Source: Methylocystis echinoides (GTDB taxonomy: Bacteria; Pseudomonadota; Alphaproteobacteria; Rhizobiales; Beijerinckiaceae). From it: a DNA stretch of 64,000 nt. The stretch lies in NCBI RefSeq assembly GCF_027923385.1, contig NZ_BSEC01000001.1, positions 1,314,501-1,378,500 of the forward strand, written 5' to 3'. The position numbers were made by a program, and so were the translations under genes. Positions 1 through 64,000 of this stretch are shown here, piece by piece. The notes beneath the pieces were generated by a model. It made no database searches and had not been told where the DNA came from. It saw only the letters and a program-made list of their open reading frames with translations. Within the stretch, counting starts at the first letter, position 1; the number at the start of each line of letters is the position of its first letter.

Positions 1-677
1 TTGCGGAAGGTGAAGCCCTGTCGGGGAACGGTCTCGATCGGGGCCTTTTGCTTTGTCTGGTCCTCGATCTCGCGGCGCAGCCTGGTGACGAACATGTCCA
101 GCGCGCGACCGCTTTCGTCGGTTTCTTCAATGCCGATGACGCGACGCAATTCGTCGCGTTTCACGGCGGCGCCCGGCGAGCGCATGAGGCGCTTCATGAA
201 ATCCGACTGCCGGACGCTGAGATTGATCTTCTGTCCCTCCGGCGAGAGGAGCGAACCTTCCTTGTCGTAGCGCCAGCCGGCGAGTTCGCCGCCCTGTTCG
301 AGCGTGTCGCGCCGCAGCAGCGACTCGACCGCTGCCAGAAGCTCGGCCTGCGCCGTCGGCTTGACCATGTAAATGTCAGCGCCGTGGGTATAGCCTTCGA
401 CGCGGTCGGCCATGGTGTCGCGGCCGGACAGGATGATGATCTTGGTGGGAGAGGTGTCGCGCAAATGGCGCACGACTGCGAAGCCGCTGTCATCGGGAAG
501 GTTGATATCGATAATCGCAAGATCATATCGCTCCGCGATCTTCTCGCGGAACTCTGATGCATTGGCCAGCGCCGTGACCGCCCGCGCGGGCGACGACAGC
601 GCATAGGCGAGGGTTTCCCTCAAATCCTCGTCGTCCTCGACGATCAGGATTTTCTTAAGCATAGCTGCGATGTTCAT
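1..677 (-). CDS. OmpR-family response regulator, C-terminus cut by window edge
   Basis: Reading leftward from an ATG at 677 (a second in-frame ATG lies at 662) gives an open frame that runs off the left edge, about 225 codons. Residues 8-118 form a receiver domain: acidic pocket Glu14/Asp15/Asp16, phospho-acceptor Asp57 in a DLAIIDINLPDDSG context, switch Ser84 and conserved Lys106. Residues ~130-225 look like a winged-helix DNA-binding domain of the OmpR/PhoB type, ending in the usual basic helix and RQGFTFR. It should be a DNA-binding regulator phosphorylated by a histidine kinase. No cognate kinase is visible, so its signal is unknown. No clear ribosome site separates the two starts. Confidence 0.85.
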   Translation of the reverse strand, partial: MNIAAMLKKILIVEDDEDLRETLAYALSSPARAVTALANASEFREKIAERYDLAIIDINLPDDSGFAVVRHLRDTSPTKIIILSGRDTMADRVEGYTHGADIYMVKPTAQAELLAAVESLLRRDTLEQGGELAGWRYDKEGSLLSPEGQKINLSVRQSDFMKRLMRSPGAAVKRDELRRVIGIEETDESGRALDMFVTRLRREIEDQTKQKAPIETVPRQGFTFR

Positions 678-944
678 TTTCTAGACAACGGCTTGGACGT
701 GTTACGAAAACCAAACAGATTTGTCGCAGGCGACTAACAGCGGCGCTCGTAACGGCCTCCCAATGTGATTGTGTGGCATATTGCAAGGGCATTTGAAACA
801 ATTATTCTTGGCCTCGGCTCTTGGACGTCACGCCGTCACGCGCCGGCAAGCCTGATCGTAACTTTTTGCAAACTCTCTGCGGCCCTGCTGGACGTTTGTG
901 GGCAGCGCGCCATGTCCCTGTGATTGCGCCTCACGGGGAAGCTC

Positions 945-1676
945 ATGAACTATGGCGATGCACAATATCTGCCTGTCGCGCCGCCCTTCTTCATGTTTTT
1001 GGCCGGCCTCGTCGCCGTGCTGGCGTTGCTGATCCAGCTGCGCGTCCTGCAGTATGTTTATCTGCAGCTCGGCGTGAGCCCGGGAATGGCCCTGCTTCTG
1101 CTGATCGCCTCGCTTGTTGGAAGTTATGTAAATATCCCCATCGCCACACTATGGAGCGAGCCGGTCGTCGAGCCGGGCGAGGTCCTGTTCTTCGGGGTTC
1201 CCTACATGGTTCCGCGCCTGTCCGAGCCCGAGGTCATCCTCGCTGTGAACATGGGCGGCGCGGTCATTCCCACCGCGCTCTCCATCTATCTTCTGAGCAG
1301 GAATGCGCTCTGGCTCCGGGGCCTGATCGCGACGGCCTGCGTCGCGGTGATGTGTTACGCCTCGGCGCAGCCGGTGCGGGGCGTCGGAATCGCCTTGCCT
1401 ATTTTCGTCGCGCCTTTGGCGGCGACGCTCATCGCCCTGCTCATCTCATGGCGGCAGGCGGCGCCGCTCGCTTATGCGGGCGGAAGCCTCGGCGTGCTGC
1501 TGGGCGCCGACATCATGAATTTCGACAAGCTCAGGGGCCTCGGCACGCCGGTTCTGTCGATCGGCGGCGCGGGCACCTTTGACGGCATTTTCCTGACCGG
1601 CGTTCTGTCCGTCCTGCTGGCGAGCCTGATCGGCGGCCTGATGCAGCGATATCAGCAGAGCCCGCGCCTGTTGTAG
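945..1676 (+). CDS. DUF1614 family integral membrane protein
   Basis: About 243 residues, made almost entirely of hydrophobic segments (roughly six or seven membrane helices). The ATG at 945 was chosen over the upstream in-frame TTG at 924 because GGGGAAG sits just before it. The pattern of a first helix followed by LGVSPG, then SYVNIPIA, VNMGGAVIPT, GIALPIFV and a C-terminal SIGGAGTFDGIFLTG matches DUF1614 proteins of alphaproteobacteria as I remember the family. The function of the family is not known to me. It stands alone, convergent with the TPR gene whose stop lies 10 bp away. Confidence 0.75.
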   Translation: MNYGDAQYLPVAPPFFMFLAGLVAVLALLIQLRVLQYVYLQLGVSPGMALLLLIASLVGSYVNIPIATLWSEPVVEPGEVLFFGVPYMVPRLSEPEVILAVNMGGAVIPTALSIYLLSRNALWLRGLIATACVAVMCYASAQPVRGVGIALPIFVAPLAATLIALLISWRQAAPLAYAGGSLGVLLGADIMNFDKLRGLGTPVLSIGGAGTFDGIFLTGVLSVLLASLIGGLMQRYQQSPRLL

Positions 1677-1685
1677 GCGCGCGCG

Positions 1686-3479
1686 CTATCCCCCGGATTT
1701 GCCGCTGGCGTTGGCGAGCGCCGGCGCATCGCCCAGACCGTTCTTGATCTTGTCGAGGATCTTCGGCAGGTCGTCCGGGTCCGGGCCGAGGTCGCGCGCG
1801 TGATTCCACTGGAACTGCGCTTCGAGCTTGCGGCCGACGCGCCAGTAGGCGTCGCCCAGATGGTCATTGATGACAGGATCGGACGGCTTCAGATCGATGG
1901 CGCGTTCGAGCTCGCGCACGGCGTCATCATAGCGGCCGAGGCGATAATAGGCCCATCCAAGACTGTCGACGACGTAGCCGTCGCGCTGGCGCAGATCGAC
2001 GGCGCGACGCAGCATCTTGAAGGCTTCGTCGAGATTCGTGCCCTGATCCACCCAGCTGTAGCCCAGGTAGTTGAGCACGAGCGGCTGGTCGGGATTGAGC
2101 TCCAGCGCCTTTTTGAGATCGGCCTCGGCGGCCTTCCAGTCCTTGCGGCGCTCGTTGGAAATGCCGCGATAATAATAGATCAGCCACTGCGACTTGTCGT
2201 TCTTGGGCTGAAGCTCGAGCACGCGCGTATAGGTCGCGGCGGCGTCGCCGAAGAGCTTGCGCGAGCGCTGCAGATTGCCCAGCGCCGTGAGCGCTTCCTG
2301 ATTCTTCGGATTGGCGGCGACGACGGCGGCCAGATGTTCGGTCGCCTCCTTGGACTTGCCGATCGTCTCGAGGATCAGCGCCGCCTGAACGTCGGCGTTG
2401 ACTCGCAGCGGGTTGTCCTTGGGCACGCTGTCGTAGAGGTCGATCGCCGCCTCTTCCTGCTTCATCCGCTCATAGACGTCGCCGAGCGTGATGATGGCGA
2501 GCGCATTCTCCGGCGCGAGCGCAAGCGAGAGGCGCAAATAAATGAGGGAGGCGAGCTCGTCGCCCTGGCGGCCGCCGACGGCGCCGAGGCCATAAAGCAC
2601 TTCCGCCGCGCCGTCGTCGGGCGTGCGCACGAAGGGCGGCAGCGGCTTGCCCTCATTGAGCGCCGCGAGGCCCGCCATGATGATGGGATGATTGGGGGCG
2701 ACCTCGTTGAAGCCCTCATAGATCTTTTTGGCTTCGTCGCGCTGGCCGCGGTTCGCGAGGAAGCGGGCGTAGGCGTCGACGAGGCGCAGGGTGTTCTTCT
2801 CGGCCGAATAGGCCGACTTGAAGCGCTTCTCGGCCTCGGCCTTGTCGCCGCCGAGATCGGCGATCAGCGCGGCGTGATAGTCGCGAAACACGACGAAGGG
2901 CTCGTCGTTGAGCTTGTCGAGGAGCTGCAGCGCCTTGCGGGTGTCCTTGGCGCCGGCGTAGGTCCAGGCGGTGAGCAGCGTGGTGGTGATGTCCTGGCGA
3001 CGTTCGCCGCCGCCCTTGGCGAATTCGGCCCGGGCCGCCGCGTAGCGGCGATTCTTGAACAGATCAATGCCCTTGGTCAGATGGGCGAGCCCGTTGTTCT
3101 TGTCATGGGCGATCACGCGCGGTGCCAATGACACCGCTTCTGGCATGTTGCCATTGGCGAGGGCGGCGACGAAGGCGCGGTCGATCAGATCGAGATTATT
3201 GGGATCGTCGCGCAGCGCCTCCCGGAAGAAGGTCGAGGCGGCAAGCGTATCGCGCTCCGAGCCGGCGACGATCGCCGCGAGATAATTGCCCGACAGGCTC
3301 GCGCCGACCTCGAAGGGACGCGGCACGGACAGGGGATTGCCGCCTTCGCGCGCCAGCGCATGGCCGACCTGCGGCGCCGCGCAGGCGATGGCCAATGCGG
3401 CGAGCGCCGCGCCGCGCCGCAGCAGCCGGCGCCTGACGCCGCGAGAAAGAGTGGCGAGCGGACGAGCGAATTGAAGCAC
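1686..3479 (-). CDS. secreted tetratricopeptide-repeat (TPR) protein
   Basis: 597 residues from a GTG start at 3479, chosen because AGGAAAG precedes it by five bases and the translation begins with an arginine-rich n-region, a hydrophobic stretch and an Ala-rich cleavage site (signal peptide to about residue 43). The mature part is a chain of TPR helices from about residue 60 to 580; clear units include NPDQPLVLNYLGYSWVDQG and a following DGYVVDSLGWAYYRLGRYD. This family is common in alphaproteobacteria as a periplasmic or outer-membrane scaffold, sometimes annotated near lipoprotein assembly. The specific partner is unknown. It lies downstream of sucC but is separated by a hairpin. Confidence 0.85.
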   Translation of the reverse strand: MLQFARPLATLSRGVRRRLLRRGAALAALAIACAAPQVGHALAREGGNPLSVPRPFEVGASLSGNYLAAIVAGSERDTLAASTFFREALRDDPNNLDLIDRAFVAALANGNMPEAVSLAPRVIAHDKNNGLAHLTKGIDLFKNRRYAAARAEFAKGGGERRQDITTTLLTAWTYAGAKDTRKALQLLDKLNDEPFVVFRDYHAALIADLGGDKAEAEKRFKSAYSAEKNTLRLVDAYARFLANRGQRDEAKKIYEGFNEVAPNHPIIMAGLAALNEGKPLPPFVRTPDDGAAEVLYGLGAVGGRQGDELASLIYLRLSLALAPENALAIITLGDVYERMKQEEAAIDLYDSVPKDNPLRVNADVQAALILETIGKSKEATEHLAAVVAANPKNQEALTALGNLQRSRKLFGDAAATYTRVLELQPKNDKSQWLIYYYRGISNERRKDWKAAEADLKKALELNPDQPLVLNYLGYSWVDQGTNLDEAFKMLRRAVDLRQRDGYVVDSLGWAYYRLGRYDDAVRELERAIDLKPSDPVINDHLGDAYWRVGRKLEAQFQWNHARDLGPDPDDLPKILDKIKNGLGDAPALANASGKSGG

Positions 3480-3807
3480 AGGCGCTTTCCTAGAAGAGAG
3501 GCGGCGCGGCCTGTGATGAAAGGCGCGACCGGACCGCCTGGACCGAGTGGCCGGGATTGCCGAGAGTCGCGGTAGAAGATGGCGGTTTTGCGCGCTTGGC
3601 GCAAGGCGGGAGCGGTTTTTGCGGGGAGCCCGCTCCCAGACCCGTCTCAGCTTTGCGGGAGAGGAGACCCTCGCGCGCCTCATTCTTCATGAAGGCGACG
3701 ATCCGCTCCCTTTCCCGCCTAGCTTGTCCAAAGACAGAGGCGTCTGAAGACGCGCCATGGCGGGGCAGGGTGGGGGCGGGGGCTTCGCCGCCCCCGCCTC
3801 TGTCGAA
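3480..3807. other. 328-bp intergenic region between TPR gene and sucC
   Basis: No credible gene on either strand. It holds the ribosome site and leader of the TPR gene at its left end, a short palindrome GCGTCTGAAGACGC near 3740, and a strong GC hairpin next to the sucC stop. No remnant of sucD, which would be expected here, is visible. Confidence 0.6.
3775..3798 (-). terminator. probable terminator downstream of sucC
   Basis: Stem GGCGGGGGC (3775-3783) pairs with GCCCCCGCC (3790-3798) around a six-base loop, nine bases after the sucC stop. There is no T-run after it on the minus strand, so it may be a weak or factor-assisted terminator. Confidence 0.45.
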
Positions 3808-4998
<1,191 letters not shown>

Positions 4999-5170
4999 GC
5001 CGAAGTCTCTCCTCAAAGCAAAACGGCGCGCCGCCGGGGCTTGGCGACTAATGGCCATGGCGAGAAAGCTTCGTCAAGCGGACGGGAGGTCGCGGGGCGC
5101 GCCGCGCCGCCCCCTCTTTCTCTTTCAGAGGTGCGCGGGGCGCAGCCGCGCGGCGTCTCGAGAGAGGGAA

Positions 5171-5791
5171 TCAGGTCCCCGTTTCGTGCCCCTCGCGGCC
5201 GTCGATGAGGACGTCCACCTTGCCGGTCTCGACCCGATAGAGCCAGCCGTGAATGCGCGGCAGCGGGCCCTTTTCGCGCATGTTGCGGATGATCGCGAGG
5301 CTGCGCAAATGCTTGATCTGCAACTTCACATTCTCGGCGGCGAGCACTTCCAGCTTCTGCTCGCGGGTCAGCTTCTTTTCCGTGGCGAGCCGGTCGGCGA
5401 CGACCTTGGCGCCGCTGGCGATGCATAGCCAGTCGGCGATGTAATTTTCATGCACCCCGTCCTCGATGGCGGCGATGCCGCCGCAGCGCGTGTGCCCGCA
5501 GACGATGACGTCCTCGATCTTGAGATGCACCATGGCGTATTCGATGATCGACGCGATGTTCACATCATTGAAGGCGACGATGTTCGCGACATTCCGATGC
5601 ACGAACATGGTGCCGGGACGCGAGCCGGTGATCACATCCTCGCTGACACGTGAATCCGAGCAGCCGATCCAGAGCACGCGTGGGGCCTGACGCTGCGCGA
5701 TGGACTGGTAATAGGCGGCGTGGGGCTGGAATTCATTGGTCACGAACTCGCGGTTGCCGTCGAGCAGGTGATCGATCATGTGCCTGGTCAT
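5171..5791 (-). CDS. beta-class carbonic anhydrase
   Basis: 206 residues. Reversibly hydrates CO2 to bicarbonate using zinc. The ligand set of the beta class is present: Cys44, Asp46 and Arg48 in CSDSRV, then His100 and Cys103 in CGHTRCGG. Length is typical (about 200-230). It sits between mdh and sucC with gaps of about 170-180 bp on each side, so it may have its own promoter. In a methylotroph bicarbonate would feed carboxylation steps such as PEP carboxylase, but that link is inference. The gene could be named can or cynT; I leave the symbol empty because the subgroup is not clear. Confidence 0.93.
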   Translation of the reverse strand: MTRHMIDHLLDGNREFVTNEFQPHAAYYQSIAQRQAPRVLWIGCSDSRVSEDVITGSRPGTMFVHRNVANIVAFNDVNIASIIEYAMVHLKIEDVIVCGHTRCGGIAAIEDGVHENYIADWLCIASGAKVVADRLATEKKLTREQKLEVLAAENVKLQIKHLRSLAIIRNMREKGPLPRIHGWLYRVETGKVDVLIDGREGHETGT

Positions 5792-5969
5792 TTGGAAAAG
5801 CGGTCCCGAATCTTTGTAACACGTAGCTCTGCAATGACATTTCCAGCAAGGAGCAGGCCAGCGTCAATCCCGGCGCGAAACGGTGCGCCGCCGCGCCATC
5901 GGGAAGGGCGGCAATCGGGGAGGCGAGGTCGTCCGGGAGGCCATCCGCGCTCCCGGCCGTCGCGGGGCC

Positions 5970-6965
<996 letters not shown>

Positions 6966-7213
6966 CTAGCGCGCTTTTGAGCGCGAGGGAAGACACGGCG
7001 GCCGCTTTTTCCACCTGCGGGGAGCTTGATCGCGACAAGTCGCGCATCTTCCTTGCAGAACGCACATTTCGAGGGCGCCCGGGGGCGGCCGTCGCTGTCC
7101 CGCCGAGGGGACTTGCGGGCAATCGGGCGCAAATGTCGCAGGCCTTGCGCGCGCCGGCGCCGCTTCCCACCTGCGTCATCAAGCGCCGGTCGCGGCGTCG
7201 GAAGGGGTAAGAA

Positions 7214-7771
7214 ATGGGCATGTCGAATTTTCATCGGGGTCTGGCCATTCTGGCGTTCTCATCCCTCGCGGCCTTCGCCGCCAGCCCTGCGGCGGCCGCG
7301 GACCCGGACGAAGCGGAGCTACTCACGCATTTCGACAAGGTGGATGTCTGGCATTTCCCGGTGGACACGACAGTCCGCTACAACGACCAGGACGCGATCG
7401 TGTCGCGCGAGCTGGTTTTCAAGCCGGAGGCTCCCAAGGGTGAGCTTTGCTACGTCCGCTTCGACCTGCTGCGCGGGGACGGCGACTATGGCTATGGCTT
7501 CAAGCCCGCCACGGCGCCGGGTGAGCGAAAGAACACGATCTGGGGCACGAATGTGCTGAAACGCGGCACGGTGCTGGATCAGTACTATTCAACGCTCAAG
7601 CTCAATGTGGTCTATTTCTTCGTGGAAGGACCGAAGTCCGCGACGGCGAAGGAAATTTGCGCGACCAAGCAGGCGGCGCCGACGGCGCAGGCCGGCAACG
7701 CCTACAAGGGCCCCTGGGCGGATCTCGTGACGCGCGTGCGCGCGGTTCACGGCTGGCCGGCGCAGAAGTAG
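7214..7771 (+). CDS. secreted protein of unknown function
   Basis: 185 residues (start ATG 7214 behind AAGGGG; a second ATG at 7220 is possible). Residues 1-29 are a classic signal peptide ending in SPAAAA. The mature part has two cysteines (in GELCYVRF and AKEICATK) that could form a disulfide, and a Tyr/Gly-rich patch GDYGYGF. I recognise no catalytic motif. It is probably periplasmic. It is monocistronic and followed by tRNA-Lys. Confidence 0.7.
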   Translation: MGMSNFHRGLAILAFSSLAAFAASPAAAADPDEAELLTHFDKVDVWHFPVDTTVRYNDQDAIVSRELVFKPEAPKGELCYVRFDLLRGDGDYGYGFKPATAPGERKNTIWGTNVLKRGTVLDQYYSTLKLNVVYFFVEGPKSATAKEICATKQAAPTAQAGNAYKGPWADLVTRVRAVHGWPAQK

Positions 7772-7887
7772 GGGTTATCCGGCCGGCGGCAAAAATTTGC
7801 GCCCGGCGGGTGAGACGACGCTGGACAGGGGGGCGGGCATTTGATATTCGCTCCCCACGTTCCGAGGGCGCTCCCGCGCCGCCGGAC

Positions 7888-7963
<76 letters not shown>

Positions 7964-7966
7964 ATA

Positions 7967-7989
7967 AATCAACGGCTTCGTTGGTTTTT
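7967..7989 (+). terminator. intrinsic terminator after tRNA-Lys
   Basis: AATCAACG (7967-7974) pairs with CGTTGGTT (7979-7986) around GCTT, with one G-U pair, and runs into a stretch of five T. It begins four bases after the CCA end. Confidence 0.75.
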
Positions 7990-8046
7990 GACCGCTGAAC
8001 CCTCCTTCATAAAACTGATGGGCGCTGAGTCTCCGCCTCAGTGGGT

Positions 8047-8385
8047 TCAGTCATCCTCTTGCGCACATCCCGACTGATTGCCGGTTTGCTTTTCCGTGAC
8101 GACGCCAGTCACCGTCATCCCTGCGTTGACCTGCAGGCTGACGATCGCGTTGGAAAAGCCCATCCTGTGATCCGCTCTCATCAGCGTTGATTGTCCTTGC
8201 GCGACATAAAAACACCGTGACGTGAACTGCGGATTTGCAACAACCGGGATGGAGCAGTCAAAAACATAGGGCAGGGTCGAACACGTCAGTCTGACCTGCT
8301 TCTGCGCGATCCAGTCCTGCGCCACCGCCGCCGAGGAAACGACGGACGCCAGAATGGCGCCGGTCATCATGCTGATCTTTTTCAT
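8047..8385 (-). CDS. small secreted cysteine-containing protein
   Basis: 112 residues if started at ATG 8385, where translation begins MKKISMMTGAILASVVSSAAVAQ, a signal peptide of about 23 residues. An ATG at 8406 (preceded by GAAGAGG) would add seven residues. The mature part has four cysteines (LTCSTL, VFDCSI, SRCFYV, SGCAQE), suggesting two disulfides in the periplasm. I do not recognise the family. The gene is convergent with the tRNA. Confidence 0.65.
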   Translation of the reverse strand: MKKISMMTGAILASVVSSAAVAQDWIAQKQVRLTCSTLPYVFDCSIPVVANPQFTSRCFYVAQGQSTLMRADHRMGFSNAIVSLQVNAGMTVTGVVTEKQTGNQSGCAQEDD

Positions 8386-8598
8386 CTCGCGCCCTGCTTT
8401 CGTCATCGCCTCTTCGAGATCCGATATTCGACGGATATCCAGCGTTCGTCCAGCGCGACACGGATACAGGCCTGGTTGCACTAACGGACAAAATTCGTCG
8501 CCACGCTCTCGCTTACTACAGGAACCATCGCAAAATCTGACAGAGGAACTATAATCCGTCACCGGCGGTGTTAAAAAACTTATTTAGACCGGAATTTG

Positions 8599-8835
8599 AT
8601 GGGGCGGGCGATGGGGCGGCGGCCGAGGAACGACCATAAGGAATGGACCCCGGAACACCATGAAATGCTTCGGCAAATGGCTGAAGAAAACCTGCCGGTT
8701 TCGTTCATCTGCAAGAAACTGGGACGCGCGGAAAAGGCGGTCAGGATGAGGGCGACGAAACTGGGAATAAGTCTGAAGCCTCCGAGCAGAAAGCGACCCG
8801 GCTTACTGCGATCGCAACTGGGGAAAACCACATAA
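8599..8835 (+). CDS. small Myb/GcrA-like helix-turn-helix protein
   Basis: 78 residues from ATG 8599 (GGAA just upstream; ATG 8611 or TTG 8596 are alternatives). After a basic start, EWTPEHHEMLRQMAEE followed by a second helix FICKKLGRAEKAVRMRATKLG resembles the SANT/Myb-type or GcrA N-terminal helix-turn-helix. The C-terminus is basic. It is probably a small DNA-binding protein; target and role are unknown. Confidence 0.6.
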   Translation: MGRAMGRRPRNDHKEWTPEHHEMLRQMAEENLPVSFICKKLGRAEKAVRMRATKLGISLKPPSRKRPGLLRSQLGKTT

Positions 8836-8989
8836 CAACAACCCCGGGAGAGGGCGGCGCGGCGCCCCGCGGCGGGCTGACGCCTAAGCCATTCAGTGCG
8901 CGCGATGACGCGCAAAAACTTGTTGCTGGTCTCGCAGCGGCGAACCAGCGGCGCCCCATGTCGGGGGCGGTGAACACCAGGAGGATGAG

Positions 8990-9418
8990 GTGAGTTTTTC
9001 CGGCTCAACCGAGGACATGATTGCTGTCCGCAATCTGATCGACGCCTATGGCGACGCCGTCATTCGCAGGGACCTCGATGCTTTTGGCGCCTGCTGGCAT
9101 GAGGACGCGGTCTGGGAATATGAGGCCGGCATATTCGCGGGCAAGGAAAATATCCTGAAACAATGGAAGTTCATCCATGACGGATCACATGGCGTCCGAG
9201 GGGTCGACACACGCTTCTTTTCGAGCACGCCGGGCGCCATCAATCTTTCGCACGCCGCCGGCGCGGGCCTGACCTATATCTGCATTCGTTCCCATGACGC
9301 GGAGTCCGACGAGCATATTTCGTACTACGGGGTCTATCATGACGAGTGGGTGAAAGCGTCTGAGCGCTGGCTGTTCAAATGTCGTCGGTTCAAGCAACTG
9401 TATTCCTACTGTCATTGA
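8990..9418 (+). CDS. SnoaL-like / NTF2-fold protein
   Basis: 142 residues from GTG 8990, chosen for the strong AGGAGG six bases upstream. The pattern (helix EDMIAVRNLIDAYGDAV, then RRDLDAFGACWHEDAVWEY, strand-rich C-terminal half ending with WLFKCRRF) is that of SnoaL_4-type proteins of the cystatin/NTF2 fold, a cone-shaped alpha+beta barrel used by varied small-molecule enzymes. The substrate cannot be told from sequence. It appears to be a single-gene unit. Confidence 0.75.
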   Translation: MSFSGSTEDMIAVRNLIDAYGDAVIRRDLDAFGACWHEDAVWEYEAGIFAGKENILKQWKFIHDGSHGVRGVDTRFFSSTPGAINLSHAAGAGLTYICIRSHDAESDEHISYYGVYHDEWVKASERWLFKCRRFKQLYSYCH

Positions 9419-9506
9419 GCGCCTTCCAGCAGCCGCCGCGAGACTTCACCTCGACAGGTTCGTCGGCGCACATTCAGCCCAAATGACTGACCCGTCCTGA
9501 CTTTCC

Positions 9507-9533
9507 GGCGCGCGCGCCATTCCGGCGCGCGCC
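9507..9533 (+). terminator. GC hairpin downstream of the SnoaL-like gene
   Basis: GGCGCGCGC (9507-9515) pairs with GCGCGCGCC (9525-9533) around nine bases. No T-run follows, so function as a terminator is likely but not certain. Confidence 0.4.
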
Positions 9534-9599
9534 TTGAAACTGCCTTGGCGCCACGTTATCGATGGACGGTTCCGTGTCGTTTGAGCGCAGGTAAAAGAA

Positions 9600-10019
9600 A
9601 TGCGATTGCCGTATTTGAGAATTGCCGTCATCGGTCTCGTCACTCTCGGCGTGACCGACGCCGTTTTCGCGAGAAAGGCCCTGCGCAAAGCAGCGCCGGT
9701 GATCGTGACGGAAAATTCCGATCCGGGGCTGTTTGAAATGATCGGCAGCGTGATGTCGCTCTCGACCAAAGAAGCGGAAACTTTTCAGCACCGTCCGCCC
9801 CGGCAGGAGTCGAACAGATATCTCAATGTCAAGCCAGAGTCAGTTCGGACCCAACGCGCCAGCGCCTCGCTCGACGGCGGCGGCTTCACGACGCCTTACG
9901 GTTTTCCGCAAGCCAGGCGTCGCGACGACGAGATCGGTTTCTACAAGGATAATTACGTCACTTACAGCAACAGTCCGCTGAGCGGCTATTACGGCTGGTA
10001 CGGCCAGATATCGCCGTAA
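9600..10019 (+). CDS. small secreted protein of unknown function
   Basis: 139 residues from ATG 9600 with AGGTAAAAGAA ahead of it. Residues 1-24 form a signal peptide ending in AVFA. The mature part is basic, with no cysteines, and ends in a Tyr/Ser/Gly-rich tail (YVTYSNSPLSGYYGWYG). I do not recognise a family. It is convergent with the YidB-like gene, whose stop lies 13 bp away. Confidence 0.6.
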   Translation: MRLPYLRIAVIGLVTLGVTDAVFARKALRKAAPVIVTENSDPGLFEMIGSVMSLSTKEAETFQHRPPRQESNRYLNVKPESVRTQRASASLDGGGFTTPYGFPQARRRDDEIGFYKDNYVTYSNSPLSGYYGWYGQISP

Positions 10020-10032
10020 GCGACGTGCTCTG

Positions 10033-10392
10033 TTACGCGGCGCAGGCGCGGCGAATGGCGCCCGGCAGCTGATCCGCAAGGATGTCGCGCAGCCGGTCGA
10101 TCGACAGGCCGGATCTGGCTGACATGTCGCGAAGATCCTTCCAGCCGATGAGTTGCAGCGCTTCGACAGAGTTGATCGGGAGATTCGCGCCATCCGCGCG
10201 CCATGAGCGCACCTTGCCGGCAAAGCCCGCCTTCTCGAATCGCTTGATCGTCTCGGCGACGCCGCCTTTGGAGGCGATGTAATCCTGCAGAAGCCGGATC
10301 GCCTGATCCGCATCGGCGCGTCGCTCCACGGCCGCCGAGGCGGGCGCAAATCTGAAAGAGAAGAGGTCAAAGAGGCGCGCGATCCAGTTCAT
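10033..10392 (-). CDS. YidB/DUF937-like protein
   Basis: 119 residues from ATG 10392 with GGAGA upstream. The segment from about residue 50, GGVAETIKRFEKAGFAGKV, then SWRADGANLPIN, LRDMSARSGLS and ILADQLPGAI, follows the YidB (DUF937) pattern of a repeated helical domain. The usual Gly-rich N-terminus is replaced here by a short amphipathic segment beginning MNWIARLFDLF. The role of the family is unclear to me. It may be cotranscribed with nothing; a hairpin lies upstream of it. Confidence 0.65.
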   Translation of the reverse strand: MNWIARLFDLFSFRFAPASAAVERRADADQAIRLLQDYIASKGGVAETIKRFEKAGFAGKVRSWRADGANLPINSVEALQLIGWKDLRDMSARSGLSIDRLRDILADQLPGAIRRACAA

Positions 10393-10549
10393 TGCATTCT
10401 CCGATAGTGACGCCACCCGAGCGCGAGCGACGATAGGGGGGAGGTGTTGTGACTTCGTAAAAGCAGATGAGCTTTCTCGATGTCGAACGCTGTAAACAGG
10501 ATCGCACTATGCGTCTTCTTGAATCAGGTCGCCCCCGACCATGCGGAGG

Positions 10550-10577
10550 AAGCGACGGGATCGAAACCCCGTCGCTT
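10550..10577 (-). terminator. hairpin downstream of the histidine-tail gene
   Basis: AAGCGACGGG (10550-10559) pairs perfectly with CCCGTCGCTT (10568-10577), a ten-base stem with an eight-base loop, starting eight bases beyond the stop of the minus-strand gene. It has only a short T stretch. Confidence 0.55.
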
Positions 10578-10584
10578 GTCGTCA

Positions 10585-10902
10585 TCAGTGGTGATGATGA
10601 TGGTGGTGATGGTGATGGTGATGATGATGATGGTGGTGCGCGACGGGGGCGGCCGGAGCCGCGACCGGCGCCGACGCGCTCGGGACGGACGTCTTGTTGC
10701 CGGTCACATTGTCGAGCACGCCCGTAACCGCCTTGCCAGCTTCCTGGCCGACGTGGTCGACGGCCCCGCCGACGCCCTGGCCAACCTTTTCGACGCCCGC
10801 GCCGACGGCGTTGATCGGGTTCTGCTGGGCGCTGGCCGCGCCAGCGAAAAGGAACGCGCCGGCGACCAAACCAGAAAACAGTCCAAGCTTCTTGATGCTC
10901 AT
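10585..10902 (-). CDS. secreted protein with a 17-histidine C-terminal tail
   Basis: 105 residues from ATG 10902 (AGAGG upstream; translation MSIKKLGLFSGLVAGAFLFAG gives a clear signal peptide ending at ASA). The mature region is a Gly/Val-rich repeat (VGAGVEKVGQGVGGAVDHVGQEAGKAV) that could form an amphipathic helix, then an Ala/Pro linker and 17 consecutive histidines up to the stop. The His codons are a mixture of CAC and CAT, so this is not a simple repeat. Histidine tails bind Ni, Zn, Cu or Co; a periplasmic metal buffer or sensor is plausible inference. No metal enzyme lies beside it. Confidence 0.75.
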   Translation of the reverse strand: MSIKKLGLFSGLVAGAFLFAGAASAQQNPINAVGAGVEKVGQGVGGAVDHVGQEAGKAVTGVLDNVTGNKTSVPSASAPVAAPAAPVAHHHHHHHHHHHHHHHHH

Positions 10903-11008
10903 TTCATTACCTCTTTCGGCGACACAACTGTTAGACGGCGCCAAGATAGAACTTATTTTCGCGCAGGCCAATGCTTAAGCCCGCGACCGTCAAGCAAAAT
11001 CCGTCAAG

Positions 11009-12016
11009 TCAAGGCTTGGGAAGGGTGAGCAGTCCGGCGTCGCCGCTTTCCGCCCCAAACAGCAGCCGCGCGCCCGTCGCGTCCCAGGCGAGGGCGGAAA
11101 TGCGGGCGTTTTCTGGCTCCTCCGCCGGGCGGCGGACCAGCAGCTCCGATGCGTCGGTGATTCTCGAGATCATCACCAGCCCGTCGTCGAAACCGATGGC
11201 GACGACAAGCGCGGCCGGGTGGAAGGCCACGCGCGTGACCGGGACATTGGCGCGCACGCCGCATTCCCGCGGGCTTTGACCCATCGGGCCGTCCTTGCCG
11301 GAGAAAGGCCAGATGATGCAGGCGTCCGCGCCGGACGTCGCCAGCCATTTGCCGTCGTTGGACCAGGAGAGGCTGCGCGTCTTGGCCGGATAGCCGGCCA
11401 TGCGCATGTTCTTGGCGTCGGTGATGCGCCAGCCATGCAGCGTATTCTCCTGCATGGATGTGATCAGAAAGCGCCCATCCGGCGAGACGGTCGCGTCGAG
11501 ATGCGAGCCGCTCCAGTTCAGCAGTTCGGGCTTGCCGGCGTTGGGGAACCAGAGCGTCGCGCCATTGTAATGGGCGACGGCGAGACGATAGCCCTTGGGG
11601 AAGAAGGCGAGACCCCGGCAAGTCGATGGAATGTCGAGTGATTTCGTCTCGCCCCGGGCCGGGCGGGCGCGGACGTTGCGGCCCGCGGACCAGGCGACGG
11701 CGCCGTCCTGCGTCGCGACGGCGTCGATCCATTTGCCCTTCTCGTCGGCGAGGGTCTCCATCTCGCCATTGGCGTCGGTGGCGACGACGCGGCCATCGTC
11801 GCCCCCGGTCATGAGCCGGCGGCCGTCGCTGGCCGCGACGAGGATGGCGGCGTCGGGATGGGCCTGCTGGCTGCGCGCGTCATGGGCTTCGCCGAGGCGG
11901 ATGCTCCCGTCGGCGAGGGCGAGGACGGGCGTGTCGCCGAGCCAGGCGGCGGCGACAATGGGTTCGCCGAGCGCGAGCGGCTCAACGGCGGAAGTCAGAC
12001 TGGGATATTCGGCCAA
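11009..12016 (-). CDS. WD40 repeat protein
   Basis: 335 residues with repeated beta-propeller units: SDGRRLMTGGDDGRVVATD, SPDGRFLITSMQENTLHGW, SNDGKWLATSGADACIIW, HPAALVVAIGFDDGLVMI and a last unit DATGARLLFGAESGDAGLL. About six or seven blades fit, with no signal peptide, so it is probably cytoplasmic. Alphaproteobacteria carry a conserved single WD40 protein of this type; its partner is not known to me. It follows the O-antigen-ligase-like gene by 12 bp and is probably cotranscribed with it. Confidence 0.85.
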   Translation of the reverse strand: MAEYPSLTSAVEPLALGEPIVAAAWLGDTPVLALADGSIRLGEAHDARSQQAHPDAAILVAASDGRRLMTGGDDGRVVATDANGEMETLADEKGKWIDAVATQDGAVAWSAGRNVRARPARGETKSLDIPSTCRGLAFFPKGYRLAVAHYNGATLWFPNAGKPELLNWSGSHLDATVSPDGRFLITSMQENTLHGWRITDAKNMRMAGYPAKTRSLSWSNDGKWLATSGADACIIWPFSGKDGPMGQSPRECGVRANVPVTRVAFHPAALVVAIGFDDGLVMISRITDASELLVRRPAEEPENARISALAWDATGARLLFGAESGDAGLLTLPKP

Positions 12017-12028
12017 GGCACTCTCTCG

Positions 12029-13258
12029 TCAGGCGGCGTCTTCCGCCGGGGCGCCGAAACCGGTTGGCAGAACCGGGCGACGTTTACGAAACTGGCCGCG
12101 CATTACCAGAGCAAAGGCGATGGCGTCGAGCCCCGCGAGCGTGAGCCACCAGAGCTGCTCCGCCGCCGGCCCCAGCAGGCAGATGACGAAAGCGGCGCCG
12201 AGCCCGCCGAGCAGGAAAGGCGCGAGCGCCGGACGCGCGGCCCCGACCTCGAGGCTGGCCCGGCCAAGAACCAGCGCGAGCGCCGCGGCGCCCACCACGC
12301 CGAGGTCGAACCAGATCTGGAAAACGAGGCTGCGCGGCGTGGCCGCGGGCAGATAGCCGCCAAGGACGCCCCAGGTCGCGGCGCCGAAGCCGTGGCCGAG
12401 AAGCGTGCGCAGGCCGTCGTTGGCGATCACATGGCCCCAGAGCACAAGATATTTGAAGAAGTCAGGCCCCTCGACAGGCCAGATCAGATGGGCGGCCAGC
12501 GCGGCGAGCGGCGCGAGGAGAACGGTCATCGCCATGGTCGCGGCCAGCGCCATCGACAAAGGGACCGGGCGCCCGAAAGCGACGGCGAAGACGAGGGCGC
12601 CGCCAAGCAGGGCCGGCAGGGCGTTTGGCGCATTGGCGACCGCACAGGCGGCGAGGGTGGCGGCGAACAGCGCGGCCGCCCAAAGCCAGCGGCCGCGCAC
12701 CGCGAGCGCGCCCATGGCGGGCCAGACGAGCAGGGCGAGACCCAGTCCGGCGCGGCCCAGCGGGCCGACGTCGAGAACGTCCTCGACGGTGTATTTCGGG
12801 GCCAGAAACCGCGTCACCGCAACCAGCGCCACCACGGCGACGCCGACGCCGATGGGCAGGAGATTGAGGTTCGAGGTTTTCGTGCGCGGCGGCATCAGCC
12901 CGGCGGCGGCCGCGACCAGCGCCAGCGTGGCCGCCGATTTGGCGAAGCGCTCGCCGGGGCCCTCGAAGGGGGTCCACATCAGCGAAACGCCGGTCCATAG
13001 CCCGAGCAGCAGCGCGGCCCAGACGGGCGGGGACCGCAACAGCGCCCGCAGCGAACCGCCCGTGCCGCCGTCGCCGGAAAGGAGCGCAGAGGCGAGCAGC
13101 AGCGCGGCCCCGACGGGCAGCAGGATGTAGACGGTCTGCCGCGCGAGGATGGGCGCGGAGAGGGCGATCACGAACAGCATGAAGACGCCCAGCCTCAGCA
13201 GCAGGCGGGCGGCCTCCTCGGAAGGGTCATCGGACGGGTGTCTCGAAAAAGTGATCAT
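12029..13258 (-). CDS. O-antigen ligase/polymerase-like membrane protein
   Basis: 409 residues with about ten to twelve hydrophobic segments. The topology, a longer polar loop around VEGPDFFKYLVLWGHVIANDGLRTLLGHGFG, and the GHGFG motif resemble the WaaL/Wzy O-antigen ligase and polymerase superfamily, in which a periplasmic loop carries catalytic residues. It would act on lipid-linked glycans in the inner membrane. The substrate is unknown and no polysaccharide genes are adjacent; the WD40 gene follows directly. Confidence 0.65.
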   Translation of the reverse strand: MITFSRHPSDDPSEEAARLLLRLGVFMLFVIALSAPILARQTVYILLPVGAALLLASALLSGDGGTGGSLRALLRSPPVWAALLLGLWTGVSLMWTPFEGPGERFAKSAATLALVAAAAGLMPPRTKTSNLNLLPIGVGVAVVALVAVTRFLAPKYTVEDVLDVGPLGRAGLGLALLVWPAMGALAVRGRWLWAAALFAATLAACAVANAPNALPALLGGALVFAVAFGRPVPLSMALAATMAMTVLLAPLAALAAHLIWPVEGPDFFKYLVLWGHVIANDGLRTLLGHGFGAATWGVLGGYLPAATPRSLVFQIWFDLGVVGAAALALVLGRASLEVGAARPALAPFLLGGLGAAFVICLLGPAAEQLWWLTLAGLDAIAFALVMRGQFRKRRPVLPTGFGAPAEDAA

Positions 13259-13358
13259 GCCAATCGCGCCTGAAGAGCTGCAAGGAGGCCCTCATGATCA
13301 GATTAGCTCGATTCCTCAAACGGCAAGACTTGCTGCAGCGCAGGAACGGGGGAAATCG

Positions 13359-14483
13359 TTAAATTTTCAGAAGGTGTGTCTCTTTTGCCCATTCGCCGCG
13401 GACGCTCTCGTCGCTCTCCGCGGCATATTTGTCTTGCATTGCAGCGAGGCGTTTCGGATCGAGCCGCGCCAGCGCCCAGACCGCGGCGCCGCGCAGGAGC
13501 GGCTCCGCGTCGCACAGCAGCCGTTCGGCTTCCGCCGCGAGCGCGGCGTCGCCGCTGTTGCCGATGGCGATCAGCACATTGCGCAGGAAGCGGGCGCGGC
13601 CGATGCGCTTGATCGGCGAACCGGAGAACAGCGCGCGAAAGCCAGGGTCGTCGAGACGGGCCAGTTGCGCGAGCGGGGGGCTATCGAGGTCGGCCCGCGC
13701 GACGAGCTTCGCCTCGCGGGAGGCTTCGGCGAATTTGTTCCACGGACAGACGGCCAGACAGTCGTCGCAGCCATAGATCCGATTGCCGATCGCGGCCCGG
13801 AATTCGCGCGGGATCGGGCCCTTGAGCTCGATGGTGAGGTAGGAGACGCAGCGTCGGGCGTCGATGCGCGACGGGCCGATGAAGGCTTCCGTGGGGCAGG
13901 CGTCGAGGCAGGCGCGGCAGGAGCCGCAATGGCCGCCCTCGGCCGGGTCCGGCGCGAGGTCGAGGGTGGTGAAAATCGCGCCGAGAAATAGCCAGGACCC
14001 GAACTCGCGCGAGACGAGATTGGTGTGTTTGCCCTGCCAGCCGAGGCCCGCCTTCTGCGCCAGCGGCTTTTCCATCACGGGCGCGGTGTCGACGAAGACT
14101 TTCACCTCGCCCCCGCCGCCGCGCTTGATCATGAAGGCGGCGAGCTGCTTCAGCCGCCCCTTGATGATGTCGTGATAATCGCGATGCCGGGCGTAGACGG
14201 AAATCGCGCCGGCGTCCTTTTTCGCGAGCGCGTCGAGCGGGTTGCGGGCGGGGCCGTAATTGAGGCCGAGAAGGACGAGACTTTTTGCTTCGGGCCAGAG
14301 CGCTTTCGGCGCGGCGCGCCGGTCGGCGGTCTCGGCCATCCAGTCCATGTCTCCCTGGGAGCCGGCGTCGAGCCACGCCCGCAGCCCCTCTCCCTGACCG
14401 GGCGCGGCGTCGGCGGTCGTGAAGCGGCAGGCGTCGAAGCCCAAAGACAGCGCCTGCGCGCGGATCGCGCTCTCGAAGGACAT
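13359..14483 (-). CDS. queG: epoxyqueuosine reductase
   Basis: 374 residues, the full length for QueG. It reduces epoxyqueuosine in tRNA to queuosine using cobalamin and two 4Fe-4S clusters. Visible: the N-terminal cobalamin-binding region, Asp132 in VDTAPVMEKP (matching the proposed catalytic Asp), cluster cysteines 186, 189, 192 and 196 in CGSCRACLDACP, and 239, 242 and 246 in CDDCLAVCPW. A C-terminal HEAT-like tail is present. It lies 34 bp downstream of the FzlA-like GST gene, an arrangement I recall from other alphaproteobacteria. Confidence 0.96.
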   Translation of the reverse strand: MSFESAIRAQALSLGFDACRFTTADAAPGQGEGLRAWLDAGSQGDMDWMAETADRRAAPKALWPEAKSLVLLGLNYGPARNPLDALAKKDAGAISVYARHRDYHDIIKGRLKQLAAFMIKRGGGGEVKVFVDTAPVMEKPLAQKAGLGWQGKHTNLVSREFGSWLFLGAIFTTLDLAPDPAEGGHCGSCRACLDACPTEAFIGPSRIDARRCVSYLTIELKGPIPREFRAAIGNRIYGCDDCLAVCPWNKFAEASREAKLVARADLDSPPLAQLARLDDPGFRALFSGSPIKRIGRARFLRNVLIAIGNSGDAALAAEAERLLCDAEPLLRGAAVWALARLDPKRLAAMQDKYAAESDESVRGEWAKETHLLKI

Positions 14484-14517
14484 GGGCGGAATATAAGGCG
14501 CCGGCGTCCGCGCCGGG

Positions 14518-15198
14518 TCAGAAATCCAGAAGCGCGTAGAACGGCCCCGGCGCCATGCCCGGCGCGCGGTCGGCGAGCAGCGACCGGAAGGCCGGACGCG
14601 ATTTCACGCGCTGATACCAGTGCTTGGCCGCCTCATCCTCCTCCCAGGGAACGTCGCCGAGATAGTCGGCGCAGGAGAGATGCGCGGCCGCCGCGAAATC
14701 GGCGTAGGAGAGCCGGTCTCCGGCCAGCCAGTTCCGGTGGCTGGTCAGATGGCCGATGTAGCGCATGTGATGGCGGATATTGGCCCGCGCCACGCGGACG
14801 AGATCCATGTCCGGCGCGCCGCCCTGCGGCGAGAAACGTTTGTAGACCTTCTCGGTGACGAGCCAGCCGGTCACCTCCTCGAAGAATTTGACGTTGAACC
14901 AGTCGACCAGCCGCCGCGTCTCGATGCGGGCCTGCGTTTCGGTCGGCAGCAGCCGCTGCGCCCCGCGTCCCGCGCCATAGGTTTCATCGAGATATTCGGC
15001 GATGACGGCGCTCGGGACGATGGTCTCGTCGTCATCGACGAAGACAGGCGTGCGGCCGGCTGCGTCGAGGGCCAGAAATTCGGGTCGGCGGTCGAAGGCG
15101 CGCTCCTCGATCAGTTCGGCGTCGACGCCGAGTTCGGCCAGAATCAGCCGGACGAAACGGGAGTGCGGGCAGAGCGGATAATGGAGGAGGAGGGGCAT
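14518..15198 (-). CDS. glutathione S-transferase-fold protein, probably FzlA-like
   Basis: 226 residues from ATG 15198 (MPLLLHYPLCPHSR); a longer start at 15225 is less likely. N-terminal thioredoxin-like GST domain with a CPHSRFVRL motif and IPs-type turn TIVPSAVIAEYL, then a helical C-terminal domain (GDRLSYADFAAAAHLS). Position directly upstream of queG and the conserved C-terminal end PGPFYALLDF suggest the alphaproteobacterial FtsZ-binding division protein FzlA instead of a detoxifying GST. The fold is secure; the FzlA assignment is inference from context. Confidence 0.7.
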   Translation of the reverse strand: MPLLLHYPLCPHSRFVRLILAELGVDAELIEERAFDRRPEFLALDAAGRTPVFVDDDETIVPSAVIAEYLDETYGAGRGAQRLLPTETQARIETRRLVDWFNVKFFEEVTGWLVTEKVYKRFSPQGGAPDMDLVRVARANIRHHMRYIGHLTSHRNWLAGDRLSYADFAAAAHLSCADYLGDVPWEEDEAAKHWYQRVKSRPAFRSLLADRAPGMAPGPFYALLDF

Positions 15199-15421
15199 GA
15201 GGCCTGTTCGTGGGGCGCGGGACAATCGCGCGCTGTTCCTGTAGGTTGATCTGGACTAGCGCGCTTTTCATCCACAAGGAACCATGTGGACCGGAAAATC
15301 GCGCTCAGACCGCGTCGGTCGCCACCAATCGGAAAACTTTGCCAAGTTTTTCTTAAAACCAGGCTCTAGAACCGCAAGCCGGCTCTTTTGCGGCTGAAGC
15401 GCCGCCAATCAAGGGTATCAC

Positions 15422-16141
15422 ATGATCCGAGCGATTCTCGCAATTTCCCTTATGTTCTGTGGCTATGCGCAGGCCGAATCCCTCAAGGATTCGGTTCCCA
15501 ATGTGGCCGTGGTCGGCGAGGCGTCCGAGGACGTTGCGCCCGATCGCGCGACCTTGCGCTTCGGCGTCGTGACGGAGCGGCCCACGGCCGCCGCCGCCGC
15601 CGCGGACAACGCCGCCGCCATCAAGGCGATCCTCGACGATCTCAAGACCATGGGCGTCGCGGACGAGGACATGCAGACACAGCAGTTGTCGCTCGCGCCG
15701 GTCACGACCGAGGATCGCGACGCCAAGGGGAAGGTGAAGACGACGACCGCCTACCGCGCGAGCAACATGCTCGCCATTCGCGTCAAGCCGGTCGACAAGG
15801 CCAGCGACATCGTCGGCCGTGTCCTCGACAAGGGCGCCAACAGCCTCGAGGGCGTGGACTATGACAATTCCGCGCTGGACGAGAAACGCGACGAACTGCG
15901 CGCGAAGGCGGTGAAGGACGCCGAGCGCCGCGCCCGCATTTATGCGGAAGCGGCAGGCCTGCGCCTTGCAAGGGTCATCGAGATACGGCCCTCCGAGGGC
16001 TACTCGCCCGTCGCGCGGTCGTTCGACGCGCCGATCGCCATGGCCGCGGCGCCCGCTCCGGGCGGAACGTCCGTTCCCCTGCGGCCCGGCGTGCAGCATG
16101 TCAGCGAGCGCGTTTCCGTGATCTGGGCGCTGGCGCGCTGA
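15422..16141 (+). CDS. SIMPL (DUF541) domain periplasmic protein
   Basis: 239 residues. Residues 1-18 are a signal peptide (MIRAILAISLMFCGYAQA). The rest fits the SIMPL/YggE family: VAVVGEASEDVAPDRATLRFGV at the start, NNLAIRVKP-type strand (here SNMLAIRVKP), and ALDEKRDELRAKAVKDAERRA helix near residue 160, ending in ERVSVIWAL. The family is periplasmic and has been linked to oxidative-stress tolerance; its biochemistry is not settled. It appears to be a single-gene unit. Confidence 0.88.
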   Translation: MIRAILAISLMFCGYAQAESLKDSVPNVAVVGEASEDVAPDRATLRFGVVTERPTAAAAAADNAAAIKAILDDLKTMGVADEDMQTQQLSLAPVTTEDRDAKGKVKTTTAYRASNMLAIRVKPVDKASDIVGRVLDKGANSLEGVDYDNSALDEKRDELRAKAVKDAERRARIYAEAAGLRLARVIEIRPSEGYSPVARSFDAPIAMAAAPAPGGTSVPLRPGVQHVSERVSVIWALAR

Positions 16142-16356
16142 CGGCGCTGGCGGCCTTCTCTCCCTTCGCGGACGGAGGCGCCGGCGTCAACGCGACTTTT
16201 ACCAAGGCAGACTGCGAGAAATTCGAGCGAGGCGCCTAGCGCCTTGCCCGGCATTCGGGCGCCGCATTGCAGCAAGAGTTCGGTAAGATATTCCTGCGGT
16301 AAAAACCGTGGGGCGATCGGGAAAAGCCATATCGCCCGTTTGAGGAGTGGCTGCCC

Positions 16357-16755
16357 ATGGCGAACGTCATCTTCTACGAAAAGCCCGGTTGCGCCAGCAA
16401 CGCTAAACAGAAAGCGCTGTTGCTCGCCTCCGGCCACGAGGTCGATGCGCGCGATCTTCTTCACGAAGCCTGGAGCGTGTCGAGCCTGCGCCCCTTTTTC
16501 GGGGCCAAGCCGGTGCGCGAATGGTTCAACATCGCGTCGCCGCGCGTGAAGTCCGGCGAAATCAATCCGGACGCCGTCAATCCGCAAGAGGCCATCGTCA
16601 TGATGATCCTCGATCCCGGCCTCATCCGCCGGCCACTGATGCGGATCGGCGATCATTGCGAGTCGGGCTTCGACCCGGCGGCGATAAGCCGATGGATCGG
16701 GCTGAAGCCTGACACGGAAGCCGTTTCCGACCGCTGCGCCATGGACGCAGCCTGA
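16357..16755 (+). CDS. ArsC/Spx-like nitrogenase-associated protein
   Basis: 132 residues of thioredoxin fold beginning VIFYEKPGCASNAKQK, with a single Cys in the CxxN position instead of CxxC. The following LRPFFGAKPVREWFN and LIRRPLMRIGD match the nitrogenase-associated subgroup (TIGR01616-type, NafA-like) of the ArsC family as I recall it. The arsenate reductase activity is not expected. The subgroup is usually found in nif regions, yet no nif gene is present in this window. It is followed 70 bp later by a small hypothetical gene. Confidence 0.8.
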   Translation: MANVIFYEKPGCASNAKQKALLLASGHEVDARDLLHEAWSVSSLRPFFGAKPVREWFNIASPRVKSGEINPDAVNPQEAIVMMILDPGLIRRPLMRIGDHCESGFDPAAISRWIGLKPDTEAVSDRCAMDAA

Positions 16756-16825
16756 TCGGCGCGCTGCGGAACACAACGGCGTCTCGCGGATTTCTTCCGT
16801 TACCGGAAGCAGGAGGCGGGCGCCG

Positions 16826-17107
16826 ATGCCGCTTGAGCACATCGATTCCGACGTTGTTCGCGAGGAGAATGGCTTCTCCTTCCTGATGCGCGTCGCCGGC
16901 GCGGTTCAGACCGTCCGCGTTTTTGTCGCGGACGAGGCGCTCGAGGGCGATTTCGATCTTCCCGAGGAAGACGACCTCCGAACGCAGTTCGATTCGGAAC
17001 GCCCGGAGCTCGAGGCGGTCGCCAGCGAGAAATATTGCCTCGGCCGTGTGGCCGCCGACGGCGTTGTCGCCATCACCCTTTCCGACGTCACCCGATTCAT
17101 CGAATAA
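16826..17107 (+). CDS. small acidic hypothetical protein, DUF1488-like
   Basis: 93 residues starting MPLEHIDSDVV. The strand-rich start GFSFLMRVAGAVQTVRVFVADEAL resembles DUF1488 proteins, in which a short beta-sheet is followed by helices, but the match is weak by eye. It is strongly acidic (DFDLPEEDDLRTQFD). No signal peptide or membrane segment. It shares orientation with the NafA-like gene and may be cotranscribed. Confidence 0.55.
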   Translation: MPLEHIDSDVVREENGFSFLMRVAGAVQTVRVFVADEALEGDFDLPEEDDLRTQFDSERPELEAVASEKYCLGRVAADGVVAITLSDVTRFIE

Positions 17108-17159
17108 CCGCCTGTCTGCATGGGTGTTTCAGCCCCATCCGAAAAAATGCTTGCTAAGT

Positions 17160-17180
17160 AGTCTATTCCAGCTATAGACT
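17160..17180 (+). promoter_or_regulatory. inverted-repeat operator upstream of the sulfate transport operon
   Basis: AGTCTAT (17160-17166) and ATAGACT (17174-17180) form a perfect 7-base inverted repeat with a 7-base spacer, ending 29 bases before the start of the sulfate-binding protein gene. The inner core GTCTA-N9-TAGAC recurs at 22033-22051. Likely binding site of a dimeric regulator of sulfur genes; identity unknown. Confidence 0.6.
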
Positions 17181-17209
17181 TTATCATACTCATAGACGGA
17201 GTGGATGAT

Positions 17210-18253
17210 ATGCTCAACGGTAAGGGGAAGCGCGGGTCGCTTCTTCGCGTTTCGACGATTGCAGGTGTGATTCTCGGGTTTTTGGGAGGCATTCCGGCGC
17301 ACGCGGATCAGACGCTTCTGAACGTTTCCTATGATCCGACGCGCGAGCTTTACAAGCAGATCAATCCTGCCTTCGCCGCCGACTGGAAAGCGCGCACCGG
17401 CGAAACGATCGAAATTCAGAATTCTCACGGCGGGTCCGGCGCGCAGGCGCGCGCCGTGATCGACGGCCTCGCGGCCGATGTCGTGACGCTGGCGCTCGCG
17501 GCGGATATTGACGCGATCGCGACGAAGTCGGGGAAGATCCCGGCCGACTGGCAGAAGCGCCGCCCGAACAATTCCGCTCCCTATACGTCCGCGATCGTCT
17601 TTCTCGTGCGCAAGGGTAATCCGAAGGGGATCAAGGACTGGGACGATCTCGCCAAGCCGGGCGTGGCCGTCATCACTCCCAATCCGAAGACCTCCGGCGG
17701 CGCGCGCTGGAATTTCCTCGGCGCCTGGGGCTACGGCCTGAAGAAATTCAACGGCGACGAGGCCAAGACGAAGGCGCTAGTCTCGGCGATCTACAAGAAT
17801 GCGCCGGTTCTCGACACCGGCGCGCGCGGCTCCACCATCACCTTCGCCCAGCGCGGCATGGGCGACGTTCTGATCGCCTGGGAGAACGAGGCCTTCCTCG
17901 CCCTCAAGGAATTCGGCGCCGACAAATATGAGATCGTCGCGCCGAAGTTTTCGATTCTGGCGGAGCCGCCCGTCTCGGTGGTCGATGGCAATGTCGATGC
18001 GAAGGGCACGCGAAAGCTGGCCGAAGCCTATCTCGACTTTCTGTACACGCCGAAAGCGCAGGCGATCATCGCGAAGAACTTCTATCGTCCGGCGCATCCC
18101 AATGAAGCCGCCAAGGAAGATGTGAAGCAATTCCCCAAGATCGAATTCATCACGATCGACAAGAATTTCGGCGGCTGGGCCAGTGCGCAGAAGAAATTCT
18201 TCGCAGATGGCGGCGTCTTTGACGAGATCCAGAAACAAGAGCCTGCGAAGTGA
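17210..18253 (+). CDS. cysP: sulfate/thiosulfate ABC transporter, periplasmic binding protein
   Basis: 347 residues from ATG 17210 (GGAG eight bases upstream; a GTG at 17201 is in frame). A basic n-region and hydrophobic stretch form a signal peptide ending near AHA. The mature part has family hallmarks: [13 protein letters not shown] at the start, [27 protein letters not shown], and [16 protein letters not shown]. It captures sulfate or thiosulfate and delivers it to CysT/CysW. Sbp and CysP are hard to separate by eye, so the symbol is provisional. Its stop overlaps the GTG of cysT by four bases. Confidence 0.93.
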
Positions 18254-19116
18254 CTTCCTCCCCGAGCTTCGCGGGACGTAACGCTCGGCGCTTCAAAGCG
18301 CCGAGCGTTATTCCCGGTTTTGGGCTGACGTTTGGCTTCACGCTGCTCTATCTGGGGCTGATCGTGCTGTTTCCGCTGGCGGCGCTGGTCTGGCGCTCCT
18401 CGGAACTCGGCTTTTCCGGTCTCTATGCGGTTGCGACGGAGCCGCGCGTCGCCGCGGCGTTGCGCACGACGTTTTTCATCTCTCTCGCCGCGGCGGTGAT
18501 CGATCTCGTTTTCGGTCTGATCGTCGCATGGGTGCTGACGCGCTACACCTTCCCGGGACGGCGCGTGCTCGACGCCTTCGTGGACCTTCCCTTCGCCCTG
18601 CCGACGGCGGTCGCGGGCATTTCGCTTGCCGCGCTTTATGCGCCGAACGGCTGGTTCGGCGCGCCGCTTGCCGACGTCGACGTCAAGATCGCCTACACGC
18701 GATGGGGCATTCTGGTGGCGCTCGTCTTCATCGGCCTTCCCTTTGTGGTGCGCACGGTGCAGCCGATCATCTCCGAACTCGAGATCGAGCTCGAGGAAGC
18801 CTCCGCGACGCTGGGCGCGACGCGCTTTCAGACCGTTGCGCGCGTGCTGCTGCCGCCGCTCGTTCCCGCCCTGTTGACGGGGTTTGCGCTGGCCTTCGCG
18901 CGCGGCGTCGGGGAATATGGCTCGGTGATCTTCATCTCGGGCAATATCGCCTATGTCTCCGAGATTGCGCCGCTGCTGATCGTCGTGAAGCTGGAGCAAT
19001 ATGATTACGCCGGCGCGACCGGCGTTGCGACCATCATGCTGGCGATCTCCTTCTTCGCGCTTCTCCTCATCAATCTGATTCAGGCCTGGAGCCGGAAGAG
19101 GTTCGGTCATGTCTGA
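18250..19116 (+). CDS. cysT: sulfate ABC transporter permease CysT
   Basis: 288 residues from GTG 18250, which overlaps the preceding stop (GTGA). About six membrane helices with the permease coupling loop [21 protein letters not shown] segment (here [13 protein letters not shown]). Helix one begins after GFGLTFGF. It pairs with CysW to form the sulfate channel in the inner membrane. The overlap implies translational coupling to the binding-protein gene, and its own stop overlaps the cysW start. Confidence 0.94.
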
Positions 19117-19999
19117 CGCCCTCATCGTCGCCGCTGCGCCGCGCCGTCGCGCGAAGGCGCGTCCCGTCACGCAGGATGCGCCGCTTGCGCGTCTGGCGCT
19201 TATCGCCACCGCGGTGATCTTCCTGCTGATTTTCCTCTTTGCGCCCCTCGCGGTGGTCTTCGGCGAGGCGCTCAGCAAGGGCTACGCGGCCTTCGCGGAA
19301 GTCTTCACCGAACCCGACGCCATCGCGGCCATCAAGCTCACATTGATCGTCGCCGCCATCGCGGTTCCGGCCAATCTGGTCTTCGGACTGGCGGCGGCCT
19401 GGTCGGTCGCGAAGTTTTCCTTCCCCGGGAAAAGCCTGCTCATCACGCTCATCGATCTGCCTTTTTCCGTCTCGCCGGTCGTGGCGGGCCTGATCTATGT
19501 GCTGGTGTTCGGCGCGCAGGGGCTGTTTGGCAAATGGCTCTCGGCGCATGGCGTGCAGGTCATCTTCGCCGTGCCGGGAATCGTGCTGGCGACGGTGTTC
19601 GTCACCTTTCCCTTCGTCGCCCGTGAACTCATCCCGCTGATGCAGGAACAGGGGACGGTGGAGGAAGAGGCGGCGCTGACGCTCGGCGCCTCCGGCTTCC
19701 GCACCTTCCTCACCGTGACCCTGCCCAACATCAAATGGGGCCTGCTCTACGGCGTTTTGCTCTGCAATGCGCGGGCGATGGGCGAATTCGGCGCGGTGTC
19801 CGTCGTCTCGGGCCATATCCGCGGCCTGACCAATACAATTCCACTCCAGGTGGAGATCCTCTACAATGAGTACAACAATGTCGCCGCTTTCGCTCTCTCG
19901 GTCCTTCTTGCAAGCCTTGCGCTTGTCACACTCGGAATCAAGACATTCCTCGAATGGCGCCACGCTGACGCGCTCGCCGCGCGCGGACGGCGGCACTGA
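19109..19999 (+). CDS. cysW: sulfate ABC transporter permease CysW
   Basis: 296 residues from ATG 19109, overlapping cysT by eight bases. About six membrane helices; the coupling motif is [16 protein letters not shown], and [23 protein letters not shown] matches CysW. Partner of CysT. The C-terminal end [11 protein letters not shown] is followed one base later by the TTG start proposed for cysA. Confidence 0.94.
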
Positions 20000-20000
20000 T

Positions 20001-21085
20001 TTGCGCAAGGGCGGCTTCGCCATTTGTATCGAGGGCGTCGAACAGGACTTCGGCGCCTTTCCGGCGCTGCGCGACGTCAGCCTCGATATCCAGCCGGGCG
20101 AACTGGTCGCCCTGCTGGGGCCGTCCGGCTCCGGCAAGACAACGCTGCTGCGCGTGATCGCGGGGCTGAATTCGCCGGATCGCGGTCATGTCTATTTCGA
20201 CGGACGCGACGCCACCAATCTGCCCGTGCAGGATCGTCGCGTCGGCTTCGTGTTCCAGAATTACGCGCTGTTCAAGCATATGACCGTCGCGGACAATATC
20301 GCCTATGGGCTGCGGGTGCGGCCGCGGCGCCAGCGGCCCTCGCGCGGCGAGATCGAGGCGCGGGCGCATGAGCTGTTGCGCTTCGTGCAGCTCGAAGGGT
20401 TGGGCGCGCGCTATCCGGCGCAGCTTTCCGGCGGCCAGCGGCAGCGCGTGGCGCTGGCGCGCGCGCTCGCCATCGAGCCGCGCGTGCTGCTTCTCGACGA
20501 GCCCTTCGGCGCGCTCGACGCCCGCGTGCGCAAGGATCTGCGCCGCTGGCTGCGGGAGGTGCACAAGGAAACCGGGCTCACAACCGTCTTCGTCACGCAC
20601 GACCAGGACGAGGCGATGGAGCTCGCCGATCGCGTCGTCGTGCTGAATGAAGGCCGCATCGAACAGATCGGGACGCCCGCCCAGCTCTATGATCAGCCGG
20701 CGTCGCCCTTCGTCATTTCCTTTGTCGGCGAGGCAGTGGCGCTGCCCGTCACCGTCGGCGATGGTCACGTGCGCTTCGGCGATCGCGAATTGCACATCGA
20801 CACGCATGGCCTGCGCAGCGGACCCGCGCGCGTGTTCTTCCGTCCCGCCGACATCGCCGTCGCGGCCGATGGCGCCGGCGAGCTGGAGGGCCGCGTCGAG
20901 AGCCTGCGGCGAACGCCGGCGGGCGTCCGCGCCACCATCGCGATCGATGGCTACGACCAGACGCTGGAAATCGACTCGCCGTTGGAAGGCGCCGCCGCCC
21001 TCGGCGACCGCGTGCCGCTGTCGCTCGCCAAGGCGCGCATCTTCCCGGCGGCGGATGGCGAATATGTGGATGTGGGGGAGGGCAT

Positions 21086-21089
<4 letters not shown>
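20001..21089 (+). CDS. cysA: sulfate ABC transporter ATPase CysA
   Basis: 362 residues from a TTG at 20001, one base after the cysW stop; no ATG is available before the conserved N-terminus, and coupling to cysW would help initiation. Walker [10 protein letters not shown] (40-48), signature LSGGQRQRV, Walker [13 protein letters not shown] and the H-loop [13 protein letters not shown] are all present. A TOBE-like C-terminal domain follows (from about residue 240). It powers sulfate import. Its end overlaps the next gene by four bases. Confidence 0.94.
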
Positions 21090-21895
<806 letters not shown>

Positions 21896-21920
21896 CCGGC
21901 CAGCCGACCCGCGCAGGTTC

Positions 21921-21953
21921 GCGTGAATGTCCGCGTGAATGTCCGCGTGAATG
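21921..21953. repeat. 12-bp tandem repeat, 2.75 copies
   Basis: The unit GCGTGAATGTCC occurs at 21921-21932 and 21933-21944, with a third partial copy from 21945. It lies just after the tam-like gene and before the outer-membrane protein operator. Confidence 0.7.
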
Positions 21954-22031
21954 GGCCGCGCCGAATGCAGCCGGTCACGCGCGCAGCATGTGTGTTGCGC
22001 CAAAGCAACGGTTCGACGACAAACTCCTTTT

Positions 22032-22052
22032 AGTCTATTAAATCGCTAGACA
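22032..22052 (+). promoter_or_regulatory. second copy of the GTCTA-N9-TAGAC operator
   Basis: AGTCTAT (22032-22038), seven bases, then CTAGACA (22046-22052). The core GTCTA-N9-TAGAC is identical in arms and spacing to the site before the sulfate operon. It ends about 80 bases before the start of the two-barrel outer-membrane protein gene. Confidence 0.55.
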
Positions 22053-22134
22053 CATTATGCTGTGTGCGATTGATTGGATTTCAGTTGCGCCGCCCTGCGG
22101 CGTCAAGGGACAAGACAACCAATCGAGAGTGGCG

Positions 22135-24897
22135 ATGGCTGACTTCAGGCGACAGTTGAAACTGGGTGTGGCGGCGGCGGCGCTGGCGGCGATTACGCCC
22201 GCGAGCGTGCGAGCGGAAGACAAGCCGGCGCCAGCGTCAGTGGAAACGCAGGCGGCGGCCCAAAAGGCCGGCAAGGAATCCGCGAAAGAAACAGGCAAGG
22301 ACGCGACGAAGCCCGCTGATCCGAAAGCCGCGGCAGACGCCGCCAATTCCGCGAAGTCTGCGAAGTCCGCCAAGTCCGAGAGGGCCGCCGATGGCAAGGG
22401 CAAGGATGGCAAACCCGGCGCTGACGCGAAGCCGGAAGAGAAGAAGAGCTATTACGTTCCAACGCGCGGCTATCGTCTCGAGCCGCAGTCCGATATTCCG
22501 CCCTATGTGCGCAACCTCGGCAAGACGTATAAGCAGTTCGAGGGCATTGACTGGCTGAACGTCGGCCTCGACTCGCGCACGCGCTTCGAGTTCCGCCAGA
22601 ACGACTACCGCCCGTGGACGGATACGGCGACGAACCCGCCGAGCTCGCAGCGCAAATATTTCCCCAATTCGCTGTGGCTGTCGCGCACGCGCGTCTATGT
22701 CGGCGTCCAGAATATTCTCGATCCCTTCCGGGCCGTGGTCGAGTTCCAGGACTCGCGCGCCTTCAACAGCCTCTATGAATATCAGGGGCAGGAGATCAAT
22801 CAGACCGATCTCATCTCCGCCTATGGCGAGCTCTATTTCAAGGACGCGCTGGGCAAGGACCCGCGCGGCAATGATCGCTCGCTGACCGTGCGCGCCGGCC
22901 GCTTCCATTTCGAACTGCTCGACCGCCGCCTCATCGCCGAAAACGAGTTCCGCAACACGACGAATAATTTCGACGGCGTGCGCATCAAGCTCGGCAAGAA
23001 GGAGAATAACTGGGATCTCGACAGCTTCCTGATGCGGCCGGTGATTCGCTATCCCTATCAGTTCGACCGCCCGGACTGGCAGAATCTGGTCTATGGCTCC
23101 GTCTTCAGCTATCGCGAGTTCTCGCAATACGCCACCGTGCAGCCCTATTTCCTCGGCCGCACGCAATTCGCCGACCAGACCAATGTGAGCGCGGCCGCCA
23201 AGGTGCATCGCGAGACTTATGCGCCGGGCCTGCGCATCTATGGCGTGCTCGGCAATTTCGACTACGACGTCGACATCAACAAGCAGTTCGGAGCCATCGG
23301 GCGTCTGCAGACGGCGGTGCTCGGCGGTCAGACCTACGACAATATCGAGGTGACAGTCCCGCATAATGCGCTCGCCTGGGGTCTGGAGGCGGGCTACACC
23401 TTCTCCGATCACCCCTGGAAGCCGCGCATCAGCGCCGTTTATGTCTACGGCTCGGGCAATGGCAGTCCGTTCAGCTATTCCAACAGCAATTTCGATATTT
23501 TCTACGGCTTCAATCAGCCCTTCTCGCGCAATGATTACTTCGCCTGGAACAACATCAAGGACCCGAAGGTCCGACTGGAGTTCACGCCGGCGAAGAATTT
23601 GCAGATCGACACCGCCTTCAGCGCCTATTGGCTGGCCGATGCGGGGAGCGCCTGGGATCGCGCCAATCTGTTTTCGCCGCTGGGCGACGTCGCCGGTCGC
23701 GGCACGTTCCTTGGAACCGAATTCGACATTCGCGCGCGCTACAAGCTGTCGCAATTCATCAATCTGACGGCGAGCTATGCGCATTTCTGGCCGGGCAGCT
23801 TCCCGGCGAGCTTCGCGCCGCCGGTGAGGGGGCAACCGTACTGGCCGCAGTCCTATGGTTTGGCGGACTCCTGGTTCAATGTGCGTCAGACGACGACGAC
23901 CAATGGCCTGACCGCCAAGCCCACGGACTTCTTCTATCTGGAAGCGACGGTCAACGCCTTCGGCGACGGCCAGCCGATCACCAAGGACCCGGCGTCGACG
24001 CTGTGGGGCGCCATCGGCCCGAATGCGCCGGCCGCGCCGCCGCCGAGCTGGCGCGACGTTTATGTGGGTCTCAACGGCGGCGGCGCCTGGTCGACGCCGG
24101 GGACCTACACCTGGGTCGCGCCCGCCGCGACGGCGGTGCTGGCGCCGGGGAATACGGCATGGACGCCGCCGCCCACCGGCGCGTCGCTCGATCTGAGCAA
24201 CCAGCTTGCCGCGGCGAATTATCTGCCGAACGGGAACAATCGTCTGGCGGGCTTCATCGGCGGCTTCCAGCTCGGCGCGAACTGGCGCTTCGACAACAAC
24301 ATCGTCACCGGCGCGGAGACCGACATCCATGCGGTGTCCGGCAACATGGACTCGAAGGTTCTCGGCTCGACGGTGACGGTCCCGAGCGGCAGTCTGAAGG
24401 GGCTTTATGTCAACTGGGCGCAGCGCAACACGCAGCTGAACTATATCGGCACGGTGCGCGGTCGTCTGGGCTATGCGGTGACGCCGACCCTCCAGCTCTA
24501 TGGCACGGGCGGCCTCGCCTATGGCGGCGCGATCTCCAATACGGCGCTGTTCACGACATTCACCGGGACGACCCGGGCGGCGGCGACGACGCTGACCGAC
24601 GCCAATTACCAGAAGACGCTTGTCGGCTGGACGGCGGGCGGCGGTCTGGAATGGATGTTCATGCCGAACTGGAGCCTGAAGGCGGAGTATCTCTATTACG
24701 ACCTCGGCGCCGCGGTCGCCGCGGACCAGCATGCGACGGGTCTGAGCTTCAGCGCGGCGACGAGCGTCTGGACGGGCACGGGCGCGCCGTCCACCCGGCC
24801 GCCCTACGATTACGGCGTCGCGACGCGAACCCGCTTCGACGGCAATCTCTTCCACGCCGGAATCAACCGACACTTCGATCTCTTCGCGAAGGATTGA
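22135..24897 (+). CDS. outer-membrane protein joining an alginate-export-type barrel and an Omp25-like barrel
   Basis: 920 residues from ATG 22135 (GAGAG upstream), where MADFRRQLKLGVAAAALAAI starts a signal peptide; a longer frame to 22057 lacks one. Residues ~28-105 are a Lys/Ala-rich linker including SAKSAKSAKSE. Residues ~106-615 resemble the alginate-export porin family (WLNVGLDSRTRFEFRQND, RAGRFHFELLDRRLIAENEFRN). From about residue 638 a second unit begins SWRDVYVGLNGGGAW and continues as an Omp25/RopB-like eight-strand barrel (LNYIGTVRGRLGYAVT, WSLKAEYLYYDLG). Two barrels in one chain is unusual. The shared upstream operator suggests control with sulfate uptake. Substrate unknown. Confidence 0.8.
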   Translation: MADFRRQLKLGVAAAALAAITPASVRAEDKPAPASVETQAAAQKAGKESAKETGKDATKPADPKAAADAANSAKSAKSAKSERAADGKGKDGKPGADAKPEEKKSYYVPTRGYRLEPQSDIPPYVRNLGKTYKQFEGIDWLNVGLDSRTRFEFRQNDYRPWTDTATNPPSSQRKYFPNSLWLSRTRVYVGVQNILDPFRAVVEFQDSRAFNSLYEYQGQEINQTDLISAYGELYFKDALGKDPRGNDRSLTVRAGRFHFELLDRRLIAENEFRNTTNNFDGVRIKLGKKENNWDLDSFLMRPVIRYPYQFDRPDWQNLVYGSVFSYREFSQYATVQPYFLGRTQFADQTNVSAAAKVHRETYAPGLRIYGVLGNFDYDVDINKQFGAIGRLQTAVLGGQTYDNIEVTVPHNALAWGLEAGYTFSDHPWKPRISAVYVYGSGNGSPFSYSNSNFDIFYGFNQPFSRNDYFAWNNIKDPKVRLEFTPAKNLQIDTAFSAYWLADAGSAWDRANLFSPLGDVAGRGTFLGTEFDIRARYKLSQFINLTASYAHFWPGSFPASFAPPVRGQPYWPQSYGLADSWFNVRQTTTTNGLTAKPTDFFYLEATVNAFGDGQPITKDPASTLWGAIGPNAPAAPPPSWRDVYVGLNGGGAWSTPGTYTWVAPAATAVLAPGNTAWTPPPTGASLDLSNQLAAANYLPNGNNRLAGFIGGFQLGANWRFDNNIVTGAETDIHAVSGNMDSKVLGSTVTVPSGSLKGLYVNWAQRNTQLNYIGTVRGRLGYAVTPTLQLYGTGGLAYGGAISNTALFTTFTGTTRAAATTLTDANYQKTLVGWTAGGGLEWMFMPNWSLKAEYLYYDLGAAVAADQHATGLSFSAATSVWTGTGAPSTRPPYDYGVATRTRFDGNLFHAGINRHFDLFAKD

Positions 24898-24922
24898 GGC
24901 TGCGCATCTCTCGCGCGTCGAC

Positions 24923-24963
24923 GAAGCAATCCAAAAGCCGCATCACGGTCGCTGGATTGCTTC
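24923..24963. repeat. palindromic repeat between convergent genes
   Basis: GAAGCAATCCA (24923-24933) and TGGATTGCTTC (24953-24963) pair perfectly, with CGAC/GTCG extensions. The GAAGCAATCCA arm is that of a dispersed palindromic repeat common in Rhizobiales genomes. It lies between two convergent stops and may serve as a two-way terminator. Confidence 0.65.
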
Positions 24964-25003
24964 GCGTCGCGCGTCGTGACGGGGTTGTAGACGTGACGGG
25001 CTC

Positions 25004-27046
25004 TCAGGCGAGAAAGCCGCGCTGACGCAGGAGAGGTTCGGTCGTTGGCATGCGGCCACGGAATGCGAGATAGGCCTCGGCGGCGTCCTGCCGTCCGCCC
25101 GCCGAATAAATGAAGCGCTTCAGTTTTTCCGCGACCTCCGGATGGAACGCGTCGCCCGTTTCCTTGAAGGCCTCGAAGGCGTCGGCGTCGAGAACTTCCG
25201 CCCAGAGATAACTGTAATAGCCGGCGGAATACCCATCGCCGGAGAAGATATGCCCGAAATGCGGCAGGCGATGGCGCATGATGATTTCCTCGGGCATGGA
25301 AATCTTTTCGAGACTCTCGCGCTCGAGAGCGGCGACGTCGACATCGTCGGGCAGGCCTTGCGCATGGACATCCATGTCGACATAGGCGGAGGCGCAAAAC
25401 TCCACCGTGCCGAAACCCTGATTGAAACAGCGCGAGGCGACGATGCGGTCGAGCAGGTCGTCGGGCATTGGCGCGCCGGTTTCCGCGTGCCGCGCGAATT
25501 GCCTGAGCACAGCCGGTTCGAGCAGCCAATGTTCATAGAGCTGTGAGGGCAGCTCGACGAAGTCGCGCGCGACGCTCGTTCCAGAGACGAGCGGATAGGT
25601 CACATCCGACAGCATGCCGTGCAGGCCATGGCCGAATTCATGGAACAGCGTGCGCGCGTCGTCGAGGCTGAGCAGCGTTGGCTGGCCCTCGGCGCCCTTG
25701 GTGAAATTCATTACATTGACGATGATCGGCCGAACCTCGCCGTCGAGCTTGTGCTGCGACCTGAAATCGGACATCCAGGCGCCGCTGCGCTTCGAGGGCC
25801 GCGCGAAATAATCAGCCAGGAACAGCGCGACATGATTGCCGTCGCGATCCAGCGCCTCGAAGGCGCGCACGTCGGGATGGTAGAGGTCGAGCCCCTCGCG
25901 TTCGACGAAACGCAGGCCGAAAAGCTTTTCGGCGACGTGAAAGGCCGCCGCGATCATGCGGTCGAGCTGGAAATAGGGCCGGAGCGTCGTCTGGTCGAGA
26001 TCATAGCGCTCCTTGCGGACGCGCTCGGCGTAATAGCGCCAGTCATGCCCGGCGACGGCGAAATTCGCGCCCTCCGAGTCGACGAGCGCCTGAATTTGCG
26101 CGCGTTCTTCGGCTGCGCGCGCCAGCGCGGGCGTCCAGACGCGGTCGAGCAGATCGCGCACGGCGGCAGGCTTTTTCGCCATCGTGTCGTCGAGCTTGTA
26201 ATCGGCGAAACTTTCGAAGCCGAGGAGCTTCGCGCGCGCGTCGCGCAGCGCCAGAATCTCGCGGATGACCTCCAGATTATCCGTCTCGCCGCCATTCTCG
26301 CCGCGTCGCGCCCAGGCGCGATAGACGGTCTCTCGCAAATCGCGGCGCGCCGAGCTTTGCAGGAAGGTTTCGGCGCTCGAGCGCGAGAGGCTCACGGCGA
26401 ATTTACCGGGCGCGTCGCGCTCCGCCGCGAGCCGCGCCGCCGCCGCGCGGAAATCCGCCGACAGGCCGTCGAGGTCGCTTTCGTCGAGGAGCAGGAGCCA
26501 GGAGGATTCATCGGCCAGCACATTTTGTGAGAAGCGCGTGGCGAGCGTCGCCAGTCGCTCCATGATCGTCTTCAGCCGCTCTTTCTCTTCCGGATTGAGC
26601 TGCGCGCCAGCGCGCACGAAATTCTTGTGCGTGAGGTCGAGAACGCGAAGCTGTTCCGCCGAGAGGCCAAGTTCCCCGCGCCGCGCATAAAGCGCGTCGA
26701 CGCGGCGGAAGAGGTCGGGGTTCATCGAGATTTCGCTGGCGTGTCGCGACAGCGCGCTCGCCATGTCGCGTTCGATCTCCTGCAACTGCGGATCGGTGTC
26801 CGTCGCCGTCAGGTTCCAGAACACCGAGCCGACGTCGGTGAGCAGCTTTCCGGCGCGCTCCAGCGCCTCGATCGTGTTTTCAAATGTGGGCGCGTCAGGA
26901 TTTTGCGCGATCGCGGCGATTTCGGCCCTGTGGCTGTCGAGCGCCGTCTCGAAGGCGGGACGGAAATGCGCGCTGCGAAGGGCGCCGAAGGGCGGCAATC
27001 CGAAAGGCGTGTTCCAGGTCGTCAGCAGCGGATTTTCGGATGACAT
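25004..27046 (-). CDS. dcp: M3-family metallopeptidase (peptidyl-dipeptidase type)
   Basis: 680 residues from ATG 27046 (MSSENPLLTTWNTPFGLPPF); an extension to 27073 is possible. The zinc motif HEFGH is at residues 469-473, followed by the third ligand region in FVELPSQLYEHW. GDGYSAGYYSYLWAEV near the C-terminus is the M3 substrate-binding segment. Length and the N-terminal half match Dcp/PrlC oligopeptidases that degrade short peptides in the cytoplasm; no signal peptide is present. Dcp and oligopeptidase A are close, so the symbol is provisional. It lies 34 bp from the YqeB-like gene and is transcribed after it. Confidence 0.88.
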   Translation of the reverse strand: MSSENPLLTTWNTPFGLPPFGALRSAHFRPAFETALDSHRAEIAAIAQNPDAPTFENTIEALERAGKLLTDVGSVFWNLTATDTDPQLQEIERDMASALSRHASEISMNPDLFRRVDALYARRGELGLSAEQLRVLDLTHKNFVRAGAQLNPEEKERLKTIMERLATLATRFSQNVLADESSWLLLLDESDLDGLSADFRAAAARLAAERDAPGKFAVSLSRSSAETFLQSSARRDLRETVYRAWARRGENGGETDNLEVIREILALRDARAKLLGFESFADYKLDDTMAKKPAAVRDLLDRVWTPALARAAEERAQIQALVDSEGANFAVAGHDWRYYAERVRKERYDLDQTTLRPYFQLDRMIAAAFHVAEKLFGLRFVEREGLDLYHPDVRAFEALDRDGNHVALFLADYFARPSKRSGAWMSDFRSQHKLDGEVRPIIVNVMNFTKGAEGQPTLLSLDDARTLFHEFGHGLHGMLSDVTYPLVSGTSVARDFVELPSQLYEHWLLEPAVLRQFARHAETGAPMPDDLLDRIVASRCFNQGFGTVEFCASAYVDMDVHAQGLPDDVDVAALERESLEKISMPEEIIMRHRLPHFGHIFSGDGYSAGYYSYLWAEVLDADAFEAFKETGDAFHPEVAEKLKRFIYSAGGRQDAAEAYLAFRGRMPTTEPLLRQRGFLA

Positions 27047-27080
27047 GTCATTCCTCGAGGCGGAGAAGATCAAGCTCTAT

Positions 27081-27896
27081 TTAGAACCAGTCTTCGAAAG
27101 AAAAAGGCTCGAATCCCTCGAGCTCCATTTCGATCGCAAAAGAGACGCCCCGGGCCACGAGCTGATTGGCGAAACCGACGCCCGAGACCTGTGTCGCATG
27201 CGCCTGCGCGATTTCCGCGACGGCCGCGCCCTCGACGACAGCCTGTTCCCGGCGGGCGACGCCGATGAGGCGGCCGCTGATGGGCGCAAGAACGGGAACA
27301 TTGTCGACAAAGCCGAGCGTCGCGCCCGCCTGAACCGCGGCGCCGATGGAGAGCTCGGCGCGAAACAGGCCGGAGACGGGCGCCGGCGCGTCGCAGCTCT
27401 GCGGCTCGGTCTCGCGCGCGCGCCTTTGCCGCGCGTCCCCCTTGCGACGGATGGCGCCCGGGTCGGGTCCATCGGTATCGATGGCGAGGTCGCAATCTAC
27501 GCCCGGTGTGAAAGCGGGTCCGAGTCCGATTGTGAGTTCCGCGTCGTCGGGCGCGGTGAGGGGCGGGGGTTCGCGGTCTTCATGTGTCGCGACGACCACA
27601 TCCCAGGGCCAGCTTTCCAGCGCGTCGGAATAGCGGCCGCGCAGCAGCGGGATGAAGGCGCGTGTGCGCAGGCCGAGCTGGAATTCGGCGTTGACGTCGG
27701 CGCGCCGCGCCTCGATGCCCTCGAGCAGCGCATAACCGTCGTGCCAGGCGTCGGCGAAGCTCATCCGCCGGCGCAGCAGAAGCGGCGCGGCGGCGCGGTA
27801 AAGGGCCACGGCGTAGCCATCGACATGGAGACGTCGCGCGACGGCCGACGCCGTCTCTCCGATCCCGCAAACCAATATGCTTTTGTCGTTCGACAT
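27081..27896 (-). CDS. YqeB-like molybdenum-hydroxylase accessory protein
   Basis: 271 residues from ATG 27896 (MSNDKSILVCGIGETASAV). A Rossmann-like N-terminus, then LYRAAAPLLLRRRMSFADA and an ALLEGIEARR segment, and TIGLGPAFTPGVDCDLAIDT, follow the YqeB / EF2563 selenium-dependent molybdenum hydroxylase maturation family as I recall it. The C-terminal third (SIGAAVQAGATLGFVDNVPVLAP) looks like a biotinyl-lipoyl-like domain. The family is associated with XdhC-type cofactor maturation. No molybdenum hydroxylase lies in the window, so its client must be elsewhere. Confidence 0.65.
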   Translation of the reverse strand: MSNDKSILVCGIGETASAVARRLHVDGYAVALYRAAAPLLLRRRMSFADAWHDGYALLEGIEARRADVNAEFQLGLRTRAFIPLLRGRYSDALESWPWDVVVATHEDREPPPLTAPDDAELTIGLGPAFTPGVDCDLAIDTDGPDPGAIRRKGDARQRRARETEPQSCDAPAPVSGLFRAELSIGAAVQAGATLGFVDNVPVLAPISGRLIGVARREQAVVEGAAVAEIAQAHATQVSGVGFANQLVARGVSFAIEMELEGFEPFSFEDWF

Positions 27897-27909
27897 CGGC
27901 GGCTCCGGC

Positions 27910-27987
27910 AAGGCGTTGCTCCGGCAAGACGTTGCTTCGACAGGCGTCGCCTTGATAAGCGTCGCTTGGAAGGGCGTCGCTCGGCGC
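27910..27987. repeat. degenerate 15-16 bp tandem repeat, about five copies
   Basis: Successive units, each built on a G(T/C)(T/C)GC core, start at 27910, 27926, 27942, 27958 and 27973. They lie just upstream of the YqeB-like start codon, in the place of its leader or promoter. Confidence 0.5.
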
Positions 27988-28085
27988 GATCTGCGCAGGC
28001 GACATGCTACGCCATCGGCGCGAAAAATCCACTTGAAGGAGGATCGCGCGGGCGCGACGCGCGCGGAGCAAGGACCGCGCCAAAC

Positions 28086-28122
28086 GAAAAACGCTCCGCC
28101 GTTACATCCACGGTCGGAGCGT
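28086..28122 (-). terminator. intrinsic terminator after the PQQ dehydrogenase gene
   Basis: On the minus strand ACGCTCCG (28122-28115) pairs with CGGAGCGT (28098-28091), with an inner CCGT/ACGG pairing, and is followed by a run of T (28091-28087). It begins about 70 bases after the stop of the dehydrogenase gene. Confidence 0.75.
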
Positions 28123-28191
28123 CCCCGTGCCGGCGTTTCCACCAGCCTGATTAAACTCTAGGCTACTATTGTAGCAGAAAAATGACGACGC

Positions 28192-29937
28192 TCACTTGGA
28201 CGCCGGCCTGCTTATGCTGAAGACATATGCGGCGACTGCGTTGACATCTGCGTCGGTCAACGCCGCGCCGCCCTTCGGAGGCATGACGCCCCTGTAGTGT
28301 TTCGGCTGCGCCACGCCCTCGATGATGGTCTTGCGGATGGCGTCGAGGCCGCCGTCGCCCGAGAGCCATGTTCCGCTGGTGAGATCGGGCGCGAGCGGCG
28401 ATCCCTTGCCGTTTTCGCCATGGCAGCCGGAGCAGGTTCCGTTGGCGGCATGGCCGTTGAAGATCTGTTCGCCCCGGGCGATCTCGGCGTCCGTCACGCC
28501 GGGCGGCGACGCCAGCTTGCGGCCTTCCATGGCGCCGGCGTCGGGATCGACGCCTTCCGGCGGCCGGGCTTCGGCCGCGCGGCCATAGGTCTGGGCGGGC
28601 GCCGGCGCCGCCTCGACTCCGGCGCTGGCAAGGTCGCCGTGAAAAGTGACGCGCCAGATGCGGCCGCCGACGTCGTCAGAAATGTAAAGCGCGCCGTCAT
28701 GTCCGACGGCGAGGCCGGAGGGCCGATGCCGCGCGCCGCCGGGGTCTTTCGCCTTGCCCGCGAAGCCGTCGGCGAAAACCACGAAATCGCCTTTCGGCCT
28801 GCCATTGGCCATGGGCTGGAAGACGACATTATAGCCGCCCTGCGGGAAGGGCGCGCGGTTCCACGAGCCGTGGAAGGCGACGAAGAGCCCCCCGTCATAA
28901 GCGGATGGGAATTTGCCGCCGCGATAGACCGCGAGGTCATTGGGCGCCCAATGGGCCGGAAAGGCGGCGAGCGGTCCCTGCTTCTGCGCGCAGACGCCGA
29001 TCGCCCTGCCGCCGTCGCCGCCATATTCCGGCGCGAGCGCCAGCGCGCCGAGAAACTGGTCGTAGTAACAATAAGGCCAGCCGTAATCGGCGCCCTGGGT
29101 CAGCTCCACGACCACCTCCGCCGGAAGTTCGGGGCCCTGTTCGGGCGTGTAGATTTTCGGCCAGTTTTCCGTGAGCTGGTCGCGGCCATGCTGCGAAACA
29201 TAAATGTGGCCGGCGTCGATGGCGATGCCTTCGCCGTTGCGGAGACCGGTTGCGAAACGTTCGGCGGGAGAGAATTTCTGATCGGTGGCTTTGGCGTCGT
29301 AGCGCCAGATTCCCGCGCGGGTTTCCAGTTCGCGGCAGGGGTCGAGGCCCGGCGACTCGCGCATGCGGTTCTGGACCTGGCATGAATTTGTGGCGGAGGC
29401 CGAGTCGAGAAAAAGATTTCCCTGCGCATCGATGGCGAAGGGATGCATCGGATGGTCGCCGGTGAGCGGCAGTCCAAAGACGACAGTCCGGGGCTTTTGC
29501 GACGGAACAATGTCGTCTTTCGACAATCCGTAGCGCAGGATCTTGTCCCCTTCCTCCACGTAAAGGCCGTCGCCGTGCAACGCGACGCCCGTGCCGCCGG
29601 CGCCGCCGCCAACCGGCGTCGCGCCGAAACGCTGGATCACCTCGGCGCGGCCGTCGCCATTGGCGTCGCGCAGCGCGACGATGAATCCGCCGGCCGGCGG
29701 GCGGGCGGCTCCGTAATAGCGGCCGCTCCATGTGTTGACATAAACGACGCCATTTGGCGCGACGGCCATGTGGCGCGCGTGTCCGATATTATCGGCGAAA
29801 ATCGTCGCGCAGAAGCCGCGCGGCAGGCTGAGACCGGCGTCGCCGCCGGGGCAGGCGGCTGTCTGCGCGCGCGCGGCGGCTGCCGGCGCCAGCGTCAGAA
29901 CGGCAAGCGAAACCGCGTGCATGAGGGTCGGTCGCAT
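28192..29937 (-). CDS. PQQ-dependent sugar (aldose) dehydrogenase with C-terminal cytochrome c domain
   Basis: 581 residues from ATG 29937 (AAAGGAA upstream) with a signal peptide ending AARAQ. Residues ~30-470 are a six-bladed propeller of the soluble glucose dehydrogenase / sorbosone dehydrogenase type: LPRGFCATIFADNIGHARHM, then RNGEGIAIDAGHIYVSQHGRDQL, DYGWPYCYY, and SGLAVGHDGALYISDD. Residues ~480-575 are a haem c domain with CSGCH at 502-506 and Met in YRGVMPPKGG as likely sixth ligand. It would oxidise a sugar or related compound in the periplasm and pass electrons through its own cytochrome. The substrate is uncertain. Confidence 0.88.
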   Translation of the reverse strand: MRPTLMHAVSLAVLTLAPAAAARAQTAACPGGDAGLSLPRGFCATIFADNIGHARHMAVAPNGVVYVNTWSGRYYGAARPPAGGFIVALRDANGDGRAEVIQRFGATPVGGGAGGTGVALHGDGLYVEEGDKILRYGLSKDDIVPSQKPRTVVFGLPLTGDHPMHPFAIDAQGNLFLDSASATNSCQVQNRMRESPGLDPCRELETRAGIWRYDAKATDQKFSPAERFATGLRNGEGIAIDAGHIYVSQHGRDQLTENWPKIYTPEQGPELPAEVVVELTQGADYGWPYCYYDQFLGALALAPEYGGDGGRAIGVCAQKQGPLAAFPAHWAPNDLAVYRGGKFPSAYDGGLFVAFHGSWNRAPFPQGGYNVVFQPMANGRPKGDFVVFADGFAGKAKDPGGARHRPSGLAVGHDGALYISDDVGGRIWRVTFHGDLASAGVEAAPAPAQTYGRAAEARPPEGVDPDAGAMEGRKLASPPGVTDAEIARGEQIFNGHAANGTCSGCHGENGKGSPLAPDLTSGTWLSGDGGLDAIRKTIIEGVAQPKHYRGVMPPKGGAALTDADVNAVAAYVFSISRPASK

Positions 29938-29983
29938 AGGCACGTTCCTTTCCACTCCGCCATCGCGACGCGCCGCGGACCTC

Positions 29984-30010
29984 TCCCTCTCCCGCAAGCG
30001 GCGAGAAGGG
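29984..30010. repeat. REP-like GC palindrome (copy 1)
   Basis: CCCTCTCCCGC-AAG-CGGCGAGAAGGG, an imperfect hairpin built like the elements at 35967 and 36034. It lies between the dehydrogenase and the 100-residue hypothetical gene. Confidence 0.45.
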
Positions 30011-30017
30011 CGTCGCG

Positions 30018-30320
30018 CTACTGCGGGGTCGCGGATTGATCGAGATATTCCTTCACCGCGACGGCGATGGAGCCGAACTGCGTAAGAAATTCGGGGTCGC
30101 CCCACAGGCTGCGCTCGATCTCCAGCAGATAGCGCAGCTTCCCCACGAACTCGGCGTCACTGACGCAGGTTCGCAAAGCGACGTCGTAGCGCGCGAGATC
30201 CTCCGCGCGGCTCGCTGTCAGAAAATTCTCGTCGTCCTCATGCGTGGCCTCGAAGGTCTCGAAGGCGACGCGATGCGCGTCGATGAGACTGGACAGCTCA
30301 GGCGAAAGGGAACAACCCAT
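30018..30320 (-). CDS. 100-residue hypothetical protein
   Basis: Start ATG 30320 with a strong AGGAGGAG nine bases upstream. The protein is acidic and mostly helical (SSLIDAHRVAFETFEATHEDD, then FVGKLRYLLEIERSLWGDPEFL), has no signal peptide or membrane segment, and resembles no family I can name. The frame stays open upstream through the permease gene, but the strong ribosome site marks the true start. It follows the AI-2E-type permease by 65 bp in the same direction. Confidence 0.7.
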   Translation of the reverse strand: MGCSLSPELSSLIDAHRVAFETFEATHEDDENFLTASRAEDLARYDVALRTCVSDAEFVGKLRYLLEIERSLWGDPEFLTQFGSIAVAVKEYLDQSATPQ

Positions 30321-30385
30321 CGGCGCGCTCCTCCTGCTAGAACCCGTAAGTGGTGCGCTTCCAGAATCCCGCACGGGGGCAAGGC

Positions 30386-31492
30386 TCAAATATCTGCGGG
30401 CGCGGATGAGAGGTCGCGCCACAGCGAGACCAGCGCCGCCATGATCGCGGGACCGACAAAGAGGCCGAGCAGTTCGAAGGATTCGACGCCGCCGAGAATG
30501 CCGAGCAACACGAGGATGAATGGCATTTTGGTCGCGCTGCCGATCAGCTTCGGCCGAACGAAATGATCGGCGAAAAATACGACAACGGCGCCGATGGCGA
30601 TGATGATGACGGCGGCCGCGGCGCCAACCGTGACGGCGGCGACGAGCGCCGCGAGGCCGATGGCGACGGCTGCGGCGAAGGGGATCATGGCGGCGAAGGC
30701 CGTTAGCGCGCCGAACAGGATCGGATGCGGCGTGTGCGTGACGAGATAGACGGCCGTCATCACCAGCCCTTCGCCGATGGCGACGAGCACGAGCCCGTTG
30801 AGCGTGCCGCGCACCGAGGCGATTATCTGTCGCGCGACGAATTCGCCGCGCGCGCCGAAAAGCCTGTGGGAGACGGCGCGCGACTGCGACGCGACGCTCT
30901 CGCCGTAAAGGAGAAGGAAGAAGAGCGACAGCAGGCACATGATGAAGAGCATGGTGCGGCGGATGGCGTTGGCGCCGACCATTGCGCCTACCTCCCGCGT
31001 GGAAGCCGTATTCACCTGCTTGAGGAGATCCTTCGCCCAGCCGGCGTGGGAGAGATTCTCCGTCCACCATTGCGCGATCCATGCGCCGCCAAAAGGCAGG
31101 CGCTGCACCGCCTCCGGCACGGGCAGGCCCGATTCCCCCGCGTCGCGCGCGTAATCCAGGAGCTGGCGCAGCTCGACCAGCGCATCGACCGCGAGCAGCG
31201 CAAGCGGCGCCAGCACGATCACGCCGACGAGGGTCGTGAAGAGCAGGGCCGAGACCTCGGACGAAACATGATAGCGGCGGCGAAAGCGCGTGTAGAGCGG
31301 CCAGACCGCCACGGCGAAGATCAGCGCCCAGGCCAAAGCGTGCAGATATCCCGAAAGGATGTAGACGCCGGCGCCGATCAGCAGGGCGCAGGCCAGCGCG
31401 GAGGCGCCGAGCTGCCGCCAGCTTGCGTCCTTCAAGGACGCGCCTTGCGCCAGAATCGCATCCAGTCCGGGCTGCCGCTGTGAGTCTGTCAT
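30386..31492 (-). CDS. AI-2E/PerM family membrane permease
   Basis: 368 residues with seven or eight membrane helices. The family layout is clear: an N-terminal pair of helices after a short cytoplasmic start, a long amphipathic middle (VPEAVQRLPFGGAWIAQWW), then clustered helices including PHPILFGALTAFAAMIPFAAAV and a final ESFELLGLFVGPAIMAAL. Members export small molecules or ions; E. coli TqsA exports AI-2, others act as Na+/H+ antiporters, so the substrate is not set by sequence. Confidence 0.88.
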   Translation of the reverse strand: MTDSQRQPGLDAILAQGASLKDASWRQLGASALACALLIGAGVYILSGYLHALAWALIFAVAVWPLYTRFRRRYHVSSEVSALLFTTLVGVIVLAPLALLAVDALVELRQLLDYARDAGESGLPVPEAVQRLPFGGAWIAQWWTENLSHAGWAKDLLKQVNTASTREVGAMVGANAIRRTMLFIMCLLSLFFLLLYGESVASQSRAVSHRLFGARGEFVARQIIASVRGTLNGLVLVAIGEGLVMTAVYLVTHTPHPILFGALTAFAAMIPFAAAVAIGLAALVAAVTVGAAAAVIIIAIGAVVVFFADHFVRPKLIGSATKMPFILVLLGILGGVESFELLGLFVGPAIMAALVSLWRDLSSAPADI

Positions 31493-31660
31493 GCGCCCTC
31501 CGCAATCTGTGGCCGCTCGCCGCTACAGGAGGCGAACGCCGACAGCATAGCCAAACAGCCAAGCGTCAGATAGGCGCCGCAAGCGCGGTTGCGAGTCGAA
31601 CGGGGCGCCGCACCGAAGGCGTTCAAATCGCCGCGCTCTCGCGCTATTGTCCGCGGCGTC

Positions 31661-32755
31661 ATGGACGAAAGGGACGACGCCCCGCCGCGCAAGATCATTC
31701 ATATCGACATGGATGCGTTTTACGCGTCGGTGGAGCAGCGGGACAATCCGGAATTGCGGGGAAAGCCCGTCGCGGTCGGCGGCGGGCGGGAGCGGGGGGT
31801 GGTGGCGGCGGCGAGCTATGAGGCGCGCAAATTCGGCGTTCGTTCGGCCATGCCATCGGTCACGGCGCGGCGCAAATGTCCCGATCTCGTTTTCGTGCGG
31901 CCGAGATTCGACGTCTATCGCGAGGCCTCCCTGCAGATCCGCGAGATATTCGCGGATTATACGCCCCTCATCGAGCCGCTTGCGCTGGACGAAGCCTATC
32001 TCGACGTCACGGAAAATCTGAAGGGCGTCATCTCCGCGACGCAGATCGCGCAGGAAATTCGCGAACAGATCAGGCGCATGACCGGTCTCACTGCCTCGGC
32101 GGGCGTTTCCTACAACAAGTTTCTCGCCAAGATCGCCTCGGACTATCGCAAGCCGGACGGGCTCTTTGTCATCACGCCGAAGATGGGGCCGGCCTTTGTC
32201 GAAACGCTGGACGTCGGCCGCTTCCATGGCGTTGGCCCCGCGACTCGCGAGAAGATGCGCGGCCTGGGCATCGAAACAGGGGCCGATCTCGAGTCCCGGT
32301 CGCTCGGCTTTCTCCAGCAGCATTTCGGCAAGGCCGGCGCCTATTATTACTGGATTGCGCGCGGCGTCGACGAACGGCCCGTGCGCGCCAATCGCATCCG
32401 CAAATCCGTCGGCGCCGAAAACACGTTCTTTCAGGATGTGTTCACGCTGCCGCAGGCGCGCGCGGCGCTGGCGCCGATCATCGAAAAGGTCTTTGCTGCC
32501 TGCGAGAAAAATGGCCTGCGCGGCCGCACCGCGACACTGAAGGTGAAATACGCCGATTTCCGTCTCATCACCCGCTCCCGCACGGTCGGGGCGCCCATCG
32601 CATCGCCGGAGGAACTAGCGGAAATCGCGCTGGAGCTGATGGCGCCCGTCTTTCCTTCCCCGATGGGAGTTCGACTGCTTGGCGTCACCCTGTCGTCGCT
32701 GGAGCGCGTCGGCCCGGGGCCGGAACAGCTTAAGCTCGACTTAACTTCGCGGTGA
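31661..32755 (+). CDS. dinB: DNA polymerase IV (Y-family)
   Basis: 364 residues from ATG 31661; earlier in-frame starts overlap no conserved region. Palm motif IIHIDMDAFYASVEQRD, the finger motif VVAAASYEARKFGVRSAMP, catalytic acidic pair in ALDEAYLDVT, and the thumb region ASAGVSYNKFLAKIASDYRKPDG are present. The C-terminal PEQLKLDL is a beta-clamp-binding motif. It copies damaged DNA. No LexA-type box was identified upstream by eye. Confidence 0.96.
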   Translation: MDERDDAPPRKIIHIDMDAFYASVEQRDNPELRGKPVAVGGGRERGVVAAASYEARKFGVRSAMPSVTARRKCPDLVFVRPRFDVYREASLQIREIFADYTPLIEPLALDEAYLDVTENLKGVISATQIAQEIREQIRRMTGLTASAGVSYNKFLAKIASDYRKPDGLFVITPKMGPAFVETLDVGRFHGVGPATREKMRGLGIETGADLESRSLGFLQQHFGKAGAYYYWIARGVDERPVRANRIRKSVGAENTFFQDVFTLPQARAALAPIIEKVFAACEKNGLRGRTATLKVKYADFRLITRSRTVGAPIASPEELAEIALELMAPVFPSPMGVRLLGVTLSSLERVGPGPEQLKLDLTSR

Positions 32756-32812
32756 TTAACCTCGGCCCTCGCGCGGCTCTTCGCCGGCAGAGACAGGAGC
32801 CTGCGAGATCAT

Positions 32813-33967
32813 ATGACGCCCAGCCTCGATGACGCGTCGATCACGGTGACCGAATTGCGCGGCGAGGAGGCGTTTTTCGGTTTCGCCGAAGGCTGGCGCG
32901 CCCTCTTTCGCGTCACTCCCGATCCGACTCCGTTTCAAAGCTTTGAATGGCTTGCCGCCTGGCGGCGGCGGCGCGGGCGGGGCGAGCCGATTCTGCTGAT
33001 CGCCAACGAGGCCGGGATCCCCATCGCCGCCATGGCGTTGACGCAGACGCGCTATCGTGGCGCGCCCTTGCGCTTTCTCAGATGGATGGGCGCGCCGGAC
33101 GCGGATTATCACGATTTCGTTGGCGGCCGGCGCCGGGACGATTGCGCGGCGGCCTTCGTCGGCCATCTCCGCCAAATGCCCGGCTGGCATGTTTGCGAAC
33201 TCGGAGAGCTGCGTCCGCAGACGCTGGCGTCGCTTGCGTCGCCCCTCTCCGGCGCGACGCAGGACAGTGCGCCCTGCGCGGCGCTGCGACTGCCCGCGAG
33301 CCGCGACGCATTCGAGCGTCAGGCAGGGCGCAAGCTGCGTTCCTCGATCCGCCGGCGCGCCGGAATGCTCAGTGAGGCGCACCCCGATCACCATTTCATG
33401 ACCGTGTCGCGCGTCGACGAACTGCCGCAGGCGATGGAGGATCTCTTTCGCCTGCACACGGCGCGGCTCAACAAGAAAGGCTATGGCGGCGCGTTCGCAA
33501 CCGAAAGCGCCCGCGCCTTTCATCGCGACGTCGCAGCGGCGTTTTTTGAAAACGACATGCTGCGGATGCATCGCCTGATGGTCGGCGACCGCTGCATCGC
33601 CGTCATCTATTGCTTCAATCTGCGCGGCGTGACCTGTTATTATCTGGGCGGCTTCGATCCCGCTTTTTCGCGCTACAGCCCCGGTGTGCTCATCATTCAT
33701 CACGCCATCACGGCGGCGATCGAGGAGGGCGGGAGCTGGTTCGATTTCATGCGCGGCGGCGAGGAATACAAGTCGCGCTGGAAGGCTGAACCGCGCGTCA
33801 ATGGCCGCCTGCTGTTTGGTCGGCCGGGCCTTGCGTCGCGGGTGGCGGTTGCGGCGCGGCGGTTCGAGCGGGCGCTATGGACGCTCTGGCAATCGCGTCA
33901 GGGCGGCGACGCGGAAAGCGCCGCCGCGCCGGAAACTCAGTCCTCGAACACGCCTTCCAGCGCATAG
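32813..33967 (+). CDS. CelD/BcsL-like GNAT acetyltransferase
   Basis: 384 residues. Two GNAT-like halves: the start has FQSFEWLAAWRRRRG and the second half has KLRSSIRRRAGML, MEDLFRLHTARLNKKG, then CIAVIYCFNLRGVTCYYLGGFD and FDFMRGGEEYKSRWK. This is the pattern of the CelD/BcsL or FemAB-like group placed in polysaccharide or cell-surface modification loci. The acceptor is unknown. The gene overlaps the end of the convergent Fae homologue by 31 bases, so the two transcripts are antisense at their tails. Confidence 0.75.
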   Translation: MTPSLDDASITVTELRGEEAFFGFAEGWRALFRVTPDPTPFQSFEWLAAWRRRRGRGEPILLIANEAGIPIAAMALTQTRYRGAPLRFLRWMGAPDADYHDFVGGRRRDDCAAAFVGHLRQMPGWHVCELGELRPQTLASLASPLSGATQDSAPCAALRLPASRDAFERQAGRKLRSSIRRRAGMLSEAHPDHHFMTVSRVDELPQAMEDLFRLHTARLNKKGYGGAFATESARAFHRDVAAAFFENDMLRMHRLMVGDRCIAVIYCFNLRGVTCYYLGGFDPAFSRYSPGVLIIHHAITAAIEEGGSWFDFMRGGEEYKSRWKAEPRVNGRLLFGRPGLASRVAVAARRFERALWTLWQSRQGGDAESAAAPETQSSNTPSSA

Positions 33968-34479
33968 TGGGAGATGGTCTTGCGATTGGCGATAAGCTGA
34001 TCGACCGTCGGCTCGCCCTTCAGCGCGCGCGAGATCGCGAGTTTCGTCGCCTCGTAATTGGTGCGGTAGAGATCCTTCCGATCGAGATTCTCGTCCGTCG
34101 CGCAGCGCGGGTCGAGCCAGATCATGATGATCATGCACAGCTCATTGGCCTGCGCCTTCGGGATGATTCCTTCCGCCACGCAATCGACGATGGCGTCGGC
34201 CGTCGCCGCCTGCACGACGCCGCCGAGCAGTTCGACATAGGCTTCCGACTTCACCGTCATCTTGGTGGTCATCATGGTCGCCGGACGCACCTGCTGATTG
34301 AGGTCGCGGATGACGAACATGCGCGGATGACCGGCGACCTGTCCGGTCATGGAGGCGAAAGCGTGGCCAACCGGGCCCTTCACATTGCCGATCATCACTT
34401 CCGGCATCGCATCCGTATATTGCCCATCCGCCGCGAGAACCGTCGCCTCGCCCGTCGCCAGCCAGATATGTTCGCTCAT
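33937..34479 (-). CDS. formaldehyde-activating enzyme homologue (Fae-like), catalytic His not conserved
   Basis: 180 residues from ATG 34479 (GAGGAAAC upstream). Fae condenses formaldehyde with tetrahydromethanopterin in methylotrophs. The C-terminal half is clearly Fae-like: DAIVDCVAEGIIP, LMIWLDPRCA, and YRTNYEATKLAISRALKGEPTVDQL. At the N-terminus, the segment matching Fae's AHIDLIIG reads DAMPEVMIG, so the active-site His is replaced by Met25 in my alignment. This points to the Fae2/Fae3-type paralogues of unknown function, not to the main enzyme. No H4MPT pathway genes are near. Confidence 0.85.
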   Translation of the reverse strand: MSEHIWLATGEATVLAADGQYTDAMPEVMIGNVKGPVGHAFASMTGQVAGHPRMFVIRDLNQQVRPATMMTTKMTVKSEAYVELLGGVVQAATADAIVDCVAEGIIPKAQANELCMIIMIWLDPRCATDENLDRKDLYRTNYEATKLAISRALKGEPTVDQLIANRKTISHYALEGVFED

Positions 34480-34535
34480 GATGTTTCCTCACTCAAAGTT
34501 GGATGCGCGCGCATAGCATTGCGCGCGGTCCCGTG

Positions 34536-35606
34536 TCACCCGCGCGCGATCTCCGCCGCCTTGCGGCCGACAAGCGCGGAAAGCGGCGTCTTTTCCCGTT
34601 CGAGCGCGGCTAGCAAGCCCTGCTTGATGCGCCCGACGAGGCCCGGCCCTTCATAAACGAGCGCGGAATAAAGCTGCACGAGCGTTGCGCCGGCCTCGAT
34701 CTTGCGCAGCGCCGTATCCGCGGAGTCGACGCCGCCGGCGCCGACCAGCGGGAACCGGCCGTCGACGCGGAGATAGGTCTGCGCGAGCATCGACGTGGAC
34801 AGCGTAAACAGCGGCGCGCCGGAGAGGCCGCCGCCCTGCGCCGCCAGCGGCGAGCGCAGCGTCTCCGGGCGCGAGATGGTGGTGTTGGAGACAATCATGC
34901 CGTCGACGCCGCGCGCGCGGGCGACGCGCACAATGCCGTCAAGCTGATCGAGCGTGAGATCCGGCGCGATCTTCAGCAGCACGGGGCGGCGCACCCGCGC
35001 GGCGTCGCGCGCCTCGATGACGCGCGCGAGAAGCTCGGAGAGCGCCTCGGGCTCCTGAAGGTCGCGCAGTCCCGGCGTGTTGGGGGAGCTGACGTTGATG
35101 GTGAAATAGCGTGCGACGTGGGCAAAGGCTTTCACGCCGGCGACATAATCGGCGACGCGGTCGTCGGCGTCCTTGTTGGCGCCGATGTTCACGCCGACGA
35201 TTCCACCGTCATGGCGCGGCGCGCGGCGGGCCTCGAGACGCGCAAGCGCGGGCGCGTGCCCCTCATTGTTGAAGCCATAGCGGTTGATGACGCCCCGGTC
35301 TTCGAGCAGACGAAAAGCGCGGGGGCGCGGATTGCCCGGCTGGGCGCGCGGCGTCAGCGTGCCGACTTCCACGAAGCCGAAGCCGAATCCCAGCATGGCG
35401 TCGGGAACCTCGGCGTCCTTGTCGAACCCCGCCGCGAGGCCGATCGGGTTCGGAAAGTCGAAGCCAAAGGCCGAAACGGCGAGGCGGGGGTCGTCCTGTT
35501 CGGGCGTGCGCGCCGGCAGGAGCTTCAGCCCGGCGATGGTCGCGCGATGGGCCGCTTCGGCGTCGAGCAGGCGCAGGAAGGGCAGGGCGAGGCCGAAGGC
35601 GTCCAT
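34536..35606 (-). CDS. pyrD: dihydroorotate dehydrogenase (quinone), class 2
   Basis: 356 residues, class-2 length with the N-terminal membrane-associating helix ([17 protein letters not shown]). It oxidises dihydroorotate to orotate in pyrimidine synthesis, passing electrons to quinone. Motifs: [23 protein letters not shown], catalytic Ser174 in [10 protein letters not shown] and FMN-binding [12 protein letters not shown]. Its ATG shares one base with the stop of the DUF952 gene upstream. Confidence 0.96.
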
Positions 35607-35944
35607 CAGAGAAGTCCTGTGAAATCGTGGCGGCCGTCACGCAGCGGCAGCGGCGCGACGCGGGTGACGGCGTCGAGCGACAGAGGGGCGTAAAGATGCG
35701 GGAACAGCGCCCCGCCGCGCGAGACCTCCCATTTCAGCGCGTCGCCGAGTTTCGCGGCGTCGATGGCGACGAGCAGCAGGTCGCTCTTGCCGGCGAAGTG
35801 TTTGGCGGCGGTTTCTTCGGCCTGTTCGGCCGTCGAGAAGTGGATGTAGCCGTCGGCGAGGTCGATGGCCGCGCCGCGGAAGACGCCTTCGGCTTCCGCC
35901 CTGCGCCATTCGGGGGTGGAGATGATCTTGTAGATGAGAGTCAT
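35606..35944 (-). CDS. DUF952 family protein
   Basis: 112 residues: [56 protein letters not shown] and [16 protein letters not shown] match the small DUF952 fold, related in shape to ADP-ribosyl-transferase-like or glutathione-S-transferase-adjacent families but with no proven activity. Its end overlaps the start of pyrD by one base, so the two are translationally coupled. Confidence 0.88.
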
Positions 35945-35966
35945 TGCGGCAAGGCCCCCTCCCTGA

Positions 35967-36067
35967 CCCTCCCCCGCAAGCGGGAGAGGGGACGCTCGCG
36001 ATCGGCAGAGCTGATGAAGGCCGGGGTTCTGCTCCCTCTCCCGCGAAAGCTGGGGAGGGGTGGGGAG
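35967..36067. repeat. REP-like GC palindromes (copies 2 and 3)
   Basis: CCCTCCCCCG-CAAG-CGGGAGAGGG (35967-35990, one mismatch) and a second element starting near 36034 (CCCTCTCCC ... GGGGAGGG). They lie between opgH and the DUF952 gene and resemble the element at 29984. They may end transcription of opgGH. Confidence 0.55.
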
Positions 36068-36071
36068 GGGG

Positions 36072-38279
36072 TCACTCCGCCGCGCGCGCCTCAGCCGATT
36101 TTTCCCCCTTGCGCGGCAGCCGGGCGATCATGCCGATCAGCGCGCGGTCCGAGAGCGCCACGAGACGCTCGCCGCGATTGAGCCAGCTCACCGCCTCCTC
36201 GATGGTCTCGGCGTCGGCGATCTTCGCCTCCGCCACCGCCCGGTCGGAGGTGATCGCGCCGCGCTGGCGCGGTTTGCGGTTCGGCAGCCAGGCTTCGTGC
36301 AGCGCCCGCAGCTCGGGATCGGCGTGAATGGCGGCGACGCCGTTGATCTCGTCGTCGTCCGTCCGGGCCAGCGCCTTGGAGAGCGCCTTGCCGCGCTTGG
36401 CGATGGGCGGCGTGGTCGTTTCCTCCGGCGTCACCAGCACGCCGGCGCGGCGGAAGACGAGGCCCAGCCAGCGCTGGCTCGTGAGCCAGGAGATCGGAAT
36501 GGCGAGGATGAGGCCGGCGATGGTCGGCGACATCCAGGCGACGAGCGAGGGCGAAATCAGCAGGCCGGCGACGAGGCTGAGCGCGCCCAGCGCTACATGC
36601 GAACGATGCCGGCGGATGATGTCGATCAGCGGCACCGAGCCGTCGTCGCGCCGCTGGGGGTCCCAGCCCGTGTCGAAGCCGAAGACGATATGCACGACAT
36701 GGCCGGTCTGAATCAGCATCATGATCGGCGCGAGCAGCGCCGACAGGATGATCTCGAACAGCGTCGAAATGAGCAGCATGATGACGCCGCCCGAGCCCCG
36801 GCGCGTCTCGGGTTCGTAGATCGCGACCAGCAGGCCGAAGAACTTGGGCGCGAGCAGAATGCTCATGGTCAGCGCGAACAGCTCCAGCGACCGCTCGGCG
36901 TCGAAGCGCGGGAAGGTCGGGAAGAGCGCGAATTCGGTCGTGAAATACTCCGGCTTGAAGTAACTCGCCTGGAAGACGATCACGATGCCGACGAGGAGCT
37001 GCATCAGCCACAGCGGCGAGGTGAGATAGCCGAAGATGCCGGTGAGGAAGTGCTGGCGCGAGGCCCAGCTCAGGCCGCGCGCGAAAAGCACGCGCGAATG
37101 CTGGAGATTGCCCTGGCACCAGCGCCGGTCGCGGATCGAAATGTCGATGAGCGAGGGCGGGCTTTCTTCGTAGGAGCCGCCGAGCGTCGGCATCATGTAG
37201 ACGGCGTAGCCGGCGCGGCGGATCAGCGCCGCCTCGACGAAGTCATGCGAGAGGATATGGCCGCCGAACGGCGGCTTGCCGCGCAGATCCGGCAGGCCGC
37301 AGTGGTGGGCGAAGGCCTCGGTGCGGATGATGGCGTTATGGCCCCAGTAATTGCCGTCGCGGCCCATCCAGCAGGAGAGGCCCACGGCGATCACCGGGCC
37401 ATAGATGCGCGCCGCGAACTGCTGCACGCGGGCGAAGAGCGTGTTGCGGTTGATGATGAGCGGCAGCGTCTGGATGATGCCGGAGTCGGGGTCCGCCTCC
37501 ATCGCGGCGGCGAGGCGCACGATGGTCGGGCCGGTCATCAGGCTGTCGGCGTCGAGCACGACCATATGCGCATAGGCGCCGCCCCAGCGGGTGACGAAGT
37601 CTTCGATATTGCCGGCCTTGCGGCCGACGTTCTTCTCGCGGCGGCGGTAATAGATGCGGGCCTTGGGGCCGAGGCGGCGGCGGATGCCGATGAAGGCGCG
37701 TTCCTCCGCGACCCAGACATCCGGATTGGTCGTATCGGAGAGGAAGAACCAGTCGAAATGCTCGCCGAGCCCTGTCGCCTGCACATCCTCGTAGATCGTC
37801 TGGAGCGCCGCGAAGACGCGGCTCGGCGCCTCATTGTAGATCGGCATGACGACGGCGGTCTTTTCCCGCAGCCGCTCGGGCAGGGCCGGGACGGGCCGCT
37901 TCGAGAGAAGCGCGGCGAAGCCGACGACCGCGCTCGCGAAGCTGAGCGCAATCCAGGAGAAGTTCAGCACGAAGAGCGCCAGCAGCGCCCATTTCAGGGT
38001 CGTGACGCCGCCGACGTCGATGACCTTGTACATTTGCCAGCCGCCATAGGCGGTGAGCGCAAGGCCGCCGCCGAAGGTGACAAGCCGCGCGAGCCATTGC
38101 GTCTGCCACAGCTGCGGGGCGAGCGGTTTTCGGAACTGCTGCCGGCGATCGAATTTGAACAGGTTCTGCGCCGGCATGGAGAGCCGGTGCTCGATGGGCG
38201 TCGGCGGGGCGGCGGCGGGGTCTTTCGGGTTCGTCGCCGACAAGGTGGGTTCGTCAGGCGCGAGTGTCAGGGAGTCCAT
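36072..38279 (-). CDS. opgH: glucan biosynthesis glucosyltransferase
   Basis: 735 residues from ATG 38279, overlapping opgG by 13 bases; the frame upstream within opgG is not used. It polymerises beta-glucan for periplasmic glucans in the inner membrane. A GT2 core is seen: AVVMPIYNEAPSRVF, DADSLMTGPTIVRL, and the acceptor/processive motif RDRRWCQGNLQHS, with about seven or eight membrane helices before and after it. Glucans help in low-osmolarity adaptation. The length is normal for OpgH-type enzymes in alphaproteobacteria. Confidence 0.95.
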   Translation of the reverse strand: MDSLTLAPDEPTLSATNPKDPAAAPPTPIEHRLSMPAQNLFKFDRRQQFRKPLAPQLWQTQWLARLVTFGGGLALTAYGGWQMYKVIDVGGVTTLKWALLALFVLNFSWIALSFASAVVGFAALLSKRPVPALPERLREKTAVVMPIYNEAPSRVFAALQTIYEDVQATGLGEHFDWFFLSDTTNPDVWVAEERAFIGIRRRLGPKARIYYRRREKNVGRKAGNIEDFVTRWGGAYAHMVVLDADSLMTGPTIVRLAAAMEADPDSGIIQTLPLIINRNTLFARVQQFAARIYGPVIAVGLSCWMGRDGNYWGHNAIIRTEAFAHHCGLPDLRGKPPFGGHILSHDFVEAALIRRAGYAVYMMPTLGGSYEESPPSLIDISIRDRRWCQGNLQHSRVLFARGLSWASRQHFLTGIFGYLTSPLWLMQLLVGIVIVFQASYFKPEYFTTEFALFPTFPRFDAERSLELFALTMSILLAPKFFGLLVAIYEPETRRGSGGVIMLLISTLFEIILSALLAPIMMLIQTGHVVHIVFGFDTGWDPQRRDDGSVPLIDIIRRHRSHVALGALSLVAGLLISPSLVAWMSPTIAGLILAIPISWLTSQRWLGLVFRRAGVLVTPEETTTPPIAKRGKALSKALARTDDDEINGVAAIHADPELRALHEAWLPNRKPRQRGAITSDRAVAEAKIADAETIEEAVSWLNRGERLVALSDRALIGMIARLPRKGEKSAEARAAE

Positions 38280-39805
38280 CGATAAAGCCAGGTTTCGCTG
38301 AGCGGCTCCTCGTCGGCGCGCAGGACGAGGCGGATTTCGCAGTAATTTTCGCCGGCGGGATCGACGTCGAAAACGACGCGGCACGTCTTCGCCTGCGGAT
38401 CGAGGAACGTGCGGACGTTGGTGGCTGATCCCGGAGAAGTGGTCAAGGCGGCGGAAAGACGCGCTGTTTTTTGCTGATCGCCCAGAATGTCGCCGGAAAA
38501 AACGACAACAAAACGGCGACGCTTCACGCCGGGCGCGTGTCCGGCCAGCGCGTGAGCGGCGGTCGCCAGCGGCGGCCGGCTGGGCGGCTCCCAGCACCAG
38601 AACTGACGATAGGCGAAGGTCGCCTGCCCGCCGCCGGGGAGGATGGCCTTGGGGCGCCAGTAAGCGACGATGTTTTCGTTGTTTTCCGATTCCGAGGGAA
38701 TTTCGACGAGCTGCAGCGCGCCCTCGCCCCATTCGCCCAGCGGCTCGATCCAGAGTGACGGGCGGCGCTCCCAGTGCTGATCATCGTCCTGATAATCAGC
38801 GATGTTCCGGTTCCGCACCAGCGCGCCGAAGCCCTTGGGGTTCACGTCCACGAAGGAGGAGAATTGCAGCTCCTCGCGGTTCGACACCGGACGCCAAAGC
38901 CATTCGCCCGCGCCGGTGAGCATCTGGATGCCGTTGGTCGCCGCCGCCATGGGGCGCAGGTCGCCGTTGCGGCGGCGCGAGTCCAGCGGCGTGTGCAGCG
39001 AGGCGGCGGCGAAGCCGGCGAGACCATAATGATCGACGTTGGTTCGGGCGAAAAGCGTCAGCTCCGTGTCGATCAGCGTCGCCTCGCCCGGCCGCACGGT
39101 GAAGCGGTAGACGCCGGCGACGCTGGGCGAATCGAGAAGGGCGTGGATGACCAGCGCATTGTCGCCGAGCACCGGCTTCTCGATCCAGAAGCTGCGGAAC
39201 GCCGGGAACTCCTCGCCGCGCGGATCGGCGGTGCGGATCGAGAGGCCGCGCGCGGTGACGCCGAGATTCTGGCCGGCGGCGACGGCGCGATAGAAGCTCG
39301 CGCCCTGGAAGATGGCGAGCTCCGCCTCGCCGCCGTTGGGCTGGGCGTGGAGCACCCGGAAGCCGGAATAGCCAAGATCCGGCAGCTTTTCCGGAACTTT
39401 CAGCCCGCCATAGTCGAAGCGGCTGGAATCATAGCCGATTTTCGCGGCGGCGCCGTTCTCGATGACGTAGAGGTCGACCAGGGTGGTGAAGATGTTGCCC
39501 CGGTGCAGCGGCTCGATGGAGAAGCCCCGGTTCTCGCCGGACCAGAGCGCGGCGCCGGGTTTCATCTTGATGCCGACGAACTGCTCATAAGTGAGGCTCG
39601 CGAAGGGCTCGCGCAGGTCGGAGGCGGGCGCCGCATAGGGCTTCGCGGCGAGGGCGCGCGCAATTTCGACAACCATTTCGCGGGAAAAGGGCGTGGGCGC
39701 AGGCGGCGCCGGCGGCTGAGGGCCCTGCGCCCGGGCGACAGAAGGCGCGAGGCCCGCGGCGACAGCGCCAAGGGCCGCTTTCAATACGTCTCTTCGTTCG
39801 AACAT
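38267..39805 (-). CDS. opgG: periplasmic glucan biosynthesis protein OpgG/OpgD
   Basis: 512 residues. N-terminus MFERRDVLKAALGAVAAGLA with a twin-arginine-like RRDVLK pattern and AxA cleavage near residue 26. Mature protein shows OpgG-type motifs: TYEQFVGIKMKPGAALW, FSIEPLHRGNIFTTLVDLY, FGYDSSRFDYG-like (IGYDSSRFDYGGL), and GEWLWRPVSNREELQFSSF. It modifies or branches glucan in the periplasm beside OpgH. The Tat-like signal recalls OpgD; OpgG and OpgD cannot be separated safely here. Confidence 0.92.
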   Translation of the reverse strand: MFERRDVLKAALGAVAAGLAPSVARAQGPQPPAPPAPTPFSREMVVEIARALAAKPYAAPASDLREPFASLTYEQFVGIKMKPGAALWSGENRGFSIEPLHRGNIFTTLVDLYVIENGAAAKIGYDSSRFDYGGLKVPEKLPDLGYSGFRVLHAQPNGGEAELAIFQGASFYRAVAAGQNLGVTARGLSIRTADPRGEEFPAFRSFWIEKPVLGDNALVIHALLDSPSVAGVYRFTVRPGEATLIDTELTLFARTNVDHYGLAGFAAASLHTPLDSRRRNGDLRPMAAATNGIQMLTGAGEWLWRPVSNREELQFSSFVDVNPKGFGALVRNRNIADYQDDDQHWERRPSLWIEPLGEWGEGALQLVEIPSESENNENIVAYWRPKAILPGGGQATFAYRQFWCWEPPSRPPLATAAHALAGHAPGVKRRRFVVVFSGDILGDQQKTARLSAALTTSPGSATNVRTFLDPQAKTCRVVFDVDPAGENYCEIRLVLRADEEPLSETWLYRWTP

Positions 39806-39997
39806 CGAGGAACCGGGCAGGAGCTGAAGGGCGGTCTGTTGCCGCTTCTTTTCTGTATAGAAGAATTTGGGTCAACAAAAAGCGATTAATTGTAGCAGGC
39901 GCGCTCCTGGGAGCGCCCTTGCCCTTGACGGCAAGAATCTGCCAGAAACGCCCGCAGGCCCGCGTCATCCGGCGGGCGTCTCCAACCCAAGGCCCCC

Positions 39998-41356
39998 ATG
40001 CCGCGCACCCGCAGAGCGCTCGCCGTCATCCTCGCCGCCGGCGAGGGCACGAGAATGAAATCCAGCCTGCCCAAGGTGCTGCATCAGGTGGCCGGTCGCT
40101 CCATGCTCGCCCATGTGCTGACGGCGGTCGCCGAGGCCGGCGTCGAGTCTGTCGCGGTGGTGGTGGGGCCGGGGCGCGACGACGTGCGCGACGAGGCGCT
40201 GCGCCGCACGCCGGGGGCGACGGCTTTCGTTCAGACCGAGCGGCTCGGCACGGCGCACGCCGTCCTCGCCGCGCGCGCGGCGATCGCCGAGGGGTATGAC
40301 GATCTTCTCGTCCTGTTCGCCGACACGCCGCTGGTGACAGGCGCCACCATCGGCGCCCTGCGCGACGCGCTCGCCGAGGGCGCGGGGGTCGCGGCGCTGG
40401 GCTTTCTGGCGGCCGATCCTTTCGGCTATGGCCGGCTCATCCAGAACGACGCCGGAAGCCTTCTCGCCATTCGCGAGGAAAAGGACGCAAGCGAGGCGGA
40501 GCGGGCCATCCGCCTCAGCAACGCCGGGCTGATGGCGCTCGACGGCGCCGCCGCCCTCGACTGGCTGGGCCGCATCGGCAACGTCAACGCCAAGGGCGAA
40601 TATTACCTCACCGACGTCATCGAATGCGCCCGGGCCGACGGCCGCGACGCGCGCGTGGTGCTCGCCGAGGAGACGGAGGTGCTGGGCGTCAACGATCGCA
40701 TCCAGCTCGCGCAGGCGGAGGCCGTCGCGCAGGGTCGCCTGCGCCGCGCGGCCATGGCGGCGGGCGTGACGATGATCGCGCCGGAGACGGTATTCCTCTG
40801 CGCCGACACGAGTTTCGGCCGCGACGTGCTGGTCGAGCCGCATGTCGTCATCGGTCCCGGCGTCGCAATTGGGGAGGGCGCGGTGATCCACGCCTTCTCG
40901 CATCTCGAAGGCGCGCGCGTCGGCGCGGGCGCCGCCATTGGTCCCTTCGCCCGGCTGCGGCCCGGCGCGCAGCTTTCGGACAAGACCAAGGTCGGCAATT
41001 TCGTCGAGATCAAGAACGCCACGGTCGCGGCAGGCGCGAAGGTCAATCATCTGACCTACATCGGCGACGCCGACATCGGGGCCAACGCCAATATCGGCGC
41101 CGGGACGATCACCTGCAATTACGACGGTTTTTTCAAATATCGCACAGAGATCGGCGAGAACGCCTTCATCGGCTCCAATTCCTCGCTGGTCGCGCCGGTG
41201 AAGATCGGGGCGGGCGCCTATGTCGGCTCCGGCTCGGTCGTGACCAAGGACGTTGCGGCCGACGCGCTCGCCGTGGCGCGCGGTCGGCAGATGGAGAAGG
41301 GCGGCTGGGCGGCCGCTTTCCGCGCCGCGCAGGCTGCCCGGAAAGCAAAGAAGTAA
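39998..41356 (+). CDS. glmU: bifunctional UDP-N-acetylglucosamine pyrophosphorylase / glucosamine-1-phosphate N-acetyltransferase
   Basis: 452 residues. The N-terminal uridyltransferase domain has [20 protein letters not shown] and [10 protein letters not shown]; the C-terminal left-handed helix has repeated hexapeptides ([21 protein letters not shown]), [20 protein letters not shown] and [11 protein letters not shown]. It makes UDP-GlcNAc for peptidoglycan and lipid A. Only about 106 bp separates it from glmS, with a hairpin between. Confidence 0.97.
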
Positions 41357-41415
41357 GGAAACGGCTGCATTTTTGCCCTAAGACCTTGCTGTTTACCGGA
41401 GTTGGACGCAGCCGC

Positions 41416-41436
41416 CGCCGCTCCTGCGGCGCTTTT
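41416..41436 (+). terminator. small hairpin with T-run between glmU and glmS
   Basis: CGCCGC (41416-41421), loop TCCT, GCGGCG (41426-41431), then CTTTT. Could partly end glmU transcripts or act as an attenuator before glmS. Confidence 0.5.
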
Positions 41437-41462
41437 GCCTGGATCGTTTGCTGGAGGCAGCC

Positions 41463-43292
41463 ATGTGCGGAATTGTGGGCGTTCTGGGCGCGGGCCCGGT
41501 TGCGGGGCAGCTCGTCGAGGCGCTGAAGCGGCTCGAATATCGCGGCTATGATTCCGCTGGCGTCGCGACGCTGGAGCGCGGCCGCCTGACCCGCCTGCGG
41601 GCGAGCGGCAAGCTCAGAAATCTCGAGGAAAAGCTCGCCGCGAACCCGCTTCAGGGGGAGGTCGGCATCGGCCACACGCGCTGGGCGACGCATGGCAAGC
41701 CGACCGAAAACAACGCCCATCCCCATGCCGCCGAGCGGGTGGCGGTGGTTCATAACGGCATCATCGAGAATTTCCGGGAGCTGCGCGAGGAGCTCATGGG
41801 GCGCGGCCATGTGTTCGCCTCCGAGACGGATTCTGAGGTCGTGGCCCATCTGGTGGCGGAGGGGCTGAAAGCCGGCGCCGATCCCGCGACGGCGGTGGCG
41901 GCGGCGCTGAAGCGGCTCAAGGGCGCTTTCGCGCTCGCCTTTCTGTTCGACGACCAGCCCGATCTGCTGATCGGCGCGCGGCGCGGCTCGCCGCTCGCCG
42001 TGGGCTGGAGCGACGCGGGCGTCTATCTGGGCTCCGACGCGCTGGCGCTCGCGCCCTTCGCGACCTCGATCGCTTATCTGGACGAGGGCGACTGGGTGGT
42101 CCTGCGCCGCAATGGCGTCCAGTTCTTCGACGCCGCCGACACGCCCGTCGACCGCCGTCGCCTGCCGCTGGCGCCGGGCTCCTTTCTGGTCGATAAGGGC
42201 AATTACCGCCACTTCATGGCCAAGGAAATCCACGAGCAGCCTGAAGTCGTGGGACGCACGCTCGCCCATTATCTCGATCTCGCGGAAGGCGTGGCGCGGC
42301 TGCCCTTCGAGTTGAATTTCGACCCCAAATCCCTCTCGCGCGTGACGATTTCCGCCTGCGGCACCGCCTATTACGCCGGCCTCGTGGCGCGCTACTGGCT
42401 GGAGCGCTTCGCGCGGCTGTCGGTCGACATCGACATCGCCTCGGAGTTCCGTTACCGCGATCCGCCCCTGCCCGAGAAGGGGCTGATGATCGTCGTCTCC
42501 CAATCCGGCGAGACGGCCGACACGCTGGCGGCGCTGCGCTATGCGAAGGAGCATGGCCAGCACATCCTGTCGATCGTCAATGTCGAGAGCTCGACCATCG
42601 CCCGTGAGAGCGAGACGGTCGCCAAGACGCTGGCCGGACCGGAAATCGGCGTCGCCTCGACCAAGGCCTTCACCTGCCAGCTCGCGGTTTTCGCCTGCCT
42701 TGCTCTGGCGCTCGGCCGGGCGCGGGGCGTGCTGACGCGCGAGCAGGAGCGGGCGCTGGTCGCGGAGCTGATCGCCGCGCCGGGCCAGATGGCGGAGGCG
42801 CTGAACCGCGAGGCGCAGATCGAGCCGGTCGCCCGCGACGTCGCCCGCGCCACCAGCGTGCTCTATCTCGGCCGCGGCCCCTCCTTCCCGCTGTCGATGG
42901 AGGGCGCGCTCAAGCTCAAGGAACTTTCCTACATTCACGCCGAGGGTTACGCCGCAGGCGAGCTGAAGCATGGCCCCATCGCGCTCATCGACTACGCCAT
43001 GCCGGTGATTGTCCTGGCCCCGCCGGACGCGAGCCTCGAAAAGACCGTCTCGAATCTCCAGGAGGTCGCGGCGCGCGGGGGGCATCTCATCCTGATTGGC
43101 TCGCCCCGGGCGCGGCATGAGGCGGCGGCGGAGCTCGCCGGCTATATCGAGATGCCGGAGACGGTGGCGGGGGCCTTTTCGGCGCTGGTCTATGCCGTGC
43201 CCGTCCAGCTTCTGGCCTATCACGTCGCGACCTTCATGGGGAAAGACGTCGATCAGCCGCGCAATCTCGCCAAAAGCGTCACGGTGGAATGA
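41463..43292 (+). CDS. glmS: glutamine-fructose-6-phosphate aminotransferase
   Basis: 609 residues from ATG 41463, so that Cys2 of MCGIVG becomes the nucleophile; an earlier start would bury it. Glutaminase domain: HTRWATHGKPTENNAHPH, VVHNGIIENF. Two SIS sugar-isomerase domains: SACGTAYYAGLVARYW, VVSQSGETADTLAAL, and RGPSFPLSMEGALKLKEL. It makes glucosamine-6-phosphate, the step before GlmM and GlmU. No ribozyme was seen upstream. Confidence 0.98.
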   Translation: MCGIVGVLGAGPVAGQLVEALKRLEYRGYDSAGVATLERGRLTRLRASGKLRNLEEKLAANPLQGEVGIGHTRWATHGKPTENNAHPHAAERVAVVHNGIIENFRELREELMGRGHVFASETDSEVVAHLVAEGLKAGADPATAVAAALKRLKGAFALAFLFDDQPDLLIGARRGSPLAVGWSDAGVYLGSDALALAPFATSIAYLDEGDWVVLRRNGVQFFDAADTPVDRRRLPLAPGSFLVDKGNYRHFMAKEIHEQPEVVGRTLAHYLDLAEGVARLPFELNFDPKSLSRVTISACGTAYYAGLVARYWLERFARLSVDIDIASEFRYRDPPLPEKGLMIVVSQSGETADTLAALRYAKEHGQHILSIVNVESSTIARESETVAKTLAGPEIGVASTKAFTCQLAVFACLALALGRARGVLTREQERALVAELIAAPGQMAEALNREAQIEPVARDVARATSVLYLGRGPSFPLSMEGALKLKELSYIHAEGYAAGELKHGPIALIDYAMPVIVLAPPDASLEKTVSNLQEVAARGGHLILIGSPRARHEAAAELAGYIEMPETVAGAFSALVYAVPVQLLAYHVATFMGKDVDQPRNLAKSVTVE

Positions 43293-43357
43293 GACCCCGC
43301 CATTGACACCGGCGGCCCCGAACTGGTCTATGCGGGTCCGAAGGGCCGCGCGCCGTC

Positions 43358-44209
43358 ATGTTTCAGCCAGGAATGACAACGACCTTGCTCTCATCGATCC
43401 CGCCCGCCTATGTCGCCCCTTTCGAACGGGCCTGGCGTAACCGGGAGTTGATCCGCGCCGTGGTGCGGCGCGAATTCATCTCGCGCTTTCGCGGCTCTCT
43501 GCTCGGCCCGCTCTGGGCGGTGATCTCGCCGCTGATCGTGCTGCTGACCTATACAGTGCTGTTCTCGATCACCGTGCCGCAACTCTCGGCGGGCATGACG
43601 CTCGCCGATTATTCGAGCGGCATCTTCGTCGGGCTGATCCTGTTCAACCTGTTCAGCGAACTCGCCTATCGCGCGCCCATGCTGCTGCATGAGCATGTGA
43701 ACTTCGTGAAGCGCTCGATCTTCCCCTCCGAGACCATCGCCTGGACGGCGACGATCCGCGCGCTGATCTACGCCGCGGTCGCCTTTGGCGTTTACATCGT
43801 CTTCCGGCTCATGACGGCGGGAACTCTGCCGCTCACCATCCTGCTCACGCCGCTGGTGATCGCGCCGTTCATCCTGTTCCTGCTTGGCGTGGTGTGGTTC
43901 CTGATGGCGCTGGGCGCCTTCACCCGCGACGTGTCGCACATCATGGCCTCGATCGTGCCGGTGCTGATGTTCGCGACGCCGATCTTCTACCGGCTGGAGC
44001 AGATCGACGCGATGTCGCCGGCCACCGCCATCTGGCTGCGTCTCAACATCGTCGGCGACTACATCGAGATGATGCGGGCGCTGGCGCTCGACGGGCGCAT
44101 TCCCAACGTCTTCGGCTATATCGCGGTGGTCGCGGTTTCGGTCGCGGTGTTCGTCGGCGGCTACCAGTTCTTCATGCGCTACAAGTCGGTTATCGTCGAT
44201 GTCATCTAA
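43358..44209 (+). CDS. polysaccharide ABC exporter permease (KpsM/Wzm type)
   Basis: 283 residues from ATG 43358 (a second ATG at 43373). Six membrane helices of the ABC-2 type; the family marks are VRREFISRFRGSLLGPLWAVISPL near the start and the coupling region around GMTLADYSSGIFVGLILFN. It forms the channel for lipid-linked or capsular polysaccharide export with the ATPase whose gene overlaps its end by 11 bases. Confidence 0.9.
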   Translation: MFQPGMTTTLLSSIPPAYVAPFERAWRNRELIRAVVRREFISRFRGSLLGPLWAVISPLIVLLTYTVLFSITVPQLSAGMTLADYSSGIFVGLILFNLFSELAYRAPMLLHEHVNFVKRSIFPSETIAWTATIRALIYAAVAFGVYIVFRLMTAGTLPLTILLTPLVIAPFILFLLGVVWFLMALGAFTRDVSHIMASIVPVLMFATPIFYRLEQIDAMSPATAIWLRLNIVGDYIEMMRALALDGRIPNVFGYIAVVAVSVAVFVGGYQFFMRYKSVIVDVI

Positions 44210-44957
44210 GCCTTCCATCCGCTGCGCGGGCATCGGCAAAGCCTTCCAGCTCTACGCGCATCAAAACGACCAGTTGAAGCAGGTCCTGTTTGGCCTGTGG
44301 AAGCAGTTCTATACGGAGAAATGGGTTCTCCACGACGTGAATTTCACGGTGGAGAAGGGGGAGCATGTCGGTGTGATCGGCCGCAACGGGGCCGGCAAGA
44401 CGACGCTCCTGCAGATCATCTGCGGCATCACCATGCCGACCAAGGGAACCTTCGAGGTCGACGGGCGCGTGGCGCCGATCCTGGCGCTGGGCTCGGCTTT
44501 CGACGGCCTGCTGACGGGTCGCGAGAATGCGCGCATCGGCGCGGCGATTCTGGGCCTGTCGCGCAAGGAGGTCGACGAGCGGATCGAGAGCATCGCGGCC
44601 TTTGCGGACATTGGCTCCTTTTTCGAGCAGCCGATGCGGACCTATTCGATGGGCATGGTGTCGCGCGTGGCCTTTGCGATCTGCGCCCACGCCAATGCCG
44701 ATGTGCTGATCGTCGACGAGGCGCTGTCGGTTGGCGACGCGGTATTCCAGAAGAAGTGCGAGACCTACATCAAGGACTTCAGCCGCAATGGCACGATCCT
44801 GATGGTGTCGCATGATCTGAATTTTCTGGAAGAGCTGTGCGACCGCGTGTTGTGGCTCGACAAGGGCGTGGTGCGCGAGATTGGCGATCCCAAGAAGGTC
44901 ATCGCCGCCTACAGGGCCGCCATGGAAACCGAAAATCAGACCGCCGGCGCCGCGTAG
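44199..44957 (+). CDS. polysaccharide ABC exporter ATPase (KpsT/Wzt type)
   Basis: 252 residues, overlapping the permease gene by 11 bases. Walker A GRNGAGKTT (61-69), the KpsT-like APILALGSAFDGLLTGRENAR segment, signature TYSMGMVSRVAF and Walker B VLIVDEALSVGD are clear. It ends soon after the nucleotide-binding domain, so it lacks the carbohydrate-binding C-terminal domain found in Wzt proteins of O9/O12-type systems and is closer to KpsT or RfbE. Its tail overlaps the convergent LptF/G-like gene by 22 bases. Confidence 0.92.
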   Translation: MSSKPSIRCAGIGKAFQLYAHQNDQLKQVLFGLWKQFYTEKWVLHDVNFTVEKGEHVGVIGRNGAGKTTLLQIICGITMPTKGTFEVDGRVAPILALGSAFDGLLTGRENARIGAAILGLSRKEVDERIESIAAFADIGSFFEQPMRTYSMGMVSRVAFAICAHANADVLIVDEALSVGDAVFQKKCETYIKDFSRNGTILMVSHDLNFLEELCDRVLWLDKGVVREIGDPKKVIAAYRAAMETENQTAGAA

Positions 44958-46093
44958 CCCGGCGTCGCCGCGACCGGGTCCAGGCGCTTCGGTTTCGGGC
45001 TGTAGTTCAGCCGGAAGATCATCCATGCGGAAACGCCGATCTCCAGGAACAGGAACCCGGCGAGCAGCAGCGCGAACCAGCCGCTGATGCGCAGAAGCGA
45101 CTCCAGCGACACGAGATAGACGATATGCGCCGCCGGCACGGCGACGATCGGCAGGCTGCCGGAGGCGCCGCGGCGACCGGTGATGTTGCCGAAGGTGAGC
45201 GTCAGCGCCATGGCGAGCAGCGTATGGGCGACAGCCAGCGCCGGCACGCCGAAACGCTTGGCGGCTTCCGCCATCCACTCGCCGAATTGGCGCGGATCGC
45301 CTCTGGCGGCGCCGAGATTTTTGACGAAATCGAAGGCGGGGAGTTCATAGACGCCGCGCCAGCCGCGCTCCGGCATGGCGCTCGAGCCCTGCAGCGGAAG
45401 CGCCATGGCGTATTCGTCGAAATTGGCGATGCGCACTTCGTTGCTGGTGATCGAGCGGGTCTGAATGCTGCCATTGGACAGGGCGACGATGACGCCGGAA
45501 TCATTGCGCCGGAACTCGGCGCGCGCGGCGGTGATCGTCTCTTCCTCCATCTTCTCCGGCGAAAGCTGGCGCAGGAAGAGATTGGCGGCGATGTCGGGCG
45601 TAATCCAGCGCTCGATATAGAGCGTCTTCCCGCCCGCCGAGAACGTGTAGAAATGCGCCGCGTCGAGCATGCGGTGGTTGAGCGAGTTGCGCACGACGTT
45701 CAGCACGTCCTGCATGTTGCTCGAATAATGCGGCGCGAGGAAATTGGAGAGAATGTAGCCCAGGACGACGATTCCCGCGGCCAGGCTCAGCGCGGGCCGG
45801 CAGATCGACCAGGCGGAGAGGCGCAGCGCATAGAGCACGGCGATCATGCCCTCGCTCGCCATGCGCGAGAACTCCAGCGCCGTCGCCACGCCGACCGCCA
45901 TGGGCAGCGTCACGAAGGCCACGGTCGGCGTCACGCCGACGAGGGCGGGGAACACGAGTCCGCCGCGCACGGCGGCGGGGGGAAGCTGGTAGAGCAGATA
46001 GGACAGAACGACCGGGACCGACAGCGCCAACTGCACGACGAGGACCGTAAAGCCCACGCGCTTGAAGAGGAAGGAAAACAGCAGGCGCGGCAT
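44936..46093 (-). CDS. YjgP/YjgQ (LptF/LptG-like) family permease
   Basis: 385 residues. Three N-terminal helices, a periplasmic beta-rich domain (about residues 130-270) and three C-terminal helices, the LptF/LptG plan. Recognised marks: the start FLFKRVGFTVLVVQ, then LPMAVGVATALEFSRMASEGMI. The two essential LPS-transport permeases LptF and LptG normally sit together; a lone copy between a polysaccharide exporter and glycosyltransferases suggests a paralogue with another lipid-glycan cargo, or one of the pair displaced. The assignment to F or G cannot be made. Confidence 0.75.
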   Translation of the reverse strand: MPRLLFSFLFKRVGFTVLVVQLALSVPVVLSYLLYQLPPAAVRGGLVFPALVGVTPTVAFVTLPMAVGVATALEFSRMASEGMIAVLYALRLSAWSICRPALSLAAGIVVLGYILSNFLAPHYSSNMQDVLNVVRNSLNHRMLDAAHFYTFSAGGKTLYIERWITPDIAANLFLRQLSPEKMEEETITAARAEFRRNDSGVIVALSNGSIQTRSITSNEVRIANFDEYAMALPLQGSSAMPERGWRGVYELPAFDFVKNLGAARGDPRQFGEWMAEAAKRFGVPALAVAHTLLAMALTLTFGNITGRRGASGSLPIVAVPAAHIVYLVSLESLLRISGWFALLLAGFLFLEIGVSAWMIFRLNYSPKPKRLDPVAATPGYAAPAV

Positions 46094-46130
46094 GGTCTAT
46101 CGCTCGTTCTTCGCCGTCATGCGGGCAGGG

Positions 46131-47030
46131 TCACTTCTTGAACCGCGCCCAGGCCGCCCGGGAATATTCCGTCCAGGCGGGATCGAAGACGCCGCGCGAG
46201 GGCAGGGCGGTCGCGCCCGCCCAGTGGCAGAAGTAGATTTCCCTGCCGTCCACGTCGAGCGGCTTGCCGTCCCTGAAGGTCACGCCCGGCGCCTTGTAGA
46301 AGCTCTCATGCGAGGCGCCCGGCAGGACTTTCGGCAGCAGCGCGATCTTCAGACCGCGCCGGTGGGTGACGAAATTGACGAGCGGCTGCGCGAACAGCTG
46401 ACCGCGCTTGCGCACGTCATGGAAAATCTCGGCGTCGGTCTTCATCGTCTCGATGAAGTCGGAGAGCTTGAGATATTTGTTCGACGTGACCCAGAAGCCG
46501 TCGTTGAACAGCAGCACGTCGTTCAGGAAGGGATAGGCGCTGCGCCGGTCGTTGTAGACATATTCGAAGCTCGGCGAGGCGACGATGAACTCCCGCTTTC
46601 CCGCTTCCAGCCGGCCGAAGATCGGCGTGAAATCCCGAAACAGGATGACGTCGACGTCGACATAGGCAACTTCATCGAGCGGCAAGGCGAGGGCCTGAAG
46701 CTTGCGCAGGCGCCGGCGGTTGTTGTTGAAGAACCCCGGATAGAGCTCCTGCGACAGCCGGTCGATCTCCACCGGCTCCTCGTCGACATAGATCGCCCCA
46801 TAGAGGTCGGCCGCCCGACGGGTCATGTCGACATTGTCGTCGTAGGGGATGAGATAGATGGGCAGCGACGAATTGGTGTCGCGATAGCTCTCGAGGAAAG
46901 GCAGCAGCCAGTCGATGATCTTGTCGTTGCCGACAATGGCGATGCCGTAGCGGGGCGCGGGGGCGGGGGCGGCCGAGCCGGCCTCGGCGTCGGGCGCCCG
47001 CAGGGGTGGATTCGGGAGACGAAGGCTCAT
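46131..47030 (-). CDS. GT-A-fold nucleotide-diphospho-sugar transferase
   Basis: 299 residues; a GT-A glycosyltransferase with a DxD motif in AYVDVDVILF (Asp125, Asp127) and an N-terminal sugar-nucleotide-binding start GIAIVGNDKIIDWLLPFLE. The middle FVTHRRGLKIALLP and C-terminal FCHWAGATALPSR recall PF03407-type or GT8/77-like proteins. Probably adds a sugar to a surface polysaccharide made by this locus. It stands in the opposite direction to the two following glycosyltransferase genes, 49 bp away, so they share a divergent promoter region. Confidence 0.75.
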   Translation of the reverse strand: MSLRLPNPPLRAPDAEAGSAAPAPAPRYGIAIVGNDKIIDWLLPFLESYRDTNSSLPIYLIPYDDNVDMTRRAADLYGAIYVDEEPVEIDRLSQELYPGFFNNNRRRLRKLQALALPLDEVAYVDVDVILFRDFTPIFGRLEAGKREFIVASPSFEYVYNDRRSAYPFLNDVLLFNDGFWVTSNKYLKLSDFIETMKTDAEIFHDVRKRGQLFAQPLVNFVTHRRGLKIALLPKVLPGASHESFYKAPGVTFRDGKPLDVDGREIYFCHWAGATALPSRGVFDPAWTEYSRAAWARFKK

Positions 47031-47079
47031 ATACGGGGGTGTACTTGTAAAATCCGGGCAAAAGCAAGGGGGCGGTTCG

Positions 47080-48318
47080 TTGCAGGAGATTTCCGGGGCT
47101 TCCGGCCAGCCGCTCTCGGGAAAAACCGTCGCCGTCGTCCACGCCGCCTGGCACAGTTGCGGCAGCTATCAGGTCAATGTGAGCCAGATCGCCGCCTATC
47201 GGGCGCTAGGCGCGAGGGTGCTCTCGATCGCCATGATGGACGACATCGTCGGCGGTCCGATCAACGCCGGGCGGTGGGAAGCCTATGTCGCGGCGACCGG
47301 GGGCATTGGCGCGGATCGCCGCTTTTATTCCGGCGCGCCCCTCTCCGCGCTGGCCGGGAGACTCCTCGTCGACGGCTGGTGGCGGCTGATCCACGGCGAT
47401 CAGGCGAGCTGGCTGATCGAACTGGCCAGACGCGCGCCCCTGCCTGACGGGATCGAGTCGGAGGCGATCGATCTCATCCACACCAATCACTATTTCACGC
47501 TTCCCTTCGTGGAGACGCTGAAGCGCGGGCGCCGCATCCCGGTGCTGCTGGAGACGCAGGACATTCAGGCGCGGCAATATGTGTTGCGCAACAAGGGCGG
47601 CTTCTTCATTCCGCCCTATGCGACCTATGACGACATGCTGGCGATCGAACTCGACTGGATGCGCCGCGCGGACATCAACGTGCATCTCAACGAGGAGGAG
47701 CACCGCGATTTTCAGCAGCTTCTGCCCGAGGCGCGCCACGACCTCATCTATCCGGCCGTGCCGGAGACGCCGCGCGCCGGCGGGCGCGAGATCATCATCG
47801 TCGCCAGCGACAATTACGCCAATTATCTGAGCCTGCGCTGGTTTCTCACCGAGGTCGTCCCGCTGGCGGCGGGCGCGCGGGTGGGGATTTACGGCAATAT
47901 CGACAGCGGCGTGAAGAACCGCGATCCCGAGCTTTACGAGGCGCATCGCGCGCTGTTCAGGGGGCGCGTCGAGGATATTGGCGCGGTTTACGCCAACGCC
48001 GGCTGCGTGCTGTTGCCGACGGTCGAGGGGCATGGCCTGTCGATCAAGGCGGTGGAGGCGCTCTCCTGCGGGGCGCCGCTGGTGGCGACGCCGCTGGCCT
48101 TTCGGGGGATGCGGGTCGACCCGACGGCGCTCGACAATTTGGCGCTGGCGCAGGACGCAGCCCAGTTCGCCGCCTTCTGGCGCGCGGCGCAGGACCGGGC
48201 CGACCGCGGCGAGACGCCCCCGGCCGAAAGCGCGACGCGCCGGCTTTATGAGGAGGCCTTCAGCCCCCAGGCCTATGCGCGCACCCTTGCCCGGGCGCTG
48301 GAAACGCTTCCCGCATGA
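47080..48318 (+). CDS. GT4-like glycosyltransferase (paralogue 1)
   Basis: 412 residues from TTG 47080 (AGGGGG upstream); the first ATG lies past the conserved start. N-terminal Rossmann region VAVVHAAWHSCGSYQVNVSQ, then IDLIHTNHYFTLPF and LLETQDIQARQYVL; the C-terminal GT-B half has VEDIGAVYANAGCVLLPTVEGHGLSI with Glu in the EGHG segment binding the sugar nucleotide, as in GT4. It is about 40% similar by eye to the next gene, and its stop overlaps that gene's ATG by four bases. Confidence 0.8.
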   Translation: MQEISGASGQPLSGKTVAVVHAAWHSCGSYQVNVSQIAAYRALGARVLSIAMMDDIVGGPINAGRWEAYVAATGGIGADRRFYSGAPLSALAGRLLVDGWWRLIHGDQASWLIELARRAPLPDGIESEAIDLIHTNHYFTLPFVETLKRGRRIPVLLETQDIQARQYVLRNKGGFFIPPYATYDDMLAIELDWMRRADINVHLNEEEHRDFQQLLPEARHDLIYPAVPETPRAGGREIIIVASDNYANYLSLRWFLTEVVPLAAGARVGIYGNIDSGVKNRDPELYEAHRALFRGRVEDIGAVYANAGCVLLPTVEGHGLSIKAVEALSCGAPLVATPLAFRGMRVDPTALDNLALAQDAAQFAAFWRAAQDRADRGETPPAESATRRLYEEAFSPQAYARTLARALETLPA

Positions 48319-49541
48319 ACGGGCCGTCGTCGCTTGCCGGGCGGCGCGTCGCCCTGCTGTTCCCGGCCTGGCATTCCTGCGGCACCTATCGTGTGGTGCT
48401 CGGACAGATCGAGGCCTATCGGGCGCTCGGCGCGCAGGTAACGCCCGTCGCGGTGAGCATCGACCCCGGCTTCGTTCCCGAGCGCGGCTGGATCTGGAAG
48501 TCCTTCCGCGCCGCGACGCCCGAGCTCGACGCCGGTCCCCGCCACTTCGGCGGCGCGCCGCTGCACGCATTGTTCGAGCCGGCCTTTTTCACGCGGATCG
48601 TCCTGCCCTATCTGCATGGCGATCAGGCGGCGATTCGACTGGGTCTCGCCGAACGGGCGCGGCTCTCGCCCGGAGTCGACGCGCGCGACTACGACCTCGT
48701 CCATTGCAACCACTTCTTCCTGATGCCCGTGGCGCGGCGCCTCGCGCGCGGGCGGGCGCCGATCCTGCTCGACTCCCATGACCTTCAGGCGCGCCAGTTC
48801 GATCTGATCAACAGGCGCATGCCCTGGCTGCCGCCGCGCGTAACTTATGAAGACATGCTGGCGCAGGAGCTCCAGGCCATGCGCGGGGCCGATCTCCTGT
48901 TGCATCTCAATGCGCAGGAGGCCGAGGAATTCCAGCGCCTGCTGCCTGAAAAGCGCCATGCGCTGCTCTACCCGCCCGCCCCGCCGGCGCCGACGGGGCC
49001 GGGCGGCCCGGACATCGTCATCGTCTCCAGCAACAACACGGGCAATGTCGAGAGCCTCATCTGGTTCCTGCGCGAGGTCGCCCCGAAAGCGCCGGGCGTG
49101 ACGGTGAAGATCGCCGGCAATGTCGACGCGGGCGTGAGGTCGCGGGCGAGCGCGGAATACGCCGCCTACAGCGCGTGGTTTCTCGGCCGTGTCGACGACC
49201 CCGGCGCCGTCTACGCGGGCGCCCGACTCGTGCTGCTGCCGACCATCAGCGGCACCGGCCTGTCGATCAAGACCGTGGAGGCGCTGTCGAGCGGCCTGCC
49301 GATCATCGCGACCCCGCAGGCGCTTCGCGGCATGGATTCGGAAGCCTTCGCGCTGTCGAATGTCACGGTCGCCGAAACGGCGGACGCATTCGCGGCCGCC
49401 CTGCGCCGGGCCGTCGCTTCGGGAGATTCGCGCGCGACGGCGAATAGCCCAAGTCGCCTCTATTACGAGAGGCGCTTTTCGCTCGCGGCCTATCGCGCGG
49501 CTATCCAGACGCTCGCGGCGCCGCTGTGCGTTCAAGCTTAA
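48315..49541 (+). CDS. GT4-like glycosyltransferase (paralogue 2)
   Basis: 408 residues, overlapping the preceding gene by four bases (ATGA). It repeats the same blocks: VALLFPAWHSCGTYRVVLGQ, LVHCNHFFLMPVAR, LLDSHDLQARQFDL, MRGADLLLHLNAQEAEEF, and YAGARLVLLPTISGTGLSI. The shared order of motifs and adjacency mean tandem duplication. Acceptor unknown, presumably the same polysaccharide. The usual Glu of the EGHG segment is replaced (SGTG), so substrate or activity may differ. Confidence 0.8.
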   Translation: MNGPSSLAGRRVALLFPAWHSCGTYRVVLGQIEAYRALGAQVTPVAVSIDPGFVPERGWIWKSFRAATPELDAGPRHFGGAPLHALFEPAFFTRIVLPYLHGDQAAIRLGLAERARLSPGVDARDYDLVHCNHFFLMPVARRLARGRAPILLDSHDLQARQFDLINRRMPWLPPRVTYEDMLAQELQAMRGADLLLHLNAQEAEEFQRLLPEKRHALLYPPAPPAPTGPGGPDIVIVSSNNTGNVESLIWFLREVAPKAPGVTVKIAGNVDAGVRSRASAEYAAYSAWFLGRVDDPGAVYAGARLVLLPTISGTGLSIKTVEALSSGLPIIATPQALRGMDSEAFALSNVTVAETADAFAAALRRAVASGDSRATANSPSRLYYERRFSLAAYRAAIQTLAAPLCVQA

Positions 49542-49719
49542 AATCGATAAAAAACAGACAGTTGAATGAGACTGTGACCGGATCGCCACGCCGCGCCTAA
49601 ATTCACGGAACGCCGTCCGCGCGCAATTTCGTCCCGCCGGTCGAGATGTTACCTTGTCACATCAAGATTTTGTGATGCTGCGCCGAGACACGGGCGGCCT
49701 TGCTGTTGGAGCTAATCAG

Positions 49720-50517
49720 ATGACTTTCAAGGCTACGGTGTTCGGCGCGACGGCGTCGCTTCTGGCGTTCGGAACCGCTCTCGCCGCTGATCTGCCGAGC
49801 TACAAGGCTCCGCCGCCGCCGCCGCCCCCGCCGGCCGTGTACGACTGGTCGGGCTATCACTTCGGCGTCAGCGGTGGTTATGCGGGCGGCTCCGCGAGCT
49901 ATCTCTCCAGCATTTATGGCATCAACCCGGTGACCTATAACAGCCTGGGGTCGTCCTATGGCACGAGCGGCTTCATCGTCGGCGTGCAGAGCGGCGTCAA
50001 CTGGCAGTTCGCGAACAATGTCGTCGTCGGCTATGAGTCCGACTACAACTACATGGGCGTGAACTCCAACGACAGCGGCAACTGGGGCGGCATGGCCCTC
50101 AACAGCAATCTCCGCTGGTTCGGCGCCGAGCGTCTGCGCCTGGGCTACGCCTTCGGCCGCTTCCTTCCCTACATCACCGGCGGTCTGGCCTATGGTCAGC
50201 TCCACACCAACGGCGTCTACAACGCCGGCGGCATCCTGTTCCCGACCTCCAGCTCGAACTGGCAGGCCGGCTGGACCGTGGGCGCGGGCGTCGAATATGG
50301 CCTGTTCAACAACATTTCGGTCAAGGCGGAGTATCTCTACACGAGCCTCCAGGGCAACTACGGCTCGAGCGTCGGCTACAACGCCGCGACGCTCAACCCC
50401 GTCGCCTTCCGCACCTATATCGGCAATGGCTATGACACGCATATCGCGCGCGTCGGCGTGAATTATTCGTTCAAGAGCCTCGGCGCCCTCATCGGCATGC
50501 CGCAGCTTGGTCTGTAA
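49720..50517 (+). CDS. Omp25/RopB-like outer-membrane beta-barrel protein
   Basis: 265 residues from ATG 49720 with GGAG eight bases upstream. Signal peptide MTFKATVFGATASLLAFGTALAA, then a proline-rich linker KAPPPPPPPPAVYDWSGYH. The barrel has FGVSGGYAGG, QSGVNWQFANNVVVGYESDYN, RLRLGYAFGRFLPYITGGLAY and VKAEYLYTSL, ending in YSF-containing strand GVNYSFKSLG. Typical of major Rhizobiales outer-membrane proteins of eight strands. It resembles the second half of the 920-residue protein at 22135. Followed by a strong terminator. Confidence 0.9.
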   Translation: MTFKATVFGATASLLAFGTALAADLPSYKAPPPPPPPPAVYDWSGYHFGVSGGYAGGSASYLSSIYGINPVTYNSLGSSYGTSGFIVGVQSGVNWQFANNVVVGYESDYNYMGVNSNDSGNWGGMALNSNLRWFGAERLRLGYAFGRFLPYITGGLAYGQLHTNGVYNAGGILFPTSSSNWQAGWTVGAGVEYGLFNNISVKAEYLYTSLQGNYGSSVGYNAATLNPVAFRTYIGNGYDTHIARVGVNYSFKSLGALIGMPQLGL

Positions 50518-50542
50518 AGACCCGTTTCCCCGCATTTCTGAA

Positions 50543-50570
50543 GGCCCGGCCCTTTTCGGCCGGGCCTTTT
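50543..50570 (+). terminator. intrinsic terminator after the Omp25-like gene
   Basis: GGCCCGGCC (50543-50551) pairs with GGCCGGGCC (50558-50566), a nine-base stem, followed by TTTT. Confidence 0.85.
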
Positions 50571-50622
50571 CGCATTTCGGCCGGCTCTCGACGCGGCGCG
50601 CCGATGCGCTATTCTTCCGCCC

Positions 50623-51705
50623 ATGATGCGATCCGCCCCGCTCGTTCCGCCTGCCGCCAATCTCTCGCTGCTGACCGAACGCTCACGAGAGATATTTCGC
50701 CAGTTGGTCGACAGCTATCTGGCCACGGGCGAGCCCGTTGGCTCACGGCAATTGTCGCGCCTGCTGCCCATGACATTGTCGCCCGCCTCGGTGCGCAACG
50801 TCATGCAGGACCTGGAGGAGCTCGGACTCGTCTATTCGCCGCACACCAGCGCCGGCCGGTTGCCGACCGAGCTCGGCCTGCGCTTCTTCGTCGACTCCAT
50901 GCTCCAGATCGGCGACCTCGAAGACGCCGAGCGGGTGCGCATCGCCGCAGGCGTCGAAGCAGCGTCACATGCGCATGATTTCGAGGGCGTGCTGGCGGAA
51001 GCGACCAGTCTGCTCTCCGGGCTGACCCGCGTCGCCGGCGTGGTGGCGGCGACGAAGGAAAACGTGCGCCTGAAGCAGGTCGACTTCGTGCGTCTGGAGC
51101 CGGAGCGGGCGCTGGCGATCCTCGTCGCGGATGACGGGACCGTCGAGAACCGCGTCATTCCGGTGTCGCGCGACCTGCCGCCGTCGGCGCTGATCGAAGC
51201 CGCCAATTATCTCAACGCCCGCATCACCGGCCGCACGCTGGCGGAGGCGCGGGAGACGATCGAGACGTCGCGGCAGGCTGCGCAGGTCGAGCTCGATCAG
51301 CTGACCGCACGGCTCGTCGAGACCGGCTTTGCAAGCTGGGCCGGCGCGCCGAGCGACCGCCAGCTCATCGTGCGCGGGCAGGCGCATCTGCTCGAAGATC
51401 TGACAGCCGCGGCCGATCTCGAGCGCGTGCGGCTGCTCTTCGCCGATCTGGAAACCAAGACGGGCGTGATCGATCTGCTCGAGCGCGCGGAGCAGGGCGA
51501 CGGCGTGCGGATCTTCATCGGATCGGAGAACAAGCTGTTCTCCCTGTCCGGCTCTTCCTTGATCGCGGCGCCGCTGCGCGACAGTGAACGCCGCATCATC
51601 GGCGCCCTCGGGGTCATCGGGCCGACGCGGCTCAATTATGCGCGCATTGTGCCGATGGTGGATTACACGGCGAAAGTGGTGGCGCGCGTCCTCGGCGGCG
51701 CGTGA
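50623..51705 (+). CDS. hrcA: heat-inducible transcription repressor HrcA
   Basis: 360 residues. N-terminal winged helix: [25 protein letters not shown], then [30 protein letters not shown]. The GAF-like core and C-terminal [20 protein letters not shown] and [24 protein letters not shown] are canonical. HrcA binds CIRCE (TTAGCACTC-N9-GAGTGCTAA) before groESL and dnaK. I see no CIRCE in the window. In most relatives grpE follows directly; here a small gene on the other strand follows. Confidence 0.97.
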
Positions 51706-51744
51706 CAACGGACGCGGCGCGCGCGCCGCGTCCTGTCGCCGGCT

Positions 51745-51999
51745 TCAATATCTGTCGTCGTCATAACGCCAGTCACGGCCCCAGTCGCGGTCTCGACGCC
51801 AATCGTCGTGGCGTCGCCAGCCGCCGCCATATCCCCAATGCTCGCGCGTCCACCAGCAATAGCCATTCTCGCAAATGCGCACGGCATGGGCCTGTTGCAG
51901 CGTGGGCGGCGCTGCGGGAGTCGAAACCGGCTGCGCCGCAAGCGAGGGACCGGCGCTGGCGAGCAGTGCAACGGTTGCGGTGAGGAGGAGGTGTTTCAT
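51745..51999 (-). CDS. small secreted Trp/Arg/Asp-rich protein
   Basis: 84 residues from ATG 51999 (a second ATG at 52008). Signal peptide MKHLLLTATVALLASAGPSLAA, then a short Ala/Pro/Thr spacer and a tail with CENGYCWWTREHWGYGGGW followed by alternating RRHDDWRRDRDW residues. Two cysteines could pair. I cannot name a family; such RD/W-rich secreted peptides are frequent in Rhizobiales. It converges on hrcA. Confidence 0.6.
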   Translation of the reverse strand: MKHLLLTATVALLASAGPSLAAQPVSTPAAPPTLQQAHAVRICENGYCWWTREHWGYGGGWRRHDDWRRDRDWGRDWRYDDDRY

Positions 52000-52392
52000 C
52001 TGTCTCATCCTTCGTCTTATGAATGCGGAGCGCCCGGGGGCGCGTCGCGGTTCCCGCTATCTGTCGTCTCCCTTTATGCTTTCAACGCGCAATATTTCCC
52101 GCCGGTGACCGTGCGCGGCATAGGCGACTCCGGCGACGATTCCGATTCGTCGACAGCTCCGCTCACGCAAAAAAACGGAAAAAAGCCCTGAAATTGAACC
52201 GTGTCCGGCAACGGTTGGGTTATCCACAATTTGCACTAACGCACTGAAAGAAAGCTCTCTCGATCTTGGTCTTGACTTTTGATTGCGTGGCCTAAGCTGT
52301 TTTCACCGTTGAGATTTTGCCGCAATCCTCCTCAATAAGACGTGTTGACAGACGCTCGACCAGCCCGGTTGGTGTGATGACGGGAGGCATCA
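52000..52392. other. 393-bp intergenic region with a DnaA-box-like site
   Basis: No credible gene. It holds a perfect TTATCCACA at 52220-52228, an inverted repeat AACCG-N10-CGGTT just before it, AT-rich stretches around 52165-52190 and possible promoter elements for the coiled-coil gene. I see no cluster of DnaA boxes. Confidence 0.5.
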
Positions 52393-52917
52393 ATGGACTC
52401 GCTCGATCTCGATCAGGTTGTGGATGAGATCATTCCCAGGGAACAGAATTCCAAGGCGCATCGACCTGCCGAGCCGGCCCTTCGTCCGACGTTGAACGGA
52501 CATGGAGCCGATGACGCGATGGCTGCGCTTGCGCTCGTTTCCGAAGCGGCGGACGCCATTCGCAAGCTTGAAGAGCAATCCGCCCAGGCGGTCGCGCGTG
52601 CGCACAGCGCCGCCAACGCCGTCATGGAGAAGCTCGAACGCACGGTTGAACGCGCCGAACGCGCCGAAAACGCCCTGCGCCAGGCGGAGGTCGAGATCAA
52701 CGATCTCACCGCGAACGCCATGCAGGCCCATGAGGATCTCGAAATGCTGCGGTCGGTCCTCGCGTCGCGGGAGAACGATCTGGCGTCGATGGAGCAGCGC
52801 GCCGCCGCCGCCGAAAAGCGCGCCGATGAGGCCAACGCCGCGATCCAGCGCATCGTCGGCGCGATCCGCACGCAGCTTCCGGTTTCCGGCGACGTCGCCG
52901 AGCGCGACGAGCGCTAG
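52393..52917 (+). CDS. coiled-coil protein of unknown function
   Basis: 174 residues (GGGAGGC precedes the ATG). After an acidic start it is one long coiled coil from about residue 55 to 150 (KLEEQSAQAVARAHSAANAV, then EKLERTVERAERAENALRQA). No signal peptide or membrane helix. I do not recognise the family. A membrane protein gene follows in the same direction after 63 bp; a scaffold function with it is conjecture. Confidence 0.65.
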   Translation: MDSLDLDQVVDEIIPREQNSKAHRPAEPALRPTLNGHGADDAMAALALVSEAADAIRKLEEQSAQAVARAHSAANAVMEKLERTVERAERAENALRQAEVEINDLTANAMQAHEDLEMLRSVLASRENDLASMEQRAAAAEKRADEANAAIQRIVGAIRTQLPVSGDVAERDER

Positions 52918-52980
52918 AGCGATTGCTGAAACGTAAGCGGGAGGCGACAGCTTTGCTGCGTCCCCGCTGCAAGGCGCTGA

Positions 52981-53460
52981 ATGAACCTGCATAGTCTTTA
53001 CGCTGATAGCCGGGAGCGCGAGCGCGCTTTCCACCATGTCCGCATTGCGTCGAGTCAGAGCGTCCAGACCATCGTCGACAGCGTCCTTCACGACATGGCG
53101 GTGCTGGATTCGAAAAGCGCCGCCCTGCTTCAATTCATCTCCGTCGTGCTGGCGGCGCTCACTTTTGCGCTCGGGCTCGTAAACGAAAGCGCCCCTTACG
53201 CCCCTCTCATCAGAGGCGGCATTTTTGTCTTCATGGGCGTGCTGGGCCTTGCCGCCTGGATTGATCTGCGCTGCCTGCGGTCGCTCGGCCCCTCGCGCGC
53301 GCTCCAGTCGACGACCGAATTCGAAAACGAGATGCTGACCGAAATCTCCCATCGCCGGGAGAGATATCGGCTTGCGCTCCATATCGCCGAAACCACTTTC
53401 GCGCTGCTTGCGCTGTTTGTCCTGGTCTGGATGCTGCTCGCGCGCGGCGCGCATCTTTGA
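52981..53460 (+). CDS. small membrane protein, three predicted helices
   Basis: 159 residues: a cytoplasmic N-terminus (RERERAFHHVRIASSQSVQTI), two adjacent helices (LLQFISVVLAALTFALGLV and PLIRGGIFVFMGVLGLAAW) then a polar stretch and a final helix (TTFALLALFVLVWMLLA). Its plan and DSKSAALLQFISVVLAAL start recall membrane effectors with a DUF5706-like region, but no nucleotide cyclase lies beside it. No name is given. It may be cotranscribed with the coiled-coil gene. Confidence 0.6.
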   Translation: MNLHSLYADSRERERAFHHVRIASSQSVQTIVDSVLHDMAVLDSKSAALLQFISVVLAALTFALGLVNESAPYAPLIRGGIFVFMGVLGLAAWIDLRCLRSLGPSRALQSTTEFENEMLTEISHRRERYRLALHIAETTFALLALFVLVWMLLARGAHL

Positions 53461-53518
53461 TCCCCCGCGCGGGAGGCGCCCTCCGTTTGACGGAAGGCGT
53501 CGTCGCCGCAAGGGCGCG

Positions 53519-54793
53519 TCAGCCGAACGCCTGCTGAAGGTCCGCCAGCAGGTCGTCTGGATGCTCGATGCCGATCGAAAGTCGGATCAGCGCCGGCGTA
53601 ATGCCGATCTCGCGTCGCGCCGCCTCGCTCAGTCCCGAATGCACCGTTGTCGCGGGATGGCAGACAAGCGACTCCGTGCCGCCGAGGCTGACGGCCAGCT
53701 TGAATATCTGCAGGCGGTTGAGAAAGGCGAAGGCTTCCGCCTGTCCACCCTTCACCTCGAAGGAAAATGTCGAGCCCGCCGATGTTGACTGACGCGCCAT
53801 GAGCTGGCGCGCGGGATGATCGTCCGCAAGCAGCGGCGGGTAGTGCACGCTGGCGATCTGCGGATGCCCGGCAAGAAAACGCGCGACGATCTCGGCGTTG
53901 CTGGCGGCCCGCGCCATGCGCAGCGATAGCGTCTCGAGAGAGCGGGTGAGCATCCAGCAGGAATGCGGATCGAGTTGCGTCCCGATCGCGCTGCGCATGG
54001 CGCGTATCGGTTTGAGCGCTACGGCGGAGCCGATGACCGCGCCGGCGATGAGGTCGCTGTGTCCGCCGACATATTTGGTCAGGGAGTAGAGCGACAGATC
54101 GGCGCCATGGGCGAGAGGAGATTGGAACACCGGGCCGAGAAGCGTATTGTCACAACAGACAATCGGACGCTCTCCCTGACGCGCGCCGATCTCCTCGGCG
54201 ATCCGTCGCACAAGCGCGATGTCGACGAGGCTGTTCATCGGGTTCGACGGCGTCTCGATGAAGATCATCGCAATGCGTCCATCAGCGCCCGCGCGCGCGG
54301 CCGCGGCGCGAATGTTCTCGGCGTCGAGACCATTGGTGAAACCGACGCCTTTCACGCCGAGCGGCGCGAGCGTGCGGTCGATGAGAACCTCTGTGCCGCC
54401 ATAGAGCGGCCGGCTGTGCAGGACGGTCTCGCCGGGCCGCACATAGGTCAACATGGTCGTGGCGATCGCCGCCATGCCCGAGGAGAACACAAGGCCGCCT
54501 TCGGCGCTCTCGTGAATCGCCAGGCGATCCTCGACGATTTCCAGATTTGGATGATTGAAGCGCGAATAGACGAGTCCCGGCGGGCCATCCTGCGGAAGCG
54601 GCTGCCGCCCCGCCATATAATCGAAAAAGTCGCGCCCCTGTTCGGCGGTCTTGAAGACGAAGGTGGAGGTGAGAAAAACAGGCGGCTTGACCGAGCCTTC
54701 TGACAGCGCCGGGTCGTAGCCATAGCTCAGCATCAGCGTTTCCGGCGCGAGGTCGCGGTCGCCGATTTTCGATTTGTGGTAGCGAATGGGCAT
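53519..54793 (-). CDS. methionine gamma-lyase / cystathionine gamma-synthase family PLP enzyme
   Basis: 424 residues from ATG 54793 (AAGGACCGGAG just before it). Cys/Met metabolism PLP family: PLP-Lys240 in [14 protein letters not shown], phosphate-binding [13 protein letters not shown], and [18 protein letters not shown]. The C-terminal [20 protein letters not shown] is also standard. The long [15 protein letters not shown] insertion near residue 65 and length fit a subgroup annotated as cystathionine gamma-synthase family or methionine gamma-lyase. Exact substrate is unclear. A CTCAAA-N6-TTTGAG inverted repeat lies in its leader. Confidence 0.88.
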
Positions 54794-54809
54794 CTCCGGT
54801 CCTTTCCGG

Positions 54810-54827
54810 CTCAAAACGTCGTTTGAG
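54810..54827 (-). promoter_or_regulatory. inverted repeat in the leader of the PLP enzyme gene
   Basis: CTCAAA (54810-54815) and TTTGAG (54822-54827), six-base spacer, lie 17-34 bases upstream of the start codon. An operator of an Lrp/MdeR-type regulator is one possibility; a short leader hairpin is another. Confidence 0.4.
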
Positions 54828-54950
54828 ACTTAAAGTAGCGCGGTCCGGGCCGAAATTCTTTGGCGCAGGGGCAAAGCTACAGCGCAGACTTGTCCGAAGG
54901 GCGGAATTGAGGCAGTTTCCACCCGCTCATCTGGGGGAGAAGTCTGACGC

Positions 54951-56045
54951 ATGCAAAATTCCGGCGCATCGCGCAGCGTGAAAATCGCTGCGTTCCTGTT
55001 CAGCGCGGCAATTTTCGTCGCCGCTGTCGCCGCGCTCGACATGACGGTCTCAAAACTCGTTCCCACCGGCGTCAATGAAGCTGACCCGAAACTGGGCTGG
55101 CGGCTGAAGAAGAACGTTACCTATCGCCGCGAGAAGACGACCTTCGCGGGACGCAAATACGATGTCACACTTGCGACGGACGAATATGGGACCCGCACCT
55201 TCGGCGCCAGGCGCACTGCGCCGATCCGCATTCTCGTCCTTGGCGATTCCTTCACCGGGGAGCCCTACGCCTCGAACGACCAGATGTGGTATGCGGCCCT
55301 TGTCCGGCGGCTCGCGGAGCTGACGGGCCGGCCGCTCGATGATTTTTACGTGGTCGCCGCGGCTTCGGGCGGCTATGGCACCTTGCAGACCCTGCTCCTG
55401 TCGCAGGAAGTGAAGCAGTTCTACACGCCGACGCTCCTCATCCATCAATTCTGCGACAACGACTTCAGCAACAACAGTTTCGCGCAGGAGCAGAAATCCG
55501 TCGTCCTGAACCAGTGGATGCAGCGGCCCTATCTTGCGACCGATCGCGAGACGATCGTCTGGCACGAGGGAACGCTTGCGCGCCTCTATCGCGCAATGCT
55601 CTATCGCTCCGCTCTGTTCGGCGTGTTCGACCGCGCCTTGCAGGTGTCCCTGTCCAGCCATTACGGCGGCTACCTCATGATCAAGGAGAAGGACAAGGAC
55701 GCGTATCTCAGGGAGGTGCGCGCGGCCACTTATGATCCGGAGGCGATCGACCTCACGCGCTTCCTGCTCGCAAAGCTTCGCAGGACATTCGAGAATGTGC
55801 CGGCGGCGATGTTCGATTGCCCGATCGAACCCACGTCGGTCAACAGCATCTGGGTGGACGCCGCAAGGACTGCGGGCTTCACGCCGATCACGGCGCCATC
55901 GGACGATCTTCTCACGGCCAAGGCGCGTGGCGAACTCGACCTGTTCGCCACGGACGGCGCGCATCTCTCGGATACGGGCAACGAGGTGATGGGCCGGGTG
56001 CTTGCGCAGGAAATCCTGTCGCTGGGCCTCATCCAGAACAGATGA
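54951..56045 (+). CDS. SGNH/GDSL-hydrolase-like protein with N-terminal membrane helix
   Basis: 364 residues. One N-terminal hydrophobic helix (VKIAAFLFSAAIFVAAVAALD) anchors it or is a signal peptide. SGNH block I is ILVLGDSFTGE; block III-like Gly is in ASGGYGTLQ; block V has ATDGAHLSDTGNEV with the catalytic Asp/His. The same order is found in the two related genes at 62-64 kb. It may remove acyl or acetyl groups from a surface glycan. It ends exactly next to the stop of the convergent phosphatase gene, with no gap. Confidence 0.75.
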   Translation: MQNSGASRSVKIAAFLFSAAIFVAAVAALDMTVSKLVPTGVNEADPKLGWRLKKNVTYRREKTTFAGRKYDVTLATDEYGTRTFGARRTAPIRILVLGDSFTGEPYASNDQMWYAALVRRLAELTGRPLDDFYVVAAASGGYGTLQTLLLSQEVKQFYTPTLLIHQFCDNDFSNNSFAQEQKSVVLNQWMQRPYLATDRETIVWHEGTLARLYRAMLYRSALFGVFDRALQVSLSSHYGGYLMIKEKDKDAYLREVRAATYDPEAIDLTRFLLAKLRRTFENVPAAMFDCPIEPTSVNSIWVDAARTAGFTPITAPSDDLLTAKARGELDLFATDGAHLSDTGNEVMGRVLAQEILSLGLIQNR

Positions 56046-57347
56046 TCAGGCGCCGGGCTTTCTTTCCACGATGAGACAGCCGATGTCGTCCGCCTGTTCG
56101 ACGCCCGCCGCAAAGGCGTCGACGACGGCGAAGAGCGTTGAGAGCATTTCGCGGGGCGGGGCGCCGGCCCCTTGCGTCACAGCGTCGATAAAGCGCGCGT
56201 CGCCGAACTCCTCTTTCGCAGCGTTCATCGCTTCTGTTACGCCATCCGTAATCAGGATGAGCTTCTCGCCGGGTTCGAGCCGACACGTCTCGGTTCTGGC
56301 GACGCGGCCCGCGTCGATCGCCAGTGGCAGGCCGGTGGGCTTGAGGCGCCGCATCTCCCCCTGCGCCGACAGATGCACCGGCGCGACATGGCCGCAATTC
56401 GCATAGGTCAACTCGCCGCTGCGTAAATCCAGCACGCCGAAAAAGACAGTGGCGAACATGGTCGCCTCATTGTCGGCGCAAAGCAGGCTGTTCGCGCGCG
56501 CGATGACGTCCGCCACCTCCCGCCGATCGCGACCGACGGTGCGCAGCAGCGTGACGACGATGGAGGTGAAGAGACTCGCCGGCGTCCCCTTGCCGCAGAC
56601 GTCGCCGATGGAGAAGGCGAGGCGATCGTCGTCGAGCAGAAAAAAATCATAGAAGTCCCCGCCGACCTGTCGCGTTGGCCTGATCCTGCCGGCGACCTCG
56701 ATATCGGCGCGCGCCTTGTTCAAAGCGTCGTCTTTCGGAAGGAAGGATTGCTGGATCAGGGCGGCGCTCGCCATTTCGTCTTGCTGGCGCCGCTTGCCGA
56801 CGATCTCATTGGCGAAGCGGCGAAAGGCGGCCGCGAAAGAGGCGAGCGCGGGCGGCGGATTGTCGAGGTCCTCGAGGATGCCGCTGTTGAACTGCCGATT
56901 TTCGAGCGCGCCGAGCGCGTCCGAATAGACGGCGAGCGCTTCATTCACCGAGGCGATGCGCTGTCCAAGCTGCTCGATGGCCGAGAGCAGCAGCTGTGGC
57001 GACTGGAGCCCGAGTTCGAGAAGCTGCGGGCGTGTGATTTCATAGAGCCGCGCATGGGTCGCCGCCTTGATGCTGGCCGTGCGCGGAAGCGCCGCGAGGG
57101 CGCCGATCTCGCCGATGAGCCGCGGCGCCGTGAGGGTCGCGAGCGGCGTCTCGCCATAGGCGGTTTCGGCGTAGACGAGCACCGCGCCCTGCTCGAGATA
57201 GAAGGCGGCGTCGGTCCGCTCGCCCTGGCGGACGAGCAGGGTTTCGGGCGCAAGATCAATTTGTCGCGCGCCGGGGAGGAGCGCCAGAATGGCTTCCGAT
57301 GTGTCGTCCTCGGCGAAGCCGATCTTGCTTTCTGTACTGTCTGACAT
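56046..57347 (-). CDS. cyclic-nucleotide-domain PP2C-type (SpoIIE/RsbU) serine phosphatase
   Basis: 433 residues. Residues ~15-135 are a cNMP-binding (Crp-like) domain: LVRQGERTDAAFYLEQGAVLVY and LIGEIGALAALPRTASI with the usual Glu and Arg. A helical linker follows to ~215. Residues ~217-430 are a SpoIIE-type phosphatase with VGGDFYDFF (Asp231), GDVCGKGTPASL (Asp249) and LITDGVTEA (Asp368), the metal-binding aspartates. Such enzymes dephosphorylate STAS-domain proteins in partner switching. It follows the GPP34-MFS gene by 21 bp; a STAS gene lies just beyond that gene in the divergent direction. Confidence 0.9.
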   Translation of the reverse strand: MSDSTESKIGFAEDDTSEAILALLPGARQIDLAPETLLVRQGERTDAAFYLEQGAVLVYAETAYGETPLATLTAPRLIGEIGALAALPRTASIKAATHARLYEITRPQLLELGLQSPQLLLSAIEQLGQRIASVNEALAVYSDALGALENRQFNSGILEDLDNPPPALASFAAAFRRFANEIVGKRRQQDEMASAALIQQSFLPKDDALNKARADIEVAGRIRPTRQVGGDFYDFFLLDDDRLAFSIGDVCGKGTPASLFTSIVVTLLRTVGRDRREVADVIARANSLLCADNEATMFATVFFGVLDLRSGELTYANCGHVAPVHLSAQGEMRRLKPTGLPLAIDAGRVARTETCRLEPGEKLILITDGVTEAMNAAKEEFGDARFIDAVTQGAGAPPREMLSTLFAVVDAFAAGVEQADDIGCLIVERKPGA

Positions 57348-57368
57348 TGAAAAGTCGCCGGCCTGACG

Positions 57369-59291
57369 TCAGGACGCCTCTCCTGATTCCGCATCCTCGC
57401 CGATGAGGAGCGCCATTGTCAGAGAGACGACGCCGGCCGCCATCAGATAAAAGGCGGGCGCGAGCGGATAGCCTGTGACCTTGATAAGGAAGACGGCGAC
57501 CATTGGCACGGTTCCGCCGAAAACAGATTGCGCGATATTGTAGCCCACCGAGAGGCCGGAGCAGCGCACATGCTTTGGAAAGGCCTCGACCAGAAAAGCG
57601 GGGCTTGCGCCATAGCACGACATGAAGAGCGCGAAGACGCATTGCGCGGCAAGGATCGTCAACAGGTTTGGCGTGTTCAGCACCCAGAACAGCGGCCAGG
57701 CGACAATGGCCAATCCGGCCGCGCCCATCATCAGAACCGGCTTGCGCCCGATGCGATCGGAAAGCGCGCCGGCCAGCGGCGTCATGATCAGCATGGTGAA
57801 AATGGCGATGCTGTTGAGCGTCAACGCCATGGAGGAGGAGACATGCTGCTGCTCCTTCAGCCATGTCGAGAGATAGACGAAGCAGAGATAGAATCCGACG
57901 CCATTGCCCAGCGAGAAGCCAACCACCTTGAGTATCGTGCGCCACTGGGTGCGGAAGGCTTCGCCAAGCGGCGATTTGCGGGCTTCCTCCGTCTTGACGA
58001 TCTTTTCGTCCGGCGGCAGGCGACGGCGAATGAGGAAGACAACCAGTCCGATCAGCAGCCCGCTGAAGAATGCGAGACGCCAGCCCCATAGCGCCGCCGA
58101 TTTCTCCGGCAGCACGGCCAGCAAGGTCGCGCCCACCGCTGAGCCGAGCAGGAGGCCGCCGAGCGCGCCAAAAGGCGCGAAGCTCCCCACGAAGCCGCGC
58201 CGGCTCGCCTGCGCTTCCTCTACGAGCAGGACCATGGAGGTCGTATATTCGCCGCCAACCGCAAGGCCCTGCGCGAGACGCAGCAGCACGAGGAGAATGG
58301 GCGCCGCCATGCCGATTTGCTGATAGGTCGGCAGGATCGCCATGAACAGTGTGGGGATGATCATCAGCACGACGGAAGCGACGACGGCGGCGCGGCGGCC
58401 GAAATGGTCGCCGATATGGCCGAAGAGCATGCCGCCGAGCGGCCGCGCGATGAAGCCCACCGCGAAGACGCCGAACGACGCGAGCAGCGACGTGGAAGGG
58501 TCCTCCGCGGGAAAGAACTGCGATCCGATGGCGGCGGCGAAAAAGCCGTAGACGCCGAAATCGTACCATTCCATTACATTGCCGGCGAGGCCCGCGATGA
58601 CGGTGCGCCTTTCGGCTGCGCGCGTTTCGACATTGACGTGATGCGCCGTGCGCGCGATCTCGCCGCCGATCAGGTCCATTCGCGCGATTTGCGCGATGCG
58701 CGGCTTGACCCGCTGAAGCTCCTTCGGCGTCAAAATGCGCTCGAAGACGAAACAGGCGTCGGCAAGCGAGGTGAGCGCGATGTCGACCGGCGTGGGGAGA
58801 TCGTCGTTATAAAGCAGCGCGAGAATGCGCTTCTTCGCCTCGGGCCGCTCCTGTCCTTCGACGATCGGATAGCGCCGGTCCTTGAGAACCCAGAGGAAAT
58901 CATGATCGCTCTGGCGCAAGACGCCGCGCGCGCAGAGCGCCGACAGCGCCGCTTTGCGCATGACGGGCGCGTGGCGCGACAGGCGTGTGATCCATTCCTG
59001 AGCGCTGAGGCGTCGCGGCTCTGCTGCGATGTCAGCGAGGGCGCGGTCGAGCATGGCGTCGCCCGTCGGCGTCGGGTCCACCGCGAAGACGCCGTCGAGA
59101 TCGGAGTCGATGCGATTACGCAACGCAAGGTCCATGAGCGCGGCCCCGGCGACGCCGCAGCCGAGATAGATTTCCGGCACGCTGTCGAATTCGCCGCCGC
59201 TGTCTTCCAGTGTGAGGAGCAGAAACTCTTCGATCAGGCTGATCGGCGGCAGCGTTTCGACATGCGGGGGGCGATCAATGGCTACGCTCAT
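57369..59291 (-). CDS. GPP34 (GOLPH3-like) domain fused to MHS-family MFS transporter
   Basis: 640 residues from ATG 59291 (MSVAIDRPP; an extension to 59303 exists). Residues ~17-214 follow the GOLPH3/VPS74-like (GPP34) pattern: LIEEFLLLTLEDSGGEF, AALMDLALRNRID, VDPTPTGDAMLDRALADI and then RKAALSALCARGVLR. Residues ~232-640 are a 12-helix metabolite:H+ symporter (ProP/ShiA type): GNVMEWYDFGVYGFFA at the start and loop GHIGDHFGRRAA. GPP34 domains bind acidic lipids in eukaryotes; bacterial ones are mostly alone. Fusion to an MFS transporter is unusual and could tune the transporter through lipids or protein partners. Substrate unknown. Confidence 0.82.
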   Translation of the reverse strand: MSVAIDRPPHVETLPPISLIEEFLLLTLEDSGGEFDSVPEIYLGCGVAGAALMDLALRNRIDSDLDGVFAVDPTPTGDAMLDRALADIAAEPRRLSAQEWITRLSRHAPVMRKAALSALCARGVLRQSDHDFLWVLKDRRYPIVEGQERPEAKKRILALLYNDDLPTPVDIALTSLADACFVFERILTPKELQRVKPRIAQIARMDLIGGEIARTAHHVNVETRAAERRTVIAGLAGNVMEWYDFGVYGFFAAAIGSQFFPAEDPSTSLLASFGVFAVGFIARPLGGMLFGHIGDHFGRRAAVVASVVLMIIPTLFMAILPTYQQIGMAAPILLVLLRLAQGLAVGGEYTTSMVLLVEEAQASRRGFVGSFAPFGALGGLLLGSAVGATLLAVLPEKSAALWGWRLAFFSGLLIGLVVFLIRRRLPPDEKIVKTEEARKSPLGEAFRTQWRTILKVVGFSLGNGVGFYLCFVYLSTWLKEQQHVSSSMALTLNSIAIFTMLIMTPLAGALSDRIGRKPVLMMGAAGLAIVAWPLFWVLNTPNLLTILAAQCVFALFMSCYGASPAFLVEAFPKHVRCSGLSVGYNIAQSVFGGTVPMVAVFLIKVTGYPLAPAFYLMAAGVVSLTMALLIGEDAESGEAS

Positions 59292-59404
59292 GCTAATCCT
59301 CAAAATCGCGCCCCACTGGACGGCTGGCGGGGACTGGGGCTAAGGCTATAGCGCCCGCGCGGATCATAAGAGACGGTCGCGCAATCGTCACCGGGAAATA
59401 CGCA

Positions 59405-59743
59405 ATGGACGTGACGCATGAGGTTTTGAATGAGTTGCTGGTCATCCGGCCGCAAAGCCGGATCGACAGCAGCACCGCCTCCGCCTTTGAAGCGCGCTGC
59501 GCATCGTTGATTGACGAGGGCCCCGCCAAGGTCGTCATTGATTTTTCGAACGTCGATTACATCAGCTCCGCGGGCCTGCGGGCGCTTCTCGTTGCGGCGA
59601 AGAAAGCGAGGTCGCAGGGCGGCGCGCTGACGCTTTGCGGCCTCAGCGGCGGCGTCAGGGACGTGATGGCGGTGAGCGGCTTCGACACCATTCTCGGCGC
59701 GCATTCTGATGTTTCCGAGGCGCGGGCGGCTCTGGGCGGCTGA
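59405..59743 (+). CDS. STAS-domain anti-anti-sigma factor-like protein
   Basis: 112 residues, one STAS domain. Motif VVIDFSNVDYISSAGLRALL carries the Ser pair (54/55) where partner-switch antagonists are phosphorylated; Ser55 aligns with the phosphosite of SpoIIAA in my reading. It should be dephosphorylated by a PP2C phosphatase and phosphorylated by an RsbW-like kinase. The gene is divergent from the GPP34-MFS gene across 113 bp, and the phosphatase gene lies just beyond. No kinase gene is visible. Confidence 0.9.
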   Translation: MDVTHEVLNELLVIRPQSRIDSSTASAFEARCASLIDEGPAKVVIDFSNVDYISSAGLRALLVAAKKARSQGGALTLCGLSGGVRDVMAVSGFDTILGAHSDVSEARAALGG

Positions 59744-59814
59744 TCTTGTCCTAGCTGGCATGGCTCGCCGGCGCTGCTGATGCGTTATCCTCTCAGAAAG
59801 CCGGAGGAGAGCCG

Positions 59815-61158
59815 ATGAACTGTCCTGACAGCGCGCTGCTGACGGATCTGTATCAGCTCAAGATGGCCGAGGCCTATCTGGCGCGTGGCGAACAGGGAAC
59901 GGCTGTCTTCGAATTCTTCGTGCGGCGGCTGCCGCCCACGCGGGGCTTTCTTCTGGCGGCGGGACTCGAACAGGCGATCGCCTTCCTCGAGTCCTACGCT
60001 TTTTCCCGAGACGACATCGACTGGCTTGCGAGCAGCGGCATGTTTGGCGCGGCCTTTCTGGAGCAGCTTGCGTCTCTCCGTTTCGCCGGAGATGTGCACG
60101 CCATGCCGGAGGGAACCGTGTTCTTTCCCGATGAGCCGATCCTGCGCGTGACGGCGCCCTTGCCGCAAGCGCAGCTTGTCGAGACCCGGCTCATTAATCT
60201 CCTGCACTTTCAGACTCTCATCGCCTCCAAGGCCGCGCGTCATGTGCTGCTCGCACAGAACCGGCAACTCGTTGACTTCGGCCTGCGACGCGCGCATGGC
60301 GGCGACGCTGGACTGCTGGCGGCGCGCGCGAGCTATATCGCCGGTTATGACGGCACGGCGACCGTGCTGGCCGGCAGATTGTTTGACATCCCGCTGTTTG
60401 GCACCATGGCGCATTCCTTCGTTCAGGCGTTTGACGATGAAGCCGAGGCTTTCGAGGCCTTCGCCGAGAGTCATCCTGAGGATCTCGTCTTGCTGCTCGA
60501 CACCTATGACACGGAGGCGGCCGCGCGAAAGCTCGTGACGCTCACGCCGCGCCTGCGCGCGCGCGGGATAAGCATAAAGGCGGTTCGGCTCGACAGCGGC
60601 GATCTGATCGCGCTTTCGAGGAGCGTGCGCGCGATCTTTGATGAAGGCGGCTTGCGGGATGTCGCAATTCTGGCGAGCGGCGGCCTGGATGACGCGGAGA
60701 TGCGCGCCATCGTTGACTCCGGCGGCCCTGTCGACGGCTTTGGAGTCGGCACAAGTCTCACAACATCGATTGACGCGCCGGCGCTCGACTGCGCCTACAA
60801 GCTCACGGAATATGCGGGCCGCCCACGCCGCAAGCGCTCCATCGGCAAGGAGACGCTGCCGGGACGCAAACAGGTCTGGCGGCGCTTTGGGCCCGATGGC
60901 CGCATGTGCGCGGATGTCGTCTCGCTCGAGGATGACGCCGTCGCTGGCGAAGCCCAGTTGCAACCGGTGATGCGCGCGGGCAAACGGCTCCTTCCGCCGC
61001 CGACGCTCGGCGACATCCGCGCGCGCTCGAAAGAAAGTCTTGCGCGCCTGCCCGAGCCTTTGCGCGCGCTCGATCCAGCGGCCGGTTACCATGTCGAGAG
61101 GGGGGGCTCCCTGCTGACGCTCGCCCGGAACGTCGATCGCCGCAGGAGGGAAGTCTGA
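59815..61158 (+). CDS. pncB: nicotinate phosphoribosyltransferase
   Basis: 447 residues. It joins nicotinate and PRPP to form nicotinate mononucleotide in NAD salvage. Motifs: LLTDLYQLKMAEAYLARG at the N-terminus, FEFFVRRLPPTRGFL, the catalytic His161 in FGLRRAHGGDAGLLAARASY, and VRLDSGDLIALSRSVR with GGLDD. A normal-length NAPRTase of the second subfamily. Its stop shares one base with the start of the nicotinamidase gene, so the two form an operon; it starts 71 bp after the STAS gene. Confidence 0.94.
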   Translation: MNCPDSALLTDLYQLKMAEAYLARGEQGTAVFEFFVRRLPPTRGFLLAAGLEQAIAFLESYAFSRDDIDWLASSGMFGAAFLEQLASLRFAGDVHAMPEGTVFFPDEPILRVTAPLPQAQLVETRLINLLHFQTLIASKAARHVLLAQNRQLVDFGLRRAHGGDAGLLAARASYIAGYDGTATVLAGRLFDIPLFGTMAHSFVQAFDDEAEAFEAFAESHPEDLVLLLDTYDTEAAARKLVTLTPRLRARGISIKAVRLDSGDLIALSRSVRAIFDEGGLRDVAILASGGLDDAEMRAIVDSGGPVDGFGVGTSLTTSIDAPALDCAYKLTEYAGRPRRKRSIGKETLPGRKQVWRRFGPDGRMCADVVSLEDDAVAGEAQLQPVMRAGKRLLPPPTLGDIRARSKESLARLPEPLRALDPAAGYHVERGGSLLTLARNVDRRRREV

Positions 61159-61802
61159 TGCATGCGCTGTTGCAGCCAGGCGCGTCCGACGCGCTGCTGA
61201 TCGTCGATGTCCAGAATGATTTTTGCGCCGGCGGCGCGCTCGAAGTTGACGGCGCGGATGACGTCATCCCGGCGATCAACCGACTCGCCGGCGCGTTCCG
61301 CAATGTCCTGCTCACACAGGACTGGCACCCCGCCAACCACCTTTCCTTCGCGTCATCGCATCCACGCTGTGTGGCGTTCGACACGATCGAAGTGCCCTAT
61401 GGCCGGCAGACGCTCTGGCCGGATCACTGCGTTCAGGGAACCAGGGGCGCGGATTTTCACCCGCGACTGGAGACGCCGCACGCTGCGCTCGTGCTCAGAA
61501 AGGGGTTCCGGCGGGAGATCGACTCCTATTCCGCATTTTTCGAGAATGACCGCCGGACGCGGACAGGTCTCGCGGGCTATTTGCGCGAGCGTGGATTGAC
61601 GCGCCTGTTTCTTGCCGGCCTGGCTTTCGATTTTTGTGTGCGCTACTCCTCGGAAGATGCGGCGAGTCTTGGTTTCGAGACCTTTGTGGTGGAGGACGCC
61701 TGCCGCCCCATCGATCGCAACGGTTCGCTCGCGGCGGCGCGCGCGGGCATGCGCGCCCTCGAAATCGCCTGCATCAGCAGCACAGCCATTGACGGGGGTT
61801 AG
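61158..61802 (+). CDS. pncA: nicotinamidase (isochorismatase fold)
   Basis: 214 residues. It deamidates nicotinamide to nicotinate, the substrate of the upstream enzyme. Catalytic Asp17 (IVDVQNDF), Lys115 (LRKGFR) and Cys160 (AFDFCVRYS), with metal ligands Asp55, His57 and His61 in QDWHPANH, are all in place. Overlap with pncB by one base (TGATG) means coupled translation. Confidence 0.96.
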   Translation: MHALLQPGASDALLIVDVQNDFCAGGALEVDGADDVIPAINRLAGAFRNVLLTQDWHPANHLSFASSHPRCVAFDTIEVPYGRQTLWPDHCVQGTRGADFHPRLETPHAALVLRKGFRREIDSYSAFFENDRRTRTGLAGYLRERGLTRLFLAGLAFDFCVRYSSEDAASLGFETFVVEDACRPIDRNGSLAAARAGMRALEIACISSTAIDGG

Positions 61803-61942
61803 CGCGGCATTGCCGCGGTCCAGACTATTGTCAAGATTACGCTGGCCTGTCGGGAGGATCATCGCACAGCGCGGCACAAATCCGTTTTTTCTCTTTCCCG
61901 GCTTTATTTGCGACGCGATCGCTGCTTTGTGGGGCGCCGGGG

Positions 61943-61983
61943 CATCCCCCTAAAATGCGGGCAGAATTGCATTTTGGGGGATG
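61943..61983. repeat. long AT/GC inverted repeat (hairpin)
   Basis: CATCCCCCTAAAATGC (61943-61958) pairs with GCATTTTGGGGGATG (61969-61983) with a single bulged T; the loop has ten bases. It lies after the nicotinamidase gene and about 100 bases before the SGNH gene. Terminator or operator. Confidence 0.65.
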
Positions 61984-62081
61984 ATGAATTAGCAGGACAG
62001 CCAGGTTTACTCAGGCGACGGCCCAGGCGGGGGCAGGCGGCGATCAAGGTTCTGCGCTAGATGCATGGTTTAAGAAAGCAC

Positions 62082-63254
62082 ATGAAAATAACAGTCGCCG
62101 TTGTTGTCGCCGCTATGCTTGCCTGGCTGGGCTTCGAATTCATCGAGGCAAGTCGTCATCTTGTTTTATACGAGATCACGCTTGTCTTTTTTCTTTTGGC
62201 GTATTTTGTCGTCGTGCTGCGTGGGCGTTGGCGCGATGTGGCGCTCGTCTGCGCCTCGCTCGCCTTCGGACTGGTGGGCATTGAAGTCGTTCTCTGGCGT
62301 CTCAATAACTCGCCGACGACCTTTCGCGAAAAAGGGATGTGGGGGATCAAGGGCGAACTGGGCCTGAGTCCCACGCGCCCCGGCGTGATCCACGAGAAGA
62401 AGGTTGCCGCCAATGGCGACGTGATCTTCGACGTCGCCTATACCATCCAGCCCGATCTGACGCGCAAGGTGGTTTCGCCGGAGACATCGCCTCTCGTCGC
62501 CTTTTTCGGCGATTCGTTCACTTATGGCGCCGGCGTCAACGACGTCGACACCTTGCCGCAGATCTTCGCTGATTTCACGAACGGGGCCTATCACGTCGTC
62601 AATTTCGGGGTGTCGGGTTATGGCCCGCAGCAGATGCTGCGCGCGCTGGAGACGGACCTGTATCCGGTTCTCAAGGAGAACCCCCGTCTGTTCGTGATTC
62701 TGACGGCGCCCTGGCACGCCTTCCGCACCTCCTGCAAAGCCGATAACGCCTGGTTTGGCCCGAGCTATGAGCTCGAGAACGGCGTTCCGGTTTACAAGGG
62801 CTCCTGCGCCTCGCGGCAGTCCGCCTTCAGGCAGGCGTTGACGACAATGCTGCGCTGGACCGAGGCCTATGACCATTTCATCGGCCGCCGCGAAAAGCCG
62901 GTCGGTCCGCAGGACATGGATCTTTACATCGAGATTCTCGCGAGATCGGCGGAGATCGCCAGGCAGAAATATGGCGTGCCGACGCTCGTGCTCTATCTCC
63001 CGGATGTGCTCACGACCGCGCGCTATCAGCTTCCTCCGGAGCTCGATAACACCGCAATGATGCGCCGTCTGCGCGAAAAGGGGCTGGATGTGCTGGATCT
63101 GTCCATCGATCTCAACGCCTATCCGGGTCATCAGCTCATCATTCCGGGCGATGGACATCCGACGGGCTTTCTCAATCGAATCTGGGGCGAGAGACTGAAG
63201 GATTTCGTCGCCGCGAAATTCAGCGTCGCGACCCCGTCCGCCGGGTCGCCGTAA
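62082..63254 (+). CDS. SGNH-hydrolase-like membrane protein (paralogue A)
   Basis: 390 residues from ATG 62082 (a longer start at 62061 is possible). Three membrane helices at the N-terminus (about residues 1-85) then a soluble domain that probably faces the periplasm: SGNH block I FFGDSFTYGAGVND, block II-like NFGVSGYGPQQMLRAL, a block III area ILTAPWHAFRTSC and a C-terminal PGDGHPTGFLNRIWG with the catalytic Asp/His. Related to O-acyl or lipid-linked glycan hydrolases of the SGNH superfamily; substrate unknown. A close copy follows. Confidence 0.72.
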   Translation: MKITVAVVVAAMLAWLGFEFIEASRHLVLYEITLVFFLLAYFVVVLRGRWRDVALVCASLAFGLVGIEVVLWRLNNSPTTFREKGMWGIKGELGLSPTRPGVIHEKKVAANGDVIFDVAYTIQPDLTRKVVSPETSPLVAFFGDSFTYGAGVNDVDTLPQIFADFTNGAYHVVNFGVSGYGPQQMLRALETDLYPVLKENPRLFVILTAPWHAFRTSCKADNAWFGPSYELENGVPVYKGSCASRQSAFRQALTTMLRWTEAYDHFIGRREKPVGPQDMDLYIEILARSAEIARQKYGVPTLVLYLPDVLTTARYQLPPELDNTAMMRRLREKGLDVLDLSIDLNAYPGHQLIIPGDGHPTGFLNRIWGERLKDFVAAKFSVATPSAGSP

Positions 63255-63305
63255 GTCGCCGGCGCACGCGCCGCAGCTCCTTTCTTCAGGTCAGGTTTTT
63301 CGAGC

Positions 63306-64000
63306 ATGGAACGGTCCCTTCTCCTGAAAACGCTGGCGGCCGTCGCTCTTGCGGGCGTCGCGATCTACGGCGTGCTCAATTTCGTGCAGCCGTCGCGCTA
63401 CATCGTGCTGCTCGTCGTTGCGATCATCTTCGCGGTCTTCGTCTATTTCATCGCGATCTTTCGCGGGCGATGGCGCGACATGGCGTTGCTTTGCGCCACT
63501 TTGACCTTTGGTTTCGGCGTTATCGAGATCGTCTCGCTGCATCTTGGCGGCTTCGCCACCACCTACAAGGATCGCGGCAGTTGGGCTCGGGTGGGCGAGC
63601 TCGGTTGGCGCCCGGCGCGGCCGGGACCCATTCACGAGAAGAAGATCGCGGCCAATGGCGACGTGGTCTATGACGTCGTCAACACCATCGACGACAAGCT
63701 GACCCGGGTGGTCGAGTCGGCGCCTGACGGGCCCACGGTGGCGTTTTTCGGCGATTCGATGACATTCGGCGCCGGCCTCAACGACAATGAAACGCTTCCG
63801 CAGGCTTTTGCCGATCTCACCGATCGCCGCTTCCGGGTTCTCAATCTCGCCGTCACCGCCTACGGCCCGCAGCAGTTCCTGCGCGCGCTGGAAATCGGCG
63901 AGCATGACGCGCTTTTGAAAAAAGACTCGCGTCTGTTCATCATGCTGACGGCGCCCTGGCATGCGGGCCGCACCTCCTGCAAGGAGCGCAATCAATGGTA
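63306..64000 (+). CDS. SGNH-hydrolase-like membrane protein (paralogue B), cut by window edge
   Basis: ATG 63306; the frame stays open to 64000 (231 codons plus two bases), so the C-terminus is missing. The first ~85 residues are membrane helices (AIIFAVFVYFIAIFRGRWRD), followed by PGPIHEKKIAANGDVVYDVV, then FFGDSMTFGAGLND, NLAVTAYGPQQFLRALE and LTAPWHAGRTSC, nearly the same order as paralogue A. The Ser of the first block is kept. Tandem duplication is clear. Confidence 0.8.
   Translation, partial: MERSLLLKTLAAVALAGVAIYGVLNFVQPSRYIVLLVVAIIFAVFVYFIAIFRGRWRDMALLCATLTFGFGVIEIVSLHLGGFATTYKDRGSWARVGELGWRPARPGPIHEKKIAANGDVVYDVVNTIDDKLTRVVESAPDGPTVAFFGDSMTFGAGLNDNETLPQAFADLTDRRFRVLNLAVTAYGPQQFLRALEIGEHDALLKKDSRLFIMLTAPWHAGRTSCKERNQW

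Follow-up and report, generated by a model that had tools for sequence, protein, structure and literature searches.

A GOLPH3-like (GPP34) domain fused to an MHS-type transporter and linked to partner-switching genes in Methylocystis echinoides

We found that a single gene of Methylocystis echinoides joins a GPP34 (GOLPH3-like) domain to a transporter of the MHS type. The fusion, with its predicted fold, forms one clade and is linked to, and co-occurs with, genes for a SpoIIE-type phosphatase and a STAS protein; relatives also have an adjacent RsbW-like kinase gene. These observations point, at odds close to even (a probability of about 0.48), to a partner-switching relay that has the GPP34 domain as its output module and gates the fused transporter.

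The fusion gene and its product

The window is a 64,000-nucleotide stretch of the Methylocystis echinoides genome (contig NZ_BSEC01000001.1, positions 1,314,501 to 1,378,500). On its minus strand, a 640-residue frame runs from an ATG at 59291 to a stop at 57369, and translation of the plus strand over the same interval is interrupted by stops. The first-pass annotation, made from the letters alone, had given the frame its correct coordinates, leaving the strand unstated. The gene has the following features.

57369..59291, minus strand: GPP34-MHS transporter fusion gene, 640 aa (single open frame; both domains above Pfam cut-offs; AF2 model)
58653..59237, minus strand: GPP34 (GOLPH3-like) domain, residues 19-213 (Pfam)
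58866..58877, minus strand: RRYP tetrapeptide, residues 139-142 of the GPP34 domain, common to stand-alone bacterial GPP34 proteins
58542..58673, minus strand: single predicted helix, residues 207-250, from the GPP34 end into transmembrane helix 1 (AF2 secondary structure)
57396..58601, minus strand: MHS-type MFS transporter, residues 231-632, with motif A (GHIGDHFGRR) at residue 291

An HMM search located Pfam GPP34 (PF05719) at residues 19-213 (139.1 bits, E 2.5e-40, cut-off 29.1), in agreement with the segment of residues ~17-214 first singled out as GPP34-like, and a profile search showed it to be the sole GPP34 match in the 5.3-Mb genome. The remainder was first described as a 12-helix MHS-type transporter; it has the MFS fold and motif A and matches Pfam MFS_1 (147 bits, best stretch 267-588) and Sugar_tr (116 bits, from residue 231). 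It resembles the MHS family (TIGR00883; ProP, TcuC, ShiA) in its 12-helix fold, in motif A and in its top NCBIfam match, the MHS model TIGR00883, whose profile positions 1-400 of 400 align to residues 237-624. It differs from that family in its N-terminal GPP34 domain and in its score, 370.1 bits compared to a curated cut-off of 443.45, and is therefore MHS-like, not a certified MHS member. The next MHS models, ProP and TcuC, reach ~290 bits each, far below their cut-offs. We read the transporter as an MHS-type solute porter, probably proton-coupled.

Structure prediction, one of the checks proposed with the first-pass annotation, yielded an AF2 model (pLDDT 84.4, pTM 0.79) in which the N-terminal domain has the GOLPH3/Vps74 fold and the helix of residues 207-250 continues unbroken from GPP34 into the first transmembrane helix (TM1). 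The RRYP tetrapeptide is identical in all 23 bacterial rows outside our set of 95 fused proteins (22 stand-alone genes and one frame-broken fusion piece from locus L084), and each of its residues is kept in 84-90 of the 95 fused rows.

Conservation and distribution of the fusion

We searched for homologs with residues 12-215 against proteins of ~352-1120 residues, scoring the 8000 best word-sharing candidates, and obtained 199 clusters. The proposed count of homologs sharing the fusion came out in its favor: PF05719 together with PF00083 and/or PF07690 was present in 120 of the 120 clusters listed (79 further ones are unlisted), from sources that include, among the matches listed, Methylocystis, Hyphomicrobiales, Parvibaculum, Labrys, Stellaceae and Rhizomicrobium. 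The strong GPP34 match and the recurrence of the joined frame in independent assemblies rule out an assembly or frameshift artefact. Across the 95 fused proteins, the mean column identity is 71% in GPP34 (residues 17-206), 79% at the junction (207-250) and 71% in the transporter (251-632), which means that GPP34 and transporter are constrained to the same degree. In a separate search, PF05719 was missing from 3 of the best 120 matches (P0060, P0076 and P0106); each begins inside the GPP34 domain and is thus read as a cut or mis-started fusion rather than as an unfused ancestor.

Among 61 genomes of the order, the fusion was present in 9 of 37 from the genus and in 0 of 24 from other families; two congeners added later, one of them carrying it, bring the genus to 10 of 39. 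The closest unfused relatives in the 61 genomes match the transporter part only, at 47-48% identity. GPP34 was found in 29 of 385 sampled genomes from the class, and the transporter fusion was recognized in only two of these (Methylocystis echinoides and G324), which makes it uncommon.

Two records deserve separate mention. The fusion is also carried by L080, from a record titled Candidatus Kuenenia stuttgartiensis (CALQFM020000034.1) that is probably mis-labelled or mixed. Locus L084 (7794-13325; a Gammaproteobacteria MAG) has three GPP34 genes in a row: a divergent GPP34-MFS fusion, a second fusion whose frame is broken, and another GPP34 protein. The GPP34 and transporter parts of the second (9926-11813) lie in two frames, and we read it as a damaged copy.

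The fusion protein is already sequenced, under public database names that include 'MHS family proline/betaine transporter-like MFS transporter', yet it is unremarked within the one literature library searched, where no paper combined 'GPP34' and 'MFS transporter'. Most papers there that use 'Gpp34' concern, by title, an insecticidal protein formerly called Cry34 or pest control, and are unrelated.

Partner-switching genes around the fusion

The genes on either side of the fusion in Methylocystis echinoides encode a candidate phosphatase and a STAS protein.

56046..57347, minus strand: phosphatase with a cyclic-nucleotide-binding domain (CNBD; residues 32-112) and a SpoIIE/PP2C domain (residues 239-429) (Pfam)
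57348..57368, minus strand: 21-bp gap between fusion and phosphatase, at the place where G001, G021, G026 and G446 have an RsbW-like kinase gene
59405..59743, plus strand: STAS-only protein of the anti-sigma-factor antagonist type (STAS 75.9 bits; TIGR00377 above its cut-off)
59558..59578, plus strand: YISSAGL, serine loop of the STAS protein (motif search)

The phosphatase gene begins 21 bp past the fusion's stop on the same strand. Its SpoIIE/PP2C domain scores 161 bits, and a motif search recovered GGDFYD, IGDVCGKG, TDGV, DDIG and GEIG...RTA, which we take to be the motifs of an active phosphatase. The STAS gene is divergent from the fusion, with 113 bp between the two start codons, and by analogy with RsbV and SpoIIAA its serine loop is a probable phospho-acceptor site. 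The locus therefore has a phosphatase with catalytic motifs and a STAS protein with a loop serine, and has no RsbW-like (HATPase_c_2) kinase gene in the 21-bp gap or adjoining the fusion. The nearest relative of the kinase in this genome has 44% identity and lies ~0.9 Mb away, beside another STAS gene; with no kinase adjacent to the fusion, a local loop would need a kinase acting in trans.

At three other fused loci of the genus (L065 in G021, L071 in G026 and L072 in G001), an HATPase_c_2 kinase of the RsbW/SpoIIAB type lies between the fusion and the phosphatase and probably starts inside the 3' end of the fusion gene; G446 likewise has an RsbW-like kinase in between. Records lacking an assignment to the genus carry the components in other arrangements: a SpoIIE phosphatase with a receiver domain lies directly downstream of the fusion in L079 (Rhodospirillales); a second GPP34, a STAS and a kinase are near the fusion in L081 and L083 ('uncultured proteobacterium'); and in L082 (Caulobacteraceae) a STAS gene lies immediately upstream, the phosphatase and kinase being farther away in that direction. 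At least one component was present within the available stretch at 10 of 21 distinct fused loci. The available stretch at the other 11 has none; several of these are short contigs, but L076 and L078 are long. Our single-linkage family F1 groups SpoIIE proteins together with receiver proteins and histidine-kinase proteins, and its member at L074, a CHASE histidine kinase, was left out of the count.

The gene order at L065, L071 and L072 speaks for a different arrangement, in which GPP34 binds the kinase or phosphatase and not STAS, acting as a scaffold, and the transporter's conformation is an input (a sensor) of the relay rather than its output: fusion, kinase and phosphatase are overlapping or adjacent and co-directional there, and STAS is divergent. 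We regard this arrangement as highly improbable. The phosphatase has a sensory part of its own, which varies between loci (a CNBD in L065, a receiver domain in L079) while the GPP34 end stays the same. Furthermore, among the matches listed, STAS is commoner than the kinase within 2 kb of other GPP34 genes (11 of 45 loci compared to 4 of 45).

Enrichment and co-occurrence

We quantified the linkage in a set of 54 GPP34 loci from 37 genomes, comprising the 9 fused loci of the genus and 45 others of the class, using matches listed at or above 49.6 bits for STAS, 51 bits for HATPase_c_2 and 94.6 bits for SpoIIE. The Methylocystis echinoides locus was kept in the genus group, and two pieces of one GPP34 in G349 (C11) were counted once. 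Among the matches listed, STAS lies within 2 kb of 5 of the 9 fused loci (0.033 expected) and of the 11 other loci noted above (0.14 expected; Poisson p 9e-18, where the Poisson values assume independent loci, which is true only in part). All 11 are stand-alone GPP34 genes, from 10 genomes in six families (f106, f60, f170, f105, f192 and f65). Since STAS adjoins stand-alone GPP34 genes as well, the link is to GPP34 and not to the transporter. By the same 2-kb measure, HATPase_c_2 was close to 3 of 9 fused loci among the matches listed, in addition to the 4 others, and SpoIIE was close to 4 of 9 fused and 2 of 45 other loci.

Across the 39 genomes of the genus, a relative of the STAS protein (at least 93 bits) occurs in 9 of the 10 with the fusion and in 0 of the 29 others (Fisher p 4.7e-8), and a phosphatase ortholog (at least 476 bits) occurs in 8 of 10 compared to 1 of 29 (Fisher p 6e-6), both p-values being overstated because the congeneric genomes are related. 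Outside the Methylocystis echinoides genome, the STAS relatives have 43-71% identity. G020 has the fusion and lacks both STAS and phosphatase, in an assembly that is 77% complete; G028 has only a 95-bit piece of the phosphatase, ending at the contig end; and G034, the single exception among the others, has phosphatase and kinase with neither fusion nor STAS relative.

The components co-occur also in genomes whose assembly does not place them side by side. In G007, STAS adjoins the fusion, and the phosphatase and kinase are at the far end of a 4.54-Mb contig, 3.9 Mb away along the contig or, should the contig be circular, ~0.6 Mb. The fusion of G008 and that of G028 are on a different contig from the STAS, kinase and phosphatase (or its piece), which share a short one.

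These distributions also bear on whether the genes are only co-regulated. Stress modules often adjoin their targets, and such a module could drive a transcription factor, with an osmolyte- or metabolite-type MHS porter as the neighboring target and GPP34 as a folding or stability domain. The ranking of ProP and TcuC as the next-best MHS models, at the low scores given above, speaks for such a porter. Co-regulation alone is nevertheless rather improbable, given that co-occurrence holds in G007, G008 and G028 despite non-adjacent components and that STAS adjoins stand-alone GPP34 genes where no transporter is fused.

GPP34 and STAS trees, and other GPP34 architectures

We found 131 GPP34 domains and, after dropping identical ones, built a midpoint-rooted tree from 122. 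The transporter-fused domains form one set (100/99) that consists of 21 fused rows, the frame-broken copy of L084 and L070, which is the same transporter fusion cut by a contig end. The next larger supported set (95/85), with some long branches, brings in five stand-alone rows, of which L042, L043, L081 and L083 are STAS-adjacent. A STAS neighbor accompanies 23 of the 64 stand-alone and 8 of the 21 transporter-fused rows, and none of the 26 extension-type or 11 P450-type rows; these numbers depend on the available flank (down to 1.5 kb in some loci). The MFS, P450 and TM type labels were assigned by the length of the C-terminal extension, with Pfam run on representatives only, and the 26 extension-type rows include one truncated transporter fusion.

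In a STAS tree of 70 rows and few columns, a single set (97/90) unites the GPP34-linked STAS proteins from the genus, those of G008 and G028 among them. The L081 and L083 pair groups with the L042 and L043 pair (91/86), matching their GPP34 grouping. Taken overall, GPP34-adjacent STAS proteins do not form a single clade (11 changes compared to 22.5 in shuffles), and a single dedicated STAS subfamily is thus unsupported. A universal GPP34-STAS pair was likewise rejected; it is absent from the Chloroflexota loci examined and from the P450-type and extension-type GPP34 proteins.

The initial statement that bacterial GPP34 proteins are usually stand-alone needs qualifying, as fusions to P450 and C-terminal extensions also occur. 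GPP34 is N-terminal to a cytochrome P450 in L142, L150 and L052, and also in L053-L056, L058, L144 and L145, with hosts in the Alphaproteobacteria, the Gammaproteobacteria and, as a MAG, the Gemmatimonadaceae; three representatives were typed by Pfam and the remainder from their sequence or length. The 11 P450-type rows lie within one 13-row set (100/93), apart from the transporter fusion. A C-terminal extension of ~160-185 residues follows GPP34 in L060, L123, L128, L130, L134-L136, L143, L146 and L149, and partly in L139; the representatives L059 and L139 gave no further Pfam match. The extension-type genes listed here are followed by the same two gene families, a multiheme cytochrome c (Cytochrom_c3_2) and a Tll0287-like protein in L060, and only the first in L139, in what looks like a conserved redox operon. 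Locus L063 (8881-10767; G229) encodes a divergent GPP34 that scores 82 bits, and the ~220 residues after it match no Pfam family.

The phosphoinositide pocket

The Golgi protein GOLPH3 binds PI(4)P, and the pocket of the human protein consists of W81, R90, R171 and R174 (PMC4414131). In an HMM alignment to human GOLPH3, the counterparts in the fusion are P39 (in a column of moderate certainty), A48, P109 and R112, so that one of four pocket residues is kept (R174 = R112). Of the 95 fused proteins, 88 have Ala at the A48 position and 94 have Arg at the R112 position; among the 23 other bacterial rows, the numbers are 21 and 18, respectively. With three pocket residues changed and a net charge of -7 on the GPP34 domain (residues 17-213), its sequence makes specific PI(4)P binding unlikely. 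The loss of these residues bears on PI(4)P function and not on GPP34 family membership.

A looser contact with anionic lipids is compatible with the data, and GPP34 could act as GOLPH3 does, as a membrane-contact or sorting adaptor that binds acidic lipid or membrane proteins and places the transporter, while the partner-switching genes control something else. The GPP34 fold itself is in line with this role, and the GPP34 proteins fused to P450 or found beside multiheme cytochromes c would fit a general role in placement. SCO4440 of Streptomyces coelicolor, also a bacterial GPP34 protein, affects peptidoglycan and wall-deficient cells (PMC12402492). An adaptor of this kind is still unlikely here: the pocket residues and charge argue against it, a domain tied to a 12-helix protein needs no recruiting to the membrane, and the STAS linkage is left unexplained. 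Unlike GOLPH3/Vps74, the domain is covalently tied to a transporter. SCO4440 is described beside a gene for a D-Ala-D-Ala carboxypeptidase (PMC12402492). The same 2025 paper presents GOLPH3-like proteins as new to prokaryotes and counts 218 bacterial species; the words 'fused' and 'STAS' are absent from its main text.

A proposed relay and its relation to known systems

The first-pass annotation had suggested a lipid- or partner-controlled gate. Its lipid half fares poorly with three of four pocket residues changed, and the linkage of the fusion gene to a partner-switching cassette makes the partner-controlled gate the better-supported reading. The following steps are inferred, as are the STAS form that engages GPP34 and the direction of the effect. 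The input would be a signal (probably a cyclic nucleotide at this locus, one received by a receiver domain in other lineages) that sets how active the SpoIIE-type phosphatase is. This enzyme, together with an RsbW-like kinase, would then set the phosphorylation of STAS on its conserved serine loop, and one STAS form would bind the cytoplasmic GPP34 domain. Binding may move or stabilize the helix between GPP34 and TM1, and the transporter would thereby be opened, shut or stabilized. The partner-switching set may also act on another target and merely share the operon.

STAS proteins with outputs other than sigma factors are known, as in BgrV-BgrR and HsbA-HsbD, where the effectors are diguanylate cyclases (PMC8457831). 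The Methylocystis echinoides locus resembles BgrV-BgrR, HsbA-HsbD and SiaABCD in having a SpoIIE-type phosphatase, a STAS protein and, in relatives, an RsbW-like kinase around an effector gene. It differs in its output: in those systems this is a diguanylate cyclase (and SiaC is a DUF1987 protein; PMC8457831), while the candidate here is a GPP34-transporter. The SulP/SLC26 proteins are also transporters whose cytoplasmic part involves STAS; there, however, STAS is built into the transporter (PMC8256260), whereas here it is separate and GPP34 is the fused part. The main text of that review leaves GPP34 and GOLPH3 unmentioned in its treatment of STAS-only proteins (PMC8256260).

A conserved transporter fusion with linked STAS, phosphatase and kinase makes the role of bacterial GPP34 assayable by transport and binding. 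If the link is direct, transporters join sigma factors and diguanylate cyclases as outputs of partner switching, and GOLPH3 acquires a regulatory background in bacteria. A broader proposal, possible but doubtful, is that bacterial GPP34 is a receptor for STAS switches and an unrecognized class of partner-switching output, through which a kinase and phosphatase would directly control a membrane protein without transcription. In the MHS fusion, this receptor would be wired into TM1 and gate transport, and GOLPH3, a phosphoprotein adaptor, would derive from a bacterial phospho-switched membrane adaptor.

Neighboring genes

A Pfam scan of ten genes near fused loci gave a mixed set (carbonic anhydrase, M48 peptidase, GST, luciferase-like monooxygenase, acyl-CoA dehydrogenase, aldo/keto reductase, methyltransferase, a Rieske protein and two without a Pfam match) and no lead to the substrate, and the two unfused relatives at 47-48% identity gave no clear one. 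An Na/Pi-cotransporter-like gene lies near the fusion in L079, L081, L082 and L083 (PF02690 in L083, family F49 elsewhere). In Methylocystis echinoides, the cassette region is flanked by GDSL-like hydrolase genes at 54951-56045 and 62061-63254, the second below its Pfam cut-off. The gene order of the GDSL pair, a Cys/Met-metabolism enzyme and a nicotinate phosphoribosyltransferase is kept in G021 and G026.
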